Positions 1 through 35,947 of a stretch of 35,947 nt of DNA are shown in pieces (within the stretch, counting starts at the first letter, position 1; each line of letters opens with the position of its first letter). The notes beneath the pieces were generated by a model that was not told the origin of the DNA, did no database searches, and saw only the letters and a list, made by a program, of their open reading frames with translations. The DNA comes from Vulcanimicrobiota bacterium. GTDB taxonomy: Bacteria; Vulcanimicrobiota; Vulcanimicrobiia; Eremiobacterales; Eremiobacteraceae. The stretch spans positions 1-35,947 of the forward strand of contig JAFAKE010000024.1 in NCBI GenBank assembly GCA_019235715.1. Direction: 5' to 3'. A program made the translations under genes and the position numbers.

Positions 1-771
1 GGGCGCGACGATAACGCGAGCGCCAACGCGAAGCGCACGGATTTCGTCGTTGAGCGCGCGCTGGTCGGAGATCTGCAGGCCGTCGGGCGCCCCGGCGTCG
101 TCCTGTGTGATCGCGAGCCACTGCAGGTCGCCAGACTCCGCCATGCGCACGAGCGTCTCATCGATGTCAAGGTCGCGCGCGCGCGCACCGATGTAATCCC
201 AGAATGCATCATCAGGGATTTGGCCGCGCCAGGCCGTCAACGCGTCGTTCTGCGCCGCTGATCGCGGCGTCGCGCCGGCATTACGCGCGTAGTCGGTGAG
301 TGCCTCTAGATAAGCTTCAGTGCGCGGCGTTTCCGTGGAAGCAAGGCGCATGATCGTTGCGAAGACATAAAGCGGTACGGCGGGATGCATCTCGTGGAAG
401 CGCGCCAGCGCAGCAACGCGGGCGCGCGCTGTCGCAAGCGGGGTGGCCGCGGTGCGCGAGCCGACCAAACCGCCGTATGCGAGCATGTCGGCGGACACGA
501 CGACTGCGCTGACACCGGTCGTGTCGAGATCGAGCAGCCAACGGGCGAGCGCATCGCCATCGCCCGCGTTCGAAAAATGTCCGAGCATCGACGCCGGCGG
601 CGTCGCCAGCTGCGCTCCGCAAATCGCAGACGTCAGCAGTGGGAATTGCGCCGTCGCGGGGCGGTCATCCAGCGGCATGAAGGCGATCCGGACGTCGGAG
701 GCCGCGAGAGCCGGCGCACGCGCGGACAGCGCAAGCGCCAGAAAAACAACGCCAAAAAACTTCTTGATCAG
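1..771 (-). CDS. DUF4127 family exported protein (partial, C-terminus off the left edge)
   Basis: The first 257 residues are present; the reading frame runs off the left edge. The protein opens with a clear signal peptide: two lysines at 3-4, a hydrophobic core at about 5-16 and an ALAA site near 21-24. The mature part starts with a PLDDRP motif at 33-38 and has an SADMLAYGGLVGSR stretch at 93-106. Both are hallmarks, as I remember them, of DUF4127, a family of about 500 residues with no assigned activity. There is no ATG, GTG or TTG in frame that would include the signal peptide. The best start is CTG at 771, which overlaps the livF stop as CTGA. The gene is last in the importer operon, so it may act outside the membrane on whatever the importer takes up; that is inference. 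Family call good, start moderately sure, function unknown. Confidence 0.8.
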   Translation of the reverse strand, partial: MIKKFFGVVFLALALSARAPALAASDVRIAFMPLDDRPATAQFPLLTSAICGAQLATPPASMLGHFSNAGDGDALARWLLDLDTTGVSAVVVSADMLAYGGLVGSRTAATPLATARARVAALARFHEMHPAVPLYVFATIMRLASTETPRTEAYLEALTDYARNAGATPRSAAQNDALTAWRGQIPDDAFWDYIGARARDLDIDETLVRMAESGDLQWLAITQDDAGAPDGLQISDQRALNDEIRALRVGARVIVAP

Positions 772-1466
772 ACGGACAAGTAGCGCTGCACGAGCTCCTG
801 ATCGTCGCGCAGCTGCGCGCTCGTGCCGGACGCGACGATGCGGCCATCCGAAAGCACGTGCGCCCGGTCGGATACGGCGAGCGCGACACGAGCGTTCTGC
901 TCGACGAGCAGCATCGTCATACCCTCGGCCTTCATCTCCATGATCGCCTTTTGGATCGCCTGTGCGACCACCGGCGCAAGCCCTTCCAAAGGCTCGTCGA
1001 GCAAGATGATGTCCGGGTTCTGGATCAGCGCGCGCGCAATCGTGAGCATCTGTTGCTCGCCGCCCGACAGCGACTTGCCCGCGTTGGTCTTGCGTTCGTC
1101 AAGCCGCGGGAAGAACGCGAAGACCTTCTTGTAATCCCATCGACCCTTGCGGCCGGCCAAGGTCGCCAGCTTGAGATTTTCGAGCACGGTCAGGTTCGGA
1201 AAAATGCGCCGCTCTTCGGGCACGTATGCGACGCCCTGCCGAGCGATCGTGTAGGGCTTCATGCCGGTGATGTCACGTCCATCAAGCGTGACGCTGCCGC
1301 GCTTCGGAGGCGTTACCCCGGCGATCGTCTTGAGCGTCGTACTGCGCCCCGATCCGTTGCGTCCGATGAGCGCGACCACTTCGCCCCGGTCCACATCGAC
1401 GGAAACGTCCTGCAGCACGTGGCTCTTGCCGTAATACGTATTCAACTCGCGCGCTTCCAGGAACAT
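768..1466 (-). CDS. livF: Branched-chain amino acid-type ABC transporter ATP-binding protein LivF
   Basis: This 232-aa protein is one of the two cytoplasmic ATPases of a HAAT-family importer, pairing with LivG under the LivH/LivM channel. The order is as expected: Walker A region at 35-43, an LSGGEQQML signature, a Walker B with LLDEPLEG, and the LivF-type VEQN in place of the H-loop histidine. The length is normal. Oddity: Walker A reads GRNGSGRST, so residue 41, the lysine that holds the ATP phosphates, is arginine (codon CGC at 1344-1346). Lys codons differ from CGC at all three bases, so a single base error cannot explain it. The ATG shares one base with the livG stop (TGATG), showing translational coupling. 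The stop is overlapped by the DUF4127 start. The true substrate may be other than Leu/Ile/Val. Confidence 0.93.
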   Translation of the reverse strand: MFLEARELNTYYGKSHVLQDVSVDVDRGEVVALIGRNGSGRSTTLKTIAGVTPPKRGSVTLDGRDITGMKPYTIARQGVAYVPEERRIFPNLTVLENLKLATLAGRKGRWDYKKVFAFFPRLDERKTNAGKSLSGGEQQMLTIARALIQNPDIILLDEPLEGLAPVVAQAIQKAIMEMKAEGMTMLLVEQNARVALAVSDRAHVLSDGRIVASGTSAQLRDDQELVQRYLSV

Positions 1467-2212
1467 CAGATCGCCGTTCCTAGATACGCCTGCTGCACGA
1501 GCGCGTTGCCTCTGATCTCGGCCGGTGACCCTTCGGCGATCTTGCGGCCGTTCTGCAGCACCGTGATCTGCTTGGAAAGCGACATGACGAGGTCCATGTC
1601 GTGCTCGATCAGCACGATCGTGTGCCGCTTCGCAAGGTCCTGCAGCATATCCATCGTCTGATGAGATTCGTCAAGCGACATGCCGGCGGTGGGCTCATCG
1701 AACAGCAAGAGCGTCGGATTTGCCGCGATGACCAAACCGATCTCCAGACGCTTCTCGTCGCCATGAGACAGCGTCGCCGCCTGCACGCGCGAGAACTGCG
1801 TCAAACCGACGCGCTCGATGATCTCTTGGGCCTTTTCGTCGACTTCATCAAGCCATTTCGGGCGAACGAGGATTCCCGGCGCATCGCCGTACGTCGCCTG
1901 CACGGCAACGCGCACGTTTTCGTAGACGCTCAGCCCACCGAAAATATTGCTTATCTGGAACGAGCGGCCGATGCCTTTGCGCGTGATGATGTGCGGCGGC
2001 AAGCCCGTGATGTCTTCATCGCGGAAGATGATCTTGCCGGCGGTCGGCGCGAAGTTCCCGGTGAGCATATTGAAGAACGTCGTCTTGCCCGCCCCGTTTG
2101 GGCCGATGATCGCATGGATCGTTCCCTCTTCGACCGCGAAGTCGACACCGTCCACCGCTTTCAGCGAATCGAAATACTTCGAAAGCCCTTCGGTGCGAAA
2201 GATCACGCTCAC
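1466..2212 (-). CDS. livG: Branched-chain amino acid-type ABC transporter ATP-binding protein LivG
   Basis: This 248-aa ATPase is the second nucleotide-binding subunit of the importer. Walker A GPNGAGKTT lies at 37-45 with the normal lysine, followed by an LSHGDEKRLEIG signature, Walker B LLLFDEPTAGM, and an H-loop in IEHDMD. The long insertion typical of LivG (GIGRSFQISNIFGGLSVYENV) is present. I chose GTG at 2212 as start because it overlaps the livM stop as GTGA and has a GCGGAG ribosome site about nine bases upstream; the frame stays open upstream, but the added residues look like noise and overlap livM. Since LivF carries a mutated Walker A lysine, LivG could supply the main ATPase site of the pair; that is inference. 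Confidence 0.95.
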   Translation of the reverse strand: MSVIFRTEGLSKYFDSLKAVDGVDFAVEEGTIHAIIGPNGAGKTTFFNMLTGNFAPTAGKIIFRDEDITGLPPHIITRKGIGRSFQISNIFGGLSVYENVRVAVQATYGDAPGILVRPKWLDEVDEKAQEIIERVGLTQFSRVQAATLSHGDEKRLEIGLVIAANPTLLLFDEPTAGMSLDESHQTMDMLQDLAKRHTIVLIEHDMDLVMSLSKQITVLQNGRKIAEGSPAEIRGNALVQQAYLGTAI

Positions 2213-3255
2213 GAAGCGTTCTCCGCACTCGCCTCGGGAGCACCTGCCGTCTTGCTTGCACGTCCGGCCCGCATGTTGCGCCACCAGGCCTCGGCCAGCC
2301 CCCAAATGCCCTGCGGCGCGAAAAGCACGAAGCCGACGAACACGATACCGATGTAGCCTTCCCAGAACTGCGTATAGTTGGAGACGTACTGCTGCATGAA
2401 CTTGAAAAGGCCGGCACCCAATATCGGACCCCAGAACGTCGGTGCGCCGCCAAGCAGCGTCATCATGACGATGTCGCCCGACTCGGTCCAGTTCATCTCG
2501 CCGGGATTGACCGCGCCGTCGTAGTAGCCGAGCAGCACGCCCGCGATCGCCGGCAACGTCGCCGAGAGCACGAACGCGTTGATCTTGTAACGTGTCACGT
2601 TGTAGCCCAAGAATTCCGCACGTTGCTTGTTCTCTCTAATCGCGTGACAGACCGCACCGAACGGCGAATGCACGACGCGCCACATGAACAGCGTCGCCAG
2701 CCACGCGATGACTGCGACCAGCACGTAGAAGTGAAGCTCGTTGTTCATGTTGAGCGGGCTGCCGGGCAGGATGTACGTCGGACGGGGAATGCCTTGCAAT
2801 CCGTCGTCGCCGCCCGTCACCGCGTTCCAGCGCTCGCCGATGAACAAAAGCACCTGGCCGACCGCCAGCATGAGCATCGAGAAATAGATGCCGGTGCTGC
2901 GCGGCACGATCACGCGCGCCAGGATGAACGCGAACAGCATGGTCGCCGCAAAGGCAAGGCCGAGCGCAGGCCACCAGGTCCAGCCGTGATTGAGGATCTG
3001 GTAGGCTGCGAAGTATCCGGCCAAGCCGATGAACGCGGCGTGACCGAACGACAACTCGCCGGTGTGCCCATATAACAAGTTGAACCCGAGCGCGGCGATG
3101 CCGAAGATGAGCATGTTCGTCGCCAGCGCCACATTGCTCTTGAGTACGTGCTGCATGAACCACGGCAAGAGCACGAGCACGATGGCCCACGCCGCGAGCG
3201 GCACGAGCCCGTTCCAGCTCGAGCGGCGATGGGCGCTTAACGCCGATGTCGCCAT
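2209..3255 (-). CDS. livM: Branched-chain amino acid-type ABC transporter permease LivM
   Basis: This 348-aa integral membrane protein is one half of the importer channel. It has many hydrophobic segments, beginning at about 18-33 and 45-60, and the LivM hallmark YGHTGELSFGHAAFIGLAGY at 62-81. The EAA-like loop that contacts the ATPases lies near the middle of the protein (GAVCHAIRENKQRAEFLGYN). The C-terminus is a short Ala-rich cytoplasmic tail. The ATG is fused to the livH stop (TGATG) and the stop overlaps the livG GTG, so livH, livM, livG and livF are translated as one coupled unit. Length and motifs match the family; the transported substrate cannot be read from the permease. Confidence 0.95.
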   Translation of the reverse strand: MATSALSAHRRSSWNGLVPLAAWAIVLVLLPWFMQHVLKSNVALATNMLIFGIAALGFNLLYGHTGELSFGHAAFIGLAGYFAAYQILNHGWTWWPALGLAFAATMLFAFILARVIVPRSTGIYFSMLMLAVGQVLLFIGERWNAVTGGDDGLQGIPRPTYILPGSPLNMNNELHFYVLVAVIAWLATLFMWRVVHSPFGAVCHAIRENKQRAEFLGYNVTRYKINAFVLSATLPAIAGVLLGYYDGAVNPGEMNWTESGDIVMMTLLGGAPTFWGPILGAGLFKFMQQYVSNYTQFWEGYIGIVFVGFVLFAPQGIWGLAEAWWRNMRAGRASKTAGAPEASAENAS

Positions 3256-4163
3256 CAGTCGAACAGGCCCTCTGCGCCGAACAAGCCGCGCGGCCGCACG
3301 AGCAGTATCAACAACATGAAAGCGAACGGCACGATGTCTTCTGCCGACGAACCGCCGGGGATCAGCTGAACGGTCAGCTCTTGCAGGAGCCCGATGATCA
3401 GGCCGCCGACGACCGCACCCCAGAACGAGCCGATGCCGCCGACGATCACCACAAGGAAAGCGATGATGATGTACGTCGCGCCCATGTTAGGATCGATATT
3501 GTACAGCGGCGCTTCAAGGCCGCCGGCGAGGCCGCCGAGTAATGATCCCAATCCGAACACGATTGTGAACGTCAGCGGCATGTTGATGCCGAGGATGCTG
3601 ACCATCTCGCTGTCGCGCGTACCGGCGCGAATGGTGAGGCCGAGATTCGTGCGCACGAGGATCAAGTACACGATGATCAGCACGAGGACGGTGAGCGCGA
3701 CGACCAGCAAGCGGAATGTCGGGTACTGCGAAAATCCGAGGTTGATCGAACCGGCGAGGAATCCGGTGGGCGAGAGCGGCTGGGGCGTATCGCCCCATAT
3801 CTTGCGGATGATCTGCACGATGATCAAGAAGGCGCCAAACGTGAACATCAGCACGTGCTCGGGCGGCCTGCTGTACAGCCGCCTGATGAAGGTGCTCTCC
3901 ATGATCATGCCGAGCACCGCCATGCACAGCGCGGCGGCGATGATCGCCGGGAACAGTCCGAGGCGTTGCGACAGCGTGAACGTAATGTAGGCGCCCAGCG
4001 CGAAAAACGCCCCGTGTGCGAAGTTGATGACGCCCATCAGGCCGAGGATGATGTTGAGGCCGAGGGCCAGCAATACGTAGAGCATGCCGCGGGTGAGGCC
4101 GTCGAAAATCGTCGCGATCATTTGATTCGGCATGATCGTGAGATAGACGGTCGCGAGTGGCAT
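3255..4163 (-). CDS. livH: Branched-chain amino acid-type ABC transporter permease LivH
   Basis: This 302-aa integral membrane protein is the other half of the importer channel. The hallmark ALGLNIILGLMGVINFAHGAFFALGAYI lies at 33-60 (shown in parts: LNIILG, VINFAHG, LGAYI), with further hydrophobic segments to the end and an EAA-type loop RAGTRDSEMVSILGIN. Two start codons are possible: ATG at 4163 or ATG at 4133 (MPNQMIATIFDGL), the latter closer to usual family N-termini; neither has a clear ribosome site. It is the second gene of the operon, 97 bases after the binding-protein gene, and that gap holds a strong hairpin. The stop is fused to the livM start. Confidence 0.94.
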   Translation of the reverse strand: MPLATVYLTIMPNQMIATIFDGLTRGMLYVLLALGLNIILGLMGVINFAHGAFFALGAYITFTLSQRLGLFPAIIAAALCMAVLGMIMESTFIRRLYSRPPEHVLMFTFGAFLIIVQIIRKIWGDTPQPLSPTGFLAGSINLGFSQYPTFRLLVVALTVLVLIIVYLILVRTNLGLTIRAGTRDSEMVSILGINMPLTFTIVFGLGSLLGGLAGGLEAPLYNIDPNMGATYIIIAFLVVIVGGIGSFWGAVVGGLIIGLLQELTVQLIPGGSSAEDIVPFAFMLLILLVRPRGLFGAEGLFD

Positions 4164-4206
4164 CAGCGCAGCTAGATTAAGCGTCGTGCCCTCCGTTATG
4201 CTCGAA

Positions 4207-4230
4207 GGCGCCGGTGTGCCGGCCGGCGCC
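4207..4230 (-). terminator. Intercistronic hairpin between binding-protein gene and livH
   Basis: There is a perfect 8-base inverted repeat, GGCGCCGG at 4207-4214 and CCGGCGCC at 4223-4230, with an 8-base loop. No T-run follows on the minus strand, so it is unlikely to be a full terminator. Hairpins at this place in importer operons commonly stabilise the upstream message or cause partial termination, giving more binding protein than permease. That role is inferred. Confidence 0.5.
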
Positions 4231-4260
4231 TCCTCATGTCATCGTTCCTGCTGCTTTCGG

Positions 4261-5592
4261 TTAGGCTCTGCTCTTGGGCGTGTAGCCTTCCCGCGTCGGA
4301 ATCGTCTGTTGCGCGAGCTTGGCGGGTGCGTCGCTCTTGTCGCAGGGCTCGAGCGTGTCACTCGCCGGCACGATCTGGTTGATCTTGAAGAACTGATTCG
4401 GGAATTTCCATTGCGACTTCGGAATGGCCTCGGTGACGAGCACGTCCAGCTCATTCTGATGGTCGCAGGCACGGATGTGGCAGAACTTCTTCTGCAACCC
4501 GTTGAACGTCAGCCCTTCGATCGCGGAGACGAGACGCGTCGCCTCGGTCGTGCCCGCGCGCAGAATGCCGGTGATCGCCGCTTCGCACGCAAGCCATCCC
4601 AGGTACATGCGCCAGTCGACGTACTGCGCACCCGCTGCGCGCAGCTTTTGGCCGAGCTGTTTGGAGCCATCGGTCGGATAGTCCGGCGCCCACGGCGCGC
4701 CCCAGATGCCCCGGTTGTTCTCCGCGCCGTAGCCCAGGCCGACCTCGACGCCGTTGAGCGGGCCGCCGACCTGCTTGAACACTTTGTCGAGGCCGAGCTG
4801 CACGTACTGCTTCATGCCGTTGACGAGATCGCCGCCGTACCAGCTGAGCACGAGCACATCCGCGCCGCTGTTCTTCGCCTTGGTCAGCTGCGCGGTGAAG
4901 TCGCCGGAGTTGGTTGGAAACGCGGTAAGCTCGTTGCCGAGCGACTGTCCGCCGTTGGCCTCGAGCACCGCCTGGAATCCGGCTTGCGCCGAGTGTCCGT
5001 ATGCGTAGTCGGGCGTGATGAAGAACCACTTCTTCCCGTAGGGCAGCAGCGCTTTGGCGGTCGCGTTCGCAAGCATCGAGTTGGCGGCGGTCGTGCGGAA
5101 GCAGCACGGATGCGCGTTGCTGCCGGTGATCGTCGTGTCGTGCGTGCCGGCGGCGACGAACACGATGCCGAGACGCTGCGCCAGCGCTGAGAGCGCAAGG
5201 CCGACGCCCGAGGAGACCTCGCCGACGAGAACGTCGACCTTGTCTTGCTCGACGAGCTTTGTGGCGTTGGGAACGGCGACGTCTGGCTTGGCCGCGGTGT
5301 CGGCATGGATCAGCTGGATCTTGCGGCCGAGGACGCCGCCGCGCGCGTTCCATTCCTCGACGCAGACCTTCTTGCCGAGCGACTGGCTGCCGCCGCTCAC
5401 CGCGTATACGCCGCTGCTCTCGTCGACGTCGCCGATGAGGATCGGTTCGTTGTCCGCCACGCTGGCGGGTGAGTAGCCGAGTTGGGTCGCGACCCCGGCA
5501 CCCGCGCCTGCAGCCGCTGCTGCCGCGATGCCGACGCCGCTCAAGAAATCCTTTCGGGAAAGCGCCGCACCAACGCGATCGGATTTCGACAT
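4261..5592 (-). CDS. Periplasmic substrate-binding protein of HAAT-type ABC importer
   Basis: This 443-aa protein captures substrate outside the membrane for the LivHMGF importer. The N-terminus has a twin-arginine-like SRKDFL at 12-17 (RK rather than RR), then an Ala/Gly-rich hydrophobic stretch at 19-34, suggesting Tat or Sec export. From about 51 it follows the Leu/Ile/Val-binding fold (PF13458/PF13433 type): ILIGDVDESSGVYAVSG, NARGGVLGRKI, and a central PDYAYGHS segment. The sequence looks more like amide-, urea- or aromatic-binding members than classical LivK, so the substrate is open. A strong AAGGGGGAG ribosome site sits just before the ATG. It heads the operon and probably has its own promoter in the divergent gap to its right. 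Confidence 0.9.
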   Translation of the reverse strand: MSKSDRVGAALSRKDFLSGVGIAAAAAAGAGAGVATQLGYSPASVADNEPILIGDVDESSGVYAVSGGSQSLGKKVCVEEWNARGGVLGRKIQLIHADTAAKPDVAVPNATKLVEQDKVDVLVGEVSSGVGLALSALAQRLGIVFVAAGTHDTTITGSNAHPCCFRTTAANSMLANATAKALLPYGKKWFFITPDYAYGHSAQAGFQAVLEANGGQSLGNELTAFPTNSGDFTAQLTKAKNSGADVLVLSWYGGDLVNGMKQYVQLGLDKVFKQVGGPLNGVEVGLGYGAENNRGIWGAPWAPDYPTDGSKQLGQKLRAAGAQYVDWRMYLGWLACEAAITGILRAGTTEATRLVSAIEGLTFNGLQKKFCHIRACDHQNELDVLVTEAIPKSQWKFPNQFFKINQIVPASDTLEPCDKSDAPAKLAQQTIPTREGYTPKSRA

Positions 5593-5595
5593 TGT

Positions 5596-5604
5596 CTCCC
5601 CCTT
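5596..5604 (-). promoter_or_regulatory. Strong ribosome binding site of the binding-protein gene
   Basis: AAGGGGGAG lies three bases upstream of the ATG at 5592 on the minus strand. It fixes this start and fits a highly expressed periplasmic protein. Confidence 0.7.
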
Positions 5605-5773
5605 CTTAAATGAAAGAACTCACCGGATGCTCATCCGCACCGTCACTAACGTGCGACGACGGCGCCGTTCTTCGTGCGAGGAAAACGGAGCATTAAGGTC
5701 TGCCTAACTTATGCCAGCTTTTCGCCCGTTTCCTGTGGCGGGCCAGCGATGCCCGGGTCGCAGAGCCGCTTGG

Positions 5774-5804
5774 TTGAAACCTTGACCGGACGGACGAGTA
5801 TATT
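5774..5804 (+). promoter_or_regulatory. Possible promoter of the six-Cys secreted protein gene
   Basis: A TTGAAA at 5774-5779 and a TATATT at 5799-5804 are 19 bases apart, upstream of the ATG at 5839. The -10 match stands out in GC-rich surroundings, but the spacer is longer than ideal. The rest of the 246-base divergent gap (5593-5838) shows nothing else I can name. Confidence 0.35.
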
Positions 5805-5827
5805 GCACGTCAGCATGCTTCACGGCG

Positions 5828-5834
5828 AAAGGAG
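5828..5834 (+). promoter_or_regulatory. Ribosome binding site deciding the start at 5839
   Basis: AAAGGAG lies four bases before the ATG at 5839. It supports starting here rather than at the ATG at 5674 in the same frame, whose extra 55 residues would hide the signal peptide. Confidence 0.7.
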
Positions 5835-5838
5835 ACTG

Positions 5839-6384
5839 ATGTCCATGTTCGCAGGTTCCACGGCTGCCGCTGGTCGTTTGGCGGCGATCGCTTCGGCGTT
5901 CGCCCTCAGCGCGGCGTTGGCAACTCCCTTTGCGGCCGCCGCAGCATCGGCGCCCGCACAAGTCGCTGCCGCGCCCGTCGCCGCTGCGCCGGGCGGTGCG
6001 TGCGGCAGCGTCGAAGTCGACAGCGCTAACAGCAAGGATGTCCTTGCTGACGAGAACTGTTTTTCAAAGGCCTACGCGACGTGCGATCCGGCGATGTTCG
6101 CGGTCGCATGGCACGGCTCAGATGCGAGCGTCGCGCGTACGTTCCAGACGATGCGCGATGCGAACAGCGACACGTGCGAAGTCGCTGAGGTCGTCGATCA
6201 TTACAAAGGTTCGACGCTTGCGTCGAGCAACACGTACTTGTGCAACGACGTCAAGCAAGGCGGCGACGGCCTGACGTTCAAGAACTGCGGCGCCGACGGC
6301 GACGTGTTCGTGCCGGCTAACCTGACGGCTGCGAACGCCAGACAACTCATCACAATCGCGTACGCACGGCAACAAGCGGCGTAA
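5839..6384 (+). CDS. Small secreted protein with six cysteines, function unknown
   Basis: I do not recognise this 181-aa protein. It starts with a signal peptide (hydrophobic about 10-33), then an Ala/Pro-rich linker at about 34-52. The mature part has six cysteines, at 55, 74, 82, 113, 135 and 150, an even number that fits three disulfides in an exported protein. The rest is polar with no transmembrane helix, so it is probably free in the periplasm or outside. Cysteines are not arranged as CXXCH or CXXC, so haem or thioredoxin-like roles are not supported. The gene stands alone: divergent from the importer operon and closed by a terminator-like hairpin. The start rests on the AAAGGAG site. 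Confidence 0.7.
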   Translation: MSMFAGSTAAAGRLAAIASAFALSAALATPFAAAAASAPAQVAAAPVAAAPGGACGSVEVDSANSKDVLADENCFSKAYATCDPAMFAVAWHGSDASVARTFQTMRDANSDTCEVAEVVDHYKGSTLASSNTYLCNDVKQGGDGLTFKNCGADGDVFVPANLTAANARQLITIAYARQQAA

Positions 6385-6410
6385 TCGACGCGACGACCTC
6401 TCGCGTGCAG

Positions 6411-6442
6411 GCGCGGGCCAGCCCAGGCCCGCGCTCTTGCTT
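6411..6442 (+). terminator. Rho-independent terminator-like hairpin
   Basis: A perfect 9-base inverted repeat, GCGCGGGCC at 6411-6419 and GGCCCGCGC at 6426-6434, encloses a 6-base loop and is followed by TCTTGCTT. It lies 27 bases after the secreted-protein stop. The T tail is imperfect, but the stem is very stable and well placed. Confidence 0.65.
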
Positions 6443-6491
6443 CATCTCGGCGCAGGCGGGTTTGATTTCGGACGCCAAGGCTGACGGCGCG

Positions 6492-7421
6492 ATGCGCATC
6501 GTGAGCCTGCTGCCCAGCGCGACCGAGATCGTCTACGCATTGGGCGCGGGCGACGAACTCGTGGGCGTCACCCATGAGTGCGATTATCCGCCGCAAGCGC
6601 GCTCGAAGACGGCGCTCACCGCGAGCTCTTTGCCGCCGGCCTCGACGGCAGATGCCGCGGCGATCGACCGCCACGTCCGCGAGCGCCTTCACGCGGGCTC
6701 TTCGATCTATTCGCTCGATGCGGCGTTGCTGGCTCAGCTCGAGCCCGACCTGATCATCACCCAAGAGCTGTGTCCGGTGTGCGCGGTCTCCTACGAGCAA
6801 GTCGGCACCGCTATCAAACGGCTGCGCACCGACCCGCGTCTCGTTGCGCTCGAGCCCTCAAGCCTCGAAGATGTGTATCGCACCATCGAATCGATCGGCG
6901 AGCTCATCGACAGGCGCGATGCTGCACGACGATTGGTCGCAGGCCTTCAAGTGCGCGAGAGGGCGTTGCGCGCGTGCGCGGCGCAAGTAGAAGAGCCTCT
7001 GCCGCGCGTGCTCGTGCTTGAGTGGACCGATCCGCCGATGGGCGGCGGACATTGGACACCCGGGCTTGTCGAGCTGGCGGGCGGCGATCCCGTTCTGGCT
7101 CATCGCGGTGCCGATTCGCAGCGGCTCGAGTGGGATGCGATCGCTGCGGCGGATCCGGATGTCATCATCGTCGCTCCATGCGGATTCGATCTGAATGCCG
7201 CGCTGCGAGCCGTGCGCGCGTTAGCGGACCTGCCTCAATGGCGCTCGTTGCGCGCCGTGCGCGGCGGTCGCGTCGCGGTGGTGGACGGCAATGCGTACGT
7301 CAACCGCCCGGGGCCGCGGCTCATCGACTCGGCGGAGATATTCGCTGCCGCCATCCATCCGCAACTCGCGGCTTTGCTGCCGCGCTATGACGACGGCTGG
7401 ACTATGCCAGCGCGCGTCTAA
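6492..7421 (+). CDS. BtuF-like (cobalamin-type) substrate-binding protein without signal peptide
   Basis: This 309-aa protein belongs to the class III periplasmic-binding fold of BtuF/FepB (PF01497). It begins at once with MRIVSLLPSATEIVYALG, contains THECDYP, a TQELCPVCAVSY stretch with a CPVC motif near residue 97, and ends with the typical PGPRLIDSAE helix. Family members bind cobalamin or iron chelates for an ABC importer. No signal peptide or lipobox precedes the fold; an in-frame ATG at 6405 adds 29 residues that do not look like an export signal. No btuC/btuD-like genes are nearby, so it is an orphan. A cytoplasmic corrinoid-binding role is possible. The conserved Cys pair could bind the ligand or a metal; that is inference. 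Confidence 0.82.
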   Translation: MRIVSLLPSATEIVYALGAGDELVGVTHECDYPPQARSKTALTASSLPPASTADAAAIDRHVRERLHAGSSIYSLDAALLAQLEPDLIITQELCPVCAVSYEQVGTAIKRLRTDPRLVALEPSSLEDVYRTIESIGELIDRRDAARRLVAGLQVRERALRACAAQVEEPLPRVLVLEWTDPPMGGGHWTPGLVELAGGDPVLAHRGADSQRLEWDAIAAADPDVIIVAPCGFDLNAALRAVRALADLPQWRSLRAVRGGRVAVVDGNAYVNRPGPRLIDSAEIFAAAIHPQLAALLPRYDDGWTMPARV

Positions 7422-8298
7422 GATTCCCGTCGCAGCTCGCCAGGACAGCGCGCGCGTCTGCGACCGAACAGCCGCGAAGCAACATGACGACGGCGGTCTT
7501 GACTTCGTAGTCGGCCGACTCGAGCGCCGCGGAGGCATCCGGTTCTTGCGCGTGCGCGAGCAGTGCCGTCATGCGCAGCGCACGGCGGCGCAGCTTCGCA
7601 CTGCTAGGCGCGACGTCGACCATCAGATTGCCGTGCACGTGCCCGAGTTTGACCATCACGGCCGTGCTCAGCATGGTCAAGGCCATTTTCTGCGCCGCTG
7701 CTGCCTTCATACGGGTTGAGCCCGTCACGGCTTCGGCTCCGGTCAGCAGCGCCATGGGAATGGCGACGCGCCGGGTGAGCGGATTGCGGACGTCGTTGGT
7801 GATGCCGATCGTCAGCGCGCCCGCCGCATGCGCGGCACCGACGGCGGCGAGGACATAGGGCGTGCGCCCGCTTGCAGAAATGCCGACGACGACATCACTG
7901 TCTCCGATGTGCGCTGCCGACACCTCGGCTGCGCCGGCAGGGCCATCGTCTTCTGCACCTTCGATCGCTTGCATAAGCGCCGCGGGACCGCCGGCGATGT
8001 GCGCGACGACCAGATCGGCCGGCGTTGAAAAGGTGGGCGGCAGCTCCGCAGCGTCGGCCGCAGCGATGCGCCCGCTCGTACCGGCGCCGAAATAGTGCAG
8101 ACGTCCACCCTCACGCAACCGTTGCACGACCGCGTCGACCGCCGTGCCGATGACGTCGAGCTCTCGCTCAACGGCCCATGCGGCCCTGCGATCCTCATCG
8201 TTGATGCGATGCAGCAACTCGTGCGTGTCCAGCAGATCGAGATCGCCGGTCGATGGATTGACCTCCTCGGTGAGCGGCAGCGGCGTCCGATCATCCAT
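7402..8298 (-). CDS. murQ: N-acetylmuramic acid 6-phosphate etherase MurQ
   Basis: This 298-aa cytoplasmic SIS-fold enzyme cleaves the lactyl ether of MurNAc-6-P to GlcNAc-6-P and D-lactate. The sugar-phosphate loop FGAGTSGRIAAADAAELPPTF lies at about 70-90, EGAEDD follows at 113-118, and SGRTPYVLAA and GSTRMKAAAAQK come later. E85 and E116 match the two catalytic glutamates of the E. coli enzyme (E83, E114) by position. The start at 8298 lies one base after the kinase stop and has GGAGGG upstream. It is the last gene of the recycling operon, matching the chemistry order. Its 3' end overlaps the convergent BtuF-like gene by 20 bases. Confidence 0.95.
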   Translation of the reverse strand: MDDRTPLPLTEEVNPSTGDLDLLDTHELLHRINDEDRRAAWAVERELDVIGTAVDAVVQRLREGGRLHYFGAGTSGRIAAADAAELPPTFSTPADLVVAHIAGGPAALMQAIEGAEDDGPAGAAEVSAAHIGDSDVVVGISASGRTPYVLAAVGAAHAAGALTIGITNDVRNPLTRRVAIPMALLTGAEAVTGSTRMKAAAAQKMALTMLSTAVMVKLGHVHGNLMVDVAPSSAKLRRRALRMTALLAHAQEPDASAALESADYEVKTAVVMLLRGCSVADARAVLASCDGNLRRALA

Positions 8299-8299
8299 C

Positions 8300-9256
8300 T
8301 TATACAGCTCCCTCCGCCACCAATTCGAGAGCCAACAATGCCGCTGCACGCGCGGCGTCGCCCCGTGCGCGGCGCACGTCGGCGGTCGGATCCGCTGACA
8401 GCACGTTCGCCACGATCGTCGCCAGCCTCGGCACCGCGTCGAACGCACCTCCCCACAAGCCGATCGGGAGGGGATCACCGCTCTCGCCGCGCCCGCCATC
8501 GCGGAGCGAACGAGCGACCTGCGCGGCAAGTGCGGACAAGCGAGCGCCTTGCTCGTCGACGATCGCACGGGCCGCGATATCCCCAAGCGCATCTGCGCGA
8601 GCGACGAGCGGCGCCAACGCCGCGATGCGCGCGATCGCATCACCGTTTGCGAGCAGCGACCCGCTTAGCTCGGAAGCATCCGCGGCGCCCAGCGACGAGG
8701 CGACCGCCGCCGAAAGCTCACCGCTCGTGATCACACCATCGAGCGCTTGCGCGGTCGCGAGCGCAGCCGCGGCGCCGATCGCGAAGGAGCTACCCGCATC
8801 GCCGATAAGCGCGCCATAACCACCTGCGCGAAGCGACGTCCCGTCCGCGCGCTCGCCATACGCGAGCGATCCCGTTCCCGCGATGACGATCATCGCGGGC
8901 CGCGCGCTGCTGAACGCGCGCAATGCGATACAGCCGTCGTGCACGACGCGAACCGCTGTTCCTGAAGGCATGAGCTGGCTCAGCACCCGGCGCAGCGCAT
9001 CTGCCTGTTCCGGCCGCCCGGCACCGGCGGCGCCGATGCACACGGCCGCAACGTTTTCGTGGGCGGTCAGATCCGACAGGACGCGCTGCAGATTGCTCTC
9101 GACCAGAGGCTCGGAAAGCGCGAGTATGTTGCCGCCACCGGCAGAGGCTCGTGCGACTTGCGCACCGTCTGCCGCCACCAACACGCCGTTCGTGTGCGTC
9201 GCACCCGCGTCGATCCCGATCGCGAACGGGCCGGACGCCGTCACGGCTGCGCCCAC
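8300..9256 (-). CDS. BadF/BadG-type sugar kinase, probable MurNAc/GlcNAc kinase (MurK-like)
   Basis: This 318-aa protein is an ASKHA-fold kinase of the BadF/BadG/BcrA/BcrD family, which includes N-acetylglucosamine kinases and the clostridial MurNAc/GlcNAc kinase MurK. The phosphate-1 loop GIDAGATHTNGVLV is at 14-27; VHDGCIAL and IAGTGSLAY follow, with a GGYGALIGDAGSS adenosine/phosphate region near 147-159. Between anmK and murQ it most likely phosphorylates free MurNAc or GlcNAc released by NagZ and the AmiE-like enzyme. The start is GTG at 9256, overlapping anmK by 16 bases; GTG at 9244, overlapping the anmK stop as GTGA, is as likely. No benzoyl-CoA reductase genes are near, arguing against the other branch of the family. 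Confidence 0.85.
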   Translation of the reverse strand: MGAAVTASGPFAIGIDAGATHTNGVLVAADGAQVARASAGGGNILALSEPLVESNLQRVLSDLTAHENVAAVCIGAAGAGRPEQADALRRVLSQLMPSGTAVRVVHDGCIALRAFSSARPAMIVIAGTGSLAYGERADGTSLRAGGYGALIGDAGSSFAIGAAAALATAQALDGVITSGELSAAVASSLGAADASELSGSLLANGDAIARIAALAPLVARADALGDIAARAIVDEQGARLSALAAQVARSLRDGGRGESGDPLPIGLWGGAFDAVPRLATIVANVLSADPTADVRRARGDAARAAALLALELVAEGAV

Positions 9257-10422
9257 AACGCGCGCATCAGCGCTAGAAAGTTCTTGCCCGGGGCGATGAG
9301 GCCCATGATTACTCCGCTACGCGCTCCGGTCGCAGACGGAAGATTGTTCGCGCGGCCGTGCAGCGTTTCGTGAGCGAGCACGGCGAAGACCATCGCTTCT
9401 TTTGCATCGACGGGCATGCCGAACGCATCGGAACGCTCGATGACCGCGCGCACCGACCGCTTGTCGAGCTCGTCCTGCAGCATCGTCATCAGCGCGCGAT
9501 TGTGCACGCCTCCGCCCGACACGATCATGCGGTCGCACTCGCGAGGTACGGCGGCTGCGATCGTGTGCGCCGTCAGCGCGGTGACGCTCGCGATGAGATT
9601 CGGCCCTGTCACGCCCAGATTCGCCGCGCGTTGCAGCACGTCGCCCGCATATGCTTCGCCGAATTCTTCGCGGCCGGTCGATTTCGGACTGGGCCTGCGA
9701 AACCACGGCTCTTCCATGAGCTCGTCGACCAGCGCTTGCGACACGCGCCCGCTTTGCGCCAGCGCTCCACCGCGGTCGTAGCGGTGCACGCCATGCGACT
9801 CGAAGCGCATGCACGCGTCGATGAGCATGTTGCCCGGGCCGGTGTCGAATGCGCGGACCTCTTCTGGCCCGCAGCCCGCCGGCAGCCACGTGACGTTGGC
9901 GATGCCGCCTATGTTGAGCGCGACGCGATGTTCGTTGTCGCTGCGCAGCAGCAGATAGTCGACGAACGGTACGAGCGGTGCGCCTTCGCCGCCCGCTGCG
10001 ACGTCGGCGACGCGAAAGTCGCCGACTGCGGTCACGCCGGTCAGCTGCGCGATGATCGCCGGCGAACCCACCTGCAGCGTCGCGCGCGTCTCCGGGCGCC
10101 CGGACGTCATGTGGTACAGCGTCTGTCCGTGCGAGCCGATCGCATCGACGCTCGCAAGATCGATGCCCGCGCGCGTGCACAGCCGCGAGACGGCGTCGGC
10201 AAACGCCTCGGCGATGCGCGCGTTGAGCGCGCATACGTCTCGCGTGCTGCCCTGTTTTGGGGGAAGCGCAGCCTCGAGCGCCGCGCGCAGTTCGGCTGAG
10301 TATGGAGTGGTCGCGTGACCCAACAGCGAGATGTCGAGCCCGTCGCCGTGGCGCTCGACGTCGATCGCGGCGGCGTCGATGCCGTCGAGCGACGTGCCGG
10401 ACATCAGGCCGATGATGCGCAT
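9241..10422 (-). CDS. anmK: Anhydro-N-acetylmuramic acid kinase AnmK
   Basis: This 393-aa cytoplasmic kinase opens the 1,6-anhydro ring of anhMurNAc and phosphorylates it to MurNAc-6-P, the substrate of MurQ. The N-terminal GLMSGTSLDGID loop is at 5-16, GSHGQTLYH at 97-104, and AFDTGPGNMLIDA at 191-203 with D193 in the place of the E. coli catalytic Asp (D182). A late VSGGGVHNRALM completes the ATP site. AnmK is needed only where lytic transglycosylases make anhydro ends, which is usual in diderm bacteria. The ATG overlaps the stop of the serine-hydrolase gene by one base, and its own 3' end overlaps the next kinase. Confidence 0.95.
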   Translation of the reverse strand: MRIIGLMSGTSLDGIDAAAIDVERHGDGLDISLLGHATTPYSAELRAALEAALPPKQGSTRDVCALNARIAEAFADAVSRLCTRAGIDLASVDAIGSHGQTLYHMTSGRPETRATLQVGSPAIIAQLTGVTAVGDFRVADVAAGGEGAPLVPFVDYLLLRSDNEHRVALNIGGIANVTWLPAGCGPEEVRAFDTGPGNMLIDACMRFESHGVHRYDRGGALAQSGRVSQALVDELMEEPWFRRPSPKSTGREEFGEAYAGDVLQRAANLGVTGPNLIASVTALTAHTIAAAVPRECDRMIVSGGGVHNRALMTMLQDELDKRSVRAVIERSDAFGMPVDAKEAMVFAVLAHETLHGRANNLPSATGARSGVIMGLIAPGKNFLALMRALWAQP

Positions 10423-11525
10423 CAGCCGCTTCGGTCGAATCGAGTCGACCGCTCCAAGTCCGCGATCACGGCTTCATTGACGGCGGCGCGCAGATCCGCG
10501 ATTGGCACGGGATCGCGGCTGACGTACACGCGATTGGTCAGCAGCACAATGGTCAGCGCGCGCGTGGGATCGACGAACAGCGACGTCCCCGTGTAGCCGG
10601 TGTGTCCGTACGATGCGCGAGAGAGCAGGGATCCCCACGGACGATTATCGCCGGGCTTGATGGCCCACGCCAGACCGCGGCGCTCGTCATCGCCATGCGC
10701 ATGTTCGCGCACGGCGGTTTGTGCCGTCGGCCGCTCGAGCACGCGCCGGCCGAGATATTGGCCGGCTTGCCGGTACATCTCGCCCAACTTCGCGACATCG
10801 TCGGCCGTTCCGAAAAGCCCGGCGTGTCCGGCGACGCCTCCCATCGACCAGCATGTCTCATCGTGCACTTCACCGCACAGCAATCGGCCGCGCCATGCGT
10901 CGCGCTCCGTGCAGACGGTGCGCTCGAGTATCGGGCCGCGGGGATTGTATCCGCAGCTGCCGATCGCCAGCGGATCAAATGTCGACGTCTGAAGGGCGAT
11001 GGGCAGCGGCACACCGGCCAAACGCGACACCGCCTCGCCGACTAAGATGAAGCCGCAATCCGAGTAGACGACGCGTTCGCCCGGAGCGGCGGCAAGCGGC
11101 GTCGCACACACGCGGTTCACCACTTGCGTGAGACCGGGTTCTGCGCGCGCGTTGACGCTCGGCGGCAGGCCCGACGTGTGCGTCAACAGGTGGCGAAAGC
11201 TGACGGTCGCGCGCCGCGCATCGCGTCCGGCGAACTCAGGCAGCGTCGCGACGATTGGATCGTCCAACGCAAAGCGCCGGCGATCGAGCAGCGTGAGCAG
11301 CGCGGTTCCAACGGCGATCTTCGTGAGCGACGCGAGGTCGAAAACCGATTGCTCGGTCGCGGCTGCTCCGTCCGGCGCAACCGAGCCGAACGCCGCCTCG
11401 CAGACAGGCTCGCCAGATTGTCGCACGTGCAGCACCGCGCACGAGCATACACCGCCGATCGCATTTTCGACGAGGGCGAGCGCGCGCGGCACTCCGACAT
11501 CCGACGGGCCGGTGGCGTCGATCAT
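10422..11525 (-). CDS. Serine hydrolase of the beta-lactamase/AmiE family, probable MurNAc-L-Ala amidase
   Basis: This 367-aa protein has the class C beta-lactamase fold (PF00144): SLTK at 66-69 with the nucleophile S66, YSD at 154-156, and GHTG at 307-310. The stretch MGGVAGHAGLFGTADD at about 228-243 is typical of the Bacillus AmiE (YbbE) group, which cuts the bond between MurNAc and the stem peptide. Position between nagZ and anmK supports that role over beta-lactam hydrolysis or esterase activity. Unlike Bacillus AmiE, no signal peptide is seen, so it would act in the cytoplasm, together with the signal-less NagZ. The ATG overlaps the nagZ stop as ATGA. Amidase activity is inferred from family and context. 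Confidence 0.85.
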   Translation of the reverse strand: MIDATGPSDVGVPRALALVENAIGGVCSCAVLHVRQSGEPVCEAAFGSVAPDGAAATEQSVFDLASLTKIAVGTALLTLLDRRRFALDDPIVATLPEFAGRDARRATVSFRHLLTHTSGLPPSVNARAEPGLTQVVNRVCATPLAAAPGERVVYSDCGFILVGEAVSRLAGVPLPIALQTSTFDPLAIGSCGYNPRGPILERTVCTERDAWRGRLLCGEVHDETCWSMGGVAGHAGLFGTADDVAKLGEMYRQAGQYLGRRVLERPTAQTAVREHAHGDDERRGLAWAIKPGDNRPWGSLLSRASYGHTGYTGTSLFVDPTRALTIVLLTNRVYVSRDPVPIADLRAAVNEAVIADLERSTRFDRSG

Positions 11526-13081
11526 GCGCGTGCTTCGTCGGCGTGCTGCGCGAGCGGTACCGGCACACGGCCCGGTGCTGCCGCGCTTCCCAGCAACACT
11601 TCGGCCGCCGCGTACAAGCTCGCATCGCTGTCGCCGAACGTTGCGATCACCGCCATCTCGCCGGGGATCGCGGTTGCATCGTATGGCTCGAGCGCTGCCA
11701 CTGCGACCACCGGCTTGCCGAACAGCGCGAGATCGGCCACCGCGCGCGCTTGCAGCGGATGCGCCGACGCACGCCGGGTGATCGCTACGAACGCGTCGGC
11801 CGTTTGTGCCGCGAGCAGCAGCTGCTTGTATTCATGGCCCGCCGGATCCAAGTCGCGCAATTGCTCCGTCGCGTGCAAGCCGGCGGCTGCGAGCGCACGG
11901 CCAAGCGCGCTTTCAACGCGCGCGCCACTTGCCTTCGATGGCCCGCCTTCGGTGAAGTTGATGATGAGAACGCGCGCGCCGGGCTGCAGGCCTAAGGGCG
12001 GCACGCCGCCGCGCGCACGCACGAGCGCCACGGCGCGCGACGCGACAGCGCGCGCCAAACTTGCTCCGTCGCGCGGCGTCACGCTGGTTCGGGGCTGCGT
12101 CGTCCTCGCACGCACGCGTTCGACTCGCGTGAGACTGGCCTCGACGTCTTCTGACTGAAGCCGCCCGTCCGCCAGCGCCGCGCGCAGCGCTGCAAGCGCG
12201 CGCCGCGCCGCATCCATTTCAGCGTAGACAAGCACGTCGATGCCCGCGCGCACGCTGAGCACTGCCGCTTCTTCGAGCGTGACGCCGGCGCCCACGCCTT
12301 TCATCTGCATGTCGTCGGAACATATGACTCCTTGGAATCCAAGTTCGTCGCGCAGCACGCTTTTGAGCAGCGTGCGCGAGCGCGTCGCAGGAACCGATTC
12401 TTCATCGAGCGCCGGGACTTGGAGATGACCCGCCATCACACAATCGACGCCGGTCGCGATCGCGGCGCGAAATGGAGCGAGATCGACGTCGCGGATGTGG
12501 CGCTGCGTCTGGTCCAAGGCGACCGTGCTGACATGCGTATCTTCGCGAGCACCGCCGTGCCCGGGAAAATGTTTGGCCGTCGCAGCGATGCCGGCGTCGT
12601 GCAGGCCTTCAATCGCCGCGCTCACGTGTGCGGCGACCGCATCGGCGTCTGCCCCGAACGAACGCAAGCCGATGACCGAGTTCGACGGGTCGGTGTTCAC
12701 GTCTGCGACCGGCGCAAAATCGAGGCTGATGCCGAGCTCGCGCGCGTCGTTGCCGATGCGTGCGTACACCTCGCGCGTGATGGAGGGATCGCCTGCAGCG
12801 CCGAGCGCCATGGCGGCCGGCGCCCAGCTGCCGAGCGCATCCATGCGCGTCACCGGACCTCCCTCTTCGTCGACGGCGATGAGCAACGGCGCGCGAGCGG
12901 GCGAGCGTGCGTTTTGCAGCGCGCTGACGAGCGCCCGCACCTGTTCTACGGTGGCGATATTGTGGCGAAAGAGGACGGCTCCGGCCGTCCCCGCAATGAA
13001 ATGGGCCGCCTCATCCGTGACGGTAGCGCCCGGCAATCCCGTCAGGATCAGACCGCCAAGCCGGTCTGCGAGCTCCTCCAC
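11522..13081 (-). CDS. nagZ: Beta-N-acetylhexosaminidase NagZ (GH3), two-domain
   Basis: This 519-aa glycoside hydrolase removes GlcNAc from muropeptides. The N-terminal GH3 barrel has DEEGGPVTR at 71-79, KHFPGHG at 170-176, the His general-acid loop DTH at 181-183, and ICSDDM at 253-258 with nucleophile D256. About 190 further residues form a second alpha/beta domain, as in Bacillus NagZ and unlike the single-domain E. coli enzyme. No signal peptide or lipobox is present, so it should be cytoplasmic. I chose GTG at 13081 because CGGAGGAG precedes it closely; a GTG at 13123 in frame would add 14 unlikely residues. It is the first gene of the recycling operon, divergent from the M16 peptidase gene across 66 bases. 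Confidence 0.93.
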   Translation of the reverse strand: MEELADRLGGLILTGLPGATVTDEAAHFIAGTAGAVLFRHNIATVEQVRALVSALQNARSPARAPLLIAVDEEGGPVTRMDALGSWAPAAMALGAAGDPSITREVYARIGNDARELGISLDFAPVADVNTDPSNSVIGLRSFGADADAVAAHVSAAIEGLHDAGIAATAKHFPGHGGAREDTHVSTVALDQTQRHIRDVDLAPFRAAIATGVDCVMAGHLQVPALDEESVPATRSRTLLKSVLRDELGFQGVICSDDMQMKGVGAGVTLEEAAVLSVRAGIDVLVYAEMDAARRALAALRAALADGRLQSEDVEASLTRVERVRARTTQPRTSVTPRDGASLARAVASRAVALVRARGGVPPLGLQPGARVLIINFTEGGPSKASGARVESALGRALAAAGLHATEQLRDLDPAGHEYKQLLLAAQTADAFVAITRRASAHPLQARAVADLALFGKPVVAVAALEPYDATAIPGEMAVIATFGDSDASLYAAAEVLLGSAAAPGRVPVPLAQHADEARA

Positions 13082-13085
13082 TCGG

Positions 13086-13093
13086 CTCCTCCG
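13086..13093 (-). promoter_or_regulatory. Ribosome binding site deciding the nagZ start
   Basis: CGGAGGAG on the minus strand lies four bases before the GTG at 13081, and favours this start over the upstream GTG at 13123. The 66-base divergent gap 13082-13147 must also hold the promoters of both nagZ and the M16 gene; I see no clear -10/-35 pair in it. Confidence 0.6.
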
Positions 13094-13147
13094 AGGACCC
13101 GTACAAGGGCGCTCGACGCGCACCCTCTCATCTAGGAGATTTCTCGC

Positions 13148-15829
13148 GTGAATCGATCGCTCTTCGTTCTCGCATGCATCGCCGCGGCTGTCTTGAGCCT
13201 GTGTGTGCCACCGTCTGCAGCACGCGCCGACGAGACCGCGACCTCAGTGACCCGCGCGACGCTCGCCAATGGACTGCGCGTCATCATCGTACGCGATCCG
13301 CTCGCGCCGGTCGTCAATGCGGACATGGTATACCTTGTCGGCTCAGATGAAACGCCTGCGGGATATCCCGGGATGGCGCACGCGCAGGAGCATATGGCGT
13401 TCGGCCGCGGCATGAACGGCCTGAGCGCCGATCAGCTCGCCGACATCGGCACGCTGATGGGCTCGGATGACAACGCCGAAACGCAGAACACGATCACGCA
13501 ATATTTCTATACCGTGCCTGCGAAGGATTTGCCGTACGCGCTGCACGTGTTCGCCATCCAAGCGCGCGGCGTGCTCGACTCGCAAGCGGAGTGGGCGCAA
13601 GAGCGCGGCGCGATCGAGCAAGAGGTCGCGCGCGATCTTTCCAATCCGTTCTATCGCTTCTTCGCGGCCGCACAAGAGCACATGTTCGCCGGCACGCCGT
13701 ACGCGCACGACGCGCTCGGCACGCGTCCGTCGTTCGACAAGACCACCGGCGCGATGCTCAAGCAGTTCTACGACACCTGGTATTATCCGAATAACGCGGT
13801 GCTCGTCATCACCGGCGACATCGACGCGCAAGCGACCTTGACGATGGTGAAGACGCTCTTCGCGAACGTGGCGCGTCACAACGTTCCGGCGCGGCCCGCC
13901 GTCCGGCTGCAAGCGCTCAAGGCGCAGACGATCGCGCTCGATAGCGACCAGCCCTTCGCGGTCGCCTTCGTCGGCTACCGGTTGCCCGGCATCGACAGTC
14001 CGGATTTCGCCGCGTCGACTATTTTGGGCGACGTGCTCGCAAGCCAGCGCGGCGACATCTACGCGCTTGGTCCCGAGGGTAAGGCGCTGCAGGCCGGCTT
14101 CTTCCCGGGCGCCACGCTGCCGAAGTCGTCCGCGGGCTTCACCTACGCGGCGCTTCCGCCGGGGGCGGATACGAAGGCGATGGCGCAAACGCTCAAAGAC
14201 CTGATCGACGCATATAAGAAGAGCGGCGTGCCCGCCGATCTGGTGGACGCCGCCAAGCGCAAAGCCGTCGCGCAGGCAGAGTTCGACCGCAATTCGATCT
14301 CCGGCCTCGCGCAGACGTGGGTCGAAGCGACGACGGTCTTCGGTCTTTCTTCGCCCGATGAGATCGTGCGCAAGCTGCAAGCGGTGAGCGTGGATGACGT
14401 CAATCGCGTGCTGCGCAAGTATTTCGACAACTCGACTGCGCTGGTCGGCATCCTCAACCCCAAACCCGCCGGACAGCCGAGCACGGCAAAGGGTTTCGGC
14501 GGCGTCGAGTCGTTCGCGCCGACCAAAGCGACGAAGACGACGCTGCCTTCGTGGGCGCAGGGTCTGCTCGCCACGGCATCCGTGCCGAATTCCACGCTGA
14601 GCCCGGTCGCAACGACGCTGCCCAACGGTCTGAAGCTCATCGTGCAGACCGAGCACATCAGCCCGACGGTCACCGTCGTCGGACAAGTGAAGAACAATCC
14701 GGATCTTCAGACGCCGGTAGGCCAAGAAGGAGTGGACGGCGTGCTTGACGGCATGTTCGATTATGGTACGACGACGCTGGACCGGATCGCATATCGCAAA
14801 GCGCTCGATGACATCGGCGCCGATGCAAGTGCCGGCACCGACTTCTCCTTGAGCGTCTTATCCTCTCAGTTCGATCGCGGTATGCAGCTGCTCGCGGACG
14901 GCGAGCTGCACCCGGCGCTGCCGGCGACGGCATTTCCGATCGTGCAGCAGCAAACGGCCGGCTACATCGGCGGCCAATTGACGAGCCCGGATTACCTGAC
15001 TGAAATCGCGCTGACCAAGGCGCTCTATCCGCCGGCCGACCCGCAGCAACGCGAACCGACGCCCGACACCGTTAAAGCGCTGACCCTCGATGACGTCAAG
15101 GCGTATTATCAAAAAGTCTTCCGTCCGGATCTTACGGCGATCGTCGTCATCGGCGACATCACGCCCGACGATGCGAAGGCATCGGTCGAGAAGTGGTTCG
15201 GCGGCTGGACCGCAACGGGACCGACGCCGCAGACCGATTACCCGGCGGCGCCGAACAATGGCCCGGCATCAGTGAACGTGCCGGCGACCGGACGCGTGCA
15301 AGACTCGGTGACGCTCAAAGAGACGATCGGCGTGTTGCGCAGCGACCCTGACTACTACACGCTGCGCGTCGGCGGCTCCATCCTCGGCGGCGGCTTCTAT
15401 TCGTCGCGCTTGTCCGTTGATGTCCGCCAGAAAGCCGGACTTGTGTACAGCATCGCGCAGAGTTTCGATATCGGCAAGACGCGCAGCACCTTTGGGGTCG
15501 ACTACGGCTGCGATCCGCCCAATGTCTCAAAGGCGCGCGCGCTGATCGAAAAGGACGTGCGCGACATGCAAACCACCGTCGTCTCAAGCGAAGAACTGCA
15601 ACGTTCTAAGACCGAACTGCTTGCCTCGCTGCCGCTTTCCGAATCGAGCGAGCAGAGCGTCGCCTTAGGGCTGCTGCGCCGTACGCAAGCCGGGCTTCCG
15701 CTCGACGAGCCCGTGCGCGCGGCCAATCGCTATGTGGCGACCACCGGCGAGCAGGTCCGGGACGCTTTTGCGAAGTGGATACGGATTCCCGATCTCGTTC
15801 AGGTCGTGACCGGCCCCGCGCCAAAATGA
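13148..15829 (+). CDS. Exported M16 family zinc metallopeptidase (two M16 domains)
   Basis: This 893-aa protein starts with a signal peptide (hydrophobic 5-21, cleavage near ARA at 25-27). The first M16 domain has the inverted zinc motif HAQEH at 78-82 and the third ligand probably E159 in AIEQEV, with the EMAF-like FGRGMNG after the motif. A second M16-type half begins near 480 (ATTLPNGLKLIVQTE) and lacks HXXEH, as usual for the inactive partner half, but keeps GGGFYSSRLSVDVRQKAGLVYS. Such pitrilysin-like enzymes degrade peptides in the periplasm. The start is GTG at 13148 with AGGAG ten bases upstream. The neighbour downstream is an outer-membrane protein; any link is inference. Confidence 0.93.
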   Translation: MNRSLFVLACIAAAVLSLCVPPSAARADETATSVTRATLANGLRVIIVRDPLAPVVNADMVYLVGSDETPAGYPGMAHAQEHMAFGRGMNGLSADQLADIGTLMGSDDNAETQNTITQYFYTVPAKDLPYALHVFAIQARGVLDSQAEWAQERGAIEQEVARDLSNPFYRFFAAAQEHMFAGTPYAHDALGTRPSFDKTTGAMLKQFYDTWYYPNNAVLVITGDIDAQATLTMVKTLFANVARHNVPARPAVRLQALKAQTIALDSDQPFAVAFVGYRLPGIDSPDFAASTILGDVLASQRGDIYALGPEGKALQAGFFPGATLPKSSAGFTYAALPPGADTKAMAQTLKDLIDAYKKSGVPADLVDAAKRKAVAQAEFDRNSISGLAQTWVEATTVFGLSSPDEIVRKLQAVSVDDVNRVLRKYFDNSTALVGILNPKPAGQPSTAKGFGGVESFAPTKATKTTLPSWAQGLLATASVPNSTLSPVATTLPNGLKLIVQTEHISPTVTVVGQVKNNPDLQTPVGQEGVDGVLDGMFDYGTTTLDRIAYRKALDDIGADASAGTDFSLSVLSSQFDRGMQLLADGELHPALPATAFPIVQQQTAGYIGGQLTSPDYLTEIALTKALYPPADPQQREPTPDTVKALTLDDVKAYYQKVFRPDLTAIVVIGDITPDDAKASVEKWFGGWTATGPTPQTDYPAAPNNGPASVNVPATGRVQDSVTLKETIGVLRSDPDYYTLRVGGSILGGGFYSSRLSVDVRQKAGLVYSIAQSFDIGKTRSTFGVDYGCDPPNVSKARALIEKDVRDMQTTVVSSEELQRSKTELLASLPLSESSEQSVALGLLRRTQAGLPLDEPVRAANRYVATTGEQVRDAFAKWIRIPDLVQVVTGPAPK

Positions 15830-15947
15830 AGCCGTCCTGAAACAAAGTCACCGCGCCGGCGTAGGAGAGGATAGAGATTGACTCAAACGCCCGCTGACGA
15901 CGGTATCTGCGGGCTCGATCACGGCGAAGGAAAAGACCTCAAAAGGC

Positions 15948-18170
15948 ATGTCGTTCCGGTCCTTGCCGGTGATCGCTATGTTCGCCGTTCTCGCGCTTGC
16001 AGCGCGGGCCGATGCATCCGTCGCCGCGGTCGACCGTCAAAGCAAGATCCAGGCCGTCCGCGCCAACACACCGCTGCCGCTTGACGCAACGCTAAGCGAC
16101 CCGCTATGGCAACCGGGCCTCATGCCCGGCGAATTTTTCAATTTCACGCGCGGACGCCCGGCGACGATGAAGACGCTCGCCTACGTCCTCTACGACGACA
16201 CGAACGTGTACGTCGGTTTTCACTGCGAGCAAGGCGCGACGCCGATCGTCGCCACGCAGACGACCAACAATGTCGGCCAAGGCCTCGACGACTATGTCGA
16301 GATCGGCATCGATACGAGCGTGAACGGCTCGCGCGTCTATGAGTTCTCGACGACGCCGCGCGGCGTGCAATATGCGACGTCGAGCGAGTCGACGCGCTAC
16401 AATCCCAGCTGGCGCAGCGCCGCTAAAATCGAAGGCGACTCGTGGAATGCGGTGATGATCATCCCGCTCAAAGACTTGCGAGCGTCGCCAGGCTCGTGGC
16501 GCATCAACCTCATCCGCCATCTCGCCGCCACCAACGACGATCTGACCTGGGCCTATGAGACCCAGATGGACGGCATCGGCGACTCGACGTTTTGGCCGCA
16601 GTGGACCGGCCTTTCGTTCAAAGCGCTTTCCGCCCGGCCCAAGCCGTATGCGAACATCTTCGGACTTGCCAGCGCAGGCCAGGACCGCAACGTGTTTCCG
16701 CAGCTCAACGGCACGGCGGGCCCTTCGCACGCACCGCACCTCGGCGTGGACGGCGCGATCCCGTTCACGGACACGCTGGCGTTTGTCGGCACGCTCAATC
16801 CCGACTATTCCAACGTCGAGTCGGATCAGCAGACGATCACGCCGCAGCAATTCCAGCGCGCGCTTACCGAATACCGGCCGTTCTTCGCCCAAGGCGCCAA
16901 CTATCTCAATCCCAACGCGGTGTTTTCCATCAACGGGCCGGCGAACTTGCCCTTCTACACACCGTCGATCGGACAGTTCAACGGCGGAGCGAAGGTCGAG
17001 GGCACCGTCGGCCTTAACGCGATCGGCGCGCTCGCCGCGGTCGGTCCGGGTTTCAACGACGAGGCGTTCGGCTTCGATCACCGGACGGCCGACCAGGCGT
17101 CGCGCTACTGGTTCAACGGCGTCATCGCGCACCACACGAACGACGGCTCGAGCGTCACTCCCTGCCCGTTCGTGGGCGCGACGGAACTGCCGACATGCAC
17201 TGACTCGCTTTTCGAATTCGGCACGCGCATCTCGAGCATCAAGACAGGCGTCGAGACTGCATTCGACTATGCGAGCGAAAGCGGTCAATACGTGCCGGAC
17301 ACGGCGAAAGGGCACAGCTTCCTTCTCGTGGAGGCTGTCAACCGCGCGCACTATAGTCTTGGCGCCGCCTATCGCGACCTTCAGCCGTACTACAATCCCG
17401 TCGACGGCTTCACGCTGATCAACGACATCCGCGGGCCGGCCCTGTTCTTCAACGCGCAAGGGCAAGGCAAAGAACATAGCCCGTTCAAGAACTACAGCGC
17501 GGGCTTCGCCGCCGAACGCTACCTCGACGAGTCGGGCAATGTCCGCTACAGCGAGTACAGCTGGTTCGTCCAGTTCCAGCTGCACAATCTGCTGTCGTTC
17601 AACACGGGGCCGCTCGACAGCCAGATCCGCCAGTACGATATCGGCTACCCCGTCTATCTCAACGGTCAGACCTTTTCATCGCACACCAACTTCTTCGGGC
17701 TCAACTATCGCGACGGCACGCCGCAGTCGCTCGACTTCGGCTGGACGTACGGACCAAATGCGGGATTCTTGGCGCCGGGCGGCGTGCAAGAACCGAACTA
17801 CTCGTCTTTCTATTTCAACGAGATCACGGTCGCCGGCTCGGACCAGCTCACCCCACGCTGGAACTTATCGGCCGGATACACGGGCGATTCCGAGCGCTGC
17901 TTTTTCACCGGCTGCGTCGTGCAGCAGTCGCTGCGGCGCGTCAGCGTCGGCTACAGCCTAGGGCCTACTTCGAACGTCTCACTCGCATACCGCACGATTT
18001 CAGGCACGGGCTATTCGCCGACCGCGGTCAATTTCGCCGCGGCATATCACAAGCTGTTCAACAACGGTAACGAGATGTATCTCGAGTGGGGCACTCCGCA
18101 GACGACGTCGCAGCTGAACAGGTTCGTGTTCAAGTACGTCCTGCACGTTGGCGGCGGTTCTGGAACGTGA
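15948..18170 (+). CDS. CBM9-like / DUF5916 outer-membrane beta-barrel protein
   Basis: This 740-aa protein has a signal peptide at 1-24. Residues about 35-210 form a family-9 carbohydrate-binding-like domain (LDATLSDPLW, YDDTNVYVGFHC, DDYVEIGIDT, WNAVMIIPLKDL). From about 225 on it matches DUF5916: the segment LNPDYSNVESDQQTITPQQF with YRPFFAQGANYL near 305-325 is the family landmark. The remainder is rich in alternating aromatic and polar strands and ends in an aromatic-containing strand, as in outer-membrane barrels. The role is unknown; binding of a sugar or glycan at the surface is plausible. The ATG has no well-spaced ribosome site, while a strong AGGAGAGG lies further up at 15863, followed by a TTG in another frame. 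Confidence 0.85.
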   Translation: MSFRSLPVIAMFAVLALAARADASVAAVDRQSKIQAVRANTPLPLDATLSDPLWQPGLMPGEFFNFTRGRPATMKTLAYVLYDDTNVYVGFHCEQGATPIVATQTTNNVGQGLDDYVEIGIDTSVNGSRVYEFSTTPRGVQYATSSESTRYNPSWRSAAKIEGDSWNAVMIIPLKDLRASPGSWRINLIRHLAATNDDLTWAYETQMDGIGDSTFWPQWTGLSFKALSARPKPYANIFGLASAGQDRNVFPQLNGTAGPSHAPHLGVDGAIPFTDTLAFVGTLNPDYSNVESDQQTITPQQFQRALTEYRPFFAQGANYLNPNAVFSINGPANLPFYTPSIGQFNGGAKVEGTVGLNAIGALAAVGPGFNDEAFGFDHRTADQASRYWFNGVIAHHTNDGSSVTPCPFVGATELPTCTDSLFEFGTRISSIKTGVETAFDYASESGQYVPDTAKGHSFLLVEAVNRAHYSLGAAYRDLQPYYNPVDGFTLINDIRGPALFFNAQGQGKEHSPFKNYSAGFAAERYLDESGNVRYSEYSWFVQFQLHNLLSFNTGPLDSQIRQYDIGYPVYLNGQTFSSHTNFFGLNYRDGTPQSLDFGWTYGPNAGFLAPGGVQEPNYSSFYFNEITVAGSDQLTPRWNLSAGYTGDSERCFFTGCVVQQSLRRVSVGYSLGPTSNVSLAYRTISGTGYSPTAVNFAAAYHKLFNNGNEMYLEWGTPQTTSQLNRFVFKYVLHVGGGSGT

Positions 18171-18182
18171 TCTGATCTAAGG

Positions 18183-18602
18183 CTACTGTACATTCGCCGG
18201 CGCGAATGCGCGGATGCCGAACTGGCTCGCCTCGATGCGCTCGTTCACGAAATCGTCGAGCTGGGCGCGCTCGTCGGCGCTCATCGCGACGAACTGCACG
18301 CCGTAGCGGGCGTGGAAACCCTGCTCGCCGGGCTTGGCATAGACGACGCGCGCGTGCAGCTCGTAACGCTGGCGCACGCCGAGGTACATCGATACGCCTA
18401 GGTGATCGCCGATCTGCATCGGTTGATGAGTGCGCAACGCCGCGCCGCCCGTCGATACGTCTTGCAGGATGGCGGGCTGTTCGTACCCGTTTGGGAACCG
18501 CAGACGGACCGGTTCGCTCATAGCGAGACGCGCGCCGGCACGCGGTTTCAAAACGCGGCCCGCGCTCTTCTTTCGCTTGAACAGAAAACCGAAAATTGTC
18601 AT
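18183..18602 (-). CDS. PilZ domain protein, likely c-di-GMP receptor
   Basis: This 139-aa cytoplasmic protein has a short basic N-terminus and a PilZ domain at about 21-125. The two c-di-GMP-binding parts are seen: RAGAR (RxxxR) at 21-25 and DVSTGG (DxSxxG) at 48-53. Such single-domain proteins usually adjust motility, exopolysaccharide or gene expression by protein contact. The start at 18602 has GAGG upstream. It is read alone, convergent with the CBM9-DUF5916 gene across 12 bases. Partner unknown. Confidence 0.9.
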   Translation of the reverse strand: MTIFGFLFKRKKSAGRVLKPRAGARLAMSEPVRLRFPNGYEQPAILQDVSTGGAALRTHQPMQIGDHLGVSMYLGVRQRYELHARVVYAKPGEQGFHARYGVQFVAMSADERAQLDDFVNERIEASQFGIRAFAPANVQ

Positions 18603-18687
18603 GCGGTGCCTCGACTCAACTTGCGCCGTCCCGAGCGATCGCTATCGAGGGCTCGGCGAATGGTAGGCTCCCTCGACTGTGTGACCG

Positions 18688-18713
18688 GGCTCACGCGCCG
18701 CGCGTGACAGCCG
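18688..18713. repeat. GC-rich inverted repeat between PilZ and cyclodeaminase genes
   Basis: A perfect 7-base repeat, TCACGCG at 18691-18697 and CGCGTGA at 18701-18707 around a CCG loop, extends outward by GGC/GCC pairs past a 2-base bulge. It lies 86 bases upstream of the PilZ start and downstream of the cyclodeaminase stop. There is no T-run, so an operator or a weak attenuator is as likely as a terminator. A possible promoter for PilZ (TTGTCC, 18 bases, TATGAC on minus) lies just upstream at about 18714-18743. The rest of the 199-base gap shows no RNA gene that I can see. Confidence 0.45.
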
Positions 18714-18801
18714 TCATAGAAAAATTCCGCTATAAGGGACAAGGTGTTGTCTAAAGCGCCGATTCTTAACTTGGACCGGCTTTGCGTTCGAGCTTCGCGG
18801 G

Positions 18802-19770
18802 CTAGATCTGGACGGTTGTCCCGACCCCGCGTGCGACCGCCCGTTCGTAGACGAGCGCCGCGCAGGTGAGATCTTCGATCGCGATGCCGAGCGACTTGAA
18901 CAACGTGATCTCGTCGTCGGCGGTACGGCCGCCGGTGCGGCCCGCAACCGCATCTGCCAGCAGCGTGAGCCTGGGCGCGGGCGGCAGCGCGCCCTCCCTG
19001 ATGGCCAGGATGATGTCGCCGGCTTCATTCAGCCCGCCTTCGATAGAGTCGACGAAGATCGAGACGGCCGCCATCAGGTCGGCGGCGAGTTCGCGCATGT
19101 GCGGCGTGCAGGCGCCCACTGCGTTGATATGCGCGCCGTCGGAGACGTCGTCGCGGGTCAAGACCGGCTCGTGCGACGATGTCGTCGTGCAGATGACGTG
19201 CGCGCCTTCGCACGCCTGCGACGGCGTCTCGACGGCGCGTATCTTGATGCCCGCGGCCGTCAGTTCGCGCGCAAGTTTTTCTGCGTGCAGCCGGTTGCGT
19301 CCCCACAGCCGGGCATCGCGCAGCGGCAGCACCGCGGCGAGCGCATGCGCATGCGCACGCGCCTGCACGCCAGTGCCGAGAATTGCGATCACCGAGCTAT
19401 CGTGGTGCGCGAGAATGCGCGTAGCGACGGCCGATGCCGCAGCGGTGCGGATCTCCGTGATGTAGCGGCCGTCCATCAAGGCCAGCGGCCGTCCGTCAGC
19501 GACATCGAACAGCGCGATCAGCGCTTGATGCGTGGGCCTATCGCCGCTGTTTCCCGGAAAAAACGTGACGAGTTTTGCGCCCAGCGCGCGCGCGCCCATC
19601 TTGACCGCTCCCGGCATCGAGCCGAGCAGCCCCGCGTCGACGACCACGGCGGCGCGCAGCGGCAGCGTGGTCTGCTGCTCGGCCTGCGCAAGAAACGCAC
19701 GCTCGACCGCTGCGAGCGCATCGCGCGGAGAAAGCAGCGCGCCCACCTGGGCCTCGTCAAGGAGCAGCAA
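18802..19770 (-). CDS. Ornithine cyclodeaminase / mu-crystallin family protein
   Basis: This 322-aa NAD(P)-dependent protein belongs to PF02423, which holds ornithine cyclodeaminases, ketimine reductases and archaeal-type alanine dehydrogenases. The substrate-side segments GAVKMGARALGAKLV and EIRTAAASAVAT are present, as is the dinucleotide loop ILGTGVQARAHAHAL at about 130-144. Length is usual. Ring-closing of ornithine to proline is the textbook activity, but many members act on other imino acids, so the substrate is open. The start is TTG at 19770 with GGAAG four bases before, overlapping the MaoC gene by 14 bases. It is the last gene of a thiolase, MaoC, cyclodeaminase operon, an uncommon mixture. 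Confidence 0.88.
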   Translation of the reverse strand: MLLLDEAQVGALLSPRDALAAVERAFLAQAEQQTTLPLRAAVVVDAGLLGSMPGAVKMGARALGAKLVTFFPGNSGDRPTHQALIALFDVADGRPLALMDGRYITEIRTAAASAVATRILAHHDSSVIAILGTGVQARAHAHALAAVLPLRDARLWGRNRLHAEKLARELTAAGIKIRAVETPSQACEGAHVICTTTSSHEPVLTRDDVSDGAHINAVGACTPHMRELAADLMAAVSIFVDSIEGGLNEAGDIILAIREGALPPAPRLTLLADAVAGRTGGRTADDEITLFKSLGIAIEDLTCAALVYERAVARGVGTTVQI

Positions 19771-20170
19771 GTTCTTCCAACAAGACGACGGCCTCGCCGT
19801 CGAGCACGCATTCGCCGCGCTGATTCGCGCATTGCGTCGAAAGGGTGACGAACGGCCGTTGCTCGTCGATGTCGGTGACGGTCGCCGTCGTCGTGATCGT
19901 GTCGCCTGAGAACACCGGGCGGCGGAAATTAAGCGTTTGCGACACCCAGATGCAGCCGGGTCCAGGCAAGCGCGTACCGATCACCGTCGAGATGAGACTG
20001 GCGGTGAGCATGCCGTGCGCGACCGGCCTGCGGTAGCGCGTGCGGCTGGCGAAATCGCGCGACAGGTGCATGGGATTCGTGTCGCCCGATAGTGCGGCGA
20101 ACGACGCGATCATCGCGTCGTCGACGGTCCGGGTGATGTGCGCGCTCGCTCCGACCGGCGGCGCCTTCAT
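19757..20170 (-). CDS. MaoC-like (R)-specific enoyl-CoA hydratase
   Basis: This 137-aa hot-dog protein hydrates trans-2-enoyl-CoA to (R)-3-hydroxyacyl-CoA. The hydratase-2 motif SGDTNPMHL is at 28-36, with D30 and H35 as the catalytic pair by comparison with PhaJ, followed by RPVAHGML. Length fits single-domain PhaJ-type enzymes. The ATG lies one base after the thiolase stop, so the two are coupled; together they could serve polyhydroxyalkanoate supply or short-chain acyl-CoA turnover. No PHA synthase is in view, so that is inference. Confidence 0.9.
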   Translation of the reverse strand: MKAPPVGASAHITRTVDDAMIASFAALSGDTNPMHLSRDFASRTRYRRPVAHGMLTASLISTVIGTRLPGPGCIWVSQTLNFRRPVFSGDTITTTATVTDIDEQRPFVTLSTQCANQRGECVLDGEAVVLLEELAAP

Positions 20171-20171
20171 C

Positions 20172-21362
20172 TCACACGCGTTCGAGCGCGATCGCGGTGG
20201 CGCCCCCGGTGCCGTGGCAGATCGACGCGATGCCGCGCTTGCCGCCGGTTTTTTCGAGCGCGTTGAGCAGCGTCACGATGATACGGGATCCTGAGGATCC
20301 CAGCGGATGGCCCAGCGCGATCGCGCCGCCGTGGATGTTCAATTTCTCGTACGGCACGTCGAGCAGCTCGTGATAGAGCACGTTGTTGAGCGCATAGGCT
20401 TCGTTGTTCTCGAACAGATCGAAATCGTCGATGGACATATGCAGCTTTTCGAGCAAGCGCTTGACCGCCGGCACGGGTGCTTCCGGAAAGCGGTAACCTG
20501 CGCCGGCAGCCCAGGCAGCTCCAAGTATGCGGGCGCTCGGCGTCAAGTTGCGCGACTTGACGGCCTTTTCGCTCGCGAGCACCAGCGCCGACGACCCATC
20601 CGAGATCTGGCTCGAGTTGCCGGCCGTGAGCACGCCCTCTTTGCTGAACGCCGGTTTGAGCGCAGCAAGACCCTGCGCGCTTGTGTCCGCACGTATGCCT
20701 TCGTCGGTTGCGATGACCGTCGGCCCCTTTTTGCCGTTGAGCGTCAGCGGCGCGATCTCGCGCGCGAACGTGCCGTCCTGCGCCGCCTTGGCGGCGCGCT
20801 GCTGCGAACGCAACGCGATCTCGTCGAGCTGTTCGCGCGTGACTTCGAATTCGCGCGCGAGCCTTTCCGTCTGGATGCCCATGCCTTCGCCGGTCATCGG
20901 ATCGGTGAGGCCGTCGATCACCATGACGTCGCCGACGAGCTCGGGTCCAGCGAGCAGCGTTTTATATCCCCAGCGCGCACGCTGCGAGAGCGTGAACGCC
21001 GATTGCGACATCGACTCGAATCCGCCGGCGAGGACGAGGTCGGCGTCGTCGAGCGCGATCATGTTGTGCGCGTTCATCACGCTCTGCATGCCCGAGGCGC
21101 ATACCATGTCGATCGCGTAGCCGTCGATCGTATCGGGAATACCGGCTTTGATCGCCGCCTGGCGCGGCAGCAATTGGCCGAAGCCTGCGCGCAGCACGTT
21201 GCCCATGATGAACAGATCGAGATCGCCACCGGGCACGCCGGCTTTGTCGAGCGCCGCCTTCATGGCGTGCGCGCCAAGCTCCACCGGGGGTACGTCTTTG
21301 AGCGCGCCGCCGAACTTTCCGATCGGACTGCGCACCGCGGCAGCCACAAATGTCTGCGACAT
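20172..21362 (-). CDS. Acetyl-CoA C-acetyltransferase (thiolase)
   Basis: This 396-aa thiolase condenses or cleaves acyl-CoA with acetyl-CoA in the cytoplasm. The acylated cysteine is C88 in MVCASGMQSV; NNEAYAL, the HGGAIALGHPLGSSGSR histidine loop and the late ICHGTGG cysteine loop are all intact. Length and motifs match degradative/biosynthetic thiolase II. Two ATGs lie side by side at 21365 and 21362; GGAGG at 21369-21373 is better spaced for 21362. It heads the operon with MaoC and the cyclodeaminase and is divergent from ymdB. Confidence 0.93.
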   Translation of the reverse strand: MSQTFVAAAVRSPIGKFGGALKDVPPVELGAHAMKAALDKAGVPGGDLDLFIMGNVLRAGFGQLLPRQAAIKAGIPDTIDGYAIDMVCASGMQSVMNAHNMIALDDADLVLAGGFESMSQSAFTLSQRARWGYKTLLAGPELVGDVMVIDGLTDPMTGEGMGIQTERLAREFEVTREQLDEIALRSQQRAAKAAQDGTFAREIAPLTLNGKKGPTVIATDEGIRADTSAQGLAALKPAFSKEGVLTAGNSSQISDGSSALVLASEKAVKSRNLTPSARILGAAWAAGAGYRFPEAPVPAVKRLLEKLHMSIDDFDLFENNEAYALNNVLYHELLDVPYEKLNIHGGAIALGHPLGSSGSRIIVTLLNALEKTGGKRGIASICHGTGGATAIALERV

Positions 21363-21439
21363 CATCTTCCTCCAGCCCGATTGGCTACTCTTTCGTGCGC
21401 GGGCAGTCCTTGGCCGTCGCTATCCAGAATGAAACGGGC

Positions 21440-22237
21440 ATGCGCGCGTTGTTCTTGGGCGATATCGTCGGTGCGCACGCGGTCGTGGCGGTGGCGCAGG
21501 CACTGCCCGCGTGGCGGCGCGATCGCGGTCTTGACCTCGTCATCGCCAACGCCGAGAACGCGACGGTTTCGCGCGATGACGACCCGCGCACGGGCTTCGG
21601 CATGAGCGCCAAAGCGGTCGAGACTCTGCTCGAAGCCGGCGTCGACATCATCACCGGCGGCAATCACTCGTGGGATGCGCCTGACTGCGAAACAGTATTG
21701 GATTCGGCGCGCGTGCTGCGTCCGCACAACGTCGCCGGCACGCTGGCGGGCCACGGCGTCGCCGAATGGAAAGGAGGCGGACGCAAGATCGCGGTCGTCA
21801 ACCTCATCGGCGCCAGCGCAGCCGGCCGCCGCTATACGGTTTCGAATCCGCTCGCGGCGTTTGATGCGTTGGCTTTGGACGACCGGCACGTGATCGTGGA
21901 TTTCCACTCGGATTCGGTGACGGAAAAGCAGACCTTCGCGCATGCGGTCGATGGCCGCGTCAGCGCAGTGATCGGCACGCACACGCACGAGCCGTCGCTC
22001 CTCGTGCACCGCTTGCCGCGCGGTAGCGTCTTTGTCGCCGATGCGGGGATGGTCGGACCGTTAGACGGCGTGCAAGGGATCGGTCCGGCTTATTACGTTC
22101 ACGAGATGGCCGAATTCCGCGAACCTCACAGCTTCGAACTTGCGAGCGGCCCGTTGACGGTGGGTGGAATTATTTTGGAGATTGCGGAGGACGGCAGCGC
22201 GATGGGCGAACGCGTCGCGCCGACGCTGGTTACTTGA
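21440..22237 (+). CDS. ymdB: YmdB family metallophosphoesterase
   Basis: This 265-aa cytoplasmic protein belongs to the YmdB/DR1281 group (TIGR00282-type), which hydrolyses 2',3'-cyclic nucleotides with a two-metal centre. Motifs in order: FLGDIVG at 5-11 with D8, IANAENAT at 35-42, GGNHSWD at 73-79, DFHSDSVTEK at 154-163, and GTHTH at 179-183. In most members I recall, the fourth motif reads DFHAEATSEK; here the histidine is kept but its neighbours differ. I start at ATG 21440 because the fold begins at once; an in-frame ATG at 21350 would add 30 low-complexity residues. The 3' end overlaps the convergent small gene by 8 bases. Confidence 0.9.
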   Translation: MRALFLGDIVGAHAVVAVAQALPAWRRDRGLDLVIANAENATVSRDDDPRTGFGMSAKAVETLLEAGVDIITGGNHSWDAPDCETVLDSARVLRPHNVAGTLAGHGVAEWKGGGRKIAVVNLIGASAAGRRYTVSNPLAAFDALALDDRHVIVDFHSDSVTEKQTFAHAVDGRVSAVIGTHTHEPSLLVHRLPRGSVFVADAGMVGPLDGVQGIGPAYYVHEMAEFREPHSFELASGPLTVGGIILEIAEDGSAMGERVAPTLVT

Positions 22238-22595
22238 TCTCGATCGAAACGGCGACGCGCTGACCGTTGGTCACAACGCCGCTGACGACGACGTGAACGC
22301 CCGGCCGCAAGTCTGAGATGCTGCCGACTTCTCCGTGTTTGGCGATCGACGTCGTCGGCGTGACGTGGATCGATTGCTTGCCGCCTTGCGCAGCCACTTC
22401 GATGACATTCTGATCGTAGGCGACGCCTTGAACGGTTCCGGTCACGGTGAAATTCACGTCGGCGGCGACGGCCGCAGGCGGGCTCGTGCGCGGCAAGAAG
22501 CCGGCGAACAGCAGCGCTGCGACCACAAACGCGATGAAGCCGGCAGATAGACGGACCAGAGGCCGAGCAGCCGTTTGACGCATCGCTTGTATCAT
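22230..22595 (-). CDS. Small exported or membrane-anchored DUF5666-like protein
   Basis: This 121-aa protein has one hydrophobic segment at about 16-34, acting as signal peptide or anchor. The rest is a small beta domain: FTVTGTVQGVAYDQNVIEV, IHVTPTTSIAKHGEV, ISDLRPGVHVVVSGVV. This pattern, a strand pair followed by T-x-I, then DL-x-x-G-x-x-V-x-V-x-G, is that of DUF5666-type beta-barrel domains. Function unknown. Starts at 22595 or the second ATG at 22583 are both possible. It is convergent with ymdB and divergent from the reductase gene. Confidence 0.7.
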   Translation of the reverse strand: MIQAMRQTAARPLVRLSAGFIAFVVAALLFAGFLPRTSPPAAVAADVNFTVTGTVQGVAYDQNVIEVAAQGGKQSIHVTPTTSIAKHGEVGSISDLRPGVHVVVSGVVTNGQRVAVSIEIK

Positions 22596-22605
22596 ACGTC
22601 AGTGT

Positions 22606-22629
22606 AACGGCGCGCGCAACCGCGCCGTT
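22606..22629. promoter_or_regulatory. Perfect inverted repeat in a divergent intergenic region
   Basis: AACGGCGCG at 22606-22614 and CGCGCCGTT at 22621-22629 are a perfect 9-base inverted repeat around CGCAAC. It lies between the divergent starts at 22595 and 22685, so an operator shared by both genes or a 5'-leader hairpin is likely. No T-run follows on either strand, which argues against a terminator. Confidence 0.5.
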
Positions 22630-22684
22630 GCGTCCGCGCCGGCGCGCGCTGCATGCTTTATCGTACTTTCACGCCGAGGCCATC

Positions 22685-23569
22685 ATGGCGGGGTACCCGA
22701 AGGCGGCCCGCATGGACGCCGGCCCGTTGCCCACCCGCTTGCTCGGCCGCACCGGCCAACGCGTGAGCGCGCTCGGCCTCGGCGGCGAAGGCGTATTGCG
22801 CACGTTCGCGCGCGACCAGCAGGCGCGAGCCGTCATTGAGGCGGCGCTCGAGGAGGGCATCACCTATTTCGATTGCGCGCGCGCCTACGCCGGCAGCGAA
22901 CAATACTACGGCGCCACGCTAGGCTCACGCCGGGATGCGATTTTCCTCTGTTCGAAGGCGCATGACCGCTCGTTCGCCGGAGCGCTGGAAATGCTCGACT
23001 TGACGTTGCGCAACATGCACACCGATCATCTCGATCTGTGGCAGCTGCACGACGTGCGCACCGAAGAGGACCTCGACCTGATGGAAGGCGAGCGCGGCAC
23101 ATACGCGGCTTTCGCGCGCGCCAAGCAGCAGGGCAAGGCGCGCTTCATCGGCATCACAGGTCATTACGATCCCGAGATCATGCTCGAAGCGATCCGCCGT
23201 TTCGATTTCGACACCGTTCTCTTGCCCGTGAATCCATGCGAGGCGGCAGTGGACTCATTCGCGTCTGTCGTCATTCCGGAAGCGCGCGCGCGCGGCATGG
23301 GCGTCATCGCGATGAAAGTGCTGGGCCGCGGCCTGCTGCTCGGCCTGCAGGAAGATCCGACGCTGCAGAGCTTGACGGACTATGCGCTGAGCGCGCAGGT
23401 TTCAGTGGCCATCATCGGCTGCGACGACGTCGACCAGGTTCGGGCCGCTGCGCATGCCGTGCGTTCGTTCGCGCCGCTCGCGCCCTCGGAGCGGTCTGCA
23501 CTCGAACGCAGGATGCGTTCGGAGAGCAAGCGCGTCCTGTATTACCGCCGTCCCTCGGCGCCGGCCTAA
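22685..23569 (+). CDS. Aldo/keto reductase
   Basis: This 294-aa cytoplasmic NAD(P)H-dependent (beta/alpha)8 oxidoreductase has the whole catalytic tetrad: D63 and Y68 in FDCARAYAGSE, K91 in LCSKAHD, H122 in LWQLHDV. LLGRTGQRVSALGLGG at the start and AIIGCDDVDQVRAAA near the end are usual for the family. The C-terminal part resembles YghZ/PF00248 members without extra ferredoxin domain. I chose ATG 22685, preceded by GAGG; ATG 22712 is also possible, and an ATG at 22628 in frame gives an Arg-rich tail that seems spurious. The stop is two bases from the convergent mqnD stop. Substrate unknown. Confidence 0.9.
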   Translation: MAGYPKAARMDAGPLPTRLLGRTGQRVSALGLGGEGVLRTFARDQQARAVIEAALEEGITYFDCARAYAGSEQYYGATLGSRRDAIFLCSKAHDRSFAGALEMLDLTLRNMHTDHLDLWQLHDVRTEEDLDLMEGERGTYAAFARAKQQGKARFIGITGHYDPEIMLEAIRRFDFDTVLLPVNPCEAAVDSFASVVIPEARARGMGVIAMKVLGRGLLLGLQEDPTLQSLTDYALSAQVSVAIIGCDDVDQVRAAAHAVRSFAPLAPSERSALERRMRSESKRVLYYRRPSAPA

Positions 23570-23571
23570 AA

Positions 23572-24411
23572 CTAAGCGATGAAGTCTATTGAAGAGACGT
23601 GCGGGACGATGCCCGCCTCGGCCCCGCGCTCAAGGAAGAGTCTGATGCTCGCGCGTCCCTCGTCGCCAAGATCCACCGTGCGCTGATTGACGTACATGCC
23701 GACGAAGGTGTCGGCAGTATGCGTCTCCATGCCGCGCGCGTAACGCAGCGCCCATGCGAGCGCGTCCGTCCGATGCGCCAGACCGTATTCGATGCTCGCC
23801 TTAAGCTCAGCAGAGGCTTGACGCTTCACGGCATCCGGCAACGCGCGCCGTATCGCGTTCACGCCGAGCGGCAGCGGCAGACCGGTCTGCTCGAACCACC
23901 ACGTGCCGAGATTCACGATCGAGTGCAAGCCCTGTTGCTCGTGCGTGAGCTGGCCTTCGTGGATCAATAGGCCGTAGTCAGCTTCGCCGGCGGCGACCGC
24001 CCGCATAATGCGATCGAAGGGCATGACAACGGGTGTGAAGTCGCCGATGCACAAACGCAGCGCGAGATATGCGCTCGTCATCAAGCCAGGGACCGCAATC
24101 GTCGCACCAGACAACGTCTCGCGCGACGCGCGCGAACGCGCCACCACCATCGGGCCGTACTCGCGCTCGCCCATCGACGCGCCGTGATTGAGTATCGCAT
24201 ACTTGTCGGCTACGTATGCGTACGCGTGCACCGATATCGCCGTCGTGTCGAGACGCCCTTCGCGCGCCCATTCGTTGAGCGTTTGGATATCCTTGAGGAT
24301 ATGCTCGTACGCGAGCGCGCCGTCGCCGACTTTTCCGGCCGCGAGTCCGTAGAACATGAACGCATCGTCTGAGTCGGGCGAATGGCCCAACGTCAGTGTC
24401 GTTGTCACCAT
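23572..24411 (-). CDS. mqnD: 1,4-dihydroxy-6-naphthoate synthase MqnD (futalosine menaquinone pathway)
   Basis: This 279-aa enzyme makes 1,4-dihydroxy-6-naphthoate from cyclic dehypoxanthinyl-futalosine. It begins with LTLGHSPDSDDAFMFYGL at 6-23, the family's N-terminal signature, and has the periplasmic-binding-like fold (ISVHAYAYV, IAVPGLMTSAYLAL, DYGLLIHEGQLT). It implies that the organism makes menaquinone by the futalosine route; mqnA, mqnB and mqnC are not in the window. The frame stays open upstream to 24840, but that extension runs antisense to the next gene; ATG 24411 gives the family's normal length. It is divergent from the MIP18 gene across 46 bases. Confidence 0.9.
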   Translation of the reverse strand: MVTTTLTLGHSPDSDDAFMFYGLAAGKVGDGALAYEHILKDIQTLNEWAREGRLDTTAISVHAYAYVADKYAILNHGASMGEREYGPMVVARSRASRETLSGATIAVPGLMTSAYLALRLCIGDFTPVVMPFDRIMRAVAAGEADYGLLIHEGQLTHEQQGLHSIVNLGTWWFEQTGLPLPLGVNAIRRALPDAVKRQASAELKASIEYGLAHRTDALAWALRYARGMETHTADTFVGMYVNQRTVDLGDEGRASIRLFLERGAEAGIVPHVSSIDFIA

Positions 24412-24457
24412 GGATGCGGTCGCTTTGGCGCAGGACCGCTCCTTCCCCGCCCCGTAG

Positions 24458-24865
24458 ATGCGTAAGGCCATGACTACCGATGAAACACCGAACGCGACAT
24501 CGAGCCAACCATCGCCGGCCGGAGCGGCTACGAGCGACGCGGCTGCGAGTGAAGAGCACGTCGTCACTGAAGAGCAAGTGCGCGAAGCGCTGCGCGGCGT
24601 CGTCGATCCCGAGATCGGCCTCGACATGGTGAGTCTCGGACTGCTGTACGGCGTCGCGGTTGACGGCTCGAAAGTCAAGGTCACGATGACGTTGACGACC
24701 CCGGCCTGTCCGGTGGGACCGATGTTCGTCGCCGCCGTGAAACACGCGGTGATGGCATTGCCCGGCGTTTCCGACTGCGATGTCGACGTCACGTTCTCGC
24801 CGCCGTGGGATCCGCGCACGATGGCCAGCGACGAAGTCAAACTGCAGATGGGGTTCTACTATTGA
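24458..24865 (+). CDS. MIP18/DUF59 family iron-sulfur assembly factor (SufT/PaaD-like)
   Basis: This 135-aa protein has a disordered Ala/Ser/Thr-rich N-terminus (1-34) and then the DUF59 domain: VREALRGVVDPEIGLDMVSLG at 41-61 and TTPACPVGPMF at 80-90 with the conserved C84. Such proteins help deliver Fe-S clusters to apo-proteins. ATG 24458 or ATG 24470 (MTTDETPN) may be the start. The gene leads into the ABC exporter pair on the same strand, eight bases before the ATPase start, so it is probably in one transcript with it; why is unclear. Confidence 0.88.
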   Translation: MRKAMTTDETPNATSSQPSPAGAATSDAAASEEHVVTEEQVREALRGVVDPEIGLDMVSLGLLYGVAVDGSKVKVTMTLTTPACPVGPMFVAAVKHAVMALPGVSDCDVDVTFSPPWDPRTMASDEVKLQMGFYY

Positions 24866-24872
24866 CAGCCGA

Positions 24873-25661
24873 GTGATTTCGGCTGCTGCGACTCGCGAGC
24901 ATGGCCGCGCCGATTCAGCCGGCCCCGCATCCGCGCTTCAGATCTCGCATCTCGTCAAACGTTACGGCTCGTTCACTGCCGTGGACGATCTCTCGTTTGC
25001 GGTGGCTCCAGGCGAGTTCTTCGGATTCCTCGGGCCAAATGGCGCCGGCAAGACGACGACGATCAATGCGATCGTCGGCCTCGCGCGCTTCCAATCGGGC
25101 ACTATCAGCGTCTTCGGCGCGGATGTCGAGCGCGATTACCGCCGCGCGCGTTCGCTCATCGGGCTATCGCCGCAAGATTTCAATTTCGACCGCTATCTGA
25201 CGGCCGAAGAGATCCTCACCTATCAGGCAGGCTATTACGGCATCACGCCCGCGCGCGCAAAAGCGCGCGTCGAGCAGCTGCTCGAGCAGTTCGAGCTGAG
25301 CGACAAGCGCGGGTTGACGTATCTGCAATTGTCGGGCGGCTACAAGCGCCGTTTGGCGCTCGCGCGCGCGCTCGTGCATTCGCCTAACGTACTCATCCTC
25401 GACGAACCAACCGCCGGTCTTGACGTCGAGCTGCGCCTCGAGCTGTGGGACTTCTTGCGCAGGATCAACAGCGAAGGCATGACGGTGGTGCTCACTTCGC
25501 ACTATCTTGAAGAAGTTGAGCTGCTCTGCTCACGGATCGGCATCATCAATCACGGGCGGCTCGTCGCCTTGGAGGAAAAGCACGCGCTGATCGCGCGCCA
25601 TGGCCAGTCGTCGCTGCAAGATGTGTTCTTGGAGCTCGTGGGCAGAAAGCACGAGTCATGA
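24873..25661 (+). CDS. ABC-2 type exporter, ATP-binding subunit
   Basis: This 262-aa cytoplasmic ATPase powers the next gene's permease. Walker A GPNGAGKTT is at 54-62, the signature LSGGYKRRL at 153-161, Walker B LILDEPTAGLD at 174-184, and the H-loop histidine at H210 in TSHYLEE. The pattern is that of the CcmA/DrrA/NodI branch, used for export of drugs, lipids or polysaccharides. I chose GTG at 24873 since the true domain begins near residue 21 and no ATG is in frame after the previous stop. The stop overlaps the permease ATG as ATGA. Confidence 0.92.
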   Translation: MISAAATREHGRADSAGPASALQISHLVKRYGSFTAVDDLSFAVAPGEFFGFLGPNGAGKTTTINAIVGLARFQSGTISVFGADVERDYRRARSLIGLSPQDFNFDRYLTAEEILTYQAGYYGITPARAKARVEQLLEQFELSDKRGLTYLQLSGGYKRRLALARALVHSPNVLILDEPTAGLDVELRLELWDFLRRINSEGMTVVLTSHYLEEVELLCSRIGIINHGRLVALEEKHALIARHGQSSLQDVFLELVGRKHES

Positions 25662-26422
25662 GGAACTGGGTTGGGTTCGGCACGATCGTGCGCCGGGAAT
25701 TCAAGCGAACGATGATGACGATCAATCAGGTCGTGTGGCCGCCGATCATCACGACGCTCTTGTTTCTCTTCATCTTCGGCGTCGGCTTGGGTAGTTCGGT
25801 ACGGCTCATGAACGGCGTGCCCTACGTGCAGTTCTTGCTGCCCGGCCTGGTCATGCTCAACGTCATCGCATCGAGCTACGATGAAGCAGCTTCTTCGTTG
25901 TTCCAGCAGCGCTTCCAACTCTCGATTCAAGAACTGCTGATCGCGCCGCTCTCGGACTTGGAGCTTCTGCTGGGTTATCTGACCGGGAGCATCCTGCGCG
26001 GCATCGTGATCGGCGCCCTGATCATGGCGATCGGTTTTCTCGTCGTGCACGTCGCGCCGCTCAACGGCCTCATCCTGTTCGGATTTATGTTCGCGACCTC
26101 TCTGCTTTTTTCGTCGCTGGGTATGATCGGCGCACTGCTTGCGAAAACTTTTGACAACCTCGCGATTGTGACAACGTTCTTCATCACGCCGCTGACCTAT
26201 GTCGGCGGGGTGTTCTCAAGCCTCCACGCGCTGCCGCCGCTCGTCCAGCGAGTGTCGCTCTTCAATCCGATCTTGTACATGATCGACGGGCTACGTTTCG
26301 GTTATATCGGGCGTTCCGATGTTTCCCCGCTCATCGATGCTGCCGTCGTCGTAACGCTTGCAACCGCCGCGTTCACCATCTCGCTGCTCATGGTTCACAG
26401 AGGCGTGAACCTGCGCGTCTAG
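25658..26422 (+). CDS. ABC-2 type exporter, permease subunit
   Basis: This 254-aa integral membrane protein has about six hydrophobic helices (about 25-45, 55-75, 105-130, 138-160, 170-190, 225-250) and the ABC-2 signature region LTYVGGVFSSLHALPPLVQRVSLFNPILYMIDGLRFGYIG at about 180-220, seen in the parts TYVGGVFSS and FNPILYMIDGLR. It pairs with the ATPase before it through an ATGA overlap. Drug, lipid or polysaccharide export cannot be told apart here. Its last 30 bases are nearly repeated about 640 bases downstream (see direct repeat). Confidence 0.92.
   Translation: MRNWVGFGTIVRREFKRTMMTINQVVWPPIITTLLFLFIFGVGLGSSVRLMNGVPYVQFLLPGLVMLNVIASSYDEAASSLFQQRFQLSIQELLIAPLSDLELLLGYLTGSILRGIVIGALIMAIGFLVVHVAPLNGLILFGFMFATSLLFSSLGMIGALLAKTFDNLAIVTTFFITPLTYVGGVFSSLHALPPLVQRVSLFNPILYMIDGLRFGYIGRSDVSPLIDAAVVVTLATAAFTISLLMVHRGVNLRV
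26391..26419 (+). repeat. Imperfect 29-base direct repeat, copy A (3' end of permease gene)
   Basis: This copy encodes the permease C-terminal VHRGVNLRV. It matches copy B at 27037-27065 at 26 of 29 bases, with differences at repeat positions 5, 9 and 15. The two copies bracket the unrecognised 190-aa gene. Confidence 0.75.
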
Positions 26423-26454
26423 CCTTCGACCAAGGAGCTTGAGAGAAAAAGACC

Positions 26455-27027
26455 ATGCCGGACAACGGCGGGATCATCGGAGTGTCGGATCACGGTGGTT
26501 GGGCGGTGTTGGTGACAGTAGCGCGCGATGGGACGCTCCTCGACCGCCGCCGCGTAGAACTTGTGGACGAGAGTCTGCCGAGCATTCCCCATCACCACGA
26601 ATGCCAGCTGCTCCCGGTGGACGAGGCCGTCGCCCTGGTCGAGCGGGTGCGCGTTTCGGCCGAGAAGCACGCGGTGCTTGCGCTCGATGCCGTAACGAGC
26701 GTGGTACCAAGCATCCTCGGCGTCGCCCTTCGCAGTTGTCCGCAGCTTCCACCGACGATTGCCGAACGAATCAAGGACTACCGCGCCCGCAATGTCGCCG
26801 ACTGGGTGATGTATCGCAGAGCTCTTGCTTCCGCCGCCGAGGCGCGCGGCTGGCCAATCTATTGGTACGACGCGAAGACGGTTCTCGATTCGGCGACCCG
26901 CGCATTGCGCGCCACGAACTTCGACGCTCATTTTCTTCAAACGGGTCGGGAAATCGGACCGCCGTGGAACAAGGATCATAGACTTGCGATGGCAGCGGCC
27001 GTAGTTACTGCGGCGCTTTCGCAGTGA
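26455..27027 (+). CDS. Conserved-looking protein of unknown function, possible RNase H-like fold
   Basis: I do not recognise this 190-aa protein. It has no signal peptide or transmembrane helix. The first part reads IIGVSDHGGWAVLVTVARDG at 7-26 and LLDRRRVELV at 28-37, a strand with an Asp (D12) followed by a hairpin, as in RNase H/RuvC-like nucleases and transposases. VLALDAVTSVVP at 74-85 is another strand, and the end, WNKDHRLAMAAAVVTAALS at 171-189, is a helix with an acidic residue near its start. That arrangement suggests an RNase H-like fold, but the set of acidic residues is not complete enough to claim activity. It sits between an exporter permease and a DUF4760-like gene and is bracketed by a 29-base direct repeat. 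Confidence 0.65.
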   Translation: MPDNGGIIGVSDHGGWAVLVTVARDGTLLDRRRVELVDESLPSIPHHHECQLLPVDEAVALVERVRVSAEKHAVLALDAVTSVVPSILGVALRSCPQLPPTIAERIKDYRARNVADWVMYRRALASAAEARGWPIYWYDAKTVLDSATRALRATNFDAHFLQTGREIGPPWNKDHRLAMAAAVVTAALSQ

Positions 27028-27036
27028 GCGTTTGCG

Positions 27037-27065
27037 TGGTGCACGGAGGCCTGAACCTGCGCGTC
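27037..27065 (+). repeat. Imperfect 29-base direct repeat, copy B (relic of a permease 3' end)
   Basis: This copy lies in the gap between the 190-aa gene and the DUF4760-like gene. Read in frame with the latter it gives VHGGLNLRV, like the permease end VHRGVNLRV. No other permease sequence is seen before it, so it looks like a leftover of a duplicated or recombined permease end. Confidence 0.7.
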
Positions 27066-27109
27066 GAGCGAATTCGTCGCGCCAAGCTCACTTTTCTAAA
27101 ATCGAGCTT

Positions 27110-27114
27110 GGAGG
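27110..27114 (+). promoter_or_regulatory. Ribosome binding site deciding the start at 27120
   Basis: GGAGG lies five bases before the ATG at 27120. It favours this start over the GTG at 27024 in the same frame, which overlaps the previous stop as GTGA and would read through repeat copy B. Confidence 0.65.
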
Positions 27115-27119
27115 TCTTC

Positions 27120-27719
27120 ATGTCGCTCGAGCAGCTTAGCACCATCGGCACCCTCACCACCGTCGTCATTGTAGCGGCGACCGCGATAGCCGCACTCGTC
27201 CAGCTTCGCCACCTGCGCGCCGGCAACCAGATCAACGCGATCCTCAGCGTCGCCGAACTTCTCAATGGGCGCGCGTTTGAAGAAACGCTCAATCTTATCG
27301 GCACCGAGCTCGCCCCGGCGCTGGAAGACCCGAATTTCCGCGCGTACTGGATCGCGTTGATGCGGCGCGAGACGTTGCCGCCGGTCGATTCCTCGTACAT
27401 CAGGCTGCGCGCCGCGGTCGTCAACGCCGCCAACACGTACGAGCAGCTCGGCGTGCTTGTGCGCAACGAGATCATCGACAGGACGATGTTCGTCGAGGGG
27501 TTCTGTGCGCCCGTCCTAGGCCTTTGGAACCGGCTTGCCAGCCTGACCGCGTTCTTGCGCGAGGCCGAAAACGACCCTGCGCTCTGGGAGAACTTCGAAT
27601 ACCTCGCCGTCTTGGGTGAAGACTGGCTTGCGCATCACAGGACGACGTACCCCAAGACGATGAGGCATCTCGCGATCACCAACCCCTGGCCGATTCCAGC
27701 CGCATCGGCCTCGCGCTGA
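27120..27719 (+). CDS. DUF4760-like single-pass membrane protein
   Basis: This 199-aa protein has one N-terminal transmembrane helix at about 9-28 (IGTLTTVVIVAATAIAALVQL), then a helical cytoplasmic part: RHLRAGNQINAILSVAELLNGRAFEETL, YEQLGVLVRNEIIDRTMFVEGF. This layout, a helix, QLR..R....A.........., and a GxLVRxGxID-like turn, is that of DUF4760-type proteins, whose role is not known. Some members lie near signalling or defence genes, but nothing here supports such a role. The start rests on the GGAGG site. It is convergent with the thioesterase gene across 13 bases. Confidence 0.7.
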   Translation: MSLEQLSTIGTLTTVVIVAATAIAALVQLRHLRAGNQINAILSVAELLNGRAFEETLNLIGTELAPALEDPNFRAYWIALMRRETLPPVDSSYIRLRAAVVNAANTYEQLGVLVRNEIIDRTMFVEGFCAPVLGLWNRLASLTAFLREAENDPALWENFEYLAVLGEDWLAHHRTTYPKTMRHLAITNPWPIPAASASR

Positions 27720-27732
27720 GCGCTCCCCGAGC

Positions 27733-28191
27733 CTACGCCCGGCCGCGCTTGCCCGCGGCCGTCAACGACGCGCCTTCAAACGATTCAACCTGCGCGCGAC
27801 GTTCGTCGCTGATCTCCATCGAGCCGTCTCGTTCGAAGTCGTACATCACTTGGACCGAATGCACTTCTGCCATGAGCGCCCCGGTCTTGGCATCGACGAT
27901 GGTCAGCTCCATGATGAACGACGAGCGGCGCAGTTCGGTCGTGCGGCAGCCGACGAGCAGCTCGTCGCCGAGTTTCGCCGCCTTGTGGTAGCGGATCGTG
28001 AGCTCGGCGAGCACGAAGTCGAGCTCCTGGACTTCGCGCATGCCGGCGATCTGCATCCAATACTCGTTGCGCGCCGACTCGCAATAGGTCAGATAGACGG
28101 CGTGGTTGACGTGGCGCAGTCCGTCGATGTCGCGGAAAACCACTTTGATCGGCCGGACAAATTTGAAGCGCCCGAGCTGGTCGAGGCTCAC
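27733..28191 (-). CDS. Hot-dog fold acyl-CoA thioesterase (4HBT/YbgC-like)
   Basis: This 152-aa cytoplasmic protein has the 4-hydroxybenzoyl-CoA thioesterase pattern VVFRDIDGLRHVNHAVYLTYCESAR at about 17-41 (seen as RDIDGLRHVNHAVYL and CESAR), with the Asp and HVNH that form the active site. Such enzymes hydrolyse short- or medium-chain acyl-CoA or, in the YbgC group, act beside the Tol-Pal system; no tol genes are near. The GTG start overlaps the upstream membrane-protein stop as GTGA. A GC-rich inverted repeat (CGGCCGCG/CGCGGCCG, 27740-27761) covers its last codons and may help end transcription from both sides. Confidence 0.88.
   Translation of the reverse strand: MSLDQLGRFKFVRPIKVVFRDIDGLRHVNHAVYLTYCESARNEYWMQIAGMREVQELDFVLAELTIRYHKAAKLGDELLVGCRTTELRRSSFIMELTIVDAKTGALMAEVHSVQVMYDFERDGSMEISDERRAQVESFEGASLTAAGKRGRA
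27740..27761. terminator. Possible bidirectional terminator hairpin between convergent genes
   Basis: CGGCCGCG at 27740-27747 and CGCGGCCG at 27754-27761 form a perfect 8-base stem with a 6-base loop. It covers the last codons of the thioesterase gene and lies just past the DUF4760-like stop. No T-run is seen on either side, so it may simply reflect GC-rich coding sequence. Confidence 0.35.
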
Positions 28192-28538
28192 TCTTCCTCA
28201 GGTGCCGCGGGCGGCGGCAGCCAGCGCCGGAAGATCATGCCGGCATACACGCCCAGCAACGGCGGAACGAGCGCGATCAGCGGCTGCAGCAATTGTGAGG
28301 GCGGCGGCGCGCCGGCAGGCAGTGACATGCGATAGACGATCTCCGCGATCGGCACCCAGATGCCCAAGACGAGACCCCAGCGCCATGGCGCCTCAGGACC
28401 GATGTAGCCGAGCAGTCCGCCGAACATGAAGAGCAGCACGTAGACCAGGAAATCGCCGGCGCCGTGTAAGGCCGCGTATGCGGTGATAAAGCCCAGCACG
28501 ATGGCAAGAGCGGTCAGCCACAAAGTAGCAGTCCTCAC
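28188..28538 (-). CDS. Small membrane protein, function unknown
   Basis: I do not recognise this 116-aa protein. Four hydrophobic segments are seen at about 5-23, 29-47, 53-70 and 84-104, with a Pro-rich loop at 73-81 and an acidic tail (PEEE). It resembles small inner-membrane proteins with paired helices, without any catalytic motif. It is translationally coupled to the thioesterase (GTGA overlap), so a link to acyl or lipid metabolism is possible but inferred. It lies 31 bases after the RidA-like gene and may belong to the same transcript. Confidence 0.75.
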   Translation of the reverse strand: MRTATLWLTALAIVLGFITAYAALHGAGDFLVYVLLFMFGGLLGYIGPEAPWRWGLVLGIWVPIAEIVYRMSLPAGAPPPSQLLQPLIALVPPLLGVYAGMIFRRWLPPPAAPEEE

Positions 28539-28569
28539 GGCGCGCTACTTCCAGGCGCTCGCGGGACAT

Positions 28570-28956
28570 TCATCCCGCCACAATCGCGTCCGCCTCGATC
28601 TCGACGACGATCTCCGGTGAGATGAGGCGGCGCACCTCGACCATCGTCGCTGCGGGCCGTATCGCGCCGAACACCTCGGCATGCGCCCTGCCTACCTCGT
28701 CCCAATCAGCGATGTTCGTCACATACATGCGCGTGCGCACGACGTCGCTCGGCTGCGCGCCGGCAGCGCGCAGCGCGACGACGATGCGCAGCAACGCAGC
28801 CTTCGCCTGTTCGTATGCGTGTGGGCCGGCAACTATGCCGTGCTCGTCCGTACCGGTCGTGCCCGACACCGCCACGTGCGGTCCGGCTCGTACCGCGCGG
28901 GAGTACCCCACGCGATCTTCCCACGGGGAACCGCTGGCAATGCGATAATGTTCCAT
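28570..28956 (-). CDS. RidA family protein lacking the catalytic arginine
   Basis: This 128-aa protein has the YjgF/YER057c/UK114 fold: VAVSGTTGTDEHG at 28-40, VVRTRMYVTNIADWDEVG at 72-89 and IRPAATMVEVRRL at 99-111. RidA itself breaks down reactive enamines with an arginine (R105) in a PARSCVEV stretch; here the same place is Ala (A103 in PAATMVEV). Members with this change are not expected to be RidA-type deaminases, so the activity is open. The start at 28956 has GGAGGAAC ten bases upstream; GTG at 28962 is an alternative. It is divergent from glgP. Confidence 0.88.
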   Translation of the reverse strand: MEHYRIASGSPWEDRVGYSRAVRAGPHVAVSGTTGTDEHGIVAGPHAYEQAKAALLRIVVALRAAGAQPSDVVRTRMYVTNIADWDEVGRAHAEVFGAIRPAATMVEVRRLISPEIVVEIEADAIVAG

Positions 28957-29038
28957 TAACACGTTCCTCCTCGGCGATGCGCCGGCGCGACGTTTGCGAA
29001 GGGCGTCCGCCGCTGCGTTCAAAAGGAGCGCCAGGCGC

Positions 29039-31576
29039 ATGGCGGCCACCGAGTTCACGGTCGAGATACAACCAAAGATCCCACAGCGGCTCGAGCGCTT
29101 GAGCGAGCTCGCTAATAATTTGCGTTTCAGTTGGGACCGCACCACGCGCTCGCTCTTCGCGCGTCTGAACCTCGGTCTATGGGAATCGGTCGGTCACAAT
29201 CCCAAAGTCTTTCTGCGCCGCGTCGAAGAACGCCGCCTCCAGCAGGCGTCTGAAGACCCCGTCTACCTCGATTCCTACGACCGCGTTGTTTCGCGCTTCG
29301 ATACGTACTTGCGCGAAGTGCCGCGTGCAAATGGCGCGACCCTAGCGGCCGATGATCTCGTCGCGTACTTCTCGGCCGAATTTGGTTTTCATGAAAGCTT
29401 CCAGATCTATTCTGGCGGCTTGGGCATCCTTGCGGCGGACCACACAAAGGCGTCGTCCGACATGGGCCTTCAGCTGGTCGCAGTAGGCCTGCTGTATCGC
29501 CAAGGATATTTTCAGCAGACTCTGGACGGAGACGGTCACCAGCACGCCGGGTTCGTTCCTTCTGACGTCGCAGATCTGCCGGTGTCGCCTGCGCGCGACG
29601 CGGATGGCGACGAAGTACGCGTGACCGTGCGCATCGGCCAACGTGAGGTGCAGCTGCGCCCGTGGATCGCGCACGCCGGGCGCATCCGGCTCGTGTTGCT
29701 CGACACCGATCTTTCGGAAAACGCCGAAGCCGACCGCGGCATCACGTACCAACTCTATGGCGGCGATCTCGACACGCGCATCAAGCAAGAGATCGTGCTC
29801 GGCATCGGCGGCGTACGCGCGCTGCGTGCGCTCGGGCTTGCGCCCACCGTGTGGCACATCAATGAGGGACACGCGGCCTTCCAAGTGCTCGAGCGCTGCC
29901 GCGAGTTCGTAGCCGGCGGCCTCGATCTGCCCAGCGCACTGGAAGCCACCGCTGCCGCAACCGTGTTCACGACACACACGCCCGTGCCGGCAGGCCATGA
30001 CGTCTTTGGGATCGAGATGATCGACCATTACTTAGGCGATCTCGCAAAAGAGCTCGGTCTCGGACTCAAAGATTTCGTGCAGCTTGGCTTGCAACCGGCC
30101 GACCCCAGCAGATTCAATCAGACCGCGCTCGCCATCCGCGGGTCGCGCTACCACAACAGCGTCAGCAAGATCCATCGCGACGTGTCCGCCGAACTGCTCG
30201 CCGGTCTGTGGCCCGAGCTGCCACCGGGCGAAAACCCGATGTCGTATATCACCAACGGCGTGCACGTGAGCACGTTCCTCGCGCGCGAGTGGGTGAATCT
30301 TTTCGATACGACGCTCGGCGCAGAGTGGCGCGGCCAACAGCGCGATCCCGAATTCTGGTACAAGCTGGACACGATTCCCGACCAGCTCTTCTGGAGCGTA
30401 CGCCAGCAGATCAAGGCCAATCTCGTCACCGAGCTGCGCGCGCGTCTGACCGCGCAATTCCGGCGCAACGGCGTTTTCGAGACGCAGATCGAGCGCACGC
30501 TCCGCTTCCTCAACGCGGACGACCCCAACGTCCTACTCATCGGCTTCGCGCGGCGTTTCGCGACATACAAGCGCGCGACGCTGATATTGCACGATCCCGA
30601 ACGCTTGGCGCGTATCGTCGGCGACCCTGAACGGCCCGTGGTCTTCGTGTTCGCCGGCAAAGCCCATCCGGCTGACATGCCTGGGCAAGAGATGATCCGC
30701 AAACTGTTCGAGGCTTCGCGCGAGCCGCGTTTTGAGGGTCGCATCCTTGTCGTCGAAGGATATGACCTTGCGCTGGCACGCCACATGGTGTCCGGAGTCG
30801 ACGTGTGGCTCAACACGCCGCGCTACCCGCTTGAGGCGAGCGGTACGTCGGGTCAGAAAGCCGGCATCAACGGCGTGCTCAACTTGAGCGTGCTCGATGG
30901 TTGGTGGGGCGAGGGCTTCGACGGCCACAACGGCTGGGGCATCCGCCCGTATCCGGTCAATGCCGACGTCGAGCGGCGCGATCGCGAAGAGGCAGCAAAC
31001 CTGTACGACATCCTCGAGCAAGACGTGCTGCCGCTGTACTACGAGCGCCACGCGCTCGGCTATTCAAAACGCTGGGTCGAAAAATCAAAGCGCTCGGTGC
31101 GCACGCTGCTGCCGCGCTTTTCGGCGATACGAATGGTCGGCGAATATGCCGAGACTTTTTATCAGCCTGCGGCGGCGCACGGACGGCTCCTCAGCGCGAG
31201 TGGCGGTGCGGCCGCCGTCGCGTTGGCGAAATGGAAGGCGACCGTGCGCGACAAGTGGAGCGGCGTCAAGATCAGATTGCTCGCAGATCCGGCACGCAGC
31301 ATCGCGTTCGGCGCGAATGCGCGCGTCGAAACGGCGGTCACGTTGAATGGGCTTTCGCCCGACGACGTGCGTGTGGAATGCCTCTTCGGCGACGCGCGCT
31401 ACGAACTAAAGCATGCCGGCAAGCTCGGCGAAGGCGAGCACCGTTTCGTGCTGGACGTGCGGCCCGAGAATTGCGGATTGGTCACCTATCGCATTCGCAT
31501 GTATCCGTATCACGAGCTGCTTGCTCACCCCCACGAAGTCGGGCTCATGATCTGGCTCTCACACGACGCCAGCTGA
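29039..31576 (+). CDS. glgP: Alpha-glucan phosphorylase GlgP (DUF3417 type)
   Basis: This 845-aa GT35 enzyme releases glucose-1-P from glycogen or maltodextrin with pyridoxal phosphate. The N-terminal DUF3417 part, at about 8-115 (LSELANNLRFSWDRTTRSLF, LNLGLWESVGHNP), marks the bacterial alpha-glucan phosphorylase branch rather than E. coli GlgP. FSAEFGFHESFQIYSGGLGILAADH follows at 111-135, and the PLP lysine is K607 in EASGTSGQKAGING. About 110 C-terminal residues form an extra beta domain. ATG 29039 fits the family N-terminus; AAAAGGAG lies upstream at a longer than usual spacing. An in-frame ATG at 28994 would add 15 residues. Its 3' end overlaps the convergent GH57 gene by 32 bases, so long transcripts from either side would be antisense to one another. 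Confidence 0.95.
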   Translation: MAATEFTVEIQPKIPQRLERLSELANNLRFSWDRTTRSLFARLNLGLWESVGHNPKVFLRRVEERRLQQASEDPVYLDSYDRVVSRFDTYLREVPRANGATLAADDLVAYFSAEFGFHESFQIYSGGLGILAADHTKASSDMGLQLVAVGLLYRQGYFQQTLDGDGHQHAGFVPSDVADLPVSPARDADGDEVRVTVRIGQREVQLRPWIAHAGRIRLVLLDTDLSENAEADRGITYQLYGGDLDTRIKQEIVLGIGGVRALRALGLAPTVWHINEGHAAFQVLERCREFVAGGLDLPSALEATAAATVFTTHTPVPAGHDVFGIEMIDHYLGDLAKELGLGLKDFVQLGLQPADPSRFNQTALAIRGSRYHNSVSKIHRDVSAELLAGLWPELPPGENPMSYITNGVHVSTFLAREWVNLFDTTLGAEWRGQQRDPEFWYKLDTIPDQLFWSVRQQIKANLVTELRARLTAQFRRNGVFETQIERTLRFLNADDPNVLLIGFARRFATYKRATLILHDPERLARIVGDPERPVVFVFAGKAHPADMPGQEMIRKLFEASREPRFEGRILVVEGYDLALARHMVSGVDVWLNTPRYPLEASGTSGQKAGINGVLNLSVLDGWWGEGFDGHNGWGIRPYPVNADVERRDREEAANLYDILEQDVLPLYYERHALGYSKRWVEKSKRSVRTLLPRFSAIRMVGEYAETFYQPAAAHGRLLSASGGAAAVALAKWKATVRDKWSGVKIRLLADPARSIAFGANARVETAVTLNGLSPDDVRVECLFGDARYELKHAGKLGEGEHRFVLDVRPENCGLVTYRIRMYPYHELLAHPHEVGLMIWLSHDAS

Positions 31577-33476
31577 TCTGCCAGGCGGCGCGCTCACCGC
31601 TTTGCAGCGCGACGCGCCACGACAGCGTGGCGCTGAGCGCCTGCATGATCTTTTCAAATCCGGACTCCGAGCGCGAAACGGTGACGAGCGGAGCGAGCCC
31701 GACGCTGAAGTGCCGCGTTGAGGCGATCTCAATCGCGCCGGGCAGCGCGTCGTCTTCGAGCGCCAACGTCGCGGCGCGGTTGATGTGCGCCTTCTCGCCG
31801 AATCCGCCGATCAGCGTTCCTTCGACCGTGGTTCGCCCTCCCGGACCATCAGCGCTTGGCATCGACACGTCCAGCCGAGTCGAAAACGAACCGTCGATTG
31901 CCTCCGTCGCCACGATCACATAACGAACGAGCACCGCGGCGCCGTCGATGACGATGTTTTTCTCAACGCACGCGTGGCGCAGGCGGCCGTGCAACACCAG
32001 CGCGGGCTTGCCGGATTCGATCGTAGCGTCGTAGTCGACGAGCGCCTCGCTCCATGAGTCGACGAAGAGTCCGCGCGGCGCTTGGTCGGTTTCGAGATCG
32101 GACGCGTCGATCGGCACTTTGAACTCGATGCGATCGTGCGCGGAGGGGATGCCGGGAAAGCGGCGGCGTTCGGGATGCGCGTCCCCACCATGCCGGATGA
32201 CGTCGTAATAGTCTTCTTCGCGCCGCGCCAATACGTCGGCGAAGTTTCGCGACCACAAGCGGTCGCTGAGTTCGCAGATGCGCCCTCCTTCGTGCGGCTT
32301 CACGAAGACGCAATATCGTTCGGCGCGCAGCGCGATCTCCGCATGCCCGTCGAGATCGAGGTCTGCCGTCACCACGGGCAGCGGCGGATCGTGCGCATCC
32401 AACTGGTCTTCGAGGCGAGCGAGATTCGCAAAGATGGATGCGCGCAAGAAGGGCAGATAAATCCCGCCGAAGAGCCCGTGCCAATACGGATCGTTGGCCT
32501 GCGTGCGCTGGAGCGCGCCGCGCATCGCCGCACTGCGCCGTTCCCGTGGCAGCGCATGATAGCGCACGGACGCGGCGGCACTGCGCTTGTGCATCCAGTT
32601 CGCCTCCGGATAGCGCATCAAGAAATCTTTCCAAATGCCGCTACGCAGCCACTCGTTCATCTCTTTGTATGAGGTAGAGGGGGGATAGACGAGTCCGCGA
32701 CTGCGCTCGTTCGCATGGAACTCACCGAAGGTCTGCGGCTGGATCGAATCGCTCGCCTCGATGCGCGCGAAAAGGTCCTCGAGCCAGCCGCGCGCGTAGA
32801 CCCACTCGTACGTGTCGGGCCACACGCCGAACTTCTCGATGTCGTCGAAGAAAATCGCGGCGCTGCCGGGTGCCGTGTGCTCTATTTCCGCTATCACGTC
32901 GCCGGGCGGCGCAAAGGGGATGAGATAGCGCAGCCGCTCGGATATCGGGAAGATGTCGAGCATCGCACCGCCTTCCTCTGTCGTGAAGTAGCCGTCGAGC
33001 GGCCCCTGGACCCCGGCGCTGCGCAGATGTGAGTCGTCCACCGCAACGTAGTGCGCGCCGCTGCGGTGCAGCGCGGGGACGACGGTCGCTTCCCACACGC
33101 GTTCGGCCAGCCATGCGCCGCGCGGGGTCACGCCGAACGCGGCATGCACGCGCGCCCGCATGACGCGCAGTTGCTCGTGTCTGTCTCGCTCGGAGATCGC
33201 CGCCAAGATGGGCTCGGTGTCGCCCCCGCCCAGGATCTCAACTTGCCCCGCGCGCACCATGCGCGCGATGCGCTCGACATCGTCAGGAAAATGACGGCGC
33301 AGGTAGCCCAGCAGCCAACCGCTGATGTGCAAGCTGATCCGGATGCATGGATGGCGCTCAACAGCCTCGAGAAACGGACGATAACAGCGGCGCAGCGCGT
33401 CGTCGATGACGTGTCCGAAGTTGCCGACCGGTTGATGCGCGTGTACGCCGAACAAAAGGCGCACACCGGCCTTCAC
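31545..33476 (-). CDS. GH57 alpha-amylase / 4-alpha-glucanotransferase with DUF1925-DUF1926
   Basis: This 643-aa protein matches the Thermococcus-type 4-alpha-glucanotransferase group of GH57. The N-terminal barrel has FGVHAHQPVGNF at 9-20, GGGDTEP at 83-89, GAWLAERVWE at 120-129 with nucleophile E125, and FFDDIEKFGVWP at 209-220 with the acid/base Asp at 211-212 (the family usually reads DDGEKFG). A middle helical part (KDFLMRYPEANWMHKR) and a C-terminal beta domain (DUF1926) follow. It would shorten or remodel alpha-1,4-glucan chains in the cytoplasm; no signal peptide is seen. Start is GTG at 33476, overlapping the stop of the other GH57 gene as GTGA. Confidence 0.92.
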   Translation of the reverse strand: MKAGVRLLFGVHAHQPVGNFGHVIDDALRRCYRPFLEAVERHPCIRISLHISGWLLGYLRRHFPDDVERIARMVRAGQVEILGGGDTEPILAAISERDRHEQLRVMRARVHAAFGVTPRGAWLAERVWEATVVPALHRSGAHYVAVDDSHLRSAGVQGPLDGYFTTEEGGAMLDIFPISERLRYLIPFAPPGDVIAEIEHTAPGSAAIFFDDIEKFGVWPDTYEWVYARGWLEDLFARIEASDSIQPQTFGEFHANERSRGLVYPPSTSYKEMNEWLRSGIWKDFLMRYPEANWMHKRSAAASVRYHALPRERRSAAMRGALQRTQANDPYWHGLFGGIYLPFLRASIFANLARLEDQLDAHDPPLPVVTADLDLDGHAEIALRAERYCVFVKPHEGGRICELSDRLWSRNFADVLARREEDYYDVIRHGGDAHPERRRFPGIPSAHDRIEFKVPIDASDLETDQAPRGLFVDSWSEALVDYDATIESGKPALVLHGRLRHACVEKNIVIDGAAVLVRYVIVATEAIDGSFSTRLDVSMPSADGPGGRTTVEGTLIGGFGEKAHINRAATLALEDDALPGAIEIASTRHFSVGLAPLVTVSRSESGFEKIMQALSATLSWRVALQSGERAAWQISWRRVRARS

Positions 33477-35185
33477 GCGTGCGGCGCCTTCGTCGCGCGG
33501 CGCATCGCGCCGTCATAGACATCGGCGCCGGTACCAATGCTCACCGGAAGGTCAAGCGCGGCTGGCGGCGGCACGCCCAATGCGGCGTAGAGATCGCGCA
33601 AATGTGCGCGGAACAGGCGCTCGAAGTCGCGCACCGGCGCTGGCGGATTGTATCCACCGAACCACCAGAACCAATCCGAGCTCTCGCATTGCCTGAGCGC
33701 GTGCTCCGCGCGCGCACGCTGCGCCTCGCTCAACGTTGCGCCGCGCATCGATTCGTCGAACGCGAGTTTTGCCGCGCATAAAAGGTCCCATCCACGATTC
33801 TTGTCCTCGTCGCCGATCCATGTCTCGAGGGTGCCGTACACCCAGCTGCCCGCCACGACGCGTTCCAGCGTCTGCGGCGCCTGCGCGCGCTTGAGATGCG
33901 CGGAAACCGTCGTCAGACGCAGCCGCTCGTGCGAGCCCAGCCGTGTATACAGATCCTGCATGAAGTCAAACGCATTGCACGGATAGTGCTCCCACGCGTT
34001 CTCACCATCGAGGATGATCGTGACGACGCTCGCGCCCGTCTGCGATGCGCCATCGGCGATTGCTCCGAGCGCGTAGCATAGATCGCGTAGAGCATCGTCG
34101 GCGGACAATGGGGCATAGATAAAGCCGATCCGATCGGAGAGGTCGTCGTCGCGGAAAAGACACGCGATCGGACCCGCGTCTGTATGAACGACGTAAGGCG
34201 CATGAACCGAACGCGCGCCGGCATCTCCGGCGGATGCTCGTACACTGTTGGCGAGGACTGCCTGACCGCTGGCCGCCCAGGAAAAGCCTGCCGCCGCTAA
34301 GGCGGTCATGGATTCGTGCGAGATCGCGCCCTCTGAGGGCCAGCAGCCGCGCGGCTCCGCGCCAAAACGCGCCGCGTGGGCAGCGCGTGCACTGAGCAGC
34401 TGTGCGCCGGCGCGCTCGCGTCCGCCAGGATACCTCGGGCTTGCGGGCAAGCGCATCTCAGGGCGCGCCTCGCGCGCGCTCGCGAAGTCGATGAGCAACG
34501 GCAGAATGGGATGCGAGTATGGCGACGCGCTCAACTCGACGCGTCCGCTCGCGGCGAGCGCGCGATAGCGTGCGGTTACGCCGGCCACGAGCTCGCCCGC
34601 CACCGCAAGCACGGTTTGCCGATCGCCTTCGCTAAAGCCGCCCGCCTTTTCGATGAGCGACTTGATGCGCTCGTCGTTGCGGCGCGTCGCTTCACCGAAC
34701 CACACCAAATGATACCAGACCAACGTGTCCGCGAGATCTTTGTCTGAGAGCGGCGTTCCGCCCCACGCCGCGGTTTCAGCTTCATGGAACAATCGCTCGT
34801 AAGCAGGAAAACGGCGCACCATGCGCTCGTAATTAGCGCGGCACAGGGCGTAGCACAGCTGGCGGCGCTCCGACTCGCCGTCAACGCCACCGCGTTGCAG
34901 CGCGCGCAGGAGCCCGTCGCGAAAGATGCCTGATGCGAACTGCGCCGCGTAATCATCGAGCTGATCGAGCAGCACCGGTGCGAAACTTACCGTCGCACGC
35001 GCCATCTCAACATTTTCGAGATGCCACGCCATGTCGGCATAATCTTTGATCGCATGCAGATACACCCAGGGCTGACGGTACTCTCCGTCTACGGTTCGAT
35101 AACTGGGCTGATGCATGTGCCAGCAGAGAGCGACGTCCAATAGGCGGTTCGAACGCTCAGCCTGCGTGGTGCACTTGCTGTCCAA
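33473..35185 (-). CDS. GH57 glycoside hydrolase (alpha-amylase/amylopullulanase-like)
   Basis: This 570-aa protein is a second, different GH57 enzyme. It has LDVALCWHMHQPSY at 16-29, RGCWPSEGAIS at 279-289 with nucleophile E285, and IILDGENAWEHYP at 390-402 with acid/base D393, then SSDWFWWFGGYN. These are marks of the amylopullulanase/alpha-amylase-like branch, acting on alpha-1,4- and perhaps alpha-1,6-links. There is no signal peptide. The start is uncertain: TTG at 35185 overlaps glgC by 29 bases, while TTG at 35140, directly before LDVALCW, is also possible; neither has a clear ribosome site. It lies between glgC and the other GH57 gene in one operon. Confidence 0.9.
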   Translation of the reverse strand: MDSKCTTQAERSNRLLDVALCWHMHQPSYRTVDGEYRQPWVYLHAIKDYADMAWHLENVEMARATVSFAPVLLDQLDDYAAQFASGIFRDGLLRALQRGGVDGESERRQLCYALCRANYERMVRRFPAYERLFHEAETAAWGGTPLSDKDLADTLVWYHLVWFGEATRRNDERIKSLIEKAGGFSEGDRQTVLAVAGELVAGVTARYRALAASGRVELSASPYSHPILPLLIDFASAREARPEMRLPASPRYPGGRERAGAQLLSARAAHAARFGAEPRGCWPSEGAISHESMTALAAAGFSWAASGQAVLANSVRASAGDAGARSVHAPYVVHTDAGPIACLFRDDDLSDRIGFIYAPLSADDALRDLCYALGAIADGASQTGASVVTIILDGENAWEHYPCNAFDFMQDLYTRLGSHERLRLTTVSAHLKRAQAPQTLERVVAGSWVYGTLETWIGDEDKNRGWDLLCAAKLAFDESMRGATLSEAQRARAEHALRQCESSDWFWWFGGYNPPAPVRDFERLFRAHLRDLYAALGVPPPAALDLPVSIGTGADVYDGAMRRATKAPHA

Positions 35186-35947
35186 GCATCTCGGGTGTGA
35201 TCACGGTGATGCCGCGTTCCGTGCGATAGAAACGGCGGGCATCGGCTTCTGCATCCTCGCCGACGATCGTCCCCTCGGGGATGTCGCACAGCTTGTCGAC
35301 GATCGCGCGGCGCAGGCGACAGTGGCGTCCGATCGTCACGTTCGGCAGGATCACCGAATCTTCAATCTCGCTGTACGATCGCGTATGAACGGTGGTGAAG
35401 AGCAGCGAGCGGCGGATCGTCGAACCGGAGACGATCGTACCTCCGGCGACCAACGAGTCGGTCGCCATGCCCCGCCGGCCGTCTTGATCGAGCACGAACT
35501 TCGCCGGCGGGACTTGTTCTTGGTACGTCCAGATCGGCCACGACGAATCGTAGAGATTCAGATCCGGAAGGACCGACACCAGATCCATGTTCGCTTCCCA
35601 GTATGCGTCAACCGTTCCGACGTCGCGCCAGTATGGCGGCTGCCCGGGCCGCGTGCCGACCGCGCTCTCCGCGAAGCGGTGCGCGACGACTTTGTCGCTT
35701 TGCACTAAAGCGGGGATCAAGTCGCGTCCGAAATCATGCGTCGTGTCGGGTGAGAGCGTGCGCGCAAGCGCCTCGTACAAGAAATCCGCACCGAAAACGT
35801 AGATGCCCATGCTGGCAAGCGTGCGACCGGGAGCCCCCGCCAGCGGCGCCGGCGCGGGTGATTTCTCTGCGAAGGACGTCACCCGCCCCGAGCCGTCAAC
35901 CGTCATGGTGCCAAGACCGGTGGCTTCGGCGACCGAGACCTCCACCG
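35157..35947 (-). CDS. glgC: Glucose-1-phosphate adenylyltransferase GlgC (partial, N-terminus off the right edge)
   Basis: About 263 C-terminal residues of a protein of about 420 are present. GlgC makes ADP-glucose from ATP and glucose-1-P, the committed step of bacterial glycogen synthesis. Seen here are the end of the nucleotidyltransferase domain (SMGIYVFGADFLYEAL, HDFGRDLIPALV, YWRDVGTVDAYWEANMDL) and the left-handed beta-helix (GGTIVSGSTIRRSLLF, ILPNVTIGRHCRLRRAIVDK). The start and the ATP-binding N-terminus lie outside the window. It is upstream of the two GH57 genes in an overlapping operon. No glgA or glgB is in view. Confidence 0.95.
   Translation of the reverse strand, partial: VEVSVAEATGLGTMTVDGSGRVTSFAEKSPAPAPLAGAPGRTLASMGIYVFGADFLYEALARTLSPDTTHDFGRDLIPALVQSDKVVAHRFAESAVGTRPGQPPYWRDVGTVDAYWEANMDLVSVLPDLNLYDSSWPIWTYQEQVPPAKFVLDQDGRRGMATDSLVAGGTIVSGSTIRRSLLFTTVHTRSYSEIEDSVILPNVTIGRHCRLRRAIVDKLCDIPEGTIVGEDAEADARRFYRTERGITVITPEMLGQQVHHAG

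Follow-up and report, generated by a model that had tools for sequence, protein, structure and literature searches.

Among the closest known systems for peptidoglycan-sugar recycling are those of Bacillus subtilis and E. coli. The B. subtilis cluster has the order murQ-murR-murP-amiE-nagZ-ybbC (namZ) (PMC5061867); its NagZ and AmiE are extracellular, it carries the PTS gene murP together with murR, and it contains neither AnmK nor MurK, whereas E. coli possesses cytoplasmic NagZ, AnmK, MurQ, and NagA. The window analyzed here, a stretch of 35,947 nucleotides from a Vulcanimicrobiota bacterium (contig JAFAKE010000024.1), encodes predicted NagZ, AmiE, and MurQ functions in common with B. subtilis, and its genome has predicted counterparts of the four E. 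coli enzymes. Unlike E. coli, the genome yielded no AmpG, AmpD, or MurR, a serine hydrolase would take the place of AmpD, and the genes form one operon. The enzymes are familiar, but the set differs from both textbook versions. In the open-licence literature, we found no paper joining AmiE, NagZ, AnmK, MurQ, and MurK, nor any account of such an operon from Deinococcus or Chloroflexi.

The minus strand of the window carries nagZ, a gene for an AmiE/PBP4B-type serine hydrolase, anmK, a BadF-type kinase gene, and murQ in a row of overlapping or abutting genes of 5.7 kb. ATGA, TGATG, and GTGA stop/start overlaps connect the first four, and the gap between the kinase gene and murQ is one base, so that translation is probably coupled across the five genes. 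A first-pass annotation had placed a five-gene recycling row at 7402-13081; family profiles recover all five members on the minus strand and, together with the conserved catalytic motifs, support the functions that it had assigned from sequence. These motifs, whose conservation was counted on aligned columns of about 50 relatives, are retained in all five window genes. The 51 relatives' anmK loci with the operon span three families of the class, and hold, on the same strand, all five genes in 33 cases and four (without the kinase) in 13. Since these 51 loci keep the genes on one strand, the row is not due to chance, and the class conserves the five genes as an operon.

The first gene, nagZ (11522..13123, minus strand; PF00933, 6e-78), starts at GTG 13123 or GTG 13081 and encodes a predicted cytoplasmic two-domain GH3 β-N-acetylglucosaminidase of 533 residues, which matches the two-domain structure 6k5j over its full length. 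All 48 gap-free relatives retain the KHFPGHG motif, the Asp-x-His dyad, and the catalytic Asp, except for one Lys replacing the second His of KHFPGHG. The first-pass annotation had read NagZ and the hydrolase as being without signal peptides, and this holds class-wide: none was detected in 34 relatives for NagZ or in 43 hydrolase sequences, that of the window included, as against 35 of 38 for the secreted DUF4127 protein used as a positive control. In ordinary Gram-negatives, NagZ is likewise cytoplasmic (PMC5061867).

The hydrolase gene (10422..11525, minus strand; PF00144, 3e-53), the ATG of which overlaps the nagZ stop codon, encodes an AmiE/PBP4B-type serine hydrolase, a predicted (anhydro)MurNAc-L-alanine amidase. 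The PF00144 family as a whole includes many esterases and peptidases. The protein has the fold of this family and the SxxK, YSD, and HTG motifs expected of an AmiE-type enzyme; at least 50 of 51 relatives conserve these motifs and a VHDE motif, all of which are also present in E. coli PBP4B/YfeW, to which the protein is 31% identical and whose gene belongs to murQ-murP-yfeW. PBP4B is also the best NCBIfam model, at 124 bits and under the cut-off of 385. Because no signal peptide occurs in any of the 43 sequences, we call the hydrolase AmiE-like rather than AmiE proper, the sequence comparison having been made with E. coli PBP4B instead. Among solved structures, the esterase 1ci8 is its best match, and weak matches to many class C β-lactamase models were obtained as well, which would fit a β-lactamase, an esterase, or a D-amino-acid peptidase co-transcribed by chance. 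Such an identity is improbable, however, as the gene keeps its place between nagZ and anmK throughout the class, its counterparts in Deinococcus and Thermomicrobium keep the same partner genes, the VHDE signature is common to PBP4B, and the protein, unlike a β-lactamase, has no secretion signal. The genome itself, moreover, is devoid of AmpD-type amidases, with no Amidase_2 match, and only weak matches were obtained in five of 17 genomes. The best reading is that the hydrolase stands in for AmpD by its predicted amidase activity, which makes a PBP4B/AmiE-type enzyme without a secretion signal a candidate AmpD replacement. A search of the genome's contigs with the hydrolase returned two weak matches only.

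The anmK gene (9241..10422, minus strand) matches the 1,6-anhydro-MurNAc kinase family (PF03702, 2e-103; NF007148, 430 bits, cut-off 387), contains the ATP and sugar motifs SGTSxDG, DxGPG, and KSTGRE, and is present as a single copy in the genome. The MurNAc-6-phosphate etherase gene murQ (7402..8298, minus strand; TIGR00274, 304 bits, cut-off 302) has its true start at ATG 8298, giving a protein of 298 residues, the listed open reading frame of 413 residues being over-extended. This MurQ is 42% identical to that of E. coli and conserves the GAGTSGR motif and the catalytic Glu.

Between anmK and murQ lies the gene of a BadF-type amino-sugar kinase (8300..9244, minus strand; PF01869, 3e-23), most likely starting at GTG 9244, within an overlap with the anmK stop codon, and predicted to act on GlcNAc/MurNAc like Clostridium acetobutylicum MurK. 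The latter, which phosphorylates both GlcNAc and MurNAc (PMC6721243), is the closest solved structure (8zo3), with a profile score of 220 bits and a fold TM score of 0.88 (r.m.s. deviation of 2.1), while the protein scores far under the NagK cut-off. The presence of AnmK and a MurK-like kinase in one operon is in line with the idea of the first-pass annotation that two kinases would serve anhydro- and reducing-end MurNAc. It is quite conceivable, if not the reading that we favor, that the second kinase has the NagK role of a GlcNAc kinase, that MurQ is fed solely by anhMurNAc through AnmK, and that reducing-end MurNAc goes unused. The action of NagZ must release GlcNAc into the cytoplasm, the Asn lining the N-acetyl pocket is retained, and the residues at positions Ser133-Pro134 and Thr94 of Tannerella forsythia MurK are Gly-Gly and His, respectively; human NagK has Gly at the Pro134 position and Sulfolobus tokodaii hexokinase has His at Thr94, a substitution said to disfavor MurNAc (PMC10465942). 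The absence of NamZ from the window's own genus agrees with this alternative. Against it, the closest solved relative by both sequence and fold is the dual-specificity C. acetobutylicum enzyme, the lactyl position carries no bulky Glu/His, and NamZ, which should supply MurNAc, occurs in 54 of 61 genomes of the class. A site with room for the lactyl ether would have small residues at the Ser133-Pro134 positions, as the Gly-Gly pair provides, and a non-clashing one at Thr94, where the His points the other way. With the dual GlcNAc/MurNAc specificity still preferred, the kinase may mainly serve the GlcNAc released by NagZ. In genera g3 and g4, the kinase is located outside the operon; its loss there was considered and rejected, a close relative being found elsewhere in the genome. 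In several genomes of genera g12 and g27, no operon kinase was found, only a paralogue beside a nanE-like gene.

The same five functions recur beyond the class. On a plasmid of Deinococcus sp. KNUC1210 (MF271_RS01360-RS01400), all five genes lie in one stretch with the order anmK-hydrolase-nagZ-ABC binding protein-permease-permease-kinase-murQ-GntR, and the hydrolase lacks a signal peptide, as in the window; the gene order differs, and an ABC binding protein, two permeases, and a GntR regulator are included inside the Deinococcus operon. The megaplasmid of Thermomicrobium roseum (TRD_RS12390-RS12420) groups nagA, an AmiE-type hydrolase, anmK, a β-N-acetylhexosaminidase, a BadF kinase, and murQ, but in two convergent units, and the annotated β-N-acetylhexosaminidase, which does not match the window NagZ, may belong to another hexosaminidase family. 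As these functions are found with unsecreted hydrolases in both organisms, they constitute a recurrent module, and there is no evident sign that Bacillus chemistry was moved from outside the cell to the cytoplasm, as had been suggested. The term hybrid, which the first-pass annotation had applied to a supposed union of Bacillus and Gram-negative parts, is overstated, NagZ being cytoplasmic in Gram-negatives and the hydrolase being also related to PBP4B.

No MurR, AmpG, or PTS gene lies within the operon interval, as first noted. Extended to the whole genome, this statement stands for AmpG and for the RpiR/MurR regulator family, which has no member at curated cut-offs, but not for the PTS, since an orphan EIIC gene of the cellobiose type, the sole EIIC, exists elsewhere. 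The search for ampG outside the operon that had been proposed gave no match over cut-off in 61 genomes, E. coli being among the control genomes that did; a hidden AmpG among the weak MFS matches was rejected, the best of the window's own genome reaching 21 bits for a cut-off of 350. MltG and SLT transglycosylases are each encoded in 17 of 17 genomes, with three SLT enzymes in the window's own, and anhydro ends should therefore form. A NagA homologue (C61:70962-71909; 204 bits, under the cut-off of 226) is close to a gene read as a phosphohexomutase.

We consider it likely that the operon serves the cytoplasmic recycling of the cell's own peptidoglycan, from (anhydro)muropeptides to GlcNAc-6-P. 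In the route that we infer from sequence, including all enzyme activities, the substrate preferences of the hydrolase and kinase, and the importer, MltG, SLT lytic transglycosylases, and muramidases would free GlcNAc-anhMurNAc-peptides and GlcNAc-MurNAc-peptides, which would enter through an importer other than AmpG, most likely of the ABC type. NagZ would then remove GlcNAc in the cytoplasm, and the serine hydrolase would split the peptide from (anh)MurNAc, the AmpD step of E. coli. AnmK would convert anhMurNAc to MurNAc-6-P, the MurK-type kinase would phosphorylate GlcNAc and reducing-end MurNAc, MurQ would turn MurNAc-6-P into GlcNAc-6-P, and the NagA homologue encoded elsewhere would deacetylate the latter. 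The operon might instead feed on the peptidoglycan of other, dead bacteria, and the NamZ encoded by the majority of the class (a secreted protein in both cases read), a secreted DUF4127 protein with an ABC transporter nearby, and the similar gene sets on plasmids of haloarchaea, organisms without murein, are consistent with this. We regard such scavenging as unlikely, because the lytic transglycosylases and AnmK indicate own anhydro ends, near-universal conservation as a single copy in each genome is what housekeeping genes typically show, and NamZ was not found in the window's own genus. On the favored reading, a complete predicted recycling route without AmpG and AmpD is a conserved trait of this Gram-negative class, which has been known chiefly through metagenomes, and the same gene set is carried by Deinococcus.

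The absence of AmpG poses the question of muropeptide entry. Agrobacterium, also an AmpG-less diderm, imports muropeptides by the ABC transporter YejBEF-YepA (PMC9790009), which is of the peptide type. The candidate importer of the window (768..5592, minus strand) is of the LIV/Urt type, its components resembling the NCBIfam UrtB/C/D/E models, all under cut-offs: a binding protein that is not UrtA (4261-5592), two permeases (3255-4163 and 2209-3255), and two ATPases (1466-2305 and 768-1466). The same order ending in DUF4127 is seen in relatives L084, L090, L091, and L092; at relatives' loci, genes for MalK/UgpC-type ATPases, likewise only candidates, are linked instead.

After this transporter comes the gene of a DUF4127 protein with a signal peptide (1..768, upper boundary approximate, minus strand; PF13552, 2e-55, above cut-off), of which the contig end leaves the N-terminal half, 66% identical to a full-length homologue from the same genus. 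In the loci of 40 relatives, a DUF4127 gene follows murQ and shares its strand; a secreted DUF4127 protein is thus newly linked to the recycling pathway by gene neighborhood. We found no open-licence paper on DUF4127, for which this is the first functional lead in that literature, and its predicted model (pLDDT 88, pTM 0.90) has no analogue among solved structures, the best TM score being about 0.3. A tentative and rather doubtful proposal is that DUF4127 is an undescribed secreted cell-wall enzyme at the front of the pathway, which would, for example, trim muropeptides or amino sugars ahead of their import, and that the LIV/Urt-type transporter takes up muropeptides in place of AmpG, as the representative of a new importer class. 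An MFS gene before nagA was rejected as a general importer, since it is efflux-MFS-like and, among the genera read, present only in g1 and g5. One of the relatives, the diderm Vulcanimicrobium alpinus (Eremiobacterota), is in culture, and the predictions can therefore be tested.

The five genes nagZ, a PF00144 serine hydrolase gene (AmiE/PBP4B-type), anmK, a BadF-type kinase gene and murQ form a real and conserved operon, which family searches place at 7402–13123 on the minus strand. Adjacent genes share a few bases or are separated by just one: ATGA, TGATG, and GTGA overlaps mark the nagZ/hydrolase, hydrolase/anmK, and anmK/kinase junctions, respectively, and a single base separates the kinase gene from murQ. 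MurQ starts at 8298, the 413-residue ORF of the mechanical list being over-extended, and shares 42% identity with E. coli MurQ over 289 residues. An M16 peptidase gene, divergent from the operon, begins at 13148, and the 3′ ends of murQ and of a plus-strand Peripla_BP_2 (BtuF-like) gene (6405–7421) overlap. With its enzyme activities predicted from sequence, the operon is a coherent variant of known recycling.

AnmK is present in 54 of the 61 genomes of the class, and gene order was read around 51 of these 54 loci. All five genes lie on one strand at 33 of the 51, two of which show a swapped order caused by stop-to-stop ORFs; four genes without the kinase are found at 13, and the remaining loci miss a gene, some of them sitting at contig ends. 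In families f2 and f3, a MalK/UgpC-type ABC ATPase gene often stands upstream of nagZ and a DUF4127 gene downstream of murQ (40 loci). In much of family f1, murQ is separated from the last kinase gene by a gene for a secreted protein that matches no Pfam family or for an SLH porin-like protein, the latter so labeled from a reading of its sequence. A secreted family of ∼230 to 250 residues without a Pfam match precedes murQ in seven f1 genomes (loci L036:6850–7611, L034:6070–6768, and L056:8712–9665). The class is, by kinship label rather than by a tree, the Eremiobacteria of Ca. Eremiobacterota; the cell envelope of the cultured Vulcanimicrobium alpinus WC8-2 includes an inner membrane, a thin peptidoglycan layer, and an outer membrane with LPS (PMC9758169).

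The catalytic motifs are kept in essentially all relatives: SxxK, YSD, HTG, and the VHDE signature common to E. coli PBP4B in the serine hydrolase, KHFPGHG and the Asp-His dyad in NagZ, and the main motifs of AnmK and MurQ. A simple hydropathy test, which is not a trained signal-peptide predictor, detected no hydrophobic signal segment in 34 NagZ and 43 hydrolase sequences and found one in 35 of 38 DUF4127 proteins; the NagZ and hydrolase chemistry is predicted to be cytoplasmic. The solved structures nearest in sequence to AnmK (9241–10422) are levoglucosan kinases (261 bits versus 205 for the best AnmK chain).

The solved protein nearest to the BadF-type kinase, by profile and by fold (kinase model with pLDDT 94; TM 0.88), is Clostridium acetobutylicum MurK, which phosphorylates GlcNAc and MurNAc (PMC6721243). 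In Tannerella forsythia MurK, S133-P134-L135 and T94 are named as determinants of MurNAc recognition (PMC10465942); the aligned residues here are Gly-Gly-Tyr and His. In f2 genomes an additional paralogue, nearly always without the Asn of the N-acetyl pocket, lies beside a gene read as nanE, and f1 genera g3 and g4 have a gene closely related to the operon kinase gene elsewhere in the genome. The f2 paralogue (loci L097–L112) is accompanied by NanE-like epimerase, FAD-dependent oxidoreductase-like, and cytochrome oxidase-like genes.

The first-pass annotation had viewed the operon as a hybrid of Bacillus-type and Gram-negative-type parts, a view that the comparison does not support: the same five functions occur together in Deinococcus sp. 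KNUC1210 and, with nagA, in Thermomicrobium roseum. As in the window, the hydrolase N-terminus carries no signal peptide in either organism. Genes for an ABC binding protein and a pair of permeases also lie within the KNUC1210 run, and one list of genes down-regulated in D. radiodurans includes murQ, anmK, and a peptide ABC binding protein (PMC8136434). The module is therefore recurrent and probably fed by ABC transport; a search of open-licence literature found no paper describing it. A plasmid of Halorussus limi (NZ_CP096661.1, 13596–32750; L119) encodes AnmK, a peptidoglycan-recognition protein, an AmiE-like hydrolase, a NamZ-type DUF1343 protein, NagZ, and an ABC transporter, and Haladaptatus gives similar AnmK and hydrolase matches, possibly reflecting archaeal scavenging of bacterial wall.

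MltG and SLT are present in 17 of 17 genomes, with three SLT genes in the window's own genome, where the gene for a NagA homologue appears to share an operon with one interpreted as a phosphohexomutase gene. No AmpG exceeds the cut-off in this genome or in any of the 61. Amidase_2/AmpD, RpiR/MurR, and NamZ were not found in its assembly (2.5 Mb, 96% complete), a single absence being no proof; NamZ occurs in 54 of the 61 class genomes and is secreted in both sequences read. Each of the 17 genomes tested has one or more PTS EIIC genes; the one in the window's own genome is an orphan of cellobiose type. Across the class this orphan is conserved next to a MetI-like gene and near lexA (L127:6735–8825, L128–L131), and in several genomes it also adjoins a Peptidase C26 gene.

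The link of DUF4127 to the operon is a new lead. The left end of the window truncates a DUF4127 gene, the last of a LIV/Urt-type ABC operon (768–5592, minus strand) that sits 1.8 kb past murQ. Within f1, DUF4127 was found only in genomes G000, G001, G002, and G006, in all four after this ABC operon, which shares a contig with murQ, within ∼5 to 8 kb of it, in G000, G002, and G006. Elsewhere, DUF4127 accompanies nagZ and sugar ABC genes in Deinococcus, and nanE, ROK kinase, PTS, and RpiR genes in Priestia and Carnobacterium; no such neighbors accompany it in Alkaliphilus. The fold has no analogue among solved structures, and the conserved motifs DDRP, SxDMxxYGG, QDDAG, and LPWxRTFE suggest an enzyme. 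Of the genomes read, just those of the window's genus and of genus g5 have an efflux-like MFS gene (L132:3567–4787) immediately ahead of nagA, and these are also the genomes with the LIV-type ABC/DUF4127 cassette.
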